Assembly (NCBI GenBank): GCA_019358895.1
Contig: JAHHIG010000006.1
Coordinates: forward strand, 1 to 64,000
Length of the DNA stretch: 64,000 nucleotides
Source of the DNA: Tildeniella nuda ZEHNDER 1965/U140
Lineage (GTDB): Bacteria; Cyanobacteriota; Cyanobacteriia; Leptolyngbyales; Leptolyngbyaceae
Direction of reading: 5' to 3'
Shown piece after piece: positions 1-64,000 of this stretch. Positions within the stretch are counted from its first letter, which is position 1; each line of letters starts with the position of its first letter. The notes beneath the pieces are model-generated. The model did not search any database. It saw only the letters and a program-made list of their open reading frames with translations, and was not told the DNA's origin. Made by a program: the position numbers and the translations under genes.

Positions 1-2
1 CA

Positions 3-119
3 AGCTCGACTTTTCCCAGTCTCTAGCGCAACAACCGATATGGTAAAAATACCAAAAGTCTTATTAGACTGCTGTTTCAGCCTATTGTGCTACGCTGCCT
101 AATTGGATAAAGTCGAGCT
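3..119. repeat. 11-bp inverted repeat bracketing about 95 bp
   Basis: AGCTCGACTTT at 3-13 is perfectly inverted as AAAGTCGAGCT at 109-119. The DNA between shows no gene. The pair could be the ends of a small non-coding element or a cruciform; only one copy is seen here. Confidence 0.45.
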
Positions 120-167
120 AAGAGGCTATTTGAAAAGGTATGGTCTGTAAGCTTAAGCACTCAGCGA

Positions 168-320
168 TCCCCCCTGTCACCCTTAAAAAGGGGAAAATAC
201 GTCTGTAGTCCCCCTTTTTTCTGTCAGCGGCGCAAAGCGCGGGGATTGAGGGGCATCTAGCTTTTTGCTACTAACAGGAGGACTTTTAAAACATCCTCTT
301 AGACAATCCGGACAGGATTG
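168..320. repeat. Palindromic intergenic repeats upstream of the GTPase remnant
   Basis: Two C-rich/G-rich blocks (around 172-196 and 222-256) resemble the CCCCCTT...AAGGGGG interspersed repeats common in cyanobacteria. They are followed by the imperfect palindrome GAGGACTTTTAAAACATCCTC and by ACAATCC/GGATTGT around a 4-nt loop ending near 321. The remnant gene opens immediately after, with a stop at 287-289 in its frame, so repeat DNA abuts the point where the gene's 5' part is missing. Confidence 0.5.
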
Positions 321-322
321 TC

Positions 323-1234
323 TTGGATTGCCTTGATGAGGCTCAGATTGGCTTTGCCCGCAACTCAAATGAAGATACAGCCTTCCTGGAAGTCCTCTCT
401 CGGTTGGTGCGTCGTAGCAACAAAGAGCGAGAACGGCTTCGCACTCAAGTTAAAAGCATCATGCTAGAGATGTCAGCGGCGATCACGACCGAAGGAACGC
501 GGCTTGCCACAGCCGTTGGTGACGCAAACTTTGAGGATCTGCATAAACAGTCCGAAATCAATGTTCGTAAGCATTACGAGAAGGCTGGCGAAGCTCTAGA
601 GCAAACGATTGAGCAAGCCATTCAGTCGATTCAGCTTGAAGTTGAAGCTGAACTGCAAAGCAATCTGACTCAGGCTTTTGTGGCTCAACTCAACTTCAAC
701 GGTTCAGTCTCAGCGCAAAACCTCAAGGTCAATCTGAAACAACAGCAGGTACAAGGGCAAGTTGAGTGGCTGCAACAGATTGGTGGTCAAGTAGGCGCAA
801 AAATTACGCAAGCAGCAACCAGAGAATTTGCCACTACAACTGGTCAAGGCTTTCTCCATTCCATGGATGTTGCAGGCAGTGACCTTCATCAAGGTGTGCT
901 TGGACTCGGGAAGGCGATCGGCTTCAAATTCAAACCCTGTCAAGCAGTAGGCATTGCTAAGAATATCGGCAATGCTGCGATGGTTCTGGGACCTGCCCTA
1001 GTCGTTATATCCGTAGGGATGGATCTACACACGATGCATTAAGAACGAGAGTACGAGAAGCAAATGGCAGATGTTCGTCGTGATATTACCAGTCAGTTCA
1101 AGGCGATCGCCATCGACCTCGAACAGCAAATGGAGAACCAACTGTGGCAATTTGAAAATCAGGTCTATGGGCAGCTTGAGAAGAATATCGCCGAGGCACG
1201 GCAGCAAACTGAGTCAGATCTTCTTCAAATGTAG
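323..1234 (+). pseudogene. C-terminal remnant of a dynamin-like GTPase-family protein, with in-frame stop
   Basis: The reading frame runs 323-1042 (239 residues) to a TAA, then continues in the same frame from 1043 to a TAG at 1232-1234 with protein of the same character (charged coiled coil, MADVRRDITSQFKAIAIDLE). The two parts read as one helical protein of about 300 residues with a single nonsense codon; CAA to TAA is the simplest explanation. No nucleotide-binding motif is present and the frame is closed just upstream at 287-289, so the N-terminal domain is missing. The helical C-terminus with a short hydrophobic segment (AAMVLGPALVVISVGM) resembles bacterial dynamin-like GTPases, but that family call rests on general similarity and memory. 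Confidence 0.5.
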
Positions 1235-1322
1235 GCTTTTCATGAACTTGATGGATTTTCGGTAGGAATACCGATCATGATCCGGTTTCGCCCAGTTAGA
1301 ACTCTAGAAAGGCTGGGAATAC

Positions 1323-4040
1323 TTGGCTACAGAGCAAGATTTTTCACAAACTGCACAGTCACTAGAGTCACTAATGAGCCGTTTAATCTACTTAGAGGCT
1401 CAGCCGTATTTCCGTGCGAAGGAAGTGGCTGATCAAAATCAGCTTGCTGTAACTACTCCTACCAAAACTACAGCAAGGGCTTTGGGCAAACAGAAGCGAT
1501 CGCTGCAAGATTTTGCCATGCAGCAATTACCCAAGGGGACAACGATCGCGTCTCCCCTGGAGGCACAGAGAGCCTTGCGCGAAGCAATCCATCAAACGGT
1601 TCAGCCTCATGACGTTGAAGGGACAGCACGAGCGTGGATGCCAACGGTTCAAGCCTTGCTGCGATCGTCGCCCTCATTCAATATCGCGCTAGACAGTTGT
1701 ACAGAACGGGCAACGCAACTATTGCAAGTGACGCAGCGGTATGTGGATATCCTGCGACAGCAGAACCAGTTTGACACAGCAGAAGTCTTGTGGAGGGCTG
1801 TCGAGCAACAGCCGGAGCCTCACCCAGCCCTCATTTACGGTTACTTCCAACCGCGATTGGACGAGTTGACGTTGATTGATGCGATCGCCGCTGATGGTAG
1901 CATCGTTGTCTTGCCAATTGGGACTGGAGAGCTTTTTCGTGAAAGTCGCGTTGCAGTCGAATGGCTACAACAGAAAAGCTGGACGATTCATGCATTTGAA
2001 GCATCACTTCAGACAATTGGTGAAAAGCTAGGGCAACAATTTCTTGCACCCGTTGAGGCGATCGCAAAACCTTCAACTTATGCTTACAGCAACGTTGAGG
2101 CGGAAGTCCGAGGCACCCTAGCTCAAGTCAAGCAATTGTTGCATGAGGGGGTTTCTGCCCGCGATATTACCATCATTGCCAGAGATGAAATTTCCTACGG
2201 TCCTCAACTGCTGGAGATTGCCTGGGAGTGTGGTATTCCACTACGAGCGCTGTATGCCACACCCTTGAACACAACGCGCTTCGGAGCGTGGATCGACCTG
2301 TTGCTAGAGGCGATCGAACAGCAATTTCCTTTTGAGGCAACCGCAAAACTCCTCCGCCATCCGCTGTATACAAACCCAGATGCTGAATTTTGGAGCGCGG
2401 TGCGGTGTCTCCATCCGACTGGGTTTACGGCATGGCAAGAGGTTTGCCAAAGCGTTTTGAACTTTGACCTATCAGTGCTGAAGGTGGGGCATCGGGCACG
2501 TCGGGATTTCTGGGTTGAACGCCTTCAAACCATTCTCAAGACGTTTGATTTACGACGACGTTGCTCCCGTTGGGCACGAGAAAGTTTGGCGTTCAATGCA
2601 TTGAATCAAGCGTTGGTGAATCTAGCCAAACCAGAGGAAGAAATACTAACCTGGAGTGCCTTTGCCCAAGAGATGCGAGAGGTGCTGGCGATCGTAGGCG
2701 TGCCTGCCCAACCCGGTCGCGGTGGCGTAGAGCTGCATAGTCCAAGCTCTATCATCGGAGCACGCTATCCCTATTTGTTTGTCCTTGGCATGGCAGAGGA
2801 GACTTTACCTGCGCCAGTGCGTAACGATTGCGTCCTGGACTTTCACGAGCGCAAGGCACTTCGACACATTGGCATTCCACTTGAATTGGCTTCTGAGGCA
2901 GCTCGTCAAGAAGCACTGCTTTTCTATTACCTGCTGCAAACTATAACCGAAGCCGTTGTCTTTTCGTATGCAAGCTTAAACGGTCGTCAGGAGCAATTAC
3001 CCAGTCCATATCTCGCTCAATTGGGGCTGAAGGCGATCGCGCCGCCTGAAATGCCGATCGCCAGTTTGGAGGCATTGCAAAAGCTTTCCTTACGTAGGGC
3101 AACTCATCCTGAGGATGTTGTCCTGCAAAACGCGATTCACGCTTGGACTGTGGAATGTCGTCGCGAAAGTAGTGCAACACAGGATGAGTATGACGGTGTC
3201 ACTGGAATGCCCATTGATTATCGCGATCGTATCTTTAGCGTTTCTCAATTAACCAAGCTAGGACTTTGTCCCTTTCAATGGTTTGCCGATAAAGTGCTGA
3301 AACTGGGCGAACCCGAAGAAAGCGAGGATGATCTCAGCCCCAGTCGTCGAGGTAATTTGTATCACAAAGTGCTGGAACTGGTCTTTAAGGAACTACAGAC
3401 TAACCCACAACAATCGTTGCAAGATCCAGCACTGTTGGAAGCGCAATTTCAAAGCGTTGAGCAAGCCATGAAGCTCACAGACTTGCCCCTTTGGGCAGTA
3501 CGACGCATTGAGCATCTACAGACGTTGCAGCGAGTTCTTAACGAGCCTAACTTCTTTCCAGACGGAGCAGAAGCGATCGCGCTAGAAGCTAAATTTGAAG
3601 GGATCTGGCATGACCTGAAATTAACGGGACGGGTCGATCGTATCGATCGCACCCCCCAGGGATTGGTGCTCATTGATTACAAGACAGGCTCCTCACCCCC
3701 AAAAGGCGTTAGCGACGCGAATGGCAAAGCCTGTATTGACCTCCAACTCCCTCTTTATCAACAGGTTGCTGCCCCTGCTCTCTTTCCAGCGGCGACGGTG
3801 GCGACATCGTATTACTATTCACTCACTAAAACGAAAAAGCTATCTAAGGCGCTGCCTTCAGAGCAAGAGTTAGCAGACGTTGCCGATCGTTGTAAAGCTC
3901 ACCTGAATCACGGTCATTTTCCAGTGCAGCCCGATGTGGGAGGGGTTGCCTGTCAATACTGCGCCTTTGATCTGGTTTGCCGTCAGGGAAGCCGCTTGAG
4001 CCGCAAAGCACGCAAGGAGAATACCCATGATGCTGACTAA
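1323..4040 (+). CDS. AddB-like PD-(D/E)XK nuclease/helicase-fold subunit
   Basis: A 905-residue protein that resembles the AddB/RexB subunit of recombination helicase-nucleases, which resect double-strand breaks. The C-terminal nuclease is visible: GRVDRID followed by LIDYKTG near residues 770-785 supplies the catalytic Asp and Asp-x-Lys. Four Cys typical of an Fe-S-stapled nuclease are present, one at CPFQWF near 648 and three in CQYCAFDLVC near 876. No Walker A motif is seen at the N-terminus, so this subunit probably does not hydrolyse ATP. Start is TTG at 1323. The stop overlaps the start of the AddA-like gene by 14 bp, so the two are co-translated. Both appear intact despite decayed neighbours. 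Confidence 0.8.
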   Translation: MATEQDFSQTAQSLESLMSRLIYLEAQPYFRAKEVADQNQLAVTTPTKTTARALGKQKRSLQDFAMQQLPKGTTIASPLEAQRALREAIHQTVQPHDVEGTARAWMPTVQALLRSSPSFNIALDSCTERATQLLQVTQRYVDILRQQNQFDTAEVLWRAVEQQPEPHPALIYGYFQPRLDELTLIDAIAADGSIVVLPIGTGELFRESRVAVEWLQQKSWTIHAFEASLQTIGEKLGQQFLAPVEAIAKPSTYAYSNVEAEVRGTLAQVKQLLHEGVSARDITIIARDEISYGPQLLEIAWECGIPLRALYATPLNTTRFGAWIDLLLEAIEQQFPFEATAKLLRHPLYTNPDAEFWSAVRCLHPTGFTAWQEVCQSVLNFDLSVLKVGHRARRDFWVERLQTILKTFDLRRRCSRWARESLAFNALNQALVNLAKPEEEILTWSAFAQEMREVLAIVGVPAQPGRGGVELHSPSSIIGARYPYLFVLGMAEETLPAPVRNDCVLDFHERKALRHIGIPLELASEAARQEALLFYYLLQTITEAVVFSYASLNGRQEQLPSPYLAQLGLKAIAPPEMPIASLEALQKLSLRRATHPEDVVLQNAIHAWTVECRRESSATQDEYDGVTGMPIDYRDRIFSVSQLTKLGLCPFQWFADKVLKLGEPEESEDDLSPSRRGNLYHKVLELVFKELQTNPQQSLQDPALLEAQFQSVEQAMKLTDLPLWAVRRIEHLQTLQRVLNEPNFFPDGAEAIALEAKFEGIWHDLKLTGRVDRIDRTPQGLVLIDYKTGSSPPKGVSDANGKACIDLQLPLYQQVAAPALFPAATVATSYYYSLTKTKKLSKALPSEQELADVADRCKAHLNHGHFPVQPDVGGVACQYCAFDLVCRQGSRLSRKARKENTHDAD

Positions 4041-7000
4041 ACAGCAAGCCGCTGCCGCTTATGCAGTCCACAGTGTTGCAGTCACAGCAGGCGCGGGCAC
4101 TGGCAAAACTCATATGCTGGCAGAACGGTATTTGTACCATCTGGAGTCAGGTTACTCACCGCTGACAATTGTCGCTCTAACGTTTACTGAAAAAGCAGCA
4201 ACTGAGTTGCGATCGCGCATTCGTCAAACGATTGGCGATCGCTTAGCCAACCCTGATTTTGTTGCAGAGCTGGAAGCGGCTCAGATTAGTACCTTTCATG
4301 CGTTGGCAGCGCGTATTTGTCGAGAACATTCCGATGCCGCAGGGGTGCCACCCGACTTCGCCGTGCTAGACGATTTGGATGGCAAGGTTTGGCTGGCAGA
4401 AGCGTTTACAGAGGCGCTCGATCAGATTCCGCTGCACCTTTACAAGCAAGTGCCCTACTCCTCAATGCGATCGATTATGCTTGCGCTCTTGGGCGATCCA
4501 TTGACGGCAACAAAGGCACTTGCGAGAAGGCGGAAGGATTGGTTGCCGATACTTCAACAAGTGAAGCAAGAAGCGCTGGAAGCGTTCGTGCATCATAAGG
4601 ATTGGTTCAATACTAAGGATATCTTGCAGAGCTACGCTGCTCCTGGGGACAAGCTCAACGATGTGCGCGAGTCTACTTTAGACGCGATCGCGAGCATAGA
4701 GCAAGGACACGCTTTCGCCGAATCTTTGGAAGCGTTATGTGATTTGAAAGTGAATGTCGGAAGCCAAAAAGCATGGGGTAGCAAAGAAAAGTTAGATGCT
4801 GTCAAAGATGCCATCAAATGCATACGTGAATTGGCTCAGGAGCATCAAAAGCAAGGTCTAATGACCCTGGAACCAAATATCTGGGATGACCAAGCAGAAG
4901 CAATTTTACCCGTTCTGCGAGAGGCATTCGAACAGGTGCGATCGCAGCTCCAGCAGGCGAAGCAACGTCAGCGAGTATTGGATTTTAGTGATCTAGAAAT
5001 TCATGCACTGCAAGCCTTAAACCATCAAGCAGTACGGGACTACTACGCTCAACGCTGGCAAGTCTTCTTAATCGATGAATTTCAAGATACGAATCCCATT
5101 CAAGGGGAACTTCTAGAACTGTTAACGGCGAATCAGTTGCTTACCATTGTTGGGGATGCGAAGCAATCCATCTATGGCTTCCGTCGAGCTGATGTGAAGG
5201 TCTTTGAGTCCTGGCGCGATCACATTTACAGTGCAGGCAATCCGCCCAAAGAACTGAGCCTCAGTTTTCGGACTCATCACACCTTAATGCAGAGCATCAA
5301 TACCATTTTTGAGCCGATATTGAATGGATTGCATCAAAACCTGGACGCTCATCGACAGGAGGAACCCCATACCGCTCCCCATTTGCGTGTCTTGACGATT
5401 CAAGACACGCATGGTCTGCCAATCGATCAATGTCGGCAAATTGAGGCACAACAAATTGCTGACCTGATCAAACAACTGCTGGACGATCAGGTAATGGTGT
5501 ATGACAAGCTGACAGGAACCTTACGCCCGATCGAATATCGTGATATTGCCATTTTGTCGCGCACGTGGAGTCCTTTAGAGCTATACGGTCAGGCATTAGA
5601 GAGCCAGGGCATTCCGATTTTTCAAGCTGGAGGTGGCAGCCTTCTGGAGACCCGTGAAGCTAAAGATGCATGGGCGCTGCTGCGCTTCCTGGCGGACCCC
5701 ACTGATGATATTGCCTTCATGGCAGTGCTGCGGAGTCCCTTCTTTGCGGTGAGCGATCGTACGCTCTTTCAATTGGCTCAAACTCTACCCGACCAGGTCT
5801 CCTGGTGGAAGCACCTGAAACACCAGCCAAACGCTGGAAGCTATGCCGCGATTCAAGTACTCGAAAAACTGTTGATCGAACGGCATAGCGAAGCACCCAC
5901 GCGTCTCCTACAATTAGCCGATCGCGTCACTGGCTACACGGCAGTCATCGCCAATCTCCCAAATGCTCCCCGTCGGGAAGCTGATTGGCTCGGCTTTCTG
6001 GCGTTTGTCCGAGAGTTGGAACAGGGAAGCAATGATGTATTGAGCGTTGTGCAACGGCTGAAAATTTTAGTGACGAGTGAGGTGGAAGTGCCTCGCCCAG
6101 CCCTGGAAGCAGGCAATGCCGTGCAGCTCATGACCATTCACGCCTCTAAAGGATTGGAATGGTCAGTGGTTGCGGTTGCTGATTTAACACGACGATCGCC
6201 ATCAGATTCTTCGCAAGTTCGGTTTGATCCAGACCTTGGTTTAACCTTCCAGTTGGCAGATGAAGCGGGTGACAACCAAAAATCTGCCCTTTACACGCTG
6301 CTGGAATATCGCAAGCGCCAGGCGGAAAAGGAGGAGAACAAGCGGGTTCTCTATGTTGCTCTGACTCGTGCGCGCGATCACCTCATTCTCACTGCCGCAG
6401 GTAACAAAGGAGGCGGTTTAGACATACTCCACCCTGGACTACAAGGGGCTGTGTCCATTGAGGAAATTTCAATGGAACAAGATCGCCTTCACCCCGTAGA
6501 TATTGAAGACCCACCTTTACCCAGCATTCCTACGCGTATTCTCACTGGCACGGTCGGATCAGGGCTTTGGGAATTGCCTGTTACCGCGCTTACCGAGTAT
6601 GCTCAGTGCCCCCAACGGTTTCGCTATCGTTACGTTGACGGACATCTGGGCTACCGTGAAGCCAATGGGAATCACGGCACTGAGATTGGCACAGTCACTC
6701 ATTGGGCGTTACAGCATCAGATTCAAGAGCTTCAACCACTGTCGGCAAACTTTTCACACCTGTCGATCGATATCTTGCAAGAGGCACTGATACTGGCGCA
6801 GCAATTCCATCAGCGAGAGCTGTATGCACCGTATCGGCATCCAGAAGGATTGGCAGAACATGCCATAACGCTGAAGCTGGGTCAAATTACATTCAACGGG
6901 ATCATTGATTGGCTAACCCCGGAGTGTGTATTGGATTTTAAGACCGATCAGGAACCTAAGCCTCATCACCATCGCTTGCAGTTGTGGGCGTACGCCAAAG

Positions 7001-7209
7001 CCACTGAGCGTACGACTGCTCATATCGCGTATCTCCGCCACAGCCAAGTGCATACCTTTACTGCTCAAGACTTAACTGAACTGCAAGACGAAGCTGAGGC
7101 TGTAGCAAACGCGATCGCCAAAGGACAATATCCACCCCAACCGTCTCAAACAAGCTGTAGCAGTTGTGCTTATCTAGAAATCTGTGACCACGGTATGCGA
7201 TCGGGATGA
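4027..7209 (+). CDS. AddA-like UvrD/Rep superfamily helicase with C-terminal nuclease
   Basis: A 1060-residue superfamily 1A helicase. Visible motifs are Walker A GAGTGKT (22-28), Walker B FLIDEFQDTN (about 347-356), GDAKQSIYGFRRAD (motif III/IV), IHASKGLEW (near 701, motif V) and VLYVALTRARDH (near 773, motif VI). The C-terminus has a PD-(D/E)XK nuclease with GTVTHW and CVLDFKTD (near 969). A Cys at AQCPQRF (near 859) and three in CSSCAYLEIC (near 1043) suggest an Fe-S cluster in this subunit too. Together with the overlapping upstream gene it should form an AddAB-type enzyme. Known role of the family is resection at double-strand breaks and degradation of foreign linear DNA. Confidence 0.85.
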   Translation: MMLTKQQAAAAYAVHSVAVTAGAGTGKTHMLAERYLYHLESGYSPLTIVALTFTEKAATELRSRIRQTIGDRLANPDFVAELEAAQISTFHALAARICREHSDAAGVPPDFAVLDDLDGKVWLAEAFTEALDQIPLHLYKQVPYSSMRSIMLALLGDPLTATKALARRRKDWLPILQQVKQEALEAFVHHKDWFNTKDILQSYAAPGDKLNDVRESTLDAIASIEQGHAFAESLEALCDLKVNVGSQKAWGSKEKLDAVKDAIKCIRELAQEHQKQGLMTLEPNIWDDQAEAILPVLREAFEQVRSQLQQAKQRQRVLDFSDLEIHALQALNHQAVRDYYAQRWQVFLIDEFQDTNPIQGELLELLTANQLLTIVGDAKQSIYGFRRADVKVFESWRDHIYSAGNPPKELSLSFRTHHTLMQSINTIFEPILNGLHQNLDAHRQEEPHTAPHLRVLTIQDTHGLPIDQCRQIEAQQIADLIKQLLDDQVMVYDKLTGTLRPIEYRDIAILSRTWSPLELYGQALESQGIPIFQAGGGSLLETREAKDAWALLRFLADPTDDIAFMAVLRSPFFAVSDRTLFQLAQTLPDQVSWWKHLKHQPNAGSYAAIQVLEKLLIERHSEAPTRLLQLADRVTGYTAVIANLPNAPRREADWLGFLAFVRELEQGSNDVLSVVQRLKILVTSEVEVPRPALEAGNAVQLMTIHASKGLEWSVVAVADLTRRSPSDSSQVRFDPDLGLTFQLADEAGDNQKSALYTLLEYRKRQAEKEENKRVLYVALTRARDHLILTAAGNKGGGLDILHPGLQGAVSIEEISMEQDRLHPVDIEDPPLPSIPTRILTGTVGSGLWELPVTALTEYAQCPQRFRYRYVDGHLGYREANGNHGTEIGTVTHWALQHQIQELQPLSANFSHLSIDILQEALILAQQFHQRELYAPYRHPEGLAEHAITLKLGQITFNGIIDWLTPECVLDFKTDQEPKPHHHRLQLWAYAKATERTTAHIAYLRHSQVHTFTAQDLTELQDEAEAVANAIAKGQYPPQPSQTSCSSCAYLEICDHGMRSG

Positions 7210-7311
7210 AATTTGTTGGCAAGCATATCGTCATCAATCAACTTTGACATGGCGATGAAAATTGAATTTAAGGGCACTTTCAAGCAAGATTGATTATATC
7301 TCCCCGTCAAA

Positions 7312-8100
7312 ATGGCATCATCCTTTACTTGGCTAGATTACTCTGAGCAAGACAAGCGTAAAATGCCTGATGTCATCAGCTTGTTTAGTGAAAAGACCAC
7401 TCGCGACGAACTAGGCATTGGTTCTGTACGCGATGCCTTCGCCGAGCTGTTTTTTCCAGGCACCAGCACTATCCAGACCCGTGCACGCTACTTTCTCTTC
7501 ATCCCCTGGATCTATCTTGATCTGGTGAGCCGCAAAACACCCTCCAACCAGATTGCAGCCAAACTGCGACAGCGAGAAGTTGAACTCATTAACGCTCTAG
7601 CCGATTCGGGTGAAACGAAGGGAGTCATTGGCATCCAGGCACGAGCAGGCTTAAAGCGGCTTCCCAGCAATGTCTACTGGTCTGGGTTAAGAACCTGGCA
7701 TATCCGCCTGTTTCAGGGCTCCCAGGAAGATTACCACAGTAATCCATACCATTTCGCCAGCCGTTCTCAGCGCAACGATGATGGCGAACCCATTGATGGC
7801 AAGATCACTTACAACTGGCATCAAGGATTGCCGCCAGCTCCACCCAACTTCCCTCACAATGTCACCTTTCGTCTCACTTCTGCTGAGGCAGAGTATTTGG
7901 CAGAACGCATTTTGACCAAGTGCTCCAATAGCCTGCTAGCGTTTCTGGTCGATCGCCGCCAAACTAACATCCCTGCCGCTTTTGCGTGGGAACATCCTCT
8001 GTTTGATCAATTTCCTCCTCACATCCAAGAGCAGTTGCAGCACGCCCGTAACTTTTCTGAAGTCGTCCAGGGAGCGGCTTTACTCTACAACCTGATGTTG
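7312..8100 (+). pseudogene. DUF6361 family gene, 3' end deleted
   Basis: The N-terminus (SFTWLDYSEQDKRKMPDVI, then RDAFAELFFPGTSTIQTRAR and a hydrophobic YFLFIPWIYLDLV) is recognisable as DUF6361, a family of unknown function. The family-like sequence continues to about GAALLYNLML (8098). Beyond that the same frame stays open to 8352 but reads through the phospholipase-D-like gene in the wrong frame, so roughly 85 C-terminal residues are out-of-frame translation. A deletion therefore joined the inside of this gene to the inside of the next. The ATG at 7312 follows a 102-bp spacer after the AddA-like gene. Confidence 0.7.
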
Positions 8101-9195
8101 GCATCACCGTCTTTTGTCAAACGGGCAAAATTGCCATTCCTAAAAATCACAGCTTGCTCTACAGCTACTTGGAAGGTTCTGTGGTTGAAGTCAATGCTCC
8201 CCGTTCAGGCGGTATTTTCCATCCTAAAGTCTGGGTACTGCGCTTCACAGCCCCTAATCAACCGATTCTGTATCGCTGCCTCTGCCTCAGCCGCAACCTC
8301 ACCTTCGATCGCTCCTGGGATACCATGCTGGTGTTGGATGGTCAGCTTATAAAGAACAGCAAGGAAGTCGCAGCGAACCGTCCCCTCAGTGATTTCGTTG
8401 CTTCCCTGCCTCGATTAGCTCGTAATCCATCGCTTGTGGAACGGGTACAAACGCAGGTCGATCTCATTGCGACAGAATTGCAGCGCGTACAGTTTGAACT
8501 GCCTGCTGGCTTTGAGCAACTGCTCTTCCACCCGTTAGGACTACAGGGAAATTCCAAGTCACCTATTGCTGGGCAAATCGATCGCCTACTAGTTGTCTCT
8601 CCTTTCGTCAGCGAGAAGCGCTTACATCAACTGAGTCAACAAGGGAAGCGTAATATTCTGATCGCTCGCCCTGAAGCACTCGAACAAATCCCCTTAACGA
8701 CGTTAGGCACTTTTGCCCAGTGTTATCAAATTAGCCCTGCTGCCAATCCTGAGGATGCTGATGCAACGCCTAGCACTTCTACTCAGGCTCCTTTAGTGGG
8801 TCTTCATGCCAAACTCTACGTTGCAGAAGCAGGACCAACCGTCCGCATCTGGACTGGTTCCGCCAACGCAACGGATGCAGCTTTCGAGCGCAACGTGGAA
8901 TTTCTGGTGGAACTGGTTGGAAGTAAGCAGCAGTTCGGCATTGATACTCTCCTAGCGCTGCATGATCACGAAGTCTCGTTCAGAAGCTTGCTAGAACCGT
9001 TTATCCCACCGTCTGAACCGATCCTGATTGACGACTCGCTGCAAGACCTGGCTCAAGCCGCAGAGGTTAAGCTGCTGAAATTTTCTCTGACCGCTCATGT
9101 TTTGCTAATCGAAGCCTCTGACCTGTATTGCCTACAACTGCAATTTGAAGGGAACGGTTCACTAGATTTCGCGCCCGATCTTGCGGTGCGTTTCA
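8085..9195 (+). pseudogene. Phospholipase D-like protein, both ends deleted
   Basis: About 370 residues in frame 3 of the window resemble a PLD-family protein: FHPKVWVLRF and HAKLYV carry the H-x-K pairs, each followed by an N-containing segment (LSRNLTFDRSWD and TGSANATDAAFERN). Sequence upstream of the first Met (8154) is still protein-like (PDVGITVFCQTGKIAIPKN), running back to the junction with the DUF6361 remnant, so the true N-terminus is lost. Downstream, near 9180-9200, the frame passes into a helicase read out of frame and stops at 9215. PLD-like proteins of this kind often act as nucleases in defence loci; that role here is inference. Confidence 0.7.
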
Positions 9196-9678
9196 GTTGG
9201 ACAAGAAGGGCTTGACTTTCACCCCTACTGCCATGCGATCGTTCACTGGAACTTACCCTCCAACCCTGTTGATCTCGAACAGCGTGAGGGGCGAATCCAT
9301 CGGTATAAAGGACACGCCGTCCGCAAAAATTTGGCGCTCAAATATGGTCTGGGTGAAATTGCTAGTGCTGATGGTGATCCCTGGGAAAGTCTGTTTGCCG
9401 CAGGTAAGCGCGATCGCCCACAAGAGTCTTCAGACCTCATACCGTTCTGGCTTTACCCCTTGGTAGACGGTGCCCAAATTGAGCGCTACGTTCCCAACTT
9501 ACCCCTGAGTCGTGATTCTGAGCGCTTGGTGGTTCTACGCCGATCGCTGGCAGTTTACCGGATGGTCTTCGGGCAAAGCCGTCAGGAAGATCTGCTTGCT
9601 TATCTGCTCGATCGTCTGCCTGTAGCCGAAGCAGAACAAGTTATGCGCAACCTCCAAATCAACTTAGAGCCACTTTAG
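9181..9678 (+). pseudogene. C-terminal remnant of SNF2-type helicase
   Basis: The 165-residue frame holds only the last helicase motifs: SVGQEGLDFHPYCHAIVHW (motif V region) and DLEQREGRIHRYKGH (motif VI with the arginine finger region), then about 110 C-terminal residues. The first four codons (9181-9192) belong to the junction with the PLD-like gene. Walker A and B and the first RecA domain are absent, so it cannot act as an ATPase. It is the third member of the eroded DUF6361-PLD-helicase run. Confidence 0.75.
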
Positions 9679-9754
9679 GCTAGAAAGTAATCTACTTGAC
9701 ATTAAACAATTAAATTAGCTACATGAGCCAGTGAAACTATTAGTCCTAGAAAAC

Positions 9755-9958
9755 CGACACTTAATTTGCGAAGCAAGTTGTTTCAGAGAAACGACAGTTA
9801 ATTAGCGAAGCTGACTTTGCGACGCATAATATGCGAATCTGCTTGAATGTCGCTTTTTTGTACAAATAGCCTGAACAACCTGGTAAACAGTTGTTTAAGT
9901 CCGTTTGTACCCAGCTAAAACGATTTATGAAATGCGACGTTTAATGTGCGAACGTACA
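9755..9958. mobile_element. Right end of a Tn7-like transposon, type V-K CAST-like
   Basis: Four 20-bp direct repeats fit CGACrnnTAATnwGCGAAnn: 9755-9774, 9792-9811, 9820-9839 and 9935-9954. The last runs directly into CGTACA ending at 9958. In the ShCAST right end, as I remember it, repeats of the form CGACannnAATTnGTCAC are laid out the same way, and the final one likewise reaches ACA 24 nt after its first base. These would be TnsB binding sites. Orientation puts the element to the left, with flanking DNA starting at 9959. No transposase or cas gene lies in the window, so the CAST class is inferred from the end alone. A second TGTACA at 9859-9864 is a less likely terminus because no repeat abuts it. 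Confidence 0.65.
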
Positions 9959-10733
9959 AGTGCTTTTGTCCATTAAAGAGCTATTTGTCAGTTTTAATTA
10001 GCTACTGCCAGGAAATTTTCTTCTCCACCGCATTTTCAGGGTTTCAACCAATACCCTCCAATTCTGGTCGGGTTCAATCCTACAAAACTAAGTTTAATTA
10101 GATCTCGCAGAAAAACATTAATGAGCATAGCCCTAATGCTGTAAAGCCACGCTCCTATGGCATAAGTTATGCGAACTTGCGATCAACGTTGGTGCGATCG
10201 CAGCGCTCCTTTCTATCCACTTTTATTTTTCAAATACTTAATGACACCCCAACTCTCTTAGCCAAATTTAATAATTTTGCTTCTCTTTATCATTAACGGC
10301 TAGAAGGGCGGCAGCACTCCCCGCACGCTCAAGCCCTTCTCTAGATTGGACTTCTCAGATGGTTGCAAAAGTCTTAAAGTGATTCAAAATCAACGTCTTA
10401 ATTTCAGGTAGGGAACCCACCTTATTTGACTTGAAGCCTCTGTAAGCTTTTGTTGTGAAGAGTTTTAAGATTACGGTAAACTCACCCATTTCCTCCACTC
10501 AAAGGTTCCTTCAAACATGATGAGAAGGGGAATACGCTGCAACCGGAAAATGGTCGATGGTCGTTAGAGTGACCAATGAGGGGTATTGCGGTTTCTAATT
10601 CAGTGAAGTACAGTCGCAAAGAGGCAGAGGGCAGAAGTGAAAGAGAACGGCGGCTTTCCTCCTGCCTTCTGCCTTGAAACCTCAGCCCTTGTACTGCACT
10701 CTCATGAGAACCGCTATACCTAGCTCTAAGGCA
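9959..10733. other. Gene-free spacer right of the transposon end
   Basis: No coding sequence is supported. It holds scattered HIP1 sites, an inverted repeat AGAAGGGC (10302-10309)/GCCCTTCT (10333-10340) with a 23-nt loop, and at 10619-10672 a copy of the GGCAGAGGGCAGAAG-type intergenic repeat. The 5 bp just after the element end (AGTGC, 9959-9963) would be one target-site duplicate, but the partner lies outside the window. Confidence 0.5.
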
Positions 10734-13710
<2,977 letters not shown>

Positions 13711-13812
13711 AGTATGATCCCGCTAGAAGACGTGGGTCACTGTCCTCAGGATGAAGCACCGGAGTTGGTGAACCCCCTTTTGCCAGACTGGATTGCGGGG
13801 CGATCGCACTAG
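13711..13812 (+). pseudogene. C-terminal fragment of an alpha/beta hydrolase
   Basis: Thirty-three codons ending in TAG at 13810-13812 read IPLEDVGHCPQDEAPELVNP followed by LLPDWIAG. This is the conserved C-terminal end of cyanobacterial alpha/beta hydrolases, with the catalytic His in VGHCPQ. Nothing upstream in frame continues the fold, so it is a remnant of a deleted gene. It abuts the phosphatase gene on the other strand. Confidence 0.6.
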
Positions 13813-13815
13813 AAA

Positions 13816-14442
13816 CTATTGTTTGCCAGTGACACTCTGAGGCATGAGGCTGCTCCATTGCTGAGCGACAACCCGTCCGACCATTTGGTAGGAGCCACTC
13901 TTGCCAGGTTTAAAGACGATCGCTTCACCTTCTTCGGGAACAAAGCCGATCGTGGCTAGAATATTTGTGCTGTGGGAAATGAGCACTGTATTCGTGCCAG
14001 AGGATGGCGCTGCCGCCAGCAGTGGCTTCAAACCAGAGGCAGCCCTTCGCTTCCCTTCCTCATTGTCAGTCACGTAATTCAGGGCATCAGACACTTCGGG
14101 TCGCCCAAAGGCAAGCCGTCCCGTATCCATTGCCCGACAGTAAGGGCTAGAAAAAACTTTGCTCACTGGAATTTGAAGGGTATCAATACCCTGACCGATC
14201 GTCCGAGCGGCAATTCTGCCATCTTTAGACAAATTCCGCTGGGTGTTGCAATCAGCAAGATTCACACTGGCAGCATCTTTCTGCGCCTTATCGCCCGCAG
14301 CATGACGAATGAGAATCACGTAACCACCTTGGCGCAAGGCACTAACCAGGGCTTGACTCTGCAACATCCCTTCTTGAGCGATCGCCGTAGCCGACAAACA
14401 AAGCGCACCCACGAACGAGAGCATTCCGATCGATCTCTGCAT
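13816..14442 (-). CDS. Exported histidine phosphatase family protein
   Basis: About 208 residues from the preferred ATG at 14442 (an upstream in-frame ATG at 14481 would put 13 residues ahead of the signal peptide). The N-terminus MQRSIGMLSFVGALCLSATA is a signal peptide with likely cleavage after AIA. The phosphohistidine motif is RHA (in LIRHAAGDK) rather than the common RHG, followed by an R in FSSPYCRAMDT and the second catalytic His in LISHSTN. The layout matches SixA/phosphoglycerate-mutase-like phosphatases. Substrate is unknown. The ATG start leaves a promoter-bearing spacer to the repeat array. Confidence 0.8.
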   Translation of the reverse strand: MQRSIGMLSFVGALCLSATAIAQEGMLQSQALVSALRQGGYVILIRHAAGDKAQKDAASVNLADCNTQRNLSKDGRIAARTIGQGIDTLQIPVSKVFSSPYCRAMDTGRLAFGRPEVSDALNYVTDNEEGKRRAASGLKPLLAAAPSSGTNTVLISHSTNILATIGFVPEEGEAIVFKPGKSGSYQMVGRVVAQQWSSLMPQSVTGKQ

Positions 14443-14619
14443 AGCTTTCTCCGTAGAAAATTCACACAGAATATAGCTCATCTCTTGACGCAGTGTGTGT
14501 TTGCTGGATGACGATACCCAGCGCGATCGCGCCTCTTTCTAGTAAGCTGTGTTGCTATCAGCGTTGTCAAAAAGCACATGACAAGAGTGGCGATCGTCCT
14601 TCTCTGTCTTTACAAACGC

Positions 14620-14828
14620 TTTACCGTTACTAACCACAGCTTCAACGGAAGTAACCACAGCTTCACAATTACTAACCAATGCTTGAGCGGAAGTAACCAA
14701 TGCTTGAGTGGAAGTAACCACAGTTTGAGCGGAAGTAACCAATGCTTGAGTGGAAGTAACCAATGCTTGAGTGGAAGTAACCAATGCTTGAGCGGAAGTA
14801 ACAAACGTTTGAGCGGGAGTAGCGAGGC
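14620..14828. repeat. Tandem array of 21-bp units, about 10 copies
   Basis: The unit CTTGAGYGGAAGTAACCAATG recurs with a strict 21-bp period from about 14620, with clear boundaries at 14640, 14661, 14682, 14703, 14724, 14745, 14766, 14787 and 14808. Copies diverge mainly at the ends of the array. Because 21 is a multiple of three, several frames stay open and encode heptads, for example ALVTSTQ on the minus strand (123-residue frame, 14539-14910) and NQCLSGS on the plus strand. The minus-strand frame has the hydrophobic spacing of a coiled coil, but no strong start or domain supports a gene. Confidence 0.85.
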
Positions 14829-14829
14829 G

Positions 14830-14895
14830 AGAAACCCGGTTTCTGGCTACAACCTGGATGGTAACGATATTTTCTCGTTGAGAAACCCGGTTTCT
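14830..14895. repeat. Two copies of the palindrome AGAAACCCGGTTTCT
   Basis: The 15-bp palindrome occurs at 14830-14844 and 14881-14895, each continued by one or two more flanking bases. It is a dispersed element seen between genes in cyanobacteria; function is unknown. Confidence 0.8.
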
Positions 14896-15185
14896 GAGAC
14901 CCCCATTCAATCCTGCTGTGTGGCTAAACGTGATGCAGAAGTCGGGGATCTAGCACTTGAGGCTCTAACACTCGTCGTCGAGTCTTTGAAGCATCAAAGT
15001 CTTGACGGAACGCGAACGGCTGTACTGACGCAGCCTTGGTCTACGGTGAGACGATCGCTGTTCATTGAGGTTGATCGCCACTACGTTGAGTCAGGGCGGA
15101 GCGATCGCGCTGTTGCTCTGAGCTTGACCATTGAACCTTAGCGCATCACGGTTGAACCTCAGGACATCAACGACTGATCCAGCAA

Positions 15186-15422
15186 GTGTTGCGGAGAGAC
15201 CTCATGCAGGAATCGGTCATCTATCAAAGTATTCTTCAAGAAGAAGCACTCACACTGATTCGGCGGCTGCTTAACCGGAAAGTTGGTGCGCTTTCCGACG
15301 ACCTTCAAGCCCAAATTCAGCCGTTATCAGTAACACAGCTAGAGGAGTTGGGCGAAGCGCTGCTCGATTTTGATGCGTTAGCAGATTTGGTGAACTGGTT
15401 GCAGACTCATCAGGTAGCGTGA
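15186..15422 (+). CDS. Small DUF4351 protein, probably a fragment
   Basis: A 78-residue frame (GTG at 15186; an ATG lies at codon 7). The whole product is a DUF4351 domain (ALTLIRRLLNRKVGALSDDL, LEELGEALLDF, LVNWL). DUF4351 normally forms the C-terminus of larger cyanobacterial proteins related to Rpn/YhgA-type nucleases, so this may be the surviving end of such a gene. Its last 35 bp recur downstream of the toxin-antitoxin pair (16006-16040). Confidence 0.6.
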   Translation: MLRRDLMQESVIYQSILQEEALTLIRRLLNRKVGALSDDLQAQIQPLSVTQLEELGEALLDFDALADLVNWLQTHQVA

Positions 15423-15432
15423 GCGCGATCGC
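15398..15432 (+). repeat. Left copy of a 35-bp direct repeat (DUF4351 3' end)
   Basis: Matches 16006-16040 at 33 of 35 positions; differences are at 15407 and 15424. It encodes the last codons of the DUF4351 frame (LQTHQVA, stop) plus following bases. Confidence 0.85.
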
Positions 15433-15467
15433 TCTTTAATGCCTGCCTGACGAAGTGAGGATGACTG

Positions 15468-15749
15468 TTGTTTGACCGAATCCTGGAGCAAATGCAGGAC
15501 AAGATGCGTCAGCGTCAGTACGTCATGACTCTGCACGCAGAAGAAGAAATGACCGACGATGGGCTGTCTATTTATGACATTGAGGCGATCGTTGATTCGG
15601 GTATGATCCTCGAACGGCAGAAGGATCAGAACACAAAGACATGGAAATATCGGGTTCATGGCAGAACCCTTGAGGGCGGTGCGGCTGAAGTCATTGCTAG
15701 ACTGAGCTTAACGGGCAACGTTGTCATTATTACTGTGTACTTATGCTGA
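15468..15749 (+). CDS. DUF4258 protein, putative toxin
   Basis: A 93-residue basic protein starting at TTG 15468. It has the DUF4258 layout: HAEEEMTDDGLS near residue 24, DIEAIVDSGMILE, then WKYRVHGRT and a closing beta strand VVIITVYL. It overlaps the downstream YgiT-type zinc finger gene by 7 bp, a toxin-before-antitoxin arrangement typical of this pair. Toxin activity (probably an RNase fold related to RelE/MqsR) is inferred from family context. Confidence 0.8.
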   Translation: MFDRILEQMQDKMRQRQYVMTLHAEEEMTDDGLSIYDIEAIVDSGMILERQKDQNTKTWKYRVHGRTLEGGAAEVIARLSLTGNVVIITVYLC

Positions 15750-15991
15750 CTGACTCAACCTGCTTCATTTGTGATGGCTGCGGGCAAAGCGGAGCCAAGA
15801 TTCGCCATGTTACAAAAAGCTACGGCAAAGGTGAGAACCTCTTAGTCATTGAGAACATTCCTGTCATCAGTTGCCCCCATTGTGGTGAGAGCTATCTTAC
15901 GGCTGAAACGTTACACCACATTGAGCAAATCAAATCAAACCGTCAGCAGTTAGCGGTTGAACGCCCTGTAGCCGTCGCACATTACGAGTGA
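15743..15991 (+). CDS. YgiT-type zinc finger protein, putative antitoxin
   Basis: An 82-residue protein with two Cys pairs, CFICDGCG (near residues 6-13) and CPHCGESYLTAET (near 45), forming the YgiT/MqsA N-terminal zinc finger, followed by a helix that would reach the DNA-binding or toxin-contact region. It lacks the HTH domain of full MqsA, as is usual for DUF4258 partners. It overlaps the upstream DUF4258 gene by 7 bp. Confidence 0.8.
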   Translation: MLTDSTCFICDGCGQSGAKIRHVTKSYGKGENLLVIENIPVISCPHCGESYLTAETLHHIEQIKSNRQQLAVERPVAVAHYE

Positions 15992-16005
15992 AACCAATAA
16001 GTCTA

Positions 16006-16040
16006 GTTGCAGACGCATCAGGTAGCGTGAGGGCGATCGC
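16006..16040 (+). repeat. Right copy of the 35-bp direct repeat
   Basis: Matches 15398-15432 at 33 of 35 positions. It encodes TTGCAGACGCATCAGGTAGC-type codons (LQTHQVA, stop) although no DUF4351 gene precedes it, so it is an orphaned gene end. Confidence 0.85.
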
Positions 16041-16144
16041 GCAAATGCGATCGCTTCCTGACAAACCATCTACCCTTACCGTTACTCACAAAACCTGTAG
16101 GGAACTCTAGGGAAAGAAAACACCATTTACTTCCTTAAATCATC

Positions 16145-16447
16145 ATGTCCACTCAACCTGAGCAAAAGCCTTCTAGTCAAGGAGAAACTCCTGATAAGCA
16201 ACAAGCCCAGCAAGGATGTATAGGTTGCTTAGGTTTCATTTTCATAGGTTGGGTGCTGCTGTCAGTTCTAGGGCAATGTTCTCACAGTCCTACTACCAAC
16301 ACAACAAGCTCAGAAAGCTCTAGAAGCTCAAAGTGCCAACCAGGAGGAGATTGTTTATCTCCTCAGCAGGTGCAACAAGCAATATGCCAACAAGCAACAG
16401 ATCCATCTAAACCGTACTATGACGATTGTAAGAAAAGAGGCTATTAA
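16145..16447 (+). CDS. Small single-pass membrane protein, unknown
   Basis: A 100-residue protein not recognised. A Gln/Lys-rich N-terminus precedes one hydrophobic segment (CIGCLGFIFIGWVLLSVLG, residues 25-43). A Ser/Thr-rich linker and a C-terminal part with four Cys (KCQPGGDC, AICQQ, DDCKK) follow, which could be extracytoplasmic and disulfide-bonded. Start ATG at 16145. No neighbour suggests a function. Confidence 0.6.
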   Translation: MSTQPEQKPSSQGETPDKQQAQQGCIGCLGFIFIGWVLLSVLGQCSHSPTTNTTSSESSRSSKCQPGGDCLSPQQVQQAICQQATDPSKPYYDDCKKRGY

Positions 16448-16534
16448 TTTTCCTTGTGTGCCCATCCTACTCCGACCATGACACACTTTCTTCTGCCCTA
16501 AACTAGAGTTAAGCCATGCCATTTATCTCAGCCT

Positions 16535-17185
16535 ATGACCGCCACGCTGATTCAGAGTTCTGATCGGGTTTTGCTTCGGAATATTAGTTGGCAGACGTAC
16601 CAATCGTTGCTGAAGGATTTTGAGCAGCAGCCAGGAATGCGTCTGACTTACGATCGCGGCTTGTTGGAGATCATGATGCCGTTAGCGCCGCATGAAACGT
16701 ATAAAAAGCTCTTGGGGCGGTTTATTGAGGCGTTGACCGAAGAATTAGAGATCGAAATTCGTAGCCTGGGTTCTTTGACGTGCGATCGCGAAGACTTAGC
16801 AAGAGGGTTAGAGCCTGACCAGTGCTACTACATTCAAAACGAGGCGGCGGTTCGTAATCGCGATCGTATTGATTTGACGCAAGATCCGCCACCTGATCTT
16901 GCCATTGAAGTTGACATTACTAGCAGTTCCATTGATCAACTCGCCATCTATGCTGCGCTGGGTGTTCCTGAAGTGTGGCGCTACGATGGTCAAACGTTAA
17001 CCATCTATCACCTGGTAGCGGGAGTCTATGAGAGCCGCGATCGCAGCCTCAGTCTACCTCAACTCACTGCCGCTGAAGTCGTGCGGTTTCTAGAATTGAG
17101 CCACACTATGGGTGAAACGAGCTTGGTGCGCCAGTTCCGCCAGTGGGTGAGCACTATTTCCCTGCCTTTAGAACCTGATCTGTGA
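16535..17185 (+). CDS. Uma2 family endonuclease-fold protein
   Basis: A 216-residue Uma2 (DUF820) protein with the PD-(D/E)XK-like core: MRLTYDRGLLEIMMP, then PDLAIEVDITSSS, and GVPEVWRYDGQTLTIY. These proteins are heavily duplicated in cyanobacteria; biological role is unknown. It converges with another Uma2 gene on the opposite strand, the two overlapping by 32 bp at their 3' ends. Confidence 0.85.
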   Translation: MTATLIQSSDRVLLRNISWQTYQSLLKDFEQQPGMRLTYDRGLLEIMMPLAPHETYKKLLGRFIEALTEELEIEIRSLGSLTCDREDLARGLEPDQCYYIQNEAAVRNRDRIDLTQDPPPDLAIEVDITSSSIDQLAIYAALGVPEVWRYDGQTLTIYHLVAGVYESRDRSLSLPQLTAAEVVRFLELSHTMGETSLVRQFRQWVSTISLPLEPDL

Positions 17186-17738
17186 TGAAAGGCAATGCTC
17201 CAAACATTACAGAATGGATGCCATCATTGCCACGAAACACTCCATGTTCGATGTAGTATCCGTTCTCCAGTTGCAAGACGGTAAACGTTTGAGTCTCCGG
17301 GTCGATCAACCAATATTCAGGGACATTGATTTCGGCATACTGACGACGCTTATCGATCGTGTCTCGTTGGCGGTTTTGCATCCCAGAGCTAATCACTTCT
17401 GCAATGAGGCGAGGCGGCGGCATTTGGCGTGTAATTGTCAATCGTCGTCGAGTCAGTTCAGGATGTTCCTCGCGAAGAATCACCAGATCGGGAATGCGGG
17501 TACGTGGTCTGCCAGCGACTTCAATTTCACAGGTTCCTGTTTTAATCAACCGGAACGAGATACCTATATTCACTAGCAGGAGGAACAAGTACGTACTAAT
17601 TTCATCATTCAAGCTCGATTCGGGCATCTGTGCCACCAATTCCCCATCCACATACTCAAATCGCCCTTCTGGAAGCTCTTCGGGGTCTAATGCTAGATAA
17701 TCCTCAAAACTGGCGAATTGTGGTTTTGCCTGGGTCAT
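17154..17738 (-). CDS. Uma2 family endonuclease-fold protein
   Basis: A 194-residue Uma2 protein: RFEYVDGELVAQMPES, RTRIPDLVILREEHPEL, PRLIAEVISSGMQNRD-like core and VPEYWLIDPETQTFTV. It belongs to a different Uma2 subgroup from its convergent neighbour, so the pair is not a recent duplication. Function unknown. Confidence 0.85.
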   Translation of the reverse strand: MTQAKPQFASFEDYLALDPEELPEGRFEYVDGELVAQMPESSLNDEISTYLFLLLVNIGISFRLIKTGTCEIEVAGRPRTRIPDLVILREEHPELTRRRLTITRQMPPPRLIAEVISSGMQNRQRDTIDKRRQYAEINVPEYWLIDPETQTFTVLQLENGYYIEHGVFRGNDGIHSVMFGALPFITDQVLKAGK

Positions 17739-17983
17739 CGCTTACCTCTACTCTGCTATGCCATCGCGATCGCACTGCTATCCCCGCCTCTGTTTTTTAT
17801 GGTACGCCAGGTAATCAATGAGCGTCACCTTTCATTCTATTTTGTCTGCTTACTTGAAGCAGACTCAGACAAGAAGCTAGAGCCTCAGTCCGATTTTTTC
17901 GCAGATTATGTGGTGTACGTAGCCTGAACGTATTGCTTCTAGCCATAATTGGCTGGTGTTCAGTAGCCGATCGCCCAAGGAAT

Positions 17984-18940
17984 ATGTCAGGATCGGGTGT
18001 TACTCAAATTAGTTCTGCCATGCTGGTGCAAACGTCTTCGCTAACATCTTCTTCGCTGCCGTTTCTGGATTCTGCTGTCGCAGCAACTTACGACAACGCT
18101 AAAGTTGTGATTCTGCCCATTCCTTACGAGGCGACCACTACCTATCGTCGCGGCTGTGAGCATGGTCCCGATGCCATTCTGGATGCATCTCAGCAGGTCG
18201 AGTATTACGACGAAGAACTCGATCGCGAACTGTGGGAGGTGGGAATTTATACGGAGGAGGCGATCGCGGATACTCGCAACGGTCAGAAAGTGTCGTCTGA
18301 AGCGATGCTCCGCGTGACACAAGAGACGGTTTACAAGCTCGCCTCAGATGGCAAATTTGTGATCTCGTTGGGCGGCGAACACAGCATCACTACAGGCATT
18401 GTCGAAGCGTATCGGCAGGCGAATCCGGGTGAGACGTTTACCGTCGTGCAGGTCGATGCTCACGGTGATTTGCGCCACGAATACGAAGGCTCCATTCACA
18501 ACCACGCTTGCGTCATGCGGCGGATTGTTGATATGGGTTTGCCAACCGTGCAGGTGGGCATTCGCAGCATTTGTAAAGAAGAAGCAGATTTGATCAAAGA
18601 GAAACAGCTTGCTGTCTTCCGCGCACGGGAAATTGTCGCACAACCCGACTGGATCGATCGCGCCGTTGCCAGCATCAAAACCGAGAAGGTCTTCATCACG
18701 ATCGATCTCGATGGCATCGATCCCACGCTCATTCCCGGTGTTGGCACTCCCGAACCTGGCGGACTGAACTGGTACAATCTGCTCACCTTCATCCAGCGTA
18801 TCTTTGCTGCCCATCAAGTTATCGGTTGCGATGTCATGGAACTGGCTCCTATCAACGATTCTGTGGTATCAGAGTTTACGGCAGCCAAATTGGTCTATAA
18901 ACTAATTGGGTATCAAGCGATCGCGCAAAACTGGAAGTAG
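17984..18940 (+). CDS. speB: Agmatinase / ureohydrolase family
   Basis: A 318-residue ureohydrolase from the preferred ATG at 17984 (the frame is open from 17933). Binuclear Mn ligands are visible: GGEHSITTG, VDAHGDLRHEY and IDLDGIDPTLIPG. The GVGTPEPGG motif fits agmatinase, which hydrolyses agmatine to putrescine and urea. Some cyanobacterial members of this family act on other guanidino compounds (guanidine or arginine), so substrate is not settled. It stands alone. Confidence 0.85.
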   Translation: MSGSGVTQISSAMLVQTSSLTSSSLPFLDSAVAATYDNAKVVILPIPYEATTTYRRGCEHGPDAILDASQQVEYYDEELDRELWEVGIYTEEAIADTRNGQKVSSEAMLRVTQETVYKLASDGKFVISLGGEHSITTGIVEAYRQANPGETFTVVQVDAHGDLRHEYEGSIHNHACVMRRIVDMGLPTVQVGIRSICKEEADLIKEKQLAVFRAREIVAQPDWIDRAVASIKTEKVFITIDLDGIDPTLIPGVGTPEPGGLNWYNLLTFIQRIFAAHQVIGCDVMELAPINDSVVSEFTAAKLVYKLIGYQAIAQNWK

Positions 18941-18944
18941 TTTT

Positions 18945-19160
18945 TGGTTTTTAGTGATTGGTTTTTAGAAGGAGTTAGGAGGCGGAAGGCAGAGGGCAGG
19001 AGGCAGAAGGCAGGAGGTAACGATGTTGACTTCACAGGCTAAGCAGGAGTCAATGACGTTAGAAGAAGCCGGAAGGCAAGAAGCCAGAATTAACTCAAAA
19101 TGCTCCCCTTGCCCCTCGTCTCCCCTGCCTCTTGATCTTTTCTGCTAACAACTAAAAACC
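18945..19160. repeat. Low-complexity intergenic repeat block
   Basis: Short degenerate units GGCAGGAGGCAGAAG and TTTTTAGTGATTGG/CAACTAAAAACCAACAAC, the same families as at 24.9 kb, 41.2 kb and 52.2 kb. Confidence 0.6.
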
Positions 19161-19200
19161 AACAACGTCTCCGCCCCTCCGCTCTACCAGGATTCACTGC

Positions 19201-19746
19201 ATGGAAAAGATGAGTACCGTGATTGGCTGCTACGCTCCAGATTTTGAGATACCGGGGATTGATGGCTCTGTGCATCATCTGGCAAAGTACCTCGAACAGT
19301 TTCGAGCGGTGGCGGTTGTGTTCATGTGCAACCACTGCCCGTATGTCCATCGGCACCTCGATCGCCTCAGGCAAATCCAGGCAGAGTTCCAGAGTCAAGG
19401 CGTGACGCTCATTGGCATCAACTCTAACGATGCCGATCGCTACCCCGACGACAGCTTCGAGAACATGAAGCGGTTTGCTGCCGACCATCAACTGAACTTC
19501 CCCTATTTGCGGGATGTGACGCAAGACGTTGCCCAAAGCTTTGGCGCTGAGAAAACGCCTCATATCTTTCTACTCAACCAGCATGGCGTGCTTTGCTACA
19601 GCGGTTCGGTCGATGATAGCCCCAACGATCCTGCTGCGGTGCGGGTGAACTATTTGCGGGATGCGATCGCCCAAATTTTGCTCAACGCCCCGATTAAGTC
19701 AACTTCTACAGAGCCTGTCGGTTGCTCTGTCAAATGGCGTTCCTAG
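19201..19746 (+). CDS. Thioredoxin-fold peroxiredoxin-like protein
   Basis: A 181-residue AhpC/TSA-type protein. The active-site region is FMCNHCPYVHRH (Cys40 and Cys43 as a CxxC), followed by GINSNDADRYPDDS and KTPHIFLL with the cis-Pro. This matches the widespread thioredoxin-family protein often annotated as alkyl hydroperoxide reductase; reductant and substrate are unknown. Start ATG at 19201. Confidence 0.85.
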   Translation: MEKMSTVIGCYAPDFEIPGIDGSVHHLAKYLEQFRAVAVVFMCNHCPYVHRHLDRLRQIQAEFQSQGVTLIGINSNDADRYPDDSFENMKRFAADHQLNFPYLRDVTQDVAQSFGAEKTPHIFLLNQHGVLCYSGSVDDSPNDPAAVRVNYLRDAIAQILLNAPIKSTSTEPVGCSVKWRS

Positions 19747-19905
19747 TCGCTTGCGAGCTATAGAAGGTTCAGCGTAGTCGGAACAAAGCAGTGGATCAAT
19801 GCCACATCTGGCTCAAGTATGGCTAGTTAAACGATCGCCTTCTGACAAAGCGCAGGCGATCGTGCATCAAGCATTTACAGTTTCCTACATTTCTTAACTT
19901 TCGCA

Positions 19906-21327
19906 ATGTCTGCTAATCCCCTGCTGCTGCTCGACTACGAACCGTCCCTCGAACGTTTGGGCGACGACTACTACGACCAGGTTGAGGCGGCTGAGTTTCC
20001 AGCGCATATCCTGCGGTTTCGCAACAATGCGTTATTGCCAAGGCTAGGGCTTGATCCCAACGCTGTGAGTGATGCTGACTTTGTAGAGGCGTTTGGCAGG
20101 TTTCAAGCACCGCGTCCCCTGTTGGCGCTACGGTATCACGGGTATCAGTTTGGCGAGTACAACGCTTTTTTGGGCGACGGTCGCGGCTTTCTGTATGGTC
20201 AAGTGAGAGGCGCAGACGGCAACCTGTACGACATGGGCACCAAAGGATCAGGCACAACGCCCTACTCCAGAGGGGGCGATGGCAGACTCACGCTGAAAGG
20301 AGGGGTACGCGAAGTATTGGCAGCGGAGTCCTTGCATCGGGCTGGCGTTCTTACGTCTCGTTGTCTCAGCCTGATTGAAACCGGGGATGCGCTGTGGCGT
20401 GGCGATGAACCGTCACCCACGCGATCGTCTGTGATGGTGCGCTTTCAGCAATCCCACATTCGCTTTGGCACGTTTGAGCGGCTGCATTACCTCGATCGCA
20501 AAGACCTGATCGCCATTTTGCTCGATCATGTGATTGAAGTTTATTACCCGCAGTTGGCAGGCACGAGCGATCGCTACGCCCTGTTTTACGCTGAACTGGT
20601 GCAGCGGGTAGCCGAACTAGCCGCGCAATGGATGGCAGCAGGGTTTTGCCATGCGGTGCTCAATACAGACAATATGGCAATCACGGGCGAAAGCTTTGAC
20701 TACGGTCCGTTTGCCTTTCTTCCTACCCTCGACCCCAGCTTCACGGCTGCCTATTTCGATCACTTCGGGCGCTACAGCTACGGCAGGCAACCTGTCATTT
20801 GCCGCTGGAATTTGGAAATGCTGCAACGCCCGTTAGAACGCGTCATTGAGGCATCGGCGTTAGAGTCAGGACTCGCCACCTTTGATCAACACTATGAGCG
20901 CACCTACCGGGAACAAATGCTGCACAAGTTGGGATTTGAAGCGCTAGACAATCCAGCACTTGATCATTTACTCAACCAAACCTTGCAACTGTTACGAGAA
21001 ACGCAAATTGGTTACCACAGTTTCTTTGCTGAATTGGCTCAGCAGTTCGCAAGCAATTGGCGAGAAGATGTGGGCAATATTTTTAGTCAGGCAAGCGTCT
21101 CGCCCGGTGAGTTCGCCAATTTATGGAACGCCTGGAAAAGCTGCTACTTCAATCTTTTGCTGAATGTTCCAGAGGCAGGGATGGACACGATCGCCAGCCG
21201 CCTCCGCGACCACAATCCGCTTATAGTGCCGTTGCGACCAGAGATTGAAACCGTGTGGGATGCGATCGCTCAGCATGACGACTGGCAACCCTTTAATGCT
21301 TTGCTAGAGCGCCTTCGAGCGAGATGA
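19906..21327 (+). CDS. SelO/YdiU family protein (pseudokinase AMPylase)
   Basis: A 473-residue SelO-family protein. Recognisable blocks are [37 protein letters not shown] with kinase-like Lys/Glu, and [14 protein letters not shown] with DYGP as the metal-binding Asn/Asp. SelO transfers AMP to Ser/Thr/Tyr of target proteins, often redox-linked. It lacks the C-terminal Cys/Sec motif of long SelO forms. It overlaps the next gene by 4 bp. Confidence 0.85.
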
Positions 21328-21899
21328 GACATCCTTCAGAGCCACCCCAACTAGCCACAAACCGACTGTTGATCCGTCTGGCAACCAAGCGGGACGTGCA
21401 TGAAATTGCACGCTACTACCGCACGAACCGAGCGTTTTTAGCCCCTTTTGAGCCAACGCGATCGGAGCACTTTTTTGTTGAAGACTTTTGGCGTGGTCAG
21501 GTGGAGCGCAATCTCATTGAGTTCAATTACAACCAATCGCTTAGACTGTTCGTCTTTGAGCAAGCAAAGCCTGAAATGATCATTGGTATTATCAATTTCA
21601 CCCAATTCTTTCGTGAGCCTCTTCATGCCTGTATTTTGGGCTACAGTCTGGCAGAAAGTAAGCAAGGAAACGGCTACATGACAGAAGCGGTGGGACGATC
21701 AATTCAATACATTTTTAATGAACTGAATTTTCATCGCATCGCCGCAAACTATATGCCCCGCAATCAACGCAGTGGTAATCTACTCAAAAAGTTAGGTTTT
21801 GTAGTCGAAGGCTATGCGAGAGACTATTTATTGATCAACGGCAAATGGGAAGATCACATTTTAACGAGTCTGACGAATTTGTGCTGGCACATTGATTAA
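21324..21899 (+). CDS. GNAT N-acetyltransferase, RimJ/RimL type
   Basis: A 191-residue GNAT protein: [20 protein letters not shown] at the N-terminus, [17 protein letters not shown] as the acetyl-CoA loop region, and [18 protein letters not shown]. Resembles RimJ, which acetylates the N-terminus of ribosomal protein S5; the true target is unknown. Start ATG overlaps the SelO stop by 4 bp, so the two are translationally coupled. Confidence 0.85.
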
Positions 21900-22486
21900 T
21901 GTAAAAAGGCAGAAGGCAAAGGGCAATTGGTGCGAAAGTGCGAAATAGAGTTTTAATAGAGAAAGGAAATCGCTAAGGTTTGAGCATTCAGTCTGTAAAG
22001 GTTGCGTGATTAGCGATCGAGCGATAAAGCCAGATCCCTGACATGGACGCTACCAATGGCACTACCAAGTACTGGCACCTGTTCACTGCTCACGAGACAC
22101 TGATCAGGCTTAACGTACAGCGCCGACAGCCATTTGCTGATACGCCTAAACTCTCAAGCGCTCCCCTATTCTCTGTCTGCTTGCCGCTCTTTGAGTCATT
22201 CAGAAGCGATTCTGCTTCCTACTGTTCGCTTCGAGCCAGCACTAGTTCAGACCAGCCTGATTGATCGCAGTAATGCTTTCAGCTTTGCGTGATGCCCTCA
22301 GCGATCGGGCTAAACCTGGTTGCTCAAACCGATTGAGGGCAGGCGCAAACAGGCGTTGGGTGAAGTAACGTTCACACCGGATGAAGCGTTGTCTAACCGT
22401 AGCTGCGTTGCTCAGCCTCCAAACCTGAATTTAAGGTTCTGTTCCATACCGAATACAGAATTACGTACACAAGGATCTATCGCTTC
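21900..22486. other. Spacer upstream of the RNase gene
   Basis: No coding sequence is convincing: a 73-codon frame at 22043-22264 has no recognisable domain and no good ribosome-binding site. Promoter for the RNase gene presumably lies near its 3' end. Confidence 0.4.
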
Positions 22487-24859
22487 ATGGAATTTTCGAT
22501 CGCTGCCCTGTTGTCAAACTTCACCGATGACAAACTCGTTGCTCCCAAAGTTTTAGAAAAAAAACTGGATTGCCGAAACGACGATGATTTGCTGCGGCTT
22601 CAAATTGCGCTTGATGCGCTCGAAAAAATTGGCATCCTGACCAAAGATCGGGGACGGTATAAGCGGATTGCAGAAGAAGGAGTCGTTGAGGGCAAACTGC
22701 GCTGCTCCAGCAAGGGCTTTTGTTTTGCCATTCAAGATGTTGAAGGCGCAGAAGATATCTACATTCGTGAAAGCCAGCTCAGCAATGCATGGAATGGCGA
22801 TCGCGTTCTAGTCCGGGTAACGAAGGAAGGCAGCCGTCGTCGCAGCCCCGAAGGTGAAGTTCGTCTGATTCTAGAGCGCTCCAACCCTTCAGTGCTGGCG
22901 CGGGTCAAGCAGGCAGAGGATGGGTTTCGAGCCGTACCGCTGGACGATCGCCTGCTGTTTGAAGTGCGGCTACAGCAAAACGGGGAAAACTTGAGTGAGG
23001 CGATCGACCATTTAGCGCATGTCAAGCTACTGCGCTACTCACTGGGGCAAAATCCGCCGTTGGGCAGCGTTGCTCAAATTTTAGGCACCGATACCGATGC
23101 TGCCGACATTGATATCGTCTGCTGCAAGCATTACCTCTCTCGCACCTTTAGCGATGAGGTGCAAGCTGCCGCTCAGTCACTGCCAACCAAGCTAGAGAAG
23201 ACAGAGCTGAAAAATCGGCTGGATTTACGCAAACTGACCACGATGACGATCAAGGCAGACAGCAGTCAGGCAAATACCGATAGCCTGGATGATGCCCTCA
23301 CCTTAGAGCAAACTCAAGACGGGCAGTGGCGCTTGGGGGTTCACATTGCGGATGTAGCGCACTATGTTGAACCAGATTCGCCCGTCGATCGTGAAGCACG
23401 TAAGCGTGGCACCTCTGTTTACCTGGGTGAACTCGTGATCCCAATGCTGCCTGATGCGATCGCCCACTCGCTTTGTGCCTTTCAGGTGGGACACGATCGT
23501 CTAGCCGTGTCTGTTCTAGTCACGCTTGATGCGGAAGGGCACGTTGTAGAGTACGAAATTCAGCCAACGGTCATTAAAGTTAACCATCAGTTGAGCTACC
23601 ATCAGGCACAGGCAATTCTGGAGCGGTCAGCCGACAACGATCAGCCGACCGTAGAGATCGAAGCGCTTGAACCTGTGTTTGAGCTGTTGGATCAGCTAGC
23701 GGCACTCAGCCATGCGTTGAAAGACCAACGGCATCAGCGAGGAGCCTTTGAACTCAACCTGCCAGAAAAGCCAACATCCAGTAGCCTTGCTGACGCTGAC
23801 CAGGATACAGGCAAGCTTGTCTTTACACCGAAGTTTCACTATGACGACGAAGGGATCTTGGGCGCAATGGTTGTCTCGCCCTCCGTCCCAACCTACGCCA
23901 TGATTGCTGAGTTTATGCTGCTGGCAAATCAGCTTGTTGCCAACCACCTGCAAGCGTTGGGCGCTCCGAGCCTCTACCGAGTGCATCCCACGCCCGACCC
24001 AGACGACGTACAGGAGTTGATTAAACTGTCCATCAACATGGGCATTGAGCTGCATCTAGAGCAAGAAGATGTGGTGCGACCCGAAGACTACCAGCACTTT
24101 ACGCAAAAGTTCGCTGAATCGGATGCTGAACGGGTCATGACCTATCTCTTACTGGAAACCCTGAAGCCTGCGTTTTACAGCACTACCCCTCGATCGCACT
24201 TCGGTCTAGCACTGGATCATGGCTATACCCATTTCACCTCACCTGTACGCCGCTATCCCGATTTGTTGGTGCAGCGGGCACTCCATGCCGTTTTTAAGGA
24301 AGGGCGCGATCGCAAGTCTAGCCGTTCTAAAGAAATGGTCAATCTGCGGCACAGCTCATCGCACGGCAACATTAGCTGGAACGTGCTGCCTCCTGAAATT
24401 CATCAGGAGCTAGAAACCTACTTTGCTTCGCAGGTCGTGCATCTGAGCGAACGCGAGAAAGTCGCGCAGGAAGCCGAACAAGATCTGGAAGGACTCAAGA
24501 AAGCCGAATTAATGCGAGAGCGCACTGGCGAAATTTTCCACGGCTTGATCACAGGCGTTCAGTCCTACGGTCTGTTCGTCGAAATCGAAGAGCTATTGGT
24601 GGAAGGCTTGGTGCATGTCAGTTCTCTCAAGGATGATTGGTACGAGTACCGATCGCGCCAGCAAACGTTGGTTGGACGCAAAAACCGCAAGCAGTATCGT
24701 CTGGGCGATCGCATCGAAGTTCAGGTGAAGAGCGTGGATTACTACCGCCAGCAAATTGACCTCCTTGCAGTGGGTGGTGGCAGCGAAGCACCAGATGACG
24801 AAGTAGGTTTAGACACGATCCAGATTGCCGAATCAGAACCAGAGTTTGAGGATGATTAA
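22487..24859 (+). CDS. rnr: RNase II/RNase R family 3'-5' exoribonuclease
   Basis: A 790-residue hydrolytic exoribonuclease. Two cold-shock-like OB regions lie at the N-terminus, the RNB domain carries the catalytic acidic set in NTDSLDDALTLE and RLGVHIADVAHYV, then HFTSPVRRYPDLLVQRAL, and a C-terminal S1 domain (GLITGVQSYGLFVEIEELLV, near residue 685) ends with an acidic tail. Length and S1 tail fit RNase R more than RNase II. It degrades structured RNA. Confidence 0.9.
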   Translation: MEFSIAALLSNFTDDKLVAPKVLEKKLDCRNDDDLLRLQIALDALEKIGILTKDRGRYKRIAEEGVVEGKLRCSSKGFCFAIQDVEGAEDIYIRESQLSNAWNGDRVLVRVTKEGSRRRSPEGEVRLILERSNPSVLARVKQAEDGFRAVPLDDRLLFEVRLQQNGENLSEAIDHLAHVKLLRYSLGQNPPLGSVAQILGTDTDAADIDIVCCKHYLSRTFSDEVQAAAQSLPTKLEKTELKNRLDLRKLTTMTIKADSSQANTDSLDDALTLEQTQDGQWRLGVHIADVAHYVEPDSPVDREARKRGTSVYLGELVIPMLPDAIAHSLCAFQVGHDRLAVSVLVTLDAEGHVVEYEIQPTVIKVNHQLSYHQAQAILERSADNDQPTVEIEALEPVFELLDQLAALSHALKDQRHQRGAFELNLPEKPTSSSLADADQDTGKLVFTPKFHYDDEGILGAMVVSPSVPTYAMIAEFMLLANQLVANHLQALGAPSLYRVHPTPDPDDVQELIKLSINMGIELHLEQEDVVRPEDYQHFTQKFAESDAERVMTYLLLETLKPAFYSTTPRSHFGLALDHGYTHFTSPVRRYPDLLVQRALHAVFKEGRDRKSSRSKEMVNLRHSSSHGNISWNVLPPEIHQELETYFASQVVHLSEREKVAQEAEQDLEGLKKAELMRERTGEIFHGLITGVQSYGLFVEIEELLVEGLVHVSSLKDDWYEYRSRQQTLVGRKNRKQYRLGDRIEVQVKSVDYYRQQIDLLAVGGGSEAPDDEVGLDTIQIAESEPEFEDD

Positions 24860-24865
24860 GCACAG

Positions 24866-25065
24866 AGAGAAGTCAGGAGTCAGGAGTCAGGAGTGGAGAA
24901 GCAGAAGCAGGGGAAGCAGGGGGGCAGAGGGAGCCGGGAAAACAGGAATTAACGAAAAGTTATTACCAACAACCAACAACCAATAACTAACAACTTCTTC
25001 AACTCAAAACTCAAAGCTCAAAACTCGAAACTTTCCCCACCTTCCTCATACCCTCATCTCCCCCT
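24866..25065. repeat. Low-complexity intergenic repeats before ubiX
   Basis: Contains AGTCAGG heptamers in tandem (24870-24893), GGCAGAGGGAG-type units, CCAACAAC units and CTCAAAACTC units. These families recur in spacers across the window and inside radA. Confidence 0.75.
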
Positions 25066-25070
25066 CCCCC

Positions 25071-25703
25071 TTGTCCTCTTCTCTCCCCCTTCCCCCCTCT
25101 CGTCCCCTTATCCTTGGCATCACCGGAGCCTCTGGGCTAATTTATGCCGTTCGTGCGCTCAAATTTCTGTTGCAGGCAGACTACACGATCGAATTAGTTG
25201 CCTCCAAGTCGGTCTACATGGTTTGGCAGGCAGAGCAAAACACTCGAATGCCACCGGAACCGATGCAGCAGGAGCAGTTCTGGCGGCAGCAGGCAGGCAT
25301 AGAGACGGCTGGCAAACTAACCTGTCACCCGTGGAGTGATGTCGGAGCCACGATCGCCAGCGGTTCCTTTCGTACGCTGGGTATGCTTGTCATTCCATGC
25401 AGCATGAGCACGATCGCCAAACTTGCAGGCGGACTCAGTTCCGATTTGCTCGAACGTGCTGCCGACGTGCAGCTCAAGGAAGGACGCAAACTCGTTGTGG
25501 TGCCCCGTGAAACGCCCTTTAGCCTGATCCATCTCCGTAACCTGACAGCGCTGGCAGAAGCGGGAGCGCGCATTGTGCCTGCGATTCCTGCCTGGTATCA
25601 CAACCCACAAACGATCGAAGATTTAGTTGATTTTGTCGTTGCCCGCGCCCTCGATCAGCTAGATATTGACTGCATTCCGATTAACCGCTGGCAGGGGCAT
25701 TGA
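25071..25703 (+). CDS. ubiX: Flavin prenyltransferase UbiX
   Basis: A 210-residue flavoprotein-fold enzyme that makes prenylated FMN, cofactor of UbiD decarboxylases. LILGITGASGLIYAVRALKF near the N-terminus binds FMN; CSMSTIAKLAGG and VVVPRETPFSLIHLRN are family signatures. The TTG at 25071 lies at the edge of low-complexity DNA and the first 10 residues are Pro/Ser-rich, so the true start may be slightly different. Confidence 0.9.
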   Translation: MSSSLPLPPSRPLILGITGASGLIYAVRALKFLLQADYTIELVASKSVYMVWQAEQNTRMPPEPMQQEQFWRQQAGIETAGKLTCHPWSDVGATIASGSFRTLGMLVIPCSMSTIAKLAGGLSSDLLERAADVQLKEGRKLVVVPRETPFSLIHLRNLTALAEAGARIVPAIPAWYHNPQTIEDLVDFVVARALDQLDIDCIPINRWQGH

Positions 25704-25802
25704 GGGCTTCGAGTTCTAGTGAGGAGATTGGTCAGTCATAACATTTCAGCTTGATGTAGCTCCATTTTAGAGGGCTATGCCTCTGACATCTTTTGCACGG
25801 CA

Positions 25803-27434
25803 TCACTCGGCTTCATCAATGGACTCATCAGTAGACTTTTTGCCTGCAAGGGCGATCGCAATCGCATCAACAACCCTGGCAACGGGAAAAATCTCCATGC
25901 CCAAATCGGGTAAGACTTGCCCTTTCGGAACGATCGCCTGCTTGAAGCCTAGTTTCGCCGCTTCTTTCAGCCGTAGCTCCATTTGTGAAACGGGTCGCAC
26001 CTGCCCACCCAAACCCACTTCGCCAATTAAGACCATGCGGGGATCAACAACCCGATCGCGAAAACTTGCCACCACTGCGATCGCCACGCCCAAATCAGCA
26101 GCAGGTTCTCCCACGCTCAAGCCACCAGAAGAGGCAACGTAAGCATCCAGTTTGGAGAGGGGAATGCCGACCCGTTTTTCCAACACTGCCAGAATTTGCA
26201 GCAGCCGATTATATTCAATGCCCGTGGTCGATCGCCGGGGTGAGCTGTAGCTAGTCGGGCTAACGAGAGCTTGCAATTCAACCACGATCGGGCGCGTCCC
26301 TTCACAGGCAACGATCGTTGCACTACCCGACGAAAACTCATCCCGATTGCCCAGAAACAGTTCCGAGGGATTAAGCACTTCCTGCAACCCCTGATCCACC
26401 ATCTCAAACACGCCGATTTCGTGGGTCGCCCCAAAGCGGTTTTTCACCGATCGCAGCAAGCGGTGGCTAGCAAAGCGATCGCCCTCAAAGTACAGTACCG
26501 TGTCCACCATATGTTCGAGTACCTTTGGTCCCGCGATCGCCCCTTCCTTCGTCACGTGCCCCACAATGAACAGCGTAATATTCTGCCGCTTCGCCATCTG
26601 CATCAGCACCGACGTACACTCCCGCACCTGCGCCACCGAACCAGGGGCAGACGACAACGCACTGAAGTATAGCGCCTGGATACTGTCAATCACCGCTACA
26701 TGAGGCTTTAGCGACTCCAACTCTGCAAGAATCGTATCGAGGTCGGTTTCGGGCAGAAGGTAGAGGTTGGAGGGTGTGGGGTGTGGGGTGTGGGGTGTGG
26801 GGTGAGAAGAATCGGGAAGAGTCTTGAGTTTTGAGTTTTGAGTAGCGCTTTGCGCCGACAAACTAGAGAGTTTTGAGTTTTGAGTTTTCCCGCCTCCCGA
26901 CTCCCGACTCCCGACTCCCGACTCTTCCCTTCTGCCTTCTGCCGCCTGCCCTCTGCCTCCTCTTCCCTCCCCCCTTTCCTCCCCCACCCCCAGCCGCTGC
27001 GCTCTCAGCTTCACCTGTTGGGCAGACTCTTCGGCACAGACATAGAGCGTGCGATAGGTTTGAGACAGGCGATTGGCAGTTTGTAGCAGCAGGGTGGATT
27101 TGCCGATACCCGGATCGCCACCGATGAGTACTAGAGAACCGGGGACGATGCCACCACCGAGGACGCGATCGAGTTCCACATAGCCGGACGACAGGCGAGA
27201 CTGAGGGTGGTCAGAGATTTGCGCCAGTGTGAGAGCAGCTTTGGGCTGAGCGGGCGTTTGATGGGCAGTGCGGCTACCGACGCGAACGGCACCGGGACGA
27301 GCGGCTGTAGTTGTAGCAGGGGCGACCTGCTCTTCGAGTGCATTCCAGCTATTGCAGGCAGGGCATTTGCCAAAGTATTGTGAGGACTCTGCACCGCATT
27401 GGTTGCAAACGTAGTGCGATCGAAGTTTCGGCAT
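25803..27434 (-). CDS. radA: DNA repair protein RadA with a repeat-derived insertion
   Basis: A 543-residue RadA/Sms, a RecA-related helicase acting on recombination branches. Visible: N-terminal zinc finger CNQCG...CPACNSW (10-29), Walker A GGDPGIGKST (105-114), VIDSIQALY, the KNRFG motif, and a C-terminal Lon-like domain. Residues 151-222 are foreign to the family: Gly/Arg/Glu-rich, then Ser/Lys-rich, then His-Thr-Pro repeats. Without them the protein would be 471 residues, close to normal. The insert lies between RAQRLGV and NLYLLPETDL, just after the Walker A region, and corresponds to intergenic-type repeat DNA. Confidence 0.9.
   Translation of the reverse strand: MPKLRSHYVCNQCGAESSQYFGKCPACNSWNALEEQVAPATTTAARPGAVRVGSRTAHQTPAQPKAALTLAQISDHPQSRLSSGYVELDRVLGGGIVPGSLVLIGGDPGIGKSTLLLQTANRLSQTYRTLYVCAEESAQQVKLRAQRLGVGEERGEGRGGRGQAAEGRREESGVGSRESGGGKTQNSKLSSLSAQSATQNSKLKTLPDSSHPTPHTPHPTPSNLYLLPETDLDTILAELESLKPHVAVIDSIQALYFSALSSAPGSVAQVRECTSVLMQMAKRQNITLFIVGHVTKEGAIAGPKVLEHMVDTVLYFEGDRFASHRLLRSVKNRFGATHEIGVFEMVDQGLQEVLNPSELFLGNRDEFSSGSATIVACEGTRPIVVELQALVSPTSYSSPRRSTTGIEYNRLLQILAVLEKRVGIPLSKLDAYVASSGGLSVGEPAADLGVAIAVVASFRDRVVDPRMVLIGEVGLGGQVRPVSQMELRLKEAAKLGFKQAIVPKGQVLPDLGMEIFPVARVVDAIAIALAGKKSTDESIDEAE
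26769..26984 (-). repeat. 216-bp intergenic-type repeat inside radA, in frame
   Basis: On the plus strand it is GGGTGTG tandem units (26778-26803), TGAGTTTTGAGT units (26826-26886), CTCCCGACTCCCGA units (26894-26928) and CTTCTGCCTTCTGCC-type units (26930-26960). The same families occur in spacers at 10.6, 19.0, 24.9, 41.2 and 50.1 kb. The segment is a multiple of three and has no stop in the radA frame. Confidence 0.85.
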
Positions 27435-27606
27435 TCTTGGTGAGGAACGGTTAGAAGTACTTGTATCAGCGAGAACGCCAACAAATGTAATAGTAAGAAC
27501 GTCCGAAGCGCTTTGAGGGAGACAATTTTAGCGTTCCGAACCAGACCACTTCGGGTACTATCTTTAATGATAGGGTACAGAAATTAATGATTCTAAAATT
27601 AGCTTA

Positions 27607-27623
27607 AGGAGTCTATCATCTTG
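27607..27623 (+). promoter_or_regulatory. Ribosome-binding site supporting a TTG start for rpaB
   Basis: AGGAG at 27607-27611 lies 9 nt before TTG 27621. No ATG lies nearby in frame, and the resulting N-terminus MENHKEKILVVDDE fits RpaB proteins. Confidence 0.7.
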
Positions 27624-28352
27624 GAAAATCACAAAGAAAAAATATTAGTGGTTGATGATGAAGCGAGTATTCGCCGCATCTTAGAAACGCGCCTCTCAAT
27701 GATTGGCTACGATGTGGTGACAGCCGCTGACGGTGAAGAAGCGCTGGACACCTTTCGTAATGCCGACCCTGACCTGGTTGTTTTAGATGTGATGATGCCA
27801 AAACTTGATGGCTATGGGGTTTGTCAGGAGTTGCGGAAAGAGTCGGACGTACCCATCATTATGCTGACAGCGTTGGGCGATGTCGCCGATCGCATCACGG
27901 GTCTGGAACTCGGTGCCGATGATTATGTCGTCAAGCCCTTCTCACCCAAAGAGCTAGAAGCGCGGATTCGATCGGTGCTGCGCCGAGTCGAAAAAACAGG
28001 TACCACAGGCATTCCTAGCTCTGGTGTCATTCATATCAACAGCATTCGCATCGATACCAACAAGCGTCAAGTTTACAAGGGTGACGAACGTATTCGGTTA
28101 ACGGGGATGGAATTTAGCCTGCTGGAACTGCTGGTCAGTCGATCAGGAGAAGCATTTTCCCGATCGGAAATTCTGCAAGAAGTGTGGGGCTACACACCCG
28201 AACGTCACGTTGATACGCGCGTTGTAGACGTACACATTTCTCGTCTCCGCGCCAAGCTCGAAGACGACCCCAGTAACCCAGAGCTGATCTTAACGGCTCG
28301 TGGTACAGGCTACCTCTTTCAGCGCATTCTTGAACCGGGCGAAATCGAATAG
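27621..28352 (+). CDS. rpaB: Response regulator RpaB
   Basis: A 243-residue OmpR/PhoB-type regulator. The receiver has the acidic pair at 12-13, phospho-acceptor Asp56 in VVLDVMMP and the Lys in VVKPFSP; the winged helix follows from about residue 135 (RLTGMEFSLLELLV, HVDTRVVDVHISRLRAKL). The near-invariant N-terminus and the insert ASIRRILETRLSMIGYD are specific to RpaB (Ycf27), the essential cyanobacterial regulator of photosynthesis and high-light genes. It starts divergently from radA. Confidence 0.93.
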   Translation: MENHKEKILVVDDEASIRRILETRLSMIGYDVVTAADGEEALDTFRNADPDLVVLDVMMPKLDGYGVCQELRKESDVPIIMLTALGDVADRITGLELGADDYVVKPFSPKELEARIRSVLRRVEKTGTTGIPSSGVIHINSIRIDTNKRQVYKGDERIRLTGMEFSLLELLVSRSGEAFSRSEILQEVWGYTPERHVDTRVVDVHISRLRAKLEDDPSNPELILTARGTGYLFQRILEPGEIE

Positions 28353-28397
28353 ACCAGACTGGCTCAGCAGGCTTGTATGCTGAAGGAGAGAACGTCT

Positions 28398-29585
28398 ATG
28401 CCTCAGATGCCCATGCAGATTTATTTGGACTACAGCGCCACGACACCCACGCGTCCAGAGGCGATCGCGGCAATGCAGGTTGCCTTGAGTGATCAGTGGG
28501 GCAATCCATCGAGCCTTCATGCATGGGGGCAACGGGCCGCGATCGTCGTTGAACGTGCCAGGGTGCAGGTAGGGCGACTGCTTAATGCCCCACCCGAAGC
28601 GATCGTCTTTACGGCTGGCGGCACTGAGGCAGATAATCTGGCAATCATGGGTGTTGTGCGTCAATATGCCACACCGCAGCATGTGATTATCTCCAGCGTC
28701 GAGCATTCAGCGATCGCCGAACCTGTGCGCTGGCTTGAACAATTGGGCTGGCAGGTCACGCGCTTACCTGTTGATCAGCAGGGACGAGTTAATCCTTTGG
28801 AGTTACGGGCGGCGCTGCAAGCAAACACCGTTTTAGTGTCAATCATCTACGGTCAGAGCGAAGTTGGCACGTTACAACCCATTCAGGCATTAGGGGCGAT
28901 CGCCCGTGCTCACGGTGCTTTGTTTCATACCGATGCCGTGCAGGTTGCAGGACGCTTGCCGCTAGATATGCAACAACTACCTGTTGATCTGTTGTCCTTA
29001 TCCAGCCATAAACTTTATGGTCCTCAAGGTGCAGGGGCGCTGTATGTACGACCGGATGTGACGCTCCTGCCGTTAATCGGTGGCGGTGGTCAGGAAGCGA
29101 AACTACGATCGGGCACACAGGCTGTACCCGCGATCGCAGGCTTCGGCGTTGCTGCTGAGTTAGCCGCACAGGAGATGGCGATCGAAACGCCACGACTGAT
29201 CCAACTGCGCGATTACCTTTTCGAGCAATTAGCCGCTGTCCCTGAGTTGGCACCGACTGGTGATCGCTGGCATCGTTTACCCCATCACACCAGCTTCTAC
29301 CTTCAACATGCTGATGGCGAGGTGCTCAACGGTAAAACGCTCGTGCGCCACATGAATCTCGCTGGCATCGGCATCAGCGCTGGCTCTGCCTGTCACAGCG
29401 GTAAATTGTCTCCCAGCCCAATCTTGCAGGCAATGGGGTATAGCGATCGCATTGCCAAAGCAGGCGTTCGTCTCACGTTGGGAAAGCAGACAACTGAAGC
29501 TGATATCGACTGGACGGTGATGGTACTCAAGCAATTGCTGGCTCGACTCGCACCAGAACCATCTTTATCCAGGTTGTCTTACTGA
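28398..29585 (+). CDS. Cysteine desulfurase, NifS/IscS family
   Basis: About 395 residues from ATG 28398, which has GGAGAG 7 nt upstream; an earlier ATG at 28377 lacks a good site. A class V PLP aminotransferase: IYLDYSATTPT at the start, PLP Lys in SLSSHKLYGPQGAG, and the catalytic Cys in GSACHSGKLSPSP. It moves sulfur from cysteine for Fe-S clusters or thiolation. The HSGK/SPS loop indicates the IscS/NifS group rather than SufS. It follows rpaB by 45 bp and may be co-transcribed. Confidence 0.9.
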   Translation: MPQMPMQIYLDYSATTPTRPEAIAAMQVALSDQWGNPSSLHAWGQRAAIVVERARVQVGRLLNAPPEAIVFTAGGTEADNLAIMGVVRQYATPQHVIISSVEHSAIAEPVRWLEQLGWQVTRLPVDQQGRVNPLELRAALQANTVLVSIIYGQSEVGTLQPIQALGAIARAHGALFHTDAVQVAGRLPLDMQQLPVDLLSLSSHKLYGPQGAGALYVRPDVTLLPLIGGGGQEAKLRSGTQAVPAIAGFGVAAELAAQEMAIETPRLIQLRDYLFEQLAAVPELAPTGDRWHRLPHHTSFYLQHADGEVLNGKTLVRHMNLAGIGISAGSACHSGKLSPSPILQAMGYSDRIAKAGVRLTLGKQTTEADIDWTVMVLKQLLARLAPEPSLSRLSY

Positions 29586-29670
29586 TGCACCACGATCGCA
29601 TCGCTTACCGGGAGTGCGATCGCTTATCATCTGCGCAAGCCAATCGCTCTCCAAACGCAATCGCGCAGTA

Positions 29671-29790
29671 ATGGTCGATCGCTTGCCGCACTGCAAAATA
29701 ACCAGAACCCGGCTGGTCAAAAACGGCAGCATTTACAACAGCAAGCAAAGCCACAACTGCAACGACTGCGATCGCCAGTTAGCGATAGGG
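29671..29790 (+). pseudogene. IS1-type transposase zinc-finger remnant
   Basis: In the frame beginning ATG 29671, RLVKNGSIYNSKQSHNC then NDCDRQ resembles the N-terminal zinc-ribbon of IS1-family transposases (a CPxC...RxVKNGxxxxGKQxxxCxxCxRQF pattern). Only one of the first Cys pair survives and nothing downstream continues the transposase. It is an old remnant. The rest of the 29586-30003 spacer holds no gene I can support. Confidence 0.5.
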
Positions 29791-30006
29791 TCTACTGCAC
29801 TTCACGCCGCTCAGGATAACATTGGTCGTTTATCGGTGCAATCTTCATTGTTCAATGAAGATCTCCTCAAGCAATTGAACCTTGATGAGTCAGCACGTTA
29901 TAACGCTTACAGTGAGTGAACAAACTTTATCAGGCGTATAGTGTAAAGTTCTCATAAAACGCTCTAAGCACTTAGTTGTCAGAGGTCGTGTTGTGAGGAA
30001 ATTGTG

Positions 30007-30552
30007 ATGAACGTCTCGCCCACCGAAATTCCTGATGTGTTAGTTTTCGAGCCTCGTGTCTTTGAAGACGATCGCGGCTTCTTTTTTGAAAGCTTCAACG
30101 AACGTGTGTTTGCTGATAAAACCGGAGTCAAGGTTCAATTTGTTCAAGATAACCACTCGCGCTCCTGTCAAAACGTTCTGCGGGGGCTACATTATCAAAT
30201 TCAGCAACCTCAAGGTAAGTTAGTGCGAACAATTTTGGGCACTATATTGGACATAGCCGTTGACATTCGTCGGCACTCACCGACCTTTGGGCAATGGATT
30301 AGTTGTCAGCTCAGCGCCGAAAACAAGCGCACACTTTGGGTTCCTGCCGGATGTGCTCATGGCTTTGTGGTCATTTCAGAGGTCGCCGAAGTGCTGTACA
30401 AGGCAACAGACTACTACGCACCTCAATACGAACGCTGCCTGCTTTGGAACGATCCTGATTTAGCAATTGACTGGTCTCTCACAGCAGAACCAATTCTGTC
30501 TGCTAAAGACCAAGCAGGAAAGCCTCTTAAATTAGCTGAAGTCTATCCTTGA
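30007..30552 (+). CDS. rfbC: dTDP-4-dehydrorhamnose 3,5-epimerase
   Basis: A 181-residue cupin-fold epimerase from ATG 30007, with GAGGAAA just upstream (a GTG at 30004 is also in frame). Visible: VFEDDRGFFFESFNE, QDNHSRSCQNVLRGLHYQ with catalytic His, and VPAGCAHGFVV. It converts dTDP-4-keto-6-deoxyglucose to its rhamnose isomer. Next gene starts 30 bp downstream; with rfbA, GT4 and rfbB it forms a sugar-nucleotide cluster. Confidence 0.9.
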   Translation: MNVSPTEIPDVLVFEPRVFEDDRGFFFESFNERVFADKTGVKVQFVQDNHSRSCQNVLRGLHYQIQQPQGKLVRTILGTILDIAVDIRRHSPTFGQWISCQLSAENKRTLWVPAGCAHGFVVISEVAEVLYKATDYYAPQYERCLLWNDPDLAIDWSLTAEPILSAKDQAGKPLKLAEVYP

Positions 30553-30582
30553 CCGAAAACCCTCTTCTCAGAGATTCGTCTT

Positions 30583-31656
30583 ATGAAAGCAATCATTCTC
30601 AGTGGTGGTAAAGGCACACGACTGCGACCACTGACTTACACTGGCGCAAAACAACTGGTGCCAGTGGCGAACAAACCCATTCTTTGGTATGGCATAGAAG
30701 CTATTGTGGCGACGGGCATTACCGACATCGGTATCATCATCAGCCCCGAAACAGGCGAAGAAGTCAAAGCAAAAACAGGTGATGGCGATCGCTTTGGTGC
30801 CAGGATTACCTACATTTTGCAGGAGCAGCCTGCAGGTCTGGCACATGCCGTCAAGATCGCTCGTCCCTTTCTGGGCGATACCCCTTTTGTGATGTACCTG
30901 GGCGACAACCTGATTCAAAATGAACTCGGCGAGTTTCTGAATCACTTTAAAGAACAGCAGATGGATTCTCTCATCTTGCTGCGTCCGGTTGCTAACCCAT
31001 CTGCGTTTGGGGTTGCTCAAATTGATGAGCAGGGGCGGGTCGTGCATCTGGTTGAAAAGCCCAAAGTGCCGCCGTCAAATCTAGCGCTAGTCGGTATCTA
31101 CTTTTTTGCTAACACCATTCACGCCGCGATCGATCGCATCCAGCCGTCTGCCAGAGGTGAGCTTGAAATTACTGACGCGATCCAAGACCTGATCGACCAC
31201 AAACAACACGTTGAAGCCCGTCAAATTGAAGGATGGTGGCTTGATACGGGTAAAAAGGATGACCTCCTCGAAGCGAATCAGATCATTCTGGACACATGCC
31301 TCAAATCCGACCTCTGCGGTGAGTTGGATGCTCAAAGTCAGGTTTTCGGACGCGTCCAGATTGGCACAGGCTCCAAACTCATCAACTGTAGTGTCCGTGG
31401 TCCTGTGACGATCGGCAAAGACTGCCACCTGGAAAATTGCTTTATCGGTCCTTACAGTAGCATTGCTGATCAAGTGACGTTGATTGATGTTGATTTAGAG
31501 CACAGTGTCATTCTTCGAGGCGCAAAGGTTATAGGCATTCATCAGCGCATCGTTGACAGCGTGATCGGACAACGCGCTCACCTCAAAACTGCCCCACAGC
31601 GTCCAAAAGCACTGCGCTTCATGATCGGTGATGACTGCCAGATTGAGTTAGCATAA
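30583..31656 (+). CDS. rfbA: Glucose-1-phosphate thymidylyltransferase, long form
   Basis: A 357-residue nucleotidyltransferase: GGKGTRLRPLTYTGAKQLVP at residues 9-28, YLGDNL near 105 for metal binding, then a C-terminal left-handed beta helix with hexapeptide repeats from about residue 240 (CSVRGPVTIGKDCHLENCFI). This long form differs from the 290-residue RmlA and matches the archaeal/actinobacterial-like dTDP-glucose pyrophosphorylases also found in cyanobacteria. It supplies dTDP-glucose to RfbB. Confidence 0.88.
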   Translation: MKAIILSGGKGTRLRPLTYTGAKQLVPVANKPILWYGIEAIVATGITDIGIIISPETGEEVKAKTGDGDRFGARITYILQEQPAGLAHAVKIARPFLGDTPFVMYLGDNLIQNELGEFLNHFKEQQMDSLILLRPVANPSAFGVAQIDEQGRVVHLVEKPKVPPSNLALVGIYFFANTIHAAIDRIQPSARGELEITDAIQDLIDHKQHVEARQIEGWWLDTGKKDDLLEANQIILDTCLKSDLCGELDAQSQVFGRVQIGTGSKLINCSVRGPVTIGKDCHLENCFIGPYSSIADQVTLIDVDLEHSVILRGAKVIGIHQRIVDSVIGQRAHLKTAPQRPKALRFMIGDDCQIELA

Positions 31657-31818
31657 CGGCTACATCGTTTGCAGTTGACTAAAAGACACGCCACCTTCCC
31701 ACAATCTCTGTAAAGGGAGCCGACCTAAAGACTACCGAGGGAGGAGTTCTAGCCCAAGCACTATGTTGTAAATTTCGCCTAAACCAACAGGTGTATTACC
31801 AGCCCTAAAGAGTTTGAT

Positions 31819-33216
31819 ATGACTAGCGACAAACCCCGCGTGCTGCTTGTGGCAGAACATGCTTCGGCGAAGTTTGGCGGTGAGGCAGCATTGCCGCTCC
31901 ATTACTTTAGAGTGCTCCGGAAGCGTCAGATTGAAGCCTGGCTGATTGTGCACGATCGCACTCGTGATGAGCTAAAGCTGTGTGTCGGAGACGACTTCGA
32001 TCGCATCTTTTTTGTCTCTGACACAACTGCACACCGACTGCTGTGGCGGCTTGGTCAATACTTACCGCAGCGATTGGCTTACTTTACAGCCTGGTTTGCT
32101 TTACGCTTATTGACGCAGATAGCTCAACGCCGTTTGGTAAGACAAATTGTGCAAAGCCACCGGATTACCGTTGTGCATCAGCCAATTCCCGTTTCACCCA
32201 AAGAGCCATCTCTGATTTTTAATGTGGGGGCACCAGTCATCATCGGACCGATGAATGGTGGCATGAACTACCCACCCGCTTTTGAGTGGATGCAAAGCCG
32301 CTTCGTTCATCTGGCTCTTCAAGTAGGTCGTTTATTGGCTGACTGCCTTAATTGGCTCATTCCGGGCAAACGCCAAGCGGCGGCTCTACTGGTTGCCAAT
32401 ACACGCACATGCCATGCGCTACCGAAGGGTACCTGTGGTGATGTGGTTAGGCTTCATGAGAATGGCGTTGATCTGTCGGTATGGCAACCAACGTCTGAAC
32501 CAGTGTCTCAGGTGCCTACACAACCGCTAACAGAGACAAAAAGCCCAGTTACCAAGTTTGTTTTTGTTGGTCGGTTGGTGCATTGGAAGGCGGTTAATCT
32601 ACTGTTGCTTGCGTTTGAGCGGGTTGCCCAGCAGCTACCTGTTGAGCTGGAAATTATTGGCGATGGTCCTGAGAGTACAAGCCTGAGACAGCAGGCAAGA
32701 GCATTAGGATTGTTGCCATTGCACGAACTTCAAAGCACTGACCAGACTATATGCAGGCAGACTCAACTCCATAGCTCAGTGCATTTTCTGGGTTGGTTAT
32801 CTCAAGCTGACTGTGCTCGACGGCTGCAACGATCGGATGTGATGGTGCTGCCCAGTATGCTGGAGTGCGGTGGTGCAGTGATTTTAGAATCAATGGCGAT
32901 GGGTATTCCGGTGATTGCGACGAACTGGGGCGGACCGTCAGATTATTTGGATGAATCGTGTGGCATTTTAATTGAGCCACGATCGCAGCGTTTATTTGTC
33001 AATGATCTAGCCGCAGCGATGATCCGGATGGCAGCGTCACCAGCTTTGCGTCAATCGATGGGTCAAAGGGGTCGTCACCGAGCAATGCGCTATTTTGACT
33101 GGGATGTTAAAGTCGATGCCATTCTAGAAATTTATCGAGCTGTACTCAAGGCAAACGCGCCCATGCGATCACTGACAAACCCGGAGAACGCAGGTAATGC
33201 TGTTAGCAGAGTGTAA
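31819..33216 (+). CDS. Glycosyltransferase family 4
   Basis: A 465-residue GT-B fold glycosyltransferase. The C-terminal GT4 domain is clear: KFVFVGRLVHWKAVNLLLLA near 250, LEIIGDGPE, HFLGWLSQADCARRLQRSDV, and VLPSMLECGGAVILESMAMG with the E-x7-E signature. The N-terminal half has a hydrophobic patch but no signal peptide. Acceptor and sugar are unknown; the dTDP-sugar neighbours suggest polysaccharide or glycan synthesis. Confidence 0.85.
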   Translation: MTSDKPRVLLVAEHASAKFGGEAALPLHYFRVLRKRQIEAWLIVHDRTRDELKLCVGDDFDRIFFVSDTTAHRLLWRLGQYLPQRLAYFTAWFALRLLTQIAQRRLVRQIVQSHRITVVHQPIPVSPKEPSLIFNVGAPVIIGPMNGGMNYPPAFEWMQSRFVHLALQVGRLLADCLNWLIPGKRQAAALLVANTRTCHALPKGTCGDVVRLHENGVDLSVWQPTSEPVSQVPTQPLTETKSPVTKFVFVGRLVHWKAVNLLLLAFERVAQQLPVELEIIGDGPESTSLRQQARALGLLPLHELQSTDQTICRQTQLHSSVHFLGWLSQADCARRLQRSDVMVLPSMLECGGAVILESMAMGIPVIATNWGGPSDYLDESCGILIEPRSQRLFVNDLAAAMIRMAASPALRQSMGQRGRHRAMRYFDWDVKVDAILEIYRAVLKANAPMRSLTNPENAGNAVSRV

Positions 33217-33322
33217 ATTCTGAAGGGTGTAAACGCCAAGTCATAGCAAGATAACACTTTTTTACAAAGCCCAAAACACGCCGTCCCAGTTCAACTTCAA
33301 TTAACGCAAGCACCTAAAATTT

Positions 33323-34426
33323 ATGACATCTATAGAGCAAGAACCATCCCTATCAAGAAACCCGCGCACTATTTTGATTACTGGTGGAGCGGGCTTCATC
33401 GGCGCTAACTTTGTCCATCACTGGTGCAAACACTATCCGGGCGATCGGGTAGTGGTGCTTGATGCGTTGACCTATGCTGGCAATCGTAAAACCCTGGAAG
33501 CGCAAGAGGCACAGGCGAATCTACGCTTTGTTCAAGGCGATATTTGCGATCGGGCGTTGGTGGATGCCTTGCTGCGGGAGGAAGCGATCGATACAGTGGC
33601 GCATTTTGCGGCGGAGTCCCATGTCGATCGATCGATTCTGGGTCCCGATGCCTTTGTACGAACGAATATCAATGGCACCTTCACGCTGGTTGAAGCCTTT
33701 CGACAACACTGGAATGCCCACCAACAGCCGACTCATTTTCGCTTCCATCACGTTTCTACAGATGAAGTGTATGGTAGCCTGAGTGCCGATGATCCAGCCT
33801 TCTCGGAAACCACACCCTATGCGCCCAACAGTCCTTACTCTGCGTCAAAAGCAGGTAGTGATCATCTAGTGCGGGCTTACTACCATACTTACGGGCTGCC
33901 GACACTAATTACCAACTGTTCCAATAACTACGGTCCCTATCACTTTCCCGAAAAGCTCATCCCGCTGATGTGCATCAATATTTTGATGGGTAAACCGCTG
34001 CCTGTGTACGGCGATGGGCTGAATATTCGCGATTGGCTGTATGTAGGCGACCATTGCAGCGCGTTGGATGCGGTGCTTCATCGCGGTAGACCGGGCGAAA
34101 CGTACAATATTGGCGGTAACAACGAGGTGAAGAACATCGATCTCGTGCATATGCTGTGCGCGTTGATGGATGAATTAGCGCCTGATTTGCCCATGCGTCC
34201 GTCTAGCAAGCTCATTACGTTTGTGAAAGACCGTGCTGGGCACGATCGGCGCTATGCCATTGATGCCACCAAAATCAAAACAGAACTGGGTTGGATGCCA
34301 GCGCAGACAATTGAAACCGGACTACGGCAAACGGTGGAGTGGTATTTGGCAAACCAGGGCTGGTGGCAACCGTTGCTCTCTGAAGAATACCAGGCTTACT
34401 ATGCAACGGTTTATACCAGCGTTTAG
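33323..34426 (+). CDS. rfbB: dTDP-glucose 4,6-dehydratase
   Basis: A 367-residue extended SDR. Rossmann motif [15 protein letters not shown] near residue 20, DVVAH-type block [22 protein letters not shown] with the catalytic Asp-Glu pair, [15 protein letters not shown] with Tyr and Lys. It makes dTDP-4-keto-6-deoxyglucose, substrate of RfbC. No rfbD follows directly; the RmlD-like gene at 58.7 kb is a candidate. Confidence 0.92.
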
Positions 34427-34443
34427 TCGATCGTGCTTGAGTA

Positions 34444-35295
34444 CTATTGAGGAGCCTTCACACGATTGACGACTCGTAAGCGCTGCGTGATCATCGTCAT
34501 ACCGTCCTGCCGCACTAACACGGCTGAGATCCAACGACTGTCAGCCGTGAGTGGTGCACGACCAACTTTGAAAAGACCGCCAGCAGATAGGAGTTCTAAG
34601 TCAACGGTTGTGGGGTTAACGAACCCATCGGCTTTGACAGGTTCTTCAAGCGCTGTTCCTAGTAGAAGGTCATTTCCTAAAGGTTCTTGTACAACTGCAT
34701 CAAAGCTAAATGCCTGTCCAGCGTTTACTTGCTCTGGTAGGTTTAGCTTCACGTTGGGAGGGTTGGTGCCAGAGGTGATTTGGCTACGTTCGGCGAGAAT
34801 CTCTTGTCGCACGATTTTTTGGTTTTCAAACTGTTGCTGTGCCTGGAGAGTAGAATCGATTTTCAGCTCCCGATCGCCCATTTTTTGTGCTCCGGTGACA
34901 TACGTCACTGTTTGTGCTGTAATGCCATTGCCTTCAGCTTTCCAGGACTTGAGTTCGGTGCGATAGGTCAAGTTTGGGTAGCGTTTCCAAAGTTGAGTCA
35001 GCGCCTGCTCTAACGTCTGGCGGGTTAAGCCATCCGAGTGCGTAAAGGTCGGGCTATAAAACGCCAGGACACTCTGAACATTGTGGCTACTGGCAGCTTT
35101 GTCGATCGCTGCTAATGTCTCTTTTAGTGGTGCAGGAGCTGTTTCAGGTGGTTCTGCGTTGACACGACTGGCAAATCCTCCAAACGCGATCGCTATGCCC
35201 ATTGCCACCAAAGCAGCCTGCCAGCGTTGCGTTGCCTGGATTGGACGCGAAATCGGTGGAGGCGTGGCGGTTAAAGAGTGCAAAGACTTAGGCAT
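34444..35295 (-). CDS. Exported NTF2-like protein, unknown
   Basis: About 283 residues from ATG 35295 (frame open from 35355). An N-terminal hydrophobic segment (WQAALVAMGIAIAFGGFA) ends near VNA, consistent with export. The middle resembles an NTF2/SnoaL-like domain (ETLAAIDKAASSHNVQSVLA and FYSPTFTHSDGLTRQTLEQA), followed by a beta-rich C-terminal region. It converges with rfbB. Function unknown. Confidence 0.7.
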   Translation of the reverse strand: MPKSLHSLTATPPPISRPIQATQRWQAALVAMGIAIAFGGFASRVNAEPPETAPAPLKETLAAIDKAASSHNVQSVLAFYSPTFTHSDGLTRQTLEQALTQLWKRYPNLTYRTELKSWKAEGNGITAQTVTYVTGAQKMGDRELKIDSTLQAQQQFENQKIVRQEILAERSQITSGTNPPNVKLNLPEQVNAGQAFSFDAVVQEPLGNDLLLGTALEEPVKADGFVNPTTVDLELLSAGGLFKVGRAPLTADSRWISAVLVRQDGMTMITQRLRVVNRVKAPQ

Positions 35296-35402
35296 GGGGA
35301 TTAGTTCGGTCGCTATGGGGTCGATCGCGGACAAAGTTTGGCGTACAATCTGCAACTTAACATCTTAAGGTTAGTTATGAATGCAGCGTCTTTAAGATCG
35401 TC

Positions 35403-36548
35403 GTGAACAATTCTCCTGATTCTACTCTGCCAGCAACCATTAAGGCTGTAACCGCAGCAACGACCCCAATACGGTTGCTGATTGCTGCCAGCGGCACGGG
35501 TGGACACGTCTTCCCTGCAATCGCTGTCGCAGAGTGCCTTGCAGACTACCAGATTGAGTGGCTGGGTGTACCCGATCGCCTGGAAAGCCAGTTAGTGGCT
35601 GGGCGCTATCCTTTGCATACCGTAACGGCTGAAGGCTTTCAAAAACGTGGTTTAGATAGCATCCGTGTGGCTGCAAAGCTGATCGCCTCTATCTGGCAGG
35701 TGCGGCGGTTGCTGCAAATCGGTGGGTTTCAAGGCGTGTTCACAACGGGTGGCTACATTGCTGCGCCTGCGGTTCTTGCTGCTCGATCGCTCGGTCTACC
35801 GGTCATTCTGCATGAATCGAATGCACTACCGGGAAAAGTAACGCGGTTTCTGGGTCCCTGGTGTAGCGCGATCGCGATCGGCTTTGCAGCCGCAGCAACC
35901 CATCTTCCCAACACAAAAGTAATCTGTACCGGTACACCCGTGCGATCGCAGTTTCAGGCTGGCGGAACAACCGACATATCTGACCTTGCCCTTCCTGATG
36001 ATGCCTTGCTCATTGTCGTCATCGGCGGCAGTCAGGGAGCAGTGGGCATCAATCGGCTGGTGCGGCAATGTGCCCCTGCCTGGTTTGACGCTGGTTTCTG
36101 GGTGGTGCATCTCACAGGCGAAAACGATCCAGACGCGACGCACCTCCAGCATCCTCAATACTTTGCGTTGCCCTTCTACAACAATATGGCGGGCTTACTG
36201 CAACGAGCGGATCTGGCAATCAGTCGATCGGGTGCAGGCACGTTAACAGAACTCGCTATTACCCACACGCCCTCGATCCTCATTCCCTATCCTTATGCGG
36301 CTGAAGATCATCAAACCTGTAACGCAGCCGTGTTTACAAAAGTTGGAGCCGCCAAGCTGTTCCAGCAGCATGATTTAACACCAGATGGTCTAACCGCTGA
36401 GGTTTTGGATCTGCTGGGTCATGAGCACAGCCACACGCATCCTTCCGAACGACTACAGAAAATGGCGCAGCAGGCAAGCTGTTTAGCAGTACCCGATAGT
36501 GCTGAGCAATTGGCTCAATTAGTGCGGCACTGGTTGAATACTGGATAG
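35403..36548 (+). CDS. murG: UDP-GlcNAc:undecaprenyl-PP-MurNAc-pentapeptide transferase MurG
   Basis: A 381-residue GT28 enzyme that adds GlcNAc to lipid I to form lipid II at the cytoplasmic face. Visible: GTGGHVFPAIAVAE (the family G-loop), GVFTTGGYIAAPAVLAA, HESNALPGKVTR, VIGGSQGAVGIN, and ISRSGAGTLTEL. A GTG start at 35403 leaves about 20 extra N-terminal residues; the true start may be internal. Confidence 0.92.
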   Translation: MNNSPDSTLPATIKAVTAATTPIRLLIAASGTGGHVFPAIAVAECLADYQIEWLGVPDRLESQLVAGRYPLHTVTAEGFQKRGLDSIRVAAKLIASIWQVRRLLQIGGFQGVFTTGGYIAAPAVLAARSLGLPVILHESNALPGKVTRFLGPWCSAIAIGFAAAATHLPNTKVICTGTPVRSQFQAGGTTDISDLALPDDALLIVVIGGSQGAVGINRLVRQCAPAWFDAGFWVVHLTGENDPDATHLQHPQYFALPFYNNMAGLLQRADLAISRSGAGTLTELAITHTPSILIPYPYAAEDHQTCNAAVFTKVGAAKLFQQHDLTPDGLTAEVLDLLGHEHSHTHPSERLQKMAQQASCLAVPDSAEQLAQLVRHWLNTG

Positions 36549-36719
36549 TCTGTGTGCAGGTTGGAACCTGGCATTATTTTCCTGCTCCGTTTTGAGCGTG
36601 TTTTGTCTTGATACAACAGTTTTATGAGAAAAATAGTACAAATGTATTTTGCATGACTGACAAAACGTGAACAGCGACAGATAATTAAGAGCGTCCAGAG
36701 GCTTTGCAAGGAGCATATT

Positions 36720-37100
36720 GTGCAAAACGCAATCAGTTGGTTTGAGATTCCAGCGATCGATTTTGATCGAGCAGTTAACTTTTACGGCGCTGTGTTAGGC
36801 ACAGAAATCCAGAAAAGTGAATTTATGGGTGAGCCGCAAGCCTTTTTTCCTGGCAGTGACCAGGGCGTTGGGGGCGCGATCGTGAAAAGTGAACGCTTAA
36901 CGCCAGCCGCAACAGGCACTCTTATCTACTTGAACGTAGAAACGGTTGAGCAGTTGGAGCAATCGTTAGAGCGAGTTGAGTCCAACGGTGGCAAAACACT
37001 CATGCCAAAAACAGCGATCGGCGATCCTGGTTTTATCGGCATTATCCTGGATACGGAAGGCAATTGTATCGGGCTACACGCGCCCAAACCATCTGCTTAA
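36720..37100 (+). CDS. VOC family protein (glyoxalase/dioxygenase fold)
   Basis: A 126-residue VOC protein: ISWFEIPAIDFDRAVNFYGA at the start and two beta-alpha-beta-beta-beta modules ending in GNCIGLH. GTG start at 36720 with AAGGAG about 7 nt upstream. It resembles the stand-alone YkcA/PhnB-like proteins of unknown substrate. Confidence 0.8.
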   Translation: MQNAISWFEIPAIDFDRAVNFYGAVLGTEIQKSEFMGEPQAFFPGSDQGVGGAIVKSERLTPAATGTLIYLNVETVEQLEQSLERVESNGGKTLMPKTAIGDPGFIGIILDTEGNCIGLHAPKPSA

Positions 37101-37281
37101 TGCCTAGGGCGCGTCATCAATTAGCTCCAAAACCTGGCGGTATCAGCCTGATCGCGCCCGCCCCAACACACCAGGCTAGGGGCTAGAACCCTTGCTGCAA
37201 GTCATGTGTAGTTGTAATTGATGACAGCCCCTAGTTAATGGCACCATCCGTAAGGGCGTTACACCTAACGCCCTGACAAAC

Positions 37282-37902
37282 TTAGTTTGTGACGATCTGG
37301 CTGCTGTGGCTGCGAGGATCACTGTCAGCGCTGGCTTTTGGGGTGACAGGGGCAGAGAAGGCAGAGGTTTGTCCAGTCGTTTTCGCGTAGGGAAGAGTGC
37401 CACCAGATGCAAGTGCTACGAGGTTCGCTTCCATAATGGCATGGGGTTGTTCGCCGATCGACTGCGCGATCGCATCCCCATCCTGACCCAAAAAGACAAA
37501 GTGCGGAATGCCATCCACCCGATAGGACAATACTTCAGGAAGCCATTTGCTGTTGTCCACATTCAGCATGACAAAATTTACCCGATCGCCGTACTGCTGC
37601 TTCAACGCTTCTAAATCCGGTGCCATTGTCTGACAGCTTGTACACCAGTTGGCGTAAAACTCCATTAGTGTTGGCTTACCGTTGCTGAGTGCCACTTCCA
37701 GCGGCACAGCATCTTCTGCCATTGTTGAGAGTAACCCTGACCCTGTTTCGGTCTTCAGCCCCAGGAAAACAGACGCAGTGAGGACGATCGCCACCAGTAC
37801 AATGATGAAATTTCGGACTCGCGTTCCAAGCGTCGTTTGAGCGATCGCGGTTGGAGCAGAGTCTGACGATGGCTTTGTTGGGTCTGGCGCATTAGCGGTC
37901 AT
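37282..37902 (-). CDS. Membrane-anchored thioredoxin, TxlA/HCF164-like
   Basis: A 206-residue protein with one N-terminal transmembrane segment (FIIVLVAIVLTASVFLGL, near 33-50) and a thioredoxin domain with active site NWCTSCQTMAP. The cis-Pro is in VDGIPHFVFLG. This layout matches TxlA/HCF164, thylakoid thioredoxins that pass electrons across the membrane and help assemble cytochrome b6f. The CTSC active site differs from the CGPC of ordinary thioredoxin. Confidence 0.85.
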   Translation of the reverse strand: MTANAPDPTKPSSDSAPTAIAQTTLGTRVRNFIIVLVAIVLTASVFLGLKTETGSGLLSTMAEDAVPLEVALSNGKPTLMEFYANWCTSCQTMAPDLEALKQQYGDRVNFVMLNVDNSKWLPEVLSYRVDGIPHFVFLGQDGDAIAQSIGEQPHAIMEANLVALASGGTLPYAKTTGQTSAFSAPVTPKASADSDPRSHSSQIVTN

Positions 37903-38040
37903 AGTGAATAAGGGCTGATGATAAGGAGGTTGAGTATTTTAATTGTAGCGATCGCTATCCGATTTTCCAGATTGTCGCAATTGACATAGCCGAACGCAGT
38001 CAGCTCCTCTACACTGCATATGATCTGTTTTGATGCTGCT

Positions 38041-38934
38041 ATGTCTAACGAGAGTGAATATATCCGCAAAGCGGAAGCGACGAGAGTCCGCGTTCTGAGC
38101 GAGGCGCTGCCTTACATTCAGCAATTTGCTGGTCGGACAGTCGTAGTTAAGTACGGCGGCGCTGCGATGAAAGACAGCAGCCTGAAAGACAAGGTGATTC
38201 GCGATGTGGTCTTCATGGCGTGTGTGGGGCTACGCCCGATCGTCGTGCATGGCGGCGGACCCGAAATCAATACATGGCTGGATAAGCTGGGCATTGAGCC
38301 ACAGTTCAAGAACGGACTGCGAGTGACCGATGCCGCCACGATGGATGTCGTAGAAATGGTGCTGGTTGGTCGAGTGAACAAAGAGTTAGTCGCGCTGATT
38401 AACCAAGCAGGCGGCTCGGCGGTTGGGCTTTGCGGGATGGATGCCAATTTGATTAAAGCCCGTCCGGTTGATGCGGTTGACGTTGGCTTTGTGGGCGAAG
38501 TGACCAGCGTCGATATCCGGATTCTGGAGACGTTGGTTACCGCGGGGCACATTCCCGTTGTTTCTAGCGTTGCAGCCGATGAAACGGGACAGACATACAA
38601 CATCAACGCTGACACAGTAGCAGGCGAAATTGCGGCTGCCTTGGGTGCTGAGAAGATGATTCTGCTTACCGACACAGCAGGCATTCTGCGCGATTACAAA
38701 GATATGGCGACACTGATTCCAAAAATAGACATCCAGGAGGCGCGAACGCTGATTGATGATGGCATTGTTTCTGGTGGGATGATCCCGAAGGTCAATTGCT
38801 GTGTCCGATCGCTCGCTCAAGGGGTTCGCGCCGCCCACATCATCGATGGACGCATTCCTCATGCCCTGCTGTTAGAAATCTTTACCGATGCAGGTATTGG
38901 TTCCATGATTGTGGCATCAGAGTTTATGGGCTGA
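38041..38934 (+). CDS. argB: Acetylglutamate kinase
   Basis: A 297-residue amino-acid kinase from ATG 38041 (frame open from 38020). [11 protein letters not shown] near 34, VHGGGPEIN, and [14 protein letters not shown] are the phosphate-, acetylglutamate- and nucleotide-binding blocks. It catalyses the second, arginine-feedback step of arginine synthesis; in cyanobacteria it is the target of PII. An N-terminal helix ([20 protein letters not shown]) is typical of arginine-sensitive forms. Confidence 0.93.
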
Positions 38935-38969
38935 GTTTGCTGGTGAATTGGGGCACTCTAAGCACAGGG

Positions 38970-39182
38970 ATGAACGAGTCCTGTCGCTCCCGGTTTTTCT
39001 TTCAACCTAAGCCGACCAAGCGGATCTGTCTTTTCTTGCATGGGTTTACAGCCGAACCAGCTCAGTTCGTGCCAATGGCAGCAACCTTTTTCAAGGCAGG
39101 CTCTAACGTTTTGGTGCCGCTGCTGCCGGGTCAGATCTCTTACCCTGCTTGGGTGAGCATCAATAGACAGAACATGGACTAA
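38970..39182 (+). pseudogene. Truncated copy of the downstream alpha/beta hydrolase
   Basis: The 70-residue frame NESCRSRFFFQPKPTKRICL plus FLHGFTAEPAQF and NVLVPLLPG matches residues 26-85 of the intact hydrolase that starts at 39238 (NESCRSKFFFHPQPTQKVCL, FHGFTGYPNQF, NVLVPLLPG). It stops before the nucleophile. It is a partial tandem duplicate left between argB and the intact gene. Confidence 0.8.
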
Positions 39183-39237
39183 GATAAAGCAGCCATTTAT
39201 CCCTTGCTGGAACTTATTCCCTGGCTCTTATCTATCC

Positions 39238-40263
39238 ATGTCTAACTACTCCGCTTTAACCACCACGATCGCGGCTGAAGCAAAGGCGCGTGAAGATGCG
39301 CTGCCCGTTCGCAACGAGTCCTGTCGCTCGAAATTTTTCTTTCACCCTCAGCCAACTCAAAAGGTTTGCTTATTTTTTCATGGGTTTACAGGCTATCCCA
39401 ATCAGTTTTTGCCCCTGAGTAAAGCGTTGTATCAGAAGGGATATAACGTGCTGGTACCGCTGCTGCCGGGGCACGGACAGGCAGGGAACTGGAACCGCGA
39501 TCGCCCTACCCCGCTACCCACTGACCCAAAAGTCTATCAGGACTTTGCGTTGGCTTGGATTCGGCAGGCACAGGCATTGGGGCAGCAGGTTGTGGTTGGT
39601 GGGCTATCAGGTGGCGGCACTCTTTGCGGTTGGTTAGCGCTAGAGCATCGAGACTTGATCGATCGCGCCCTCCTCTTTGCTCCTTACCTGAGCGGCAACA
39701 GCATCACCGATAAGCTGTTCATTAAGCTGTCAAACTCCTACTATTCCTGGGGTGGTAACCCTGATCTGGCGATCGGCTACACAAATTTTCAGGTGCCAGC
39801 ACTACGGTTGTTTCTCGACTTGGGCGCAAAACTCCTCAAGCAAGCGCGAACAACCCCGGCGGCTCCCATGTTTATTTTCTCGACAGAAATCGATGATTCG
39901 GTTGATACGAACGATCACAAAGCCTTTTTTGCGGATGCGCTTCAGTTTCAGCCGAAGTGCTGGTATCACTGCTTCGATCGCACCTACAAAGTACCCCATA
40001 CCATGATGACGATCGGCGAAGGCAATCAGTGGGAAGGCATTCTCAACTTGATGGCAAAGGCATATGTGGAAAGCGATTTGACCTGGGCAGAAGTCGAAGA
40101 AATTGGGTTTCGCCTGACTCAAGGCAAAACGTTTCCTAACATTGTGGCGGAGCTAGGGATCAGCGATCGCGCGGGTCCTGATATGCCTGCAATGATGACG
40201 ATGGTAGATAAGGCAGCGATCGTTCAGGCACGCAATCCTTCAATGACTGATAACGGTGGTTAG
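39238..40263 (+). CDS. Alpha/beta hydrolase
   Basis: A 341-residue hydrolase. The oxyanion-hole FFHGFTG (near 48), nucleophile GGLSGGGTLCGW (Ser near 124) and a C-terminal HTMMTIG with the likely catalytic His are visible. A C-terminal helical extension of about 60 residues follows. Substrate unknown. A truncated copy lies immediately upstream. Confidence 0.8.
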   Translation: MSNYSALTTTIAAEAKAREDALPVRNESCRSKFFFHPQPTQKVCLFFHGFTGYPNQFLPLSKALYQKGYNVLVPLLPGHGQAGNWNRDRPTPLPTDPKVYQDFALAWIRQAQALGQQVVVGGLSGGGTLCGWLALEHRDLIDRALLFAPYLSGNSITDKLFIKLSNSYYSWGGNPDLAIGYTNFQVPALRLFLDLGAKLLKQARTTPAAPMFIFSTEIDDSVDTNDHKAFFADALQFQPKCWYHCFDRTYKVPHTMMTIGEGNQWEGILNLMAKAYVESDLTWAEVEEIGFRLTQGKTFPNIVAELGISDRAGPDMPAMMTMVDKAAIVQARNPSMTDNGG

Positions 40264-40372
40264 GAGCTATCGGCTATCGGCTATCGGCTATCAGCTATCA
40301 GCTATCGGCTATCAGCTATCAGCTATCAGCTATCAGCTATCAGCTATCAGCTATCAGCTCTAAATTTGCTCA
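40264..40372. repeat. Tandem heptamer array (AGCTATC)
   Basis: About 14 head-to-tail copies of AGCTATC/GGCTATC in a row. The end of the array plus the following 40 bp (CTCTAAATTTGCTCAAGCGA and on) recurs at about 40468-40550. Confidence 0.9.
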
Positions 40373-40404
40373 AGCGAGGCTAGCAGATTGACTTATAGCT
40401 CTAA

Positions 40405-40700
<296 letters not shown>

Positions 40701-40712
40701 CTCTTGCCTCTA

Positions 40713-41117
40713 CTAAAAATTCGTCGAAATCGCCTGCACTGGACAGGTCGGAATGCACTGTTCGCAGACAATGCAGCGCGATCGCGTAAAGGTAAGTTTG
40801 AACGACTCTGGGTCAAGCTTTAAGGCTTCCGTTGGGCAAACGCCAGTGCATAAACCACAGTGAACGCAGGTGTCTTCGTCAATCATGATTTCACGGTTGG
40901 AGAACGACACGCCGATGTCTTGCGATCGCATCCAGTCGAGTGCCGCATCAAGCTGATCGATGTCGCCTGACAATTCAACGACCAGTTTACCGACTTGATT
41001 GGGCGCAACCTGAGCACGAATGATGTTCGCTGCCACGTTAAAATCTTTTGCCAGTCGGTAGGTGACTGGCATCTGCACCGAGCGTTTCGGAAAGGTAAGT
41101 GTGACCCGTTTTTTCAC
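40713..41117 (-). CDS. NIL domain plus 4Fe-4S ferredoxin protein
   Basis: A 134-residue protein. Residues 1-75 form a NIL domain (ligand-sensing fold seen in methionine transporter ATPases); residues 85-130 hold two 4Fe-4S motifs, CVHCGLCTGVCPTEAL and CIVCEQCIPTCPVQAI. It is conserved in cyanobacteria and methanogens, where related proteins are linked to sulfur/homocysteine metabolism. Electron partner unknown. Confidence 0.88.
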   Translation of the reverse strand: MKKRVTLTFPKRSVQMPVTYRLAKDFNVAANIIRAQVAPNQVGKLVVELSGDIDQLDAALDWMRSQDIGVSFSNREIMIDEDTCVHCGLCTGVCPTEALKLDPESFKLTFTRSRCIVCEQCIPTCPVQAISTNF

Positions 41118-41312
41118 AGGCTCGAAGGTAAAGTAACTTTATCTTATCGATTTTTAGCAAAAGACAGCGGAGGAGAGTTTTGAGTTTTAAGTTTTGAGTT
41201 GAAACAGTTGTTGGTTGTTAGTTTTTAGTTATTAGACGAAGAGTTTTGAGTTGTAGAATGGGTTAGCGTGAGCGTAACCCATGCGGACAAGAGGTTTTGT
41301 GCTGTAGAGAGG

Positions 41313-41726
41313 CTAGAGACAATAGCCCCCGGTTGACGCATAAACACTTGTAACTTCATCCTTGATGTAGCGAACAGTGGTGGCATTAGTTAATGCACAC
41401 ACCAAATAAGAGTGTGTTCGTCCACAGGAAAGATAGTCTCCATCTTTACGGGTTATCCTTGTATCCCAATGAGCCCAAAGTTCGGACTTCTTGCCATAAA
41501 CGCATTCAAATCCATTAAATTCCAAAAGCAATTTGGCAAATGTGATGGAACTACCGATTGGAATCATGCGGCGAACCTCATTTCTCAAAACACTATCGTC
41601 TCTATGTAGCCAAATCTTTTTCCCAATTAGGATTGGTAGTGGATTGCCAACACTACATTGAGCGAGAAGCCAAACTAACGGAGTCGCAATCAGCAGGGGT
41701 TTCACAAACCTTTTCAGTTTCGTCAT
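41313..41726 (-). CDS. Small exported or membrane-anchored protein, unknown
   Basis: A 137-residue protein not recognised. A basic N-terminus and hydrophobic segment (PLLIATPLVWLLAQC) could be a signal peptide or lipoprotein signal (LLAQ-C). The remainder has six Cys in total and a mixed beta pattern. It lies alone between a ferredoxin and a carotenoid oxygenase gene. Confidence 0.55.
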   Translation of the reverse strand: MTKLKRFVKPLLIATPLVWLLAQCSVGNPLPILIGKKIWLHRDDSVLRNEVRRMIPIGSSITFAKLLLEFNGFECVYGKKSELWAHWDTRITRKDGDYLSCGRTHSYLVCALTNATTVRYIKDEVTSVYASTGGYCL

Positions 41727-41841
41727 GAGTCGATGATGCGATTTTCAATCAACCCTAGCGCTAAACCTCTGCCCTCCTCGAATCCCTTAGACCGCTTCCT
41801 TGACTGCCCTGCTTCCCTTATTTCTCCCTACTCCCCACTCC

Positions 41842-43416
41842 CTACTCCCCAAAAACTTGTGGCGTAAAGCTACCGTGCAAGCCATACGGAACGTGGTGCT
41901 TCAGGTGCAAACGGGCAACAGGCTCCCGATTCAAGTCGCGTGCGTCTAAAATGACGACATCCGATCGCTCGTGGGCAGCATCGTAAACCAGCGTTAGCAG
42001 CCAACCGTCATCTTCAGCACCCGCCATATCTGTAGTTGGGAATCCGTTTTTGAAGGCAGCAGGCGATCGTGGCACAAAGATTGGCTCACTCACATAGCCC
42101 TGTGGTGCTGCACTCCAAAGCTGACGATCGCCAGACTCAACATCAATCTTGATGATCGCCTGCAGGGGTGCATTCCCCTCTGGTGCATGAGCCGCTCCCA
42201 TAAAGATGTAACGGTGCGATCGTCCCGCCTTCGCTGGATGCACGTAAGGAAACTCACAACAGCGACGTTCCAACAACTCTCGCTCTACTGTTTGAGTGGT
42301 CAGATTGAGCCGAAAACGCCAGAGTTGCCCTGGTGCCAACGTCTCAAAATCCGTCTCGCGGAAATCAGCGTTTGCCTCTACCGCTGGCAACGACCCGTAG
42401 CATACCGAATCAATGACCACCTCATCGCCCTGCTCAAAGGCATTGGCGTGATGAAACACAAAACCAGCGTGAATTTCAAAGGCTAACGGCTCAGGGCTTA
42501 AAGCTAAATCCGAACTTTTATCCTTTATCCCTAAGCCCTTAGCCTTTCTCGGTATCACGACAATCTGCGTTGGCTTTTCAGGGTCGAAGGTAATGCATTC
42601 GCCAGCACCGCGCTTGCCAAACAGGAATGGTAGTGGGTTGAAGCTAACGGGATTTTGGAAAAAGATCGCGTAATTTTCTGTGATGGCAAAATCGTGGATG
42701 AAGGCAAAACCAGGCGTGGCATGGGCATGTTTTCGCAACAGTTTACCGTCTGGATCAAACTCAAACAGCGTAATAGTCGAAGACAGCCCCGGCTTGATGG
42801 AGAAATTGACCAGACAAGGAGCGCCCTCATCTTGATTACAAGCAGGATCAATCCAGGGGTGTGCGGCAAAGGCTTCACCGGGTTGCAACACGCCGTCCAG
42901 TCGATCGAGTCCCAGCGTTTCTAACGTCTCAGGATCAAGGCGGTGGGGTTCAGCGGCTTCCCAGAGTGCCAGTAGTTTTCCACCCCAGTAGAGAATATTG
43001 GTATTTGCAATGTTTTTGAGGCGAAAATCGAGGGCGTTTGCCAGCCAGCCACCTGGCTTTTGAGTCCCAAAAACGCCTCGATAGAGAATGCGTCCTGCTG
43101 CTTGTTCGGCAACGTAGCCTTCAGTGCGAACGAACCGATTGCGGAAGTGAGCACGCCCATTGTCAAAGGCGATCGCGCAAATCATTCCATCCCCATCAAA
43201 CGGATGCTGAAGCGACTGCCCGTTTACATCCAACATGCCGGGACCGTTGCGGAACAGTGTGCCATGCAGGTCTGGTGGAATCGTGCCCTCAATATCATCA
43301 ATCCAGTATGAGTGTTCCTCTTTCAAAGAGTTGTAGCCTTTCTGCCATCCTTTGCGATCGTAAGAAAGTACGGGAGGCACTGTAGCAGCACGTTCATTGA
43401 GCTGAAAGCTTTGCAT
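41842..43416 (-). CDS. Carotenoid cleavage oxygenase with repeat-derived insertion
   Basis: A 524-residue RPE65-family non-heme iron oxygenase. The four iron-binding His are recognisable: His186 (AAHPWID), His241 (FIHDFA), His322 or 323 (FHHANAF) and His514 (GLHGSF). It cleaves carotenoids or apocarotenoids to retinal-type products. Spacing between the second and third His is 81 residues, against 66 in Synechocystis ACO as I remember it (His238 to His304). The excess falls at residues about 291-310, a Lys/Ser/Pro-rich stretch of repeat origin. Confidence 0.9.
   Translation of the reverse strand: MQSFQLNERAATVPPVLSYDRKGWQKGYNSLKEEHSYWIDDIEGTIPPDLHGTLFRNGPGMLDVNGQSLQHPFDGDGMICAIAFDNGRAHFRNRFVRTEGYVAEQAAGRILYRGVFGTQKPGGWLANALDFRLKNIANTNILYWGGKLLALWEAAEPHRLDPETLETLGLDRLDGVLQPGEAFAAHPWIDPACNQDEGAPCLVNFSIKPGLSSTITLFEFDPDGKLLRKHAHATPGFAFIHDFAITENYAIFFQNPVSFNPLPFLFGKRGAGECITFDPEKPTQIVVIPRKAKGLGIKDKSSDLALSPEPLAFEIHAGFVFHHANAFEQGDEVVIDSVCYGSLPAVEANADFRETDFETLAPGQLWRFRLNLTTQTVERELLERRCCEFPYVHPAKAGRSHRYIFMGAAHAPEGNAPLQAIIKIDVESGDRQLWSAAPQGYVSEPIFVPRSPAAFKNGFPTTDMAGAEDDGWLLTLVYDAAHERSDVVILDARDLNREPVARLHLKHHVPYGLHGSFTPQVFGE
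42487..42546 (-). repeat. Intergenic-type repeat inside the carotenoid oxygenase
   Basis: On the plus strand this 60-bp segment contains ATCCTTTATCCCTAAGCCCT then TAGCCTTT, the same unit family as the spacers at 43500 (CTTTAGCCTTCC), 50175 (CCTTTAGCCTTCATCC) and 60300. It is in frame and free of stops. Confidence 0.75.
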
Positions 43417-43537
43417 ACACTGGTAACGTTTTTGGTTGTAGTGGTTAGTTTTTGAAGAAGAAACGATTAGACAGCTAGGAAATGACCAACACAGCTCACT
43501 TAATTCTTTAGCCTTCCTTCATCCTTTAGCCTTTTTC

Positions 43538-44995
43538 TCACTCTTCCCCCACTGGCTCAACCTGACGTGGCTGGGATACAAACTCAGTCATCAGATCTGG
43601 CAGAAACGGTTGACCTAAATGTCTTGAAGCAGAAGAATCAGCGTCAATAATTGGAATTGGCTGGAGCGTTGCTGTAGACGCGCCTTCAGTCGCATTATCA
43701 GCACCAGGAAGCCAGCCTAGAAACGGCAGCGGCAGCAGCGTTGAGACGTTGGTTAGCACGACTAAAAGTGCCAGGTTGCTAAAGTTAGTATCGGTAATGC
43801 CAAGCCAGTGCATGAGCAATGCCCCAGATTCGTAAGATAGCAAGCCAGCCAGGTTAACCACCGACATCAGCAACGCGAAAAAAGTTGCTTCAACCCCAGG
43901 CGGGCAGAGCCGTGCTGCCAGCACCAGAATGGGCATGTAGGCAATCTGTCCCATGACGGTCAAAATCAAGCTGTCGCCCAGGCTAAACCAGCGATCGTCA
44001 ATACCCAGCGCGCGATTTGCATGCGTGACAAGTAACAGCGCCGTCATCCCTAGCACAGCAGAAATCACTGTAGACCAGCCAAAGATGACTCGGAACGGTA
44101 CGGTTTTGAGAAAGCGTTGAAAAAGCCAGATGCCCGCTAGAGAAGCGAGGCTCGTCACCAAACGCACCCGACCGAGAAACTCTGGTTCAAAGCCCAGTTC
44201 GTTTGTGGTGAAGAAGAAAAAAGCAGATTCAGCCGTTGGCATTGCCTGCCACAGGAAAAGAAAAGCGGTCGGCATCCAAATCGATTTCTGACTGATCGCT
44301 TGACGCAGTTGCCCCAGTTGATCGGTGACCACTGCCCAATTCATGCGATCGACGACACGAGTTTCAGTAATCAGCCATGCTATGAGCGAGACTATCAGCG
44401 GAAACGTTGCCGTAATGGCGAAAACAGTCCGCGCGCTGAAGTTTTCTAGTAAGGAGCCGCTGAAATAAGCAGTGAGGATGCCGCCCAAGGCTGAAGCGCC
44501 CCAGCATAGTGACTGGAGTGAGCCAGCTTTGCCGATTAATTCTCCCCGCGCTCGTTCGACTACTAACGAATCAACAATGACATCGCTAAAAGCTACCGAT
44601 GCAGAACCAAGGGCGATCGCGGCGGTAGCTGTCCAGGCAGACTGCACCACGGTTGCCAGAGCAACCCAAGAACACGCGCCTAAAAGACCTGACAAAATTA
44701 GGTAAGGTCGCCGCCGATAGCCAAAAATTGGTAAACCGTCTGAAATAAAGCCAAATAATGGCTTGATCATCCACGGGAGTGCAGCCACTCCAACCAGTGC
44801 CGACACCTGAGCCGGACTCAGCCCTAGTTCATCCTTGAGGAAGAAGCTGACCGCCAAACGTGCAAGACCCAGGATGCCCTGCACAAAATACACCAGCAAA
44901 ATCGCAACCAACTCGGCGCTTGGCTCGTTGCCGAAAAGAACTTTCTCAGTGAACGATGCCTTAATTCTGGCAATACCTGTGGGAGAAACAATCAT
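43538..44995 (-). CDS. BT1-family (folate/biopterin) MFS transporter
   Basis: About 485 residues from ATG 44995 (frame open from 45022), with around 12 hydrophobic segments. VGVAALPWMIKPLFGFISDG is the BT1 signature near residue 75. The cytoplasmic C-terminal tail of about 60 residues is polar. BT1 proteins carry folates or pterins; cyanobacterial members have shown folate transport. The start upstream is flanked by a palindromic repeat element. Confidence 0.85.
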   Translation of the reverse strand: MIVSPTGIARIKASFTEKVLFGNEPSAELVAILLVYFVQGILGLARLAVSFFLKDELGLSPAQVSALVGVAALPWMIKPLFGFISDGLPIFGYRRRPYLILSGLLGACSWVALATVVQSAWTATAAIALGSASVAFSDVIVDSLVVERARGELIGKAGSLQSLCWGASALGGILTAYFSGSLLENFSARTVFAITATFPLIVSLIAWLITETRVVDRMNWAVVTDQLGQLRQAISQKSIWMPTAFLFLWQAMPTAESAFFFFTTNELGFEPEFLGRVRLVTSLASLAGIWLFQRFLKTVPFRVIFGWSTVISAVLGMTALLLVTHANRALGIDDRWFSLGDSLILTVMGQIAYMPILVLAARLCPPGVEATFFALLMSVVNLAGLLSYESGALLMHWLGITDTNFSNLALLVVLTNVSTLLPLPFLGWLPGADNATEGASTATLQPIPIIDADSSASRHLGQPFLPDLMTEFVSQPRQVEPVGEE

Positions 44996-45085
44996 TGATA
45001 ATTTGTTACAAACGTTTATCAATCAGCCCCTATCATAACGCTTGCTTTCGAGAGAGGCACTGTTTATAGCTGTCGCCATAGAAGT

Positions 45086-45197
45086 TGGAACAGTGGGATG
45101 AAAGGGGTGTGGTGGCTTCGTCCCCAGCCAGGGGGTTTCCCCCTGCACCCCGTCCTAACCCGTGTGGCTACGGCTATACACACTCAGTGCTGTTCCA
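45086..45197. repeat. MITE-like palindromic element
   Basis: Bounded by TGGAACAG (45086-45093) and its inverse CTGTTCCA (45190-45197). Inside is GGTGGCTTCGTCCCCAGCCA and GGGGGTTTCCCCCTGCACCC, two hairpins that match a second copy at about 56045-56100. No coding capacity. Confidence 0.7.
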
Positions 45198-45218
45198 GCA
45201 ACCCCGCGCTGTCTGCCA

Positions 45219-45779
45219 TTAGGCTAGACGCAGAGAGGCACAGCGCTGTAGAAATGACGCAGCTTTCCGCTCTGCATCTAAATTCTGCCCATGCGCTGGA
45301 GTCGATCGAACAATGCCGTTAAACAGGTCATTCAATCCGTAAGGCGTAAAAAACTCCCAAGCGGCGCTGGTATCACAGCGGACACCTACAGCAGTTGCGG
45401 TATGGAGCCAATCAGCAATGCCGTCTTCAGTGCTGCTGTAGGGTCTACGACCGGAACGCCAGCGGGCAAAGCTCGCTTGATTTTTAACATCAAACACATA
45501 GTCAGGAAATTGAGCGGTGAGGGTTGCCTTTGCGATCAGTTCTTGTTCTCGATGCTCTTGCAGAGAGGCTGCACCAACGCCGTTCGCATCGAAAAACGCG
45601 AGGTCAAAATCTTTAATGATCAACGCACATTCGTCTCCGAACAGCGATCGCCACACCGTGTTTCGCACTGCACCTCCTGCCAACCACCAGTTAGGGAGAT
45701 TGAGTTGAGCCATTGCTGGAAGCACGTCACCGACGGGTGAGGCGACAAGAATTTCCTGGAGACGATCGGTCAGTTCCAT
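45219..45779 (-). CDS. Nucleotidyltransferase family protein
   Basis: A 186-residue protein matching the YiiH-like nucleotidyltransferase group: WWLAGGAVRNTVW near residue 32 (GG-x-R motif), IKDFDLAFFD (the Asp-x-Asp metal pair) and YVFDVKNQASFARW. Function in this group is unknown. Its promoter faces the nirA regulatory region. Confidence 0.8.
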   Translation of the reverse strand: MELTDRLQEILVASPVGDVLPAMAQLNLPNWWLAGGAVRNTVWRSLFGDECALIIKDFDLAFFDANGVGAASLQEHREQELIAKATLTAQFPDYVFDVKNQASFARWRSGRRPYSSTEDGIADWLHTATAVGVRCDTSAAWEFFTPYGLNDLFNGIVRSTPAHGQNLDAERKAASFLQRCASLRLA

Positions 45780-45965
45780 ACCCTTTGGTTGCAGTTAGAC
45801 GTGGTCAATGGTTGCTGACTTCAGTTAGCTGACTTAAAAAACTGCAAGATCACAAGGATGCCAGCGTCTGCGATCGTATGGTCAGTGCTGTAAAACAGAC
45901 GAACTGAGACCAGACGTTTAATCCGCATCACATCTATGCGTAAACGTCATGATTGGAAATATTTT

Positions 45966-46007
45966 GTAACCAAAGATACTAATCTCTGTGGGCAGCCCGC
46001 TTACTTT
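45966..46007 (+). promoter_or_regulatory. NtcA-activated promoter of the nirA cluster
   Basis: GTA (45966-45968), 8 nt, TAC (45977-45979) is a perfect NtcA box. Exactly 22 nt later TACTTT (46002-46007) fits the -10 element TAnnnT of class II NtcA promoters. It drives nirA, whose ATG is 113 bp downstream of the -10, so nitrogen limitation should induce the cluster. Confidence 0.85.
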
Positions 46008-46119
46008 AAGGACTACGCACCGTCTCATACAGGCTTTGTTTTGGTTGAACAGTCTTCAACCGCATTAGCTGATTCCATATCAGAGCATAGCTTGAAGTGC
46101 AGTCTGCAAAGAGGGCAAT

Positions 46120-47667
46120 ATGACCAGCACGGTTCCAGCAGTCACCAGTCTAAATAAGTTTGAGAAGCTCAAAGCCGAGAAGGATGGGTTAGCCGTCAAG
46201 GCGGAACTCGAGCACTTTGCTCGGATCGGTTGGGAGGCGATGGACGAAACCGATCGTGACCATCGCTTGAAATGGATGGGCGTGTTCTTTCGTCCAGTCA
46301 CGCCGGGTAAATTTATGATGCGGCTGCGCTTGCCCAGCGGTATTGTCACAAGTGCTCAGATGCGCGTCTTGGCAGAAATTGTGCAGCGCTACGGTGACGA
46401 CGGCAACGCTGATATTACAACTCGCCAGAACCTTCAGCTACGCGGCATTCGGATTGAGGATGTGCCGGATATCTTCCGTCGCCTTGAGTCTGTTGGGCTG
46501 ACCAGTATCCAGTCTGGAATGGATAATGTTCGCAACATTACAGGTTCCCCGGTTGCAGGCATTGATGCTGACGAGTTAATCGATACACGTGACTTGATTA
46601 GTCAGGTTCAGTCTCTGATTACCAATAACGGTAAAGGGAATCCAGCCTTTTCTAATCTGCCGCGGAAATTCAATATTGCGATCGCGGGTTGCCGCGACAA
46701 CTCGGTTCACGCCGAAATCAATGACATCGCGTTTATTCCGGCTTATAAGGACGAGGCACTGGGCTTCAACGTGCTGGTGGGTGGCTTCTTTTCGGGCAAA
46801 CGCTGTGAAGCGGCAATACCGTTGAATGTCTGGGTTGCGCCCGATCAGGTTGTGGCACTGTGCGAAGCGATTCTGCTGGTTTACCGTGATCACGGCTTAC
46901 GGGCAAACCGTCAGAAAGCGCGACTGATGTGGCTGATTGACGAGTGGGGCGTTGAACGGCTCCGCTCTGAAGTGGCAACACGGATGGGACAAACGCTGGA
47001 AACTGCCGCTCTCAAAGACGAAATTCTTTGGGAGAAGCGTGACCACATCGGGGTGTATGCCCAGAAGCAGCCCGGACTGCACTATGTCGGGCTACACGTT
47101 CCAGTGGGTCGTCTCTTTGCCGCCGACATGTTTGATCTGGCGCGTCTGGCTGAGGTCTATGGCAGCGGTGAGCTTCGTCTCACGGTGGAGCAAAACCTCA
47201 TTCTGCCCAACGTACCCGATTCTCGCCTGGAGTCGTTGCTGCAAGAACCGCTGCTGGCAAAGTTTTCTACCCAGCCTGCAAATCTTTTGCGATCGCTCGT
47301 CTCTTGCACAGGCAGCCAATTCTGCAACTTTGCGCTGATCGAAACCAAAAATCGTGCCCAAGCGCTGATCAAAGAGCTAGAAGCGGAACTCGATTCGCCC
47401 AACCCTGTCCGCATTCACTGGACAGGGTGCCCCAATTCCTGCGGTCAGCCTCAGGTTGCCGACATTGGCTTGATGGGCACAAAAGTTCGCAAGGATGGCA
47501 AAACCCTTGAAGGCGTGGACATCTACATGGGTGGCAAAGTTGGCAAAGATGCCGAATTGGGCACCTGTGTCACCAAAGGGATTCCCTGTGAGGATCTCAA
47601 GCCCGTTCTGCGAGCGTTACTCATTGAGCACTTTGGCTCCAGACCGCGCCCGGAAGTGACTGCCTAA
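46120..47667 (+). CDS. nirA: Ferredoxin-nitrite reductase
   Basis: A 515-residue siroheme/4Fe-4S reductase that converts nitrite to ammonium using six electrons from ferredoxin. Cluster and siroheme Cys are at 396, 402 (SCTGSQFCNF) and 437, 441 (GCPNSCGQPQ). ADITTRQNLQLRGI and a second VEQNLILPN are the two ferrodoxin-like/siroheme repeats. No ferredoxin domain is fused at the C-terminus. It is first gene of the nitrate cluster. Confidence 0.95.
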   Translation: MTSTVPAVTSLNKFEKLKAEKDGLAVKAELEHFARIGWEAMDETDRDHRLKWMGVFFRPVTPGKFMMRLRLPSGIVTSAQMRVLAEIVQRYGDDGNADITTRQNLQLRGIRIEDVPDIFRRLESVGLTSIQSGMDNVRNITGSPVAGIDADELIDTRDLISQVQSLITNNGKGNPAFSNLPRKFNIAIAGCRDNSVHAEINDIAFIPAYKDEALGFNVLVGGFFSGKRCEAAIPLNVWVAPDQVVALCEAILLVYRDHGLRANRQKARLMWLIDEWGVERLRSEVATRMGQTLETAALKDEILWEKRDHIGVYAQKQPGLHYVGLHVPVGRLFAADMFDLARLAEVYGSGELRLTVEQNLILPNVPDSRLESLLQEPLLAKFSTQPANLLRSLVSCTGSQFCNFALIETKNRAQALIKELEAELDSPNPVRIHWTGCPNSCGQPQVADIGLMGTKVRKDGKTLEGVDIYMGGKVGKDAELGTCVTKGIPCEDLKPVLRALLIEHFGSRPRPEVTA

Positions 47668-47806
47668 CGTTCGGGGCGATCGTGCCAAGTCCGAAAACGG
47701 GCACAGTCTCACTTGACTGAACGGTTAAGTGAGACTCATCCAGTCAGACTGTGCCTGTGTTGATATACACCTAAACCTACCTCTACAAAGACAAGCGAAA
47801 TAACGT

Positions 47807-49141
47807 ATGACTAACTTTTCCAGACGGCAGTTCATCATCACTTCAGGCGTTGCAGCAGCAAGCACACTTCTGGCACATGGCTGTAGCTCCAGTTCCAACA
47901 CGGCTTCGACCAGCGCCAGTTCACCCAGTGCTGCCCCTGCTGTCAACGTGGGCGCAGCCGATGCGCCAGAAACCACAACGGCAACCCTGGGCTTTATCGC
48001 ATTGACTGACTCTGCGCCTTTGATCATTGCCAAAGAAAAAGGCTACTTCGAGAAATATGGCATGAAGGATGTCAAGGTCGTCAAGCAGACTTCCTGGGCA
48101 ACGACTCGCGATAATCTCGCCACTGGTTCTCAAGGTGGTGGCATTGATGGGGCACACATTCTGTCTCCCATGCCTTACCTGCTGACAACGGGCAAAATCA
48201 CCGATGGCAAGCCTGTCCCAATGTACATCCTGGCGCGTTTGAACGTAGATGGTCAGTGCATTTCGGTCTCGAACACGTACAAAGATGCCAACGTTGGCTT
48301 AGAAAGCGCACCGCTGAAAGATGCCTTTGCCAAGACAAAAGCGACGGGCAAAGAGACGAAGTGCGCGGTAACGTTTCCTGGCGGTACGCATGACCTGTGG
48401 ATGCGCTACTGGCTGGCAGCGGGTGGGCTGAATCCTAATAAAGATGCTTCATTGATTGTGATTCCACCGCCTCAAATGGTTTCCAACATGAAGGAAGGAC
48501 AGATGGAAGCCTTTTGTGTGGGTGAACCCTGGAATGCTCAATTGGTGAATCAAAACGTTGGCTTTACCGCTTTGACCACTGGTGAGTTGTGGAATAACCA
48601 CCCTGAAAAAGCCTTCACGATGCGTGCCGACTGGGTGGATAAGAACCCTAAAGCAGCCAAGGCAGTGCTGATGGCGATCCAGGAAGCGCAAGTCTGGTGC
48701 GACAAGATGGAAAACAAGAAGGAGATGGCAGATATTGTCTCTAAGCGCGAATATTTCAAAGCGCCTGCGAAGGATATCGTCGATCGCGCGATGGGCAAGA
48801 TTGACTACGGCAACGGCAAGGTCGTGGAAAACAGCCCTCACGTGATGAAGTTTTGGACGGCAGGCGCTGGGAGTGCGTCCTATCCTTACAAGAGCCATGA
48901 CCTCTGGTTCTTAACCGAGCATAAGCGCTGGGGTTTCTTGGCTGCGGATGCGGATACGAAAAAACTGGTTGATAAAGTCAACCGCGAAGATATCTGGAAG
49001 GAAGCGGCGAAGGGTATTGGGCAACAAGCAGCCATTCCTAAGAGCACCTCACGCGGCGTGGAAACGTTCTTTGATGGCATCAAGTTTGACCCTGAGAACC
49101 CAGAAGCCTATTTGAAGAGCCTCAAAATCAAGGCTGTATAA
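47807..49141 (+). CDS. nrtA: Nitrate ABC transporter substrate-binding lipoprotein
   Basis: A 444-residue periplasmic nitrate/nitrite-binding protein. The N-terminus has SRRQFIITSGVAAAS, a Tat-like twin-Arg signal, ending at a lipobox Cys (LAHGC, Cys26), then a Ser/Thr/Ala linker. LGFIALTDSAPLIIAKEKGY and GTHDLWMRYWLAAGG are NrtA blocks, also found in the C-terminal domain of NrtC. It delivers nitrate to NrtBCD. Confidence 0.94.
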   Translation: MTNFSRRQFIITSGVAAASTLLAHGCSSSSNTASTSASSPSAAPAVNVGAADAPETTTATLGFIALTDSAPLIIAKEKGYFEKYGMKDVKVVKQTSWATTRDNLATGSQGGGIDGAHILSPMPYLLTTGKITDGKPVPMYILARLNVDGQCISVSNTYKDANVGLESAPLKDAFAKTKATGKETKCAVTFPGGTHDLWMRYWLAAGGLNPNKDASLIVIPPPQMVSNMKEGQMEAFCVGEPWNAQLVNQNVGFTALTTGELWNNHPEKAFTMRADWVDKNPKAAKAVLMAIQEAQVWCDKMENKKEMADIVSKREYFKAPAKDIVDRAMGKIDYGNGKVVENSPHVMKFWTAGAGSASYPYKSHDLWFLTEHKRWGFLAADADTKKLVDKVNREDIWKEAAKGIGQQAAIPKSTSRGVETFFDGIKFDPENPEAYLKSLKIKAV

Positions 49142-49278
49142 CCTTTTGGTCGATCGTCGGCTCTCAGATTGTGCATTGAAGACAGTTTCAGTCTGAGATC
49201 CGGCGTTTAATCACGTTCAGTATCGACTCTCACAGTCTCCGTGAATCACCTGTCAATGTCCCAGAGGAATCCCTAAAA

Positions 49279-50106
49279 ATGGCAGTTAGAGCACACAGTG
49301 GCAATCTTGCCTCTCTTCCATCCAATCTAGTGATCCAGGCTCGTAAAAATATTAGAAAGATTGTGGCACCGATCGCAGCCCTCATCGTTGTGCTGGCGCT
49401 CTGGCAGTTGGGATCATCCGTGTTTCAGGACACGCTACCGGGACCGATCCAGGTAGTGGAAGAAACCTGGGAGCTGATCATCAATCCCTTTTTGTCAGAC
49501 GGTAACGATAAAGGCTTGGGCTGGCAAACTTTGGCGAGCTTGCAGCGCGTGGCGATCGGCTATTCCCTCGCAGCCGTAGTCGGTATTCTTGCTGGCGTGC
49601 TGATTGGTGCCATCCCCTTGCTTTACGATGCCTTCGATCCCATGTTCCAGATTCTGCGAACGGTGCCGCCGTTGGCATGGCTGCCGATCGCGCTGGCAAT
49701 CTTTAAGAACTCCGGTCCAGCAGGCTTGTTCATCATTTTTGTCACTGCCATCTGGCCCATTCTCTACAACACGGCGGTTGGCGTTCAGCAGATGCCGCAA
49801 GACTACAAGAACGTGGCGAAAGTCCTGCGTTTGTCGAATCAAGAGTACTTTTTCAAGATTCTGCTGCCGTCGATCGTGCCCTACATGTTCACTGGGCTGA
49901 AGCTAGGGATTGGTCTCGCATGGTTGGCGATCGTTGCCGCCGAAATGCTGCGTGGCGACACAGGCATCGGCTTTTTTATCTGGAACTCCTACAACAGCGG
50001 CAGCCTCAGCGAAGTCATCCTGGCGCTGGTCTACATCGGCATCGTTGGATTCTTGCTGGACAAAATGATTGGGTTACTTGCCAAGTTGGTCAGCTCGGAT
50101 AAATAG
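49279..50106 (+). CDS. nrtB: Nitrate ABC transporter permease
   Basis: A 275-residue permease with about six membrane segments and the ABC coupling loop EYFFKILLPSIVPYMFTGLK near residue 193. It forms the membrane channel for nitrate in the NrtABCD importer. Spacing to nrtC is 107 bp and is filled with repeat units. Confidence 0.94.
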   Translation: MAVRAHSGNLASLPSNLVIQARKNIRKIVAPIAALIVVLALWQLGSSVFQDTLPGPIQVVEETWELIINPFLSDGNDKGLGWQTLASLQRVAIGYSLAAVVGILAGVLIGAIPLLYDAFDPMFQILRTVPPLAWLPIALAIFKNSGPAGLFIIFVTAIWPILYNTAVGVQQMPQDYKNVAKVLRLSNQEYFFKILLPSIVPYMFTGLKLGIGLAWLAIVAAEMLRGDTGIGFFIWNSYNSGSLSEVILALVYIGIVGFLLDKMIGLLAKLVSSDK

Positions 50107-50111
50107 TTTTG

Positions 50112-50205
50112 CGTTTTGAATGAGCGGTCAGCGGTCAGCGATCAGCTTTCAAACAGTTGACTTGAACTCAAAACTCATCCTTTAGCCTTCATCCTTTATC
50201 CTTAT
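50112..50205. repeat. Repeat units in the nrtB-nrtC spacer
   Basis: AGCGGTCAGCGGTCAGCGAT-type heptamers, an ACTCAAAACTC unit and CCTTTAGCCTTCATCCTTTA units. They lie within the nitrate operon. Confidence 0.7.
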
Positions 50206-50213
50206 CTCACACC

Positions 50214-52220
50214 ATGTCTTTCTTCGTTGAAGTTGATCACATCGATCGCACGTTTGAGTTGTCCAACGGAGGCAGCTACACGGCGCTGAGGAACATTAGC
50301 TTGAAGATCAAACAGGGCGAATTTGTGTCGCTGCTGGGGCATTCTGGCTGTGGTAAATCGACCCTGCTTAACATTATCGCAGGACTGGATCGCCCCACCC
50401 AAGGTGGCGTGGTGCTAGAAGGACGGCAGGTGACCAAGCCGGGACCCGATCGCATGGTGGTCTTCCAGAACTACTCGCTGCTGCCCTGGCTAACCGTGCG
50501 GGAGAACATTGCGCTGGCGGTCAATCGGGTGTTGAAAGATCTGCCTGCTGAGGAACGGAAGGATATTGTTGAGCGCCACATTGATCTTGTTAAACTGCGT
50601 CCCGCCGCAGACAAGAAGCCGGGACAGCTTTCTGGTGGCATGAAACAACGGGTGGCGATCGCCCGCGCCCTATCGATTCGTCCCAAATTGCTGCTGTTAG
50701 ATGAACCGTTTGGAGCGTTGGATGCGCTTTCTCGCAGCAGTCTGCAAGACCAGTTGATGCAGATTGCCGAAGAGCATCAGCTAACCTGTGTGATGGTGAC
50801 GCACGATGTGGATGAAGCGCTGCTGCTGTCCGATCGCATCGTCATGCTGACCAATGGACCTGAATCCTATATTGGGCAAATTCTGGATGTACCGTTTGTG
50901 CGTCCGCGCGATCGCTTGAAAGTAGTCAATCATCCCAACTACTACGCGCTGCGGGCAGAAGTGGTTTATTTCCTGAATCAGCAGAAAAAAGCAAAACTGC
51001 GTCAGGCACCCCAAACAGCGGCGATCGCCCGCAATGGGCTGGAAAAAGTCAACCTGGAACTTGGCTTTGTACCGCTGACTGACTGTGCACCACTGGTCAT
51101 TGCGAAAGAAAAAGGCTTCTTCCAAAAATACGGCTTAGAAGCGGTCACCCTTTCACGCGAACCAAGCTGGAAAGCGATCTCTGAGGGCGTGGCATCGAAG
51201 CGTTTGGATGCGGCTCAGATGACAGCCGGAATGCCGCTGGCAATGACATTGGGCATGGGCGGCAAAGACCCTGTCCCCACAGTGACAGGGTTAGTGATCA
51301 GTCGCAACGGCAATGCGATCACGTTTAGCAAGCGTTTGTATGATGCTGGGGTGAGGACGCTGGCAGATTTCAAAACGGCGATCGCACAAACTCCCGATAA
51401 AGTTCATACGCTGGCAGTTGTGCATCCATCCTCCATGCACAATCTGATGCTGCGTCACTGGCTGGCATCAGGCGGCATCGACCCCGACACAGATGTCAAC
51501 CTGACGGTGATTCCCCCCGCGCAAATGGTGGCAACCCTGAAGGCGGGTAGCATTGACGGCTACTGCGTTGGAGAACCCTGGAATTCTCATGCTGTACAAG
51601 AAGGACTGGGCTTTATTATTGCAACCGACTTCGATATTTGGGCAGGGCATTTAGAAAAAGTGCTGGGCGTGCGCGAAGATTGGGCAAACCAGCATCCCAA
51701 AACGCATCTGGCACTGGTGAAAGCATTACTGGAGGCGTGCGAATACTGCGACGATCGCCGCAACCGTGAAGAACTGGTCGAACTATTGAGTCGCCCTGAA
51801 TACGTAGGTGCCAAGCCTGCATATCTTCGTCCTGGTTTGCTTGATCCCTACAGTCGCAGCCTCGACTCGGAGCCAGAAAACCTGCCCCGCTTTAATCAGT
51901 TCTACGTCGATCAGACCAACTGCCCCTACCGCACTGAAGGGCTGTGGATCATGACCCAGTTTGCCCGTTGGGGACTCACCCCCTTTCCCAAAAACTGGCT
52001 AGAAATTCTCGATCGCGTTCGTCGGGTCGATGTTTTTGGTGAAGCCGCACGCGATCTGGGGTTGTTAGATATTGAACCCAATCGCGGTCCACTTCACTTT
52101 GCCGATGGCAGCGTGTTCAACCCCGATGACCCCATTGGCTACCTCAACAGCTTGGCAATCAAGCGCGATCTGCGGATCGAAGAAGTGGCGATCGATGCCC
52201 CTGAACCAGTAGCCGTTTAG
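50214..52220 (+). CDS. nrtC: Nitrate ABC transporter ATPase with NrtA-like domain
   Basis: A 668-residue fusion. Residues 1-255 are the ATPase: Walker A GHSGCGKST (about 43), signature LSGGMKQR (about 142), Walker B LLLLDEPFGALDA. Residues 280-660 resemble NrtA (LGFVPLTDCAPLVIAKEKGF). The C-terminal domain is regulatory: it is needed for ammonium inhibition of nitrate uptake in Synechococcus. It should pair with NrtD. Confidence 0.95.
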   Translation: MSFFVEVDHIDRTFELSNGGSYTALRNISLKIKQGEFVSLLGHSGCGKSTLLNIIAGLDRPTQGGVVLEGRQVTKPGPDRMVVFQNYSLLPWLTVRENIALAVNRVLKDLPAEERKDIVERHIDLVKLRPAADKKPGQLSGGMKQRVAIARALSIRPKLLLLDEPFGALDALSRSSLQDQLMQIAEEHQLTCVMVTHDVDEALLLSDRIVMLTNGPESYIGQILDVPFVRPRDRLKVVNHPNYYALRAEVVYFLNQQKKAKLRQAPQTAAIARNGLEKVNLELGFVPLTDCAPLVIAKEKGFFQKYGLEAVTLSREPSWKAISEGVASKRLDAAQMTAGMPLAMTLGMGGKDPVPTVTGLVISRNGNAITFSKRLYDAGVRTLADFKTAIAQTPDKVHTLAVVHPSSMHNLMLRHWLASGGIDPDTDVNLTVIPPAQMVATLKAGSIDGYCVGEPWNSHAVQEGLGFIIATDFDIWAGHLEKVLGVREDWANQHPKTHLALVKALLEACEYCDDRRNREELVELLSRPEYVGAKPAYLRPGLLDPYSRSLDSEPENLPRFNQFYVDQTNCPYRTEGLWIMTQFARWGLTPFPKNWLEILDRVRRVDVFGEAARDLGLLDIEPNRGPLHFADGSVFNPDDPIGYLNSLAIKRDLRIEEVAIDAPEPVAV

Positions 52221-52290
52221 TTTTTAGTTGTTGGTTGTTAGTTTTTAGATCTAAAAACCAACAACTCTCCCCTCACTCCTCTCCCCTCAC
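52221..52290. repeat. Palindrome-bearing repeat in the nrtC-nrtD spacer
   Basis: A TTTTTAGATCTAAAAA palindrome (52242-52257) is flanked by GTTGTTGGTT and CCAACAAC arms, then CCCCTCACTCCTCT units. A stem-loop of this size inside the operon might modulate nrtD level. Confidence 0.6.
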
Positions 52291-52301
52291 TCCTCACTCC
52301 T

Positions 52302-53144
52302 ATGCAAACAATCAACAGCACAACCATCGAACCTAAACTGTCGCCACCATCAGAGCCGTTTTTGGTGATTGAGCAAGTGACCAAGTCTTATCCGATCGCG
52401 GGTGGTGGAGAGTACATGGTGCTGGATGGCATCGACCTCTCAGTGAATGAGGGTGAGTTTGTTTGCGTCATTGGTCACTCTGGCTGTGGCAAATCGACGC
52501 TGCTGGACATGGTATCGGGTTTTCGACAGCCCACCACGGGTGAAGTACGACTGCAAAACAAGCGCATTACGGAGCCGGGACCCGATCGCATGGTGGTGTT
52601 CCAGAACTACTCGCTACTGCCCTGGATGAGCGCGTTTGAAAATGTTTACCTGGGCATCCACTCGGTCTTTCCCGATAAGCCCAAAGCGGAGAAAGAGCAG
52701 ATTGCTCACGATCATCTGGCGCTGGTAGGGCTAACGGACGCTGCTCACAAAAAACCAGGACAGTTGTCTGGTGGTATGAAGCAGCGCGTTTGCATTGCCC
52801 GTGCGCTGGCGTTGCGTCCACAGGTACTGGTTTTGGATGAGCCATTTGGAGCACTCGATCCCATTACGCGCGAAGAATTGCAGGAAGAGCTGCTAAAAAT
52901 CTGGACGGAGCATCGTGTCACGGTCTTGATGATCACCCATGACATTGATGAAGCACTGCTGCTGGGCGATCGCCTGGTGATGATGACGAACGGTCCAGCG
53001 GCAAAAGTAGGCGAAATTTTGACGATTCCCTTTCCGCGTCCGCGCGATCGCACCCACGTGATGGAAGACCCCAAGTACTACGAACTCCGTAACTACGCGC
53101 TCGACTTCCTGTATCACCGTTTTGCTCATGATGATGTCGGTTAG
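52302..53144 (+). CDS. nrtD: Nitrate ABC transporter ATPase
   Basis: A 280-residue ATPase: Walker A GHSGCGKST, LSGGMKQRVCIA signature, Walker B VLVLDEPFGALDP and the D-loop/H-loop ITHDIDEALL. It lacks the extra domain of NrtC. It forms the second nucleotide-binding subunit of the nitrate importer. Confidence 0.94.
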   Translation: MQTINSTTIEPKLSPPSEPFLVIEQVTKSYPIAGGGEYMVLDGIDLSVNEGEFVCVIGHSGCGKSTLLDMVSGFRQPTTGEVRLQNKRITEPGPDRMVVFQNYSLLPWMSAFENVYLGIHSVFPDKPKAEKEQIAHDHLALVGLTDAAHKKPGQLSGGMKQRVCIARALALRPQVLVLDEPFGALDPITREELQEELLKIWTEHRVTVLMITHDIDEALLLGDRLVMMTNGPAAKVGEILTIPFPRPRDRTHVMEDPKYYELRNYALDFLYHRFAHDDVG

Positions 53145-53340
53145 CCATCATAGTTTGCTGTTCAGTAAAGTTGTGGTACGTCAGCCCGAAAGCCAAAGCT
53201 CGCCCCTTTTTCACACCTGACTCCTCAATTCAGCAATCTACGCTCATACCCGGTCACCATCCAGCCCGTCCAACGTCTTCGCCTACCTAGTGTGTTTGCC
53301 TGTCCGCGGTTCATGCCCCCTTTCGCAACGAATCTCAGCT

Positions 53341-53646
53341 ATGGCTCAAACCTCTACATCGCTTCCTGGCGACGTGTCTAAGCGTATCCTTTGCTATTAC
53401 GAGAATGCCACCAGCCAGGTGCAGACTGTTCGCATTGCCAATCTTCCTAACGGGTTATTTGAGCGTGTGGTCTTTTCCAAGCAGCGCATTCTATTTGAGG
53501 CATTGCCTGACGCGTTGCTCGAAATCCGTACCAGCGGTAGCACCTCGCTGTTAGACCAGATTCCCTGTCTGCGTTTACAGGTTAGAGACGGTAGCCGCGC
53601 TGAATTAAACCTTGCCGATGCCAGGATCGATAGCGCCTATGACTGA
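53341..53646 (+). CDS. DUF1830 protein between nrtD and narB
   Basis: A 101-residue DUF1830 protein from ATG 53341. [20 protein letters not shown] and [19 protein letters not shown] are the family core. The stop overlaps the start of narB by 8 bp, so translation is coupled. DUF1830 is cyanobacterial and of unknown function; position suggests a role with nitrate reductase, which is inference. Confidence 0.8.
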
Positions 53647-55948
53647 CCCTATTAAAACCCTCTGCCCGTATTGTGGCGTTGGCTGCGGTCTTGAAGTGTC
53701 GCCTCCTGCTGCACTGAGTCGGGGCACCACTCGTGATAAGCAAGGCACTCCGATTTGGCAGGCAAGGGGCGATCGTGCTCATCCTTCCAGCCAGGGCATG
53801 GTCTGCGTTAAGGGTGCCACAATTACCGAGTCGCTCCATAAAGATCGCTTGCTCCATCCCATGATGCGCGATTCGCTGGACGAACCCTTTCGCCGCGTTA
53901 CCTGGGATGAAGCTCTGGGGCGAATCGTCGATCGCATCCAAACTGTTCGCCAGACGAAAGGTGCTGATGCCCTCTGTATGTACGGTTCTGGACAATTTAA
54001 CACCGAGGATTATTACGTCGCCCAGAAGCTGATGAAGGGTTTTCTCGGCACCAATAATTTTGATGCCAACTCGCGGCTGTGCATGTCGTCTGCGGTGGCT
54101 GGCTATGTGCAAAGCTTTGGCGCAGATGGTCCACCCTGTTGTTACGACGATTTGGATGTGACCGACTGTGCTGTTTTGATTGGTACAAACGCGGCTGAAT
54201 GCCATCCCATCATTTTCAATCGTTTCCGGAAGCGACACAAGCAAAACAAGCAGGTCAAGCTGATTGTGGTCGATCCGCGCAAAACTCAGACGGCTGAGGT
54301 TGCCGATTTGCATCTGGCAATCAAGCCCGGCACTGATATTGACTTGCTGAATGGGATTGCCTATCTACTGCTCTATCGCGGCTATCTGGATTCGGTTTTT
54401 GTCAGTAAGCACACGAACCACTTCACGGCGTTTGCCGAAGTAATTGAGGACTATAAGCCTGAGATCGTCGCCAAACGCTGTGGCATTGCCGTCGAAGATC
54501 TGGAGACAGCCGCGCAGTATTGGGGTAAATCGAAGCGGGTGCTGTCAATGTGGTCGATGGGTGTGAACCAGTCCAGTGAAGGAACGGCAAAGGTGCGATC
54601 GATCATCAACCTGCACCTGATGACAGGACAAATCGGCAAACCGGGTGCGGGACCGTTTTCGCTCACAGGACAACCGAACGCGATGGGTGGACGGGAAGCA
54701 GGTGGCTTGTGCAATCTGCTGCCAGGCTATCGTTCCGTGAAAAATCCTCAAGACCGCGCTGAAGTCGAACAGTTTTGGGGTTTGGAACCGGGACAAATTT
54801 CCGCTCAACAGGGGCGTACTGCCTGGGACATGATTACAGGTTTAGAGGATGGAGCGGTTGAGTTTCTCTGGATTGCGGCAACGAATCCCGTTGTAAGTAT
54901 GCCGGATCTGGAGCGCACTAAACGAGCACTGCTGCGATCGCCCTTCACGGTTTACCAAGAAGCCTACTATCCCACCGAAACGTCTCCCTATGCCCACATT
55001 CTGCTGCCTGCTGCCCAGTGGAGCGAAGCACCCGGCACTATGACCAACTCCGAGCGACGTGTGACGCTTTGCCCTCAGTTTCGCACACCGCCTGGTGAGG
55101 CACGCGCCGATTGGGTTATTTTTGCGGAAGTGGCGCGTCGTCTAGGCTTCAGTAAGCCGTTTACCTTCAATGGTGCCGCCGATGTTCATGCCGAATTTGT
55201 GCAGCTTACTCGCGGTCGTCCGTGTGATATGACCGGTATGAGTCACGATCGCCTCCGCCATGAAGGTCCGCTACAGTGGCCCTGCCTTCAAGGTGAAGAT
55301 GAGGGCGATCATGTGCAGACTGAAAAAGGCAGATTTCGCTTTCCCTCCTTTATACGAAATCCACAGAAGCTCTCAGCCTCTCGGTTGGCGGCAAAGCGAC
55401 TGTACGTCGATCGCCAGTTCCACACCCCCGATGGTCGTGCCAATTTTGCTGCCCATCATTCGCGCGGCTTGGCAGAACCAGCGGACGACAATTATCCTTA
55501 CGTCCTCACTACGGGCAGGCTATATGGGCACTGGCATACACAGACCCGTACGGGGCGAGTCGATAAAATTCGCCAGATGTACGATGGTCCCTTTATCGAA
55601 ATTCATCCCCGCGATGCCGCTGCGATCGCTATCAAAGACGGCGAATGGCTAGAGGTGCGCTCGCGTCGTGGCTTTGCCCGCTTTCCTGCCAAAGTCACCA
55701 CTGCCATTGCACCCAAAACGGTCTTCGTGCCTATGCACTGGGGCGCACTGTGGGCGAACAACGCTGAGGCAAATGCTCTCACGCACGCGGCATCCTGCCC
55801 AGACTCCTTTCAACCCGAGTTGAAAGCCTGCGCTGTACAGCTAGTGCCAGTCGCACCGGAAGCCGCTATTTCTGAGCCAGTGCCTACCGCTAGGTCGTTC
55901 AGCCCGGTGATGCGGCGCGCTGGATCACCTTGTGCGCAACCTCTGTAG
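53639..55948 (+). CDS. narB: Ferredoxin-nitrate reductase
   Basis: A 769-residue molybdopterin oxidoreductase from ATG 53639. The 4Fe-4S site is CPYCGVGC (Cys9, 12, 16) with the fourth Cys in GMVCVKG. Mo-bis-MGD binding blocks include [13 protein letters not shown] and [15 protein letters not shown] near the C-terminus. It reduces nitrate to nitrite with ferredoxin, feeding NirA. Start ATGACTGA overlaps the DUF1830 stop. A Pro/Ser-rich C-terminal tail is slightly longer than usual. Confidence 0.95.
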
Positions 55949-56044
55949 ACTGTTCATCTCGACCTCATTCGTTTGCGGCTGTTGACGCATTTGGTCGGGT
56001 AGGTAGACTCACCTGATACCCATTTAAAGAATGAAGGTTGTAGA

Positions 56045-56102
56045 TGGGGGTGTGGGGGCTTCGCCCCCAGCCAGGGGTTCCACCCCTGCACCCCGTCCTT
56101 AA
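56045..56102. repeat. Second copy of the double-hairpin repeat
   Basis: GTGGGGGCTTCGCCCCCAGC followed by AGGGGTTCCACCCCT and GCACCCCGTCCT matches the core of the element at 45107-45160. It lacks the TGGAACAG ends, so it is a partial or variant copy. Confidence 0.75.
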
Positions 56103-56134
56103 TCTGCCGTGTTTGCCCTTTAAATTGGTGTGAC

Positions 56135-56164
56135 AAAAAAGCTCAGACATCAATGCCTGAGCTT
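56135..56164 (-). terminator. Rho-independent terminator of the RRM gene
   Basis: Read on the minus strand: AAGCTCAG, a 10-nt loop, CTGAGCTT, then a T run from the A6 at 56135-56140. It lies about 90 bp after the stop of the RRM gene. Confidence 0.8.
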
Positions 56165-56255
56165 CGTGAGTCAAACTTTAAGGTGTATAGCGATCACGGC
56201 TGGCGCGATCGTTACACTCATCAGAAAGCTTAGAAGGCTAACTAAAGAGCAGCCA

Positions 56256-56555
56256 TTAGTTGAAGCTATTGCTGCGACGACCGCCACCACCACCAAAGGA
56301 AGAACCTCTGTCTTCGCGGGGCTTCGCTTTGTTAACTTTCAAATCACGACCCATCCACTCAGCGCCATCAAGCGCTTCGATAGCAGCCGCTTCTTCAGCA
56401 TCTGTACCCATTTCAACGAAGCCAAAGCCACGTGGACGACCAGTTTCACGATCGGTGGGTAGCTGGACTCGCTTAACTGAACCGTACTCTGCGAAAATAG
56501 AGCTTAGATCAGCTTCTGCAACATCATAAGAGAGGTTGCCTACATAAATCGACAT
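56256..56555 (-). CDS. RRM RNA-binding protein (Rbp)
   Basis: A 99-residue cyanobacterial RNA-binding protein with a single RRM: RNP2 IYVGNL at 3-8 and RNP1 RGFGFVEM near 41-48. A short Gly-rich tail (SSFGGGGGRRSN) ends it. These proteins are often cold-induced and some target mRNAs to the thylakoid membrane. It has its own terminator. Confidence 0.9.
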   Translation of the reverse strand: MSIYVGNLSYDVAEADLSSIFAEYGSVKRVQLPTDRETGRPRGFGFVEMGTDAEEAAAIEALDGAEWMGRDLKVNKAKPREDRGSSFGGGGGRRSNSFN

Positions 56556-56786
56556 AGATTGTCTCCAAAATCAGAAGGTCGTAGAGAGTGAGATTTCGGA
56601 GAGAAGCCTGCCAATACAAAACGCGAAAAACCCGTCAAGACTAGAAACAAATTCTGCAACCGATTACTTATTCTCACCGAATATTATAACACTTCTTTAA
56701 GTGTTCCCCGTTCGTTTAGGCGGCAGCATTGTAACAATGTGTAATATTTAGCGTTTGAGCGAAGGGACATCAGTGTGTGAGAAAGC

Positions 56787-56894
56787 CTACAGCCCACCAT
56801 CATGACGCTTGGGATCTTTCTTTTGCTTCTTCGTGCCGTCAGATTCCTTCTTTTGCTTCTTAGACTCTTTATTGCCTTTCTGTTCTTTTGCCAT
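56787..56894 (-). CDS. 35-residue Lys-rich small protein
   Basis: ATG at 56894-56892, stop TAG at 56789-56787. The product (MAKEQKGNKESKKQKKE, then SDGTKKQKKD and PKRHDGGL) is about one third Lys. Small basic proteins that begin like this (MAKxQKxxKExKK) occur widely in bacteria, giving modest support. It lies between the RRM gene and a 68-residue gene on the same strand. Confidence 0.55.
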   Translation of the reverse strand: MAKEQKGNKESKKQKKESDGTKKQKKDPKRHDGGL

Positions 56895-56952
56895 GATGAC
56901 CCCGTGATTATAGATTCTCGCCTAAAACTGAATTCACCGAACACAAATGCGT

Positions 56953-57159
56953 TCAACTCGCCAAATCAACCAAGGCATCGCGCTGAAAGCGAATGACACG
57001 CGAAAAGGAGCTTCGGGAATGCTCAGACGTTGAAACGGACAACGTGATATTAACTTGACCGGGATCAAGAATTTGTCTCACTGTGCAGATCTGCATTTTG
57101 TTATTGCAGTAGGCGATGATGCGATCGCCCATCTGGATGTTTAGCGCTTGAATTTTCAA
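56953..57159 (-). CDS. Small conserved-looking protein, unknown
   Basis: A 68-residue protein (KIQALNIQMGDRIIAYCNNK at the start, beta-rich, ending FQRDALVDL). The pattern suggests a small beta-barrel fold. Start ATG at 57159. Not recognised as a named family. Confidence 0.5.
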   Translation of the reverse strand: MKIQALNIQMGDRIIAYCNNKMQICTVRQILDPGQVNITLSVSTSEHSRSSFSRVIRFQRDALVDLAS

Positions 57160-57650
57160 TTAAGACTCAACTTAGTAATAGATTGACTGGAGCGAGTTAC
57201 GCAAGAGCAAAAGTTTTTGGGTGCACATCTAAACGTAGTTTGATGTCGATGATGGGAGAAAGCTCACACTTTTCGACTTTTGCATTTCAGTTTGCTAAGA
57301 AAGAAGGCAGCTAATCCTGCAACTACTCATCTTTCGTTTGATGTAAATTGTTCTTTTATCGTATCACAAATTTCGAGTAATGCCTACCAAATATTATGTT
57401 TTCTTGTCAAGAGGATTCATGCTCAACTTGTGATTTGTGATGGAAAATGAGCCTTTATCGCCTCGTAAAGCCTCGTTTTGGTACCGCTCAACCCGAAGTG
57501 ATGGCGCTCTCACTAAGCAAGGCTCTTTCCAAAAAACGAGTTGTTCATGCGGCTGTCTTCAACTTAGGTATCATTTTGCTGCTGGTTTTGCAGTGAGAAA
57601 AGCCACCTTAATAAGGCGGTTATAGAGAGCAATTAGGTGCCTTTTAACCA
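57160..57650. other. Gene-free spacer
   Basis: No supported gene; a 62-codon frame at 57437-57625 has no family features. An imperfect hairpin (CCACCTTAATAAGGCGG) sits at 57602-57619, near the hydrolase stop. Confidence 0.4.
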
Positions 57651-58610
57651 TCAATTTTGCATTAATGAACGATTAGATTGTGCAAGAAACGAGAGGATGG
57701 CGGTGTTCACAAATTGAGGCTGACCGCCAGCAGCGTAATGCCCACAATGAGGAATAATTTGTAGTTTGGCGTTTGTCAGCCGATCGCGCAGTTTCTCTCC
57801 ATCGCTGACTGGAAACCAACGATCCTGGTCTGCCCACAAAATGAGCGTTGGGCATGTAATTTTAGAGAGATTTTGCTGCACTGAATGAATGAAATTGGGC
57901 TGCCCCCGCTCCAGTAGGCGGATTTCACGGGCGGCAAGCTGAAATTCTGCTGCTAGCTTAGTGATAGTGCCAGGAAACTCAATTTGAGGGTAGGTACTCC
58001 AGTAAACATCGTCGGTTGTGACCTGGCATGGGTCAGCGACGACTTCATCACGCAAGCTGTAAACAAGTTGGCGGATAACCGGATCGAGCAGCTTTGGTAA
58101 ACGGAGCTGATCCGCTAGTTCGATCAGACTCAGCGGTAGTTCTGCGAGCAAACGCATGCCCCAGTTTGGCAACTGCCTGGGAAAAATCGGGACATTGAGC
58201 AGTACTAAGCGATCGCACAACTCTGGGTGAGCCTGCACAACTGCTAGTGCAGCCAATGCACCGAGCGACTCAGCCACAATGGTCACGGGTTCCTCGCACA
58301 GTGCCCGGATAACCCGCTCTAGTTCCACCACCTTATGATTCGGTTGCTCTGGCTGCAACGGTTTATCCGAAAACCCACTGCCTTTCGCATCAAAGCAAAG
58401 CACACGAAAAGACTGTGACAATGGCTCGATGTTGGCGTGCCAGCAGTAGCTCCAACTAGCGACCCCGTGAACTAAGACCAGCGGCTTGCCCACTCCCTTT
58501 TCACCGTAAGCGATGGCAACGGAACGATCGTTCGCATCCTGAATCATCAACATCTGTCGCCCTTTGGGAAAGGTCGCCTGCCACCAATCTTGCATTACTA
58601 TATCCTTCAA
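57651..58610 (-). CDS. Alpha/beta fold hydrolase
   Basis: A 319-residue hydrolase: oxyanion LVHGVASWSYCW near 47, nucleophile VAESLGALAALAV (Ser near 114), acid in LILWADQDRWFPV, and catalytic His in IPHCGHYA. Typical of the MhpC/haloalkane-like group common in cyanobacteria; substrate unknown. Confidence 0.85.
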   Translation of the reverse strand: MKDIVMQDWWQATFPKGRQMLMIQDANDRSVAIAYGEKGVGKPLVLVHGVASWSYCWHANIEPLSQSFRVLCFDAKGSGFSDKPLQPEQPNHKVVELERVIRALCEEPVTIVAESLGALAALAVVQAHPELCDRLVLLNVPIFPRQLPNWGMRLLAELPLSLIELADQLRLPKLLDPVIRQLVYSLRDEVVADPCQVTTDDVYWSTYPQIEFPGTITKLAAEFQLAAREIRLLERGQPNFIHSVQQNLSKITCPTLILWADQDRWFPVSDGEKLRDRLTNAKLQIIPHCGHYAAGGQPQFVNTAILSFLAQSNRSLMQN

Positions 58611-58724
58611 AAACCGTTAAGGCAGTAGGGTGAGTGTGTCTGTACTCCCTTTGCTTTAGGATAGTGGCATTGCATAGCAGCGAGAGAGTCTCGCTCTCCG
58701 CTCCCTAAACTGGCATAAGCAGGT

Positions 58725-59600
58725 ATGCAAAAACTTCTCGTCACTGGAGCCAGCGGTTTTCTTGGTTGGAACCTTTGTCAGGTGGCAGCCAACGACTGGA
58801 AGGTCTACGGAACTTCTTTTGCAAAGACGATCGCCATTCCTGGTACGACCATGTTGGCGATCGACCTCACCGACTTTGAGGCACTCAAGCAACTCTTTCA
58901 AGACGTGCAGCCCGATGCTGTGATTCATTTAGCGGCACAATCCAGTCCCAACGTTTGCGAAACCCAACCAGAGGCATCGTATCGTTTGAACGTTACTGCT
59001 GCCGTACAACTTGCCGCACTATGCGCTGATTGCAACCTTCCCTATGCGTTTGCCTCTAGCGAGATGGTGTTTGATGGGTTGAAGGCACCGTATAAGGAAG
59101 ACGATCGCGTCTCGCCCATTAACCGCTACGGTGAGCAAAAAGCGCTAGCAGAAGTAACCGTGCTCGATCGCTACCCAAAGACTGTCGTTTGTCGGATGCC
59201 GCTGATGTTTGGTGCTGTACCGCCGACTGCCAGTAGCTTTATCCAACCATTCATTCATGCCTTGAGAACCGGACAGGAACTCAAACTATTTATTGACGAG
59301 TTTCGTACGCCTGTTAGTGGTGAAACAGCAGCGAAAGGCTTGCTGCTAGCGCTTCAAACGGCACACGGACGGCTGCATCTTGGCGGCAGAGAACGAGTAT
59401 CGCGCTATGAATTTGGTTGTTTGCTGGCGGCAATCCTCTCCCTGCCAGCAGAACGCATGATTGCCTGTCGCCAAGAGGATGTGCCGATGGCAGCCAAACG
59501 TCCGCCTGATTTGTCATTGGATAGTTCTAAGGCATCTGGTTTGGGCTATGCGCCACGATCGCTCTGTGCCGAGTTAGAAGCGTTGGTTGGCAAGGTTTGA
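58725..59600 (+). CDS. RmlD-type sugar-nucleotide reductase
   Basis: A 291-residue SDR: LVTGASGFLGWNLCQ at residues 4-18, HLAAQSSPNVCE, and catalytic NRYGEQKALAE (Tyr and Lys). The overall form matches the RfbD/RmlD family of dTDP-4-dehydrorhamnose reductases, missing from the cluster at 30-34 kb, though other sugar reductases look similar. It is divergent from the hydrolase. Confidence 0.8.
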   Translation: MQKLLVTGASGFLGWNLCQVAANDWKVYGTSFAKTIAIPGTTMLAIDLTDFEALKQLFQDVQPDAVIHLAAQSSPNVCETQPEASYRLNVTAAVQLAALCADCNLPYAFASSEMVFDGLKAPYKEDDRVSPINRYGEQKALAEVTVLDRYPKTVVCRMPLMFGAVPPTASSFIQPFIHALRTGQELKLFIDEFRTPVSGETAAKGLLLALQTAHGRLHLGGRERVSRYEFGCLLAAILSLPAERMIACRQEDVPMAAKRPPDLSLDSSKASGLGYAPRSLCAELEALVGKV

Positions 59601-59645
59601 GCATTAGCGGTCAGCGATCAGCGATCAGCTATCAGCGGTCAGCTA
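59601..59645. repeat. Heptamer repeats (AGCGGTC/AGCGATC/AGCTATC)
   Basis: Six heptamers of the family seen at 40.3-40.7 kb, directly after the reductase stop. Confidence 0.7.
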
Positions 59646-59714
59646 AAAGGCTTACTTTTGGCTGACCGCATCCCTTCATCAGAATACTACTGGCTTAAGC
59701 TGACGGCTGAATCG

Positions 59715-60197
59715 CTATTTTACTAACTCTTGCTCGATCGCACTCACTAACTCAGGCGCATCTGGCTTTACCGCACTCTTGAATCGCGCTACGACTTCAC
59801 CCTTCTTATTCACCAGAAACTTTTCAAAGTTCCAGGATACATCACCAGCAGAATCTACAGCAGTTAGGCGAGCGTATAGCGGGTGCTGTTGCGCGCCCTT
59901 AGCATTAACTTTGTCGAACAGTGGAAACGTCACGTCATACTTTGTGCTGCAAAACTGTGCAATTTCTTCATTGGTGCCTGGTTCCTGCCCACCATAGTCA
60001 TTGCAGGGGAATGCCAGCACTTCTAGCCCTTGTGTATGATATTTCTGATAAAGTGCCTCCAAGCCAGTGTATTGCGGCGTAAAACCACAGCGTGAAGCCA
60101 CGTTGACAATGAGCAAAACGTTGCCAGCATAGTCTGCCAGGGGCTTGTCTTTGCCATCGATCGTCGCTACAGACAAATCAGTAATCGTTGCAGTCAT
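59715..60197 (-). CDS. Glutathione peroxidase family protein
   Basis: A 160-residue thioredoxin-fold peroxidase. Catalytic Cys37 in NVASRCGFTPQY, Gln in FPCNDYGGQEPG and Trp in VSWNFEKF complete the active site. The second Cys in FPCNDYGG region fits thioredoxin-dependent, NADPH-linked GPX-like enzymes of cyanobacteria. It removes lipid or unsaturated fatty acid hydroperoxides. Confidence 0.9.
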   Translation of the reverse strand: MTATITDLSVATIDGKDKPLADYAGNVLLIVNVASRCGFTPQYTGLEALYQKYHTQGLEVLAFPCNDYGGQEPGTNEEIAQFCSTKYDVTFPLFDKVNAKGAQQHPLYARLTAVDSAGDVSWNFEKFLVNKKGEVVARFKSAVKPDAPELVSAIEQELVK

Positions 60198-60287
60198 CTC
60201 AGTTCAATCATGAAGAGTGTCATCACTATAGTAGAGAGAATCGATCGTAATCGCAGCCTGAAGCAGTCAAGAGTCAGCATTTAGATT

Positions 60288-60336
60288 CAAAGTTTCATCC
60301 CTTAGCCTTTAGCCTTCAGCCTTTAGCCTTTAGCTT
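60288..60336. repeat. CCTTTAG/CCTTCAG heptamer-like units
   Basis: Tandem CCTTAGCCTTTAGCCTTCAG units between the peroxidase and the channel gene; same family as the inserts and spacers at 42.5, 43.5 and 50.2 kb. Confidence 0.75.
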
Positions 60337-61386
60337 TCACCCTCTCGCTCCCCATCGCATTTGTCGCTTCAGGTCATAGTGATGCGCGAACTTCGGAATA
60401 TCTCCCTTATGCCCCATCACAATCACGGTATCGCCTTCGTCAAGTGGTACGTCCTGACCAGGATTGATGATGGTCTCGCCATTAGCTTTGCGGAGCGCTA
60501 CAACAATGAAAGTGCCTTTACCGCGTATTTGCACCATGCTAATCGTACTGCCAACTAAAGAAGACCCTAGCGGCACGGCTAGTTCATCCACTTGCACATC
60601 AATTTGCGAGAGCAATTCATTGAGGCTACTGCCATCAACCGTATCGTCTAAAAAGCTGAGAGCTGCTGGATGAGTGATGATGTGCGACATCCGCAGTGCT
60701 CCAATTTCAGCGGGTAAAACGACGTGATCAGCGCCAGCTTGACGCAGTTTTTTCTCGGTGGAAGGATATTCGCCCCGCGCCATGATAATCAAATTGGGAT
60801 TCAGTCCCCGTGCTGTGAGGGTAATGAAGACATTAGCGGAGTCGTCTGGTAAAACGGTCGCCAAGACTTTGGCATGTTCAATCCCGGCAGACTCCAAAAT
60901 GCCTTCGTCAGTAGCATTGCCGAGACGGACGAGATAGCCCATCGCTTCGGCGGTTTCAATGCGTGCCAGATTATTGTCAACGATGACAAATGGTTGATTT
61001 GCATCAACCATTTGACGTGCCAGAATTTGCCCGATCCGCCCATAGCCGCAGATCATGACGTGCTGCTTGAGGGTTTTGATCTCCTTTGTCATCCGTCTTG
61101 CTCCCAACGCTCGATTGATTTCGCCCTCGGTAATCATTTGGAAGAAACCGCCGAAGATGTAGCCCACGGAGGTACAGCCAGCAATAATCACAAACATCGT
61201 GAAGATTCTGAGCTGCGGGGACATCGGTCCGATTTCGCCAAAGCCCACACCAAAAACAGTGATGACGACCATGTAGATGGAGTCGAGCATACTCCAACCG
61301 GCAAGCATGTAGCCCGTCACGGCTATTACCAGGGTCAGGGTGAGAAAACCTGTGCCAGTCAGAATGCGTTTGAGTGAGCCGTGCAT
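60337..61386 (-). CDS. RCK potassium channel with atypical filter
   Basis: About 349 residues from ATG 61386. Two transmembrane helices (12-30 and 59-78) bracket a pore loop with TVFGVGFGE at 43-51. A Rossmann RCK domain (CGYGRIGQILARQM near 110) and a TrkA-C domain follow. The filter differs from the canonical TVGYGD. It should be a ligand- or nucleotide-gated K+ or cation channel in the plasma membrane. Confidence 0.85.
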   Translation of the reverse strand: MHGSLKRILTGTGFLTLTLVIAVTGYMLAGWSMLDSIYMVVITVFGVGFGEIGPMSPQLRIFTMFVIIAGCTSVGYIFGGFFQMITEGEINRALGARRMTKEIKTLKQHVMICGYGRIGQILARQMVDANQPFVIVDNNLARIETAEAMGYLVRLGNATDEGILESAGIEHAKVLATVLPDDSANVFITLTARGLNPNLIIMARGEYPSTEKKLRQAGADHVVLPAEIGALRMSHIITHPAALSFLDDTVDGSSLNELLSQIDVQVDELAVPLGSSLVGSTISMVQIRGKGTFIVVALRKANGETIINPGQDVPLDEGDTVIVMGHKGDIPKFAHHYDLKRQMRWGARG

Positions 61387-61404
61387 ACGGTAAGGCGATC
61401 GCAA

Positions 61405-61755
61405 AAAAAGTCAATAACTACATACTTAGCCCGACAGCGAAAACAAGATAGTGCTTGCTACCTGACCGTTTCTGATGTCGGAGCGCCATCACGATTAATG
61501 AGATTCAAACGCGTCTGTGGAGCTAGTTCGTTGATAGTACTGTAGGCGATCGCACAATCAATGTAGCGTCCGAAACCGATTGTCTGAATGCAACTGATCG
61601 ATCCAGGTAGTCATCAAGGTGCTGCCTGACGCTAACAGACACACTCTGCTCCCAAAGTTGTGCCAGTCATTCTACTGCCATCTACTGCACTCAGTTTGAG
61701 GAACACTCTTCACTTCTGGGCATCGTAGTAGATAGTTGTTGTGGTGATTACATTT
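61405..61755. other. Divergent intergenic region
   Basis: Lies between the channel gene and the SLH gene. No coding sequence; promoters of both should lie here. No regulator site was recognised. Confidence 0.4.
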
Positions 61756-63141
61756 ATGCTTCATACGCCAAAGGTTCGATCAATCTCCGCTCTCGTTGCA
61801 GCGCTGGCAACTACGACCAGTGCTTTAGCGCCTCTGCTGACAGTGGCTCCCGCCTCTGCTCAGGCTAGTTTTGCCGATGTGCAAGGTAATTGGGCGCAGT
61901 CGTGTATTGCCTCACTGACTCAGCAGGGCATCATCAGTGGCTATCCAGATGGCACGTTTCGCCCCAGTGCGCCAGTGACTCGTGCTGAATTTGCGTCAAT
62001 GGTGGGCAAAGCGTTCCCCAACGTGGCGCGATCGCGAAGTGCAGTTCAATTCGTGGACGTGACTTCTAACTACTGGGCGTATAGTGCGATTACAACCGCA
62101 ACCCAAACAGGCTTTTTGTCTGGTTATCCTGGAAACGTTTTCAACCCTGCGCAAAATATTCCTCGTGCTCAGGTGCTGGTTGCATTGGCAAGTGGGCTAA
62201 ATTATGCGCCCACTCAACCAACCGCTAATACGCTGAATGCTAGCTTCTCTGATGCTGCTGCCATTCCAGCTTATGCTGAGACAGGCATTGCAGCGGCGAC
62301 CGAAAAGCGCCTCGTGGTAAACTATCCCAACGTGAGTACGCTGAATCCCAACCAGCTTGCTAGTCGGGCTGAAGTCTCCGCCTTTCTCTGCCAGTCGCTT
62401 GCAGGCACTGGGCAAACTGCTTCCACAATCTCGACTCAATACATTGCGGGTGCCACGCAGTCTCAACCGAATCAAGCGCAAGGCAACCAGGTTTTAGCGG
62501 GCAGCACGATCGCGGTGAGGTACTCGGCAGCACAGCGAATCATTGTCTCACCCAATGAAACCGCTCCTGTGGCGCTGACGGTCGCTCAGGATGTGCGAAA
62601 TAGCCAGGGTTTTGTGGTCATTCCAGCGGGTAGCCAGGTCATTGGTCAACTGCAACCCGCGCAAGGTGGTTCGCAGTTTGTCGCTAATCAAGTTGTGGTG
62701 AATGGTCGGCAGATTGCCTTCAATGCTTCATCCAATATCATTACCGAAACCCGCGATGTGCGTGATCCCAATTTTGGCACCATCTTAGGCGGCGCAGCGT
62801 TAGGCTCAGCGGCTTCGGCTGTGATTCAAGGGGTCACGGGCGATCGAGTCATTTCAGGGCAGACGACGGTTTTAGGTACTGTGTTAGGCTCGGCGATTGG
62901 GGCGAATCAGAATCGGAACCTTGGCAAAACCGTTCGTGATGCTGCGATCGGTGCCGTTTTGGGTGCTGGTGTAGCTGGAATCACGGGTAATCGCACCATT
63001 ACGCCACAAAAAGTGACCACTGGTGCTGCGGCTGGTGCAACGCTGGGTGGCATCCTCGATCGCACTGGCAACAGCAAAGTCATTGTTATCAACCCAGACT
63101 CAGACTTGACGCTGACCGTGAACAGCAACGCCACACTTTAG
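61756..63141 (+). CDS. SLH-domain surface protein with glycine-zipper region
   Basis: About 461 residues from ATG 61756 (a GTG at 61741 is in frame). A signal peptide (ISALVAALATTTSALAPLLT, cut near ASA-QA) precedes two to three S-layer homology motifs (SFADVQGNWAQSCI, GYPDGTFRPSAPVTRAEFAS, FVDVTSNYWAYSAI). The C-terminal half contains Gly-rich alternating segments (GAALGSAASAV, GAAAGATLGGIL) like glycine-zipper outer-membrane proteins. It probably binds peptidoglycan or cell-wall polymer. Confidence 0.85.
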   Translation: MLHTPKVRSISALVAALATTTSALAPLLTVAPASAQASFADVQGNWAQSCIASLTQQGIISGYPDGTFRPSAPVTRAEFASMVGKAFPNVARSRSAVQFVDVTSNYWAYSAITTATQTGFLSGYPGNVFNPAQNIPRAQVLVALASGLNYAPTQPTANTLNASFSDAAAIPAYAETGIAAATEKRLVVNYPNVSTLNPNQLASRAEVSAFLCQSLAGTGQTASTISTQYIAGATQSQPNQAQGNQVLAGSTIAVRYSAAQRIIVSPNETAPVALTVAQDVRNSQGFVVIPAGSQVIGQLQPAQGGSQFVANQVVVNGRQIAFNASSNIITETRDVRDPNFGTILGGAALGSAASAVIQGVTGDRVISGQTTVLGTVLGSAIGANQNRNLGKTVRDAAIGAVLGAGVAGITGNRTITPQKVTTGAAAGATLGGILDRTGNSKVIVINPDSDLTLTVNSNATL

Positions 63142-63217
63142 CAGACTACCAATCGCTGCGAAGGCGGTAGCTGAACTTACAAAAGACTGAATCACACAGT
63201 ATCAGCACTTAATAATG

Positions 63218-63251
63218 AAAGAGGGGCAACGCGATCGCGTTGCCCCTCTTT
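63218..63251. terminator. Bidirectional hairpin between the SLH gene and apcF
   Basis: AAAGAGGGGCAACGC at 63218-63232 is perfectly inverted at 63237-63251, with a GATC-type centre and A/T runs at both sides. It can terminate both converging transcripts. Confidence 0.85.
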
Positions 63252-63283
63252 CCTTTGTTCGATCCGCTACGTCGTTCGCAGAC

Positions 63284-63793
63284 CTAAATATTTTTCTCGC
63301 TCAGTTCACGTGCCATGTAGTCAAACGGCTGATCCAAAAAGGCGGTGTTGCTCATACCTGTTTCAGCTACCGTTGCTTGCACGATCGCCTTCAAAATTTG
63401 AATGCCACGCACGGTAGGACCCGGAGGCACACCCAGCGAATTGTACGTTTCCCGCAAGCCTTCCAGCACACGCTCATCCAGCACATCGGTATCACCTGCC
63501 ACAAGTGCATAGGTTGCATAGCGCAGGTAATAGTCCAAATCGCGCAGACAGGCTGCATAGCGACGAGTGGTGTACGCATTGCCACCAGGACGAATCAACT
63601 CTGGTAGTTCATCGAACAACTGTAGACCCGCTTGCTTGACGATCGCCGCTGCATTGGCGTTGATTACCGCCGATGCCTGCACCCGCGCGATGCCAGTATC
63701 AAAATACGATTTCAGGCTATCGATGGCGTTCCGATCGAGATAGCGACCTGTGACATCGTAGTTTCTAATCAAACTCGTCACTGCATCCCGCAT
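63284..63793 (-). CDS. apcF: Allophycocyanin beta-18 subunit
   Basis: A 169-residue phycobiliprotein. The phycocyanobilin Cys82 (AACLRDLDYYL) and the methylated Asn72 site (GGNAY) are present. The N-terminus MRDAVTSLIRNYD and the C-terminal QPFDYMARELSE identify ApcF rather than ApcB. ApcF is a terminal-emitter-region subunit of the phycobilisome core, helping energy flow to photosystem II. Confidence 0.93.
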   Translation of the reverse strand: MRDAVTSLIRNYDVTGRYLDRNAIDSLKSYFDTGIARVQASAVINANAAAIVKQAGLQLFDELPELIRPGGNAYTTRRYAACLRDLDYYLRYATYALVAGDTDVLDERVLEGLRETYNSLGVPPGPTVRGIQILKAIVQATVAETGMSNTAFLDQPFDYMARELSEKNI

Positions 63794-64000
63794 AAGATTC
63801 TTCTCCCAATGATCCTTATATACACGTTTGGCTATTTCTGATCCGTTCGACGAGGGGATTCAACCAACACCAAAGTCAGACCAACACAGGCGCAAGGCAA
63901 CTCAAAGCATGTTTCGCTTCGCAATGACCGCGATCGCAAAAACAGTGCAGTGATCCACGACCCATGCAGCAGTCTTAAGTCCAGAGCGGACGGCTCTTCA
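63794..64000. other. Upstream region of apcF
   Basis: Contains the apcF promoter on the minus strand. No gene is seen; the window ends here. Confidence 0.4.

Follow-up and report, generated by a model that had tools for sequence, protein, structure and literature searches.

Positions 9755-9958 of the DNA analysed here (64,000 nucleotides from Tildeniella nuda, hereafter the window) very probably represent the right end (RE) of a decayed type V-K CAST, element B, which was inserted between a tRNA-Ala gene and the left end (LE) of an older CAST, element A. The window lies on contig C28 of an assembly (G000) of 6.08 Mb in 38 contigs that is 96% complete and broken at repeats. According to the accessible part of PMC9938897, the tnsB side of such an element is its RE and the tRNA/CRISPR side its LE, and by this convention the label "right end" chosen in the initial annotation is correct. 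The features of the window are collected in Table 1.

Table 1. Features in the window discussed in the text
Feature	Position	Strand	Basis or remark
Multicopy repeat where contig C28 stops	1..137	.	at least 9 further contigs carry 98-100% identical copies close to their ends; hides what lies further left
AddB-like PD-(D/E)XK protein, open frame	1323..4040	+	85% over 784 aa to a shorter G005 frame
AddA/RecB-like UvrD helicase-nuclease, open frame	4027..7209	+	88% identical to G005 copy
ZacA (DUF6361) fragment, residues 1-264 of 406	7312..8103	+	~0.63 kb deleted between ZacA and ZacB
ZacB (PLD-like) fragment, residues 80-442 of 621	8103..9191	+	
ZacC fragment, C-terminal 173 of 1092 aa	9172..9687	+	tblastn and blastn against intact G005 copy; ~3.3 kb deleted upstream
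Probable RE of element B (tnsB-side end of V-K CAST)	9755..9958	+	exact pattern; C9-end homology; G005 homology endpoint
TnsB-type sites of element B RE	9755-9772, 9792-9809, 9820-9837, 9935-9952	+	exact pattern
Terminus CGTACA of element B RE	9953-9958	+	
AGTGC target-site duplication (5 bp)	9959..9963	+	GCACT repeated beside C7 LE; equality asserted by script
Element A LE remnant (older divergent V-K CAST)	9967..10245	-	84% over 280 nt to LE of G002 tRNA-Ala CAST
TGTC..TTAA..AGCTA-type sites (by eye, examples)	9967-9983, 9986-10004	-	
Element A anchor guide: truncated repeat GTGGATAGAAAG + spacer GAGCGCTGCGATCGCACC	10191..10220	-	spacer equals 18 nt of tRNA-Ala(CGC)
Element A tracrRNA/CRISPR remnants	10283..10528	-	against G002: 78% over 203 nt, 92% over 51 nt; cas12k lost here
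Homoserine acetyltransferase-like gene (metX, named by eye)	10734..11837	-	RE neighbour in G000 and G005

The end array and its counterparts

The site pattern CGACNNNTAATNNGCGAA, with a conserved core of 18 bp, matches the window exactly four times, always on the + strand, against an expected count of 0.00 (largest 0) in 100 dinucleotide shuffles. Start-to-start intervals between the sites are 37, 28, and 115 nt, and the start of the last site lies 24 nt from the terminal A, where the sequence reads GCGAACGTACA followed by AGTGC. When two mismatches are allowed, six matches appear in the window, and the two additional ones are noise, as 1.31 are expected by chance. The four direct repeats originally described are present as exact, unevenly spaced sites, although their core is 18 bp rather than 20 bp long, and the site positions confirm that the last of them runs into CGTACA at the distance from the terminus that had been proposed.

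In the whole assembly, exact CGACNNNTAATNNGCGAA occurs six times; the two copies outside the window, in opposite orientation (C9:312036, - strand; C9:346466, + strand), mark the two ends of a complete 34.5-kb V-K CAST on contig C9 (C9:312030-346489). The gene order of this element is tnsB (L012:1304-3178), tnsC, tniQ, cargo, cas12k (L013:13727-15694), and three CRISPR repeats; its TnsB, TnsC, TniQ, and Cas12k are all named type V-K by PADLOC models, Cas12k reaches 847 bits on NCBIfam V_Cas12k, and its cas12k side terminates next to tRNA-Thr(GGT). The tnsB-side end of the C9 CAST and window 9746-9958 share 75% identity over 213 bp as well as the terminus CGAACGTACA, and only the last 36 bp of this window segment resemble the other, cas12k-side end. 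The window end, an array of TnsB-type sites with a TGTAC-type terminus, is therefore the RE in the CAST convention, and the original assignment to a V-K-type CAST is borne out by this homology. Apart from the C9 ends, no further copy of the window RE was found in G000. While element B and the C9 CAST have the terminal 10 bp and the site class in common, the latter differs in its complete gene set, its homing to tRNA-Thr(GGT), and, as judged by eye, its cargo.

Element B departs from ShCAST, AnCAST, and other V-K CASTs in that cas12k is missing, its ends lie on separate contigs, and its inner half-site reads GCGAA in place of the GTCAC of ShCAST. The initial annotation had taken this half-site as the mark of a lineage with a different TnsB specificity, which is not supported as something new, since the TTCGC/GCGAA terminus is found upstream of most related tnsB genes: among 23 tnsB relatives in named cyanobacterial genomes, 15 have TGTACNTTCGC in the 1000 bp preceding the gene, three of the 23 being G001, G002, and G006 by our own matching. 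Of the remaining eight, L145 has a near variant and seven are without TGTACNTTCGC, including one with only 683 bp upstream and one represented only by a tnsB fragment. On this count, GCGAA ends are the common type of this clade. In the open literature searched, the only match for Cas12k together with TTCGCA concerns fish transposons, and no paper on Stenomitos and CAST was found.

Several other arrangements were observed alongside. The region about 420 to 30 bp before tnsB in G006:C42 (L129, minus strand) comprises, in this order, a full RE array, about 140 bp of different DNA, and one more site with a C9-like tnsB leader, and looks like a fusion of two REs. A similar tyrosine-recombinase-like ORF stands beside an XRE-like ORF inside the elements of both C9 (L013:2364-3790) and G005 (L104:14475-15904), as judged by eye; V-K CASTs are said, in the accessible part of the review PMC11406308, to have no site-specific recombinase. 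Additionally, a Tn7-like element at G000:C24:363712-374137 (L014:1713-12138) carries cas6, cas8, cas7, and cas5 of type I-B, together with tnsB, an ORF in the tnsC position, a TniQ_IB-type gene, and an unnamed 284-aa ORF at the possible place of tnsA, and is probably a I-B CAST in the same genome.

The partner end and the insertion site

Four exact copies of the end sequence TGTACGTTCGCA are present in the genome, namely at the window end, at both C9 ends, and at C7:32209-32220. The C7 copy reads AATGTGCGAACGTACA followed by GCACTTTCAACCT and then tRNA-Ala(CGC), which places the LE of element B at C7:32220, adjoining the tRNA gene and on a contig other than that of the RE. In L015 and L052, which cover this end, CGTACA is followed by GCACT, the reverse complement of the AGTGC beside the window terminus. 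The 5-bp duplication of AGTGC that had been anticipated is thus present, and so is the matching inverse end, though on contig C7 instead of leftward of the window. The C9 ends were considered as partners of the window RE and rejected, as their flanks differ and C7 alone matches; likewise, no tRNA gene adjoins window 9958, since ARAGORN finds none in the window and the tRNA sits on C7. The other end pairs lack matching duplications (AAATG/CCTTG in C9, AGGCT/ACAAC in G005, and CCCGT/ACAAC in G006). The C9 flanks at 312030 and 346489 (L012:1021-1030 and L013:16991-17000) contain an imperfect common 10-mer, CCTTAAAATG and CCTTGAAATG.

Inside the C7 LE lies a tracrRNA/CRISPR remnant that is 73% identical to C9 and 89-91% identical to G005, and the stub as a whole is 86-91% identical to the LE/tracrRNA/guide region near the Cas12k genes of G005 (full-length) and G006 (N-terminally short). 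It holds GAGGGCTGAAAG and then AAGCGCTGCGATCTCACC, corresponding to a truncated repeat and an anchor spacer, of which 15 of 17 nt match tRNA-Ala; the guides of the sister insertions match tRNA-Ala at 17/17 (G005) and 16/17 (G006) and tRNA-Thr at 17/17 (C9). The distance from the C7 LE to a GGTA PAM is 66 bp, compared with 65 bp in the three sister insertions (C9, G005, and G006). In PMC9938897, a survey of 118 V-K systems, the accessible part of which reports GTN PAMs, the published PAM-to-LE distances range from 46 to 82 nt, apart from a single value of 147. As far as the accessible parts of the sources go, V-K CASTs (ShCAST, AnCAST, and those of the PMC9938897 survey) resemble element B in the arrays of unevenly spaced TnsB sites at RE and LE, the 5-bp duplication, the LE beside a tRNA gene, the truncated repeat of about 12 nt with a 17-nt anchor spacer, and the GTN PAM; in ShCAST, four TnsB sites per end are described (PMC9371665). 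The C7 LE (C7:32107-32220; L052:12108-12221) is without the extra terminal site present in G005, G006, and C9, apparently as a result of deletion between two GCGAA repeats.

CAST-like DNA at the C7 LE extends over only about 450 bp. Beyond this stub come repeat-family DNA that is also present on C31 and then stretches with G004 orthologues, among which C7:26.1-27.0 and 28.3-29.8 kb have their counterparts on a single G004 contig and resemble ordinary chromosomal DNA. C7 was accordingly rejected as the intact other half of element B. As RE and LE lie on different contigs and the DNA inside the LE resembles host chromosome, a rearrangement that separated the two ends must be assumed.

The tRNA-Ala locus is present in all seven genomes of the genus, three of which (G000, G005, and G006) have a GCGAA-type LE there, one another V-K LE, and three neither. 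In G002, a stretch matching the right flank of the window stands directly beside tRNA-Ala. When the flanks of element B were joined by script, they aligned to G002 in one piece through the insertion point with a score of 627, while the window flank alone scored 371 and the maximum of 200 shuffles was 40; one 5-nt gap per sequence near the junction indicates that the exact target bases are not conserved. G002 thus joins both flanks, as an uninterrupted relative should, yet it cannot serve as a plain empty site, given that it carries the LE of its own, divergent V-K CAST at this position. In the stretches fetched from G001, G003, and G004, neither the window flank (scores 36-40) nor the CGAACGTACA end was found. 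Furthermore, the LE flanks of G000 and G005 differ (GCACT versus ACAAC), and the RE flank of G005, taken by eye to be an IS fragment, is without element A, so that G000 and G005 may, but need not, share a single insertion event.

A probably older element at the same tRNA gene

Immediately beyond the target duplication, window 9967-10245, 10283-10481, and 10478-10528 match, on the minus strand, the LE, tracrRNA, and array DNA of the G002 CAST at 84, 78, and 92%, respectively. The guide spacer of this element A remnant, at 10191-10208, reproduces 18 nt of the tRNA without a mismatch. Exact copies of this string were found in 27 of 204 extracted loci and were assigned by us to tRNA-Ala loci or to these guides. 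Since 8 of the 18 guide bases belong to the common cyanobacterial palindrome GCGATCGC, which lies within the guide core and has 77 copies in the window, it is the position and the accompanying repeat that carry weight.

The G002 element at tRNA-Ala encodes a 722-aa Cas12k (NCBIfam, 640 bits) that is 35-36% identical to the other Cas12k proteins compared, and its gene precedes the tracrRNA/CRISPR region matched by window 10283-10528. Beside the tRNA, the site further comprises a three-repeat CRISPR array, the spacer GAGCGCTGCGATCGCACC with its truncated repeat, and an end of the TGTACTGTCC..TTAA type, and 64 bp separate the LE terminus from the PAM; a similar terminus, TGTACATGTCCATTAAA, occurs upstream of another G002 tnsB (L199; 1 of 11 loci scanned). 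The G002 CAST therefore has an LE region of the same kind of DNA as window 9967-10528 and a guide to the same tRNA, whereas it differs from element B in its distant Cas12k, its end-site class (TGTCC..TTAA, by eye), and the absence of an element B interruption.

A second, divergent V-K CAST LE with its guide thus adjoins the RE at the same tRNA, and the two V-K CASTs are stacked at one tRNA site, element A presumably having been inserted before element B. According to the accessible part of PMC8649781, a Tn7-like element can transpose into another such element or to a position beside it. Stacked or tandem V-K CASTs were not found in an open-literature search, which left out the key preprint of Hsieh and Peters (2021), and the word "tandem" is absent from the review PMC11406308.

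Cargo, missing genes, and competing readings

In surveyed V-K CASTs, tnsBC-tniQ lie beside the RE, according to the accessible part of PMC9938897. Just inside the window RE, tnsB-tnsC-tniQ are absent and a ZacC fragment occupies this place, and tnsB is found directly inside the RE in neither G000 nor G005. No cas12k was found near the LE of element B, the only copy in G000 being that of C9, which also has the only V-K tnsB found in the assembly. The initial annotation had expected the rest of the machinery to the left, which the assembled DNA does not support; C28 stops in a multicopy repeat at window position 1. The corresponding LE stands beside a cas12k in both G005 (655 aa) and G006 (571 aa, with about the first 85 residues missing). 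Besides C9, the closest tnsB genes in the seven-genome genus are at G006:C42 (77%) and G001:C80 (51%); no close tnsB was found in G005 (recorded completeness 100%), where the best matches reach 34-38% identity. With neither tnsBC-tniQ by the RE nor cas12k near the LE, element B is a decayed remnant, dead or non-autonomous, rather than a functional member, and is most reasonably regarded as inactive.

The DNA left of 9958 nevertheless proved to be transposon cargo, as had been supposed, in the form of a ZacABC and AddAB-like block shared with G005. There, the same RE stands beside metX and is followed inward by intact ZacC (1092 aa), ZacB (621), and ZacA (406), an AddA-like protein (1065), and an AddB-like protein (792 aa, compared with 905 aa in the window). 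Homology between the window and G005 spans 1690-9960, ending within 2 bp of the RE terminus, and is interrupted in the window by the two deletions of about 0.63 kb (ZacA/ZacB) and 3.3 kb (ZacB/ZacC). PADLOC-DB lists ZacABC as candidate defence genes, and the G005 ZacA, ZacB, and ZacC score 469, 549, and 1181 bits on models PDLC03828-03830, whereas the window copies are gutted by the deletions. ZacC has matches at E<=0.001 in 29 of 42 family genomes, the next best after G005 and G000 reaching 36 bits over a helicase motif, and among these genomes real ZacC is confined to G005 (2498 bits) and G000 (348 bits). Tn7-like transposons with defence cargo have been reported (accessible part of PMC8649781), and nothing relevant to the Zac genes was found among the literature matches listed. 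A dynamin-like helical-domain ORF at window 323-1042 is perhaps further decayed cargo. Where the shared cargo homology stops in G005 (L081:16515-16557), 43 bp of the window-start repeat (window 81-123; 84%) are found exactly at that point, which would fit breakage of the cargo by this repeat at neighbouring positions in the two genomes.

By analogy with known V-K CASTs, Cas12k-guided TnsB transposition would have produced the insertion. Element A would have homed earlier to tRNA-Ala by its own guide, leaving window 9967-10528 as its remnant. Cas12k of element B, with its truncated-repeat anchor guide, would then have recognised tRNA-Ala(CGC) next to the GGTA PAM, and TnsB would have joined the ends 66 bp downstream with duplication of GCACT, so that element B, carrying the ZacABC and AddAB-like cargo, fell between the tRNA gene and the LE of element A. 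Subsequent decay would have removed tnsBC-tniQ and cas12k from the assembled DNA, introduced the two large deletions into the Zac genes, and left the ends on different contigs.

A different account of the missing transposase genes is that element B, with RE, LE, guide, and defence cargo, was non-autonomous and was moved in trans, with a resident V-K CAST such as C9 supplying TnsBC-TniQ (and Cas12k). The direct succession of RE and ZacC without tnsB in two species, the lack of a close tnsB in G005, and the terminus and site shared with the C9 ends in G000 all fit this account; however, it is rendered improbable by the disrupted Zac genes of the window, by the detached LE stub, by the failure to find a second RE copy in G000 apart from the C9 ends, and by the possibility that the layout was inherited from one insertion that decayed next to metX. 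The more general proposal of a transposase-less V-K CAST in at least two species, whose RE abuts the ZacABC-AddAB block, whose LE has its own tRNA guide, and which could move only if a resident V-K CAST with this end type acted in trans, is likewise unlikely. It is very unlikely that the array bounds a Tn7-like or Tn5053-like element without CRISPR that has the end motif by coincidence: the window is without a recognised tns gene or cas12k, and TnsB-type end arrays are general to Tn7-like elements (accessible part of PMC8649781), but the partner LE stub is closely similar (86-91%) to regions beside the Cas12k genes of G005 and G006 and has a tRNA-matching guide at V-K distance. Chance clustering of repeats in an intergenic region, favoured by the small copy number and nothing else, is refuted, as not one of 100 shuffles gave a single exact match and homologous ends stand at both termini of the complete C9 CAST and in G005.

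Element B is, in our preferred reading, a decayed V-K CAST of a known kind, and it is the stacked arrangement that is uncommon. The case illustrates how a single end in raw sequence can suffice to call a CAST, which its partner end, target duplication, and related sites then verify, and it connects the candidate defence genes ZacABC with CAST cargo. The stacked CASTs, with Cas12k proteins 35-36% identical and guides to the same 17-18 nt of tRNA-Ala, provide a natural test case for end-dependent target immunity in V-K systems. If a transposase-less element did settle beside an older CAST of another end type, V-K target immunity would be specific to the end lineage.
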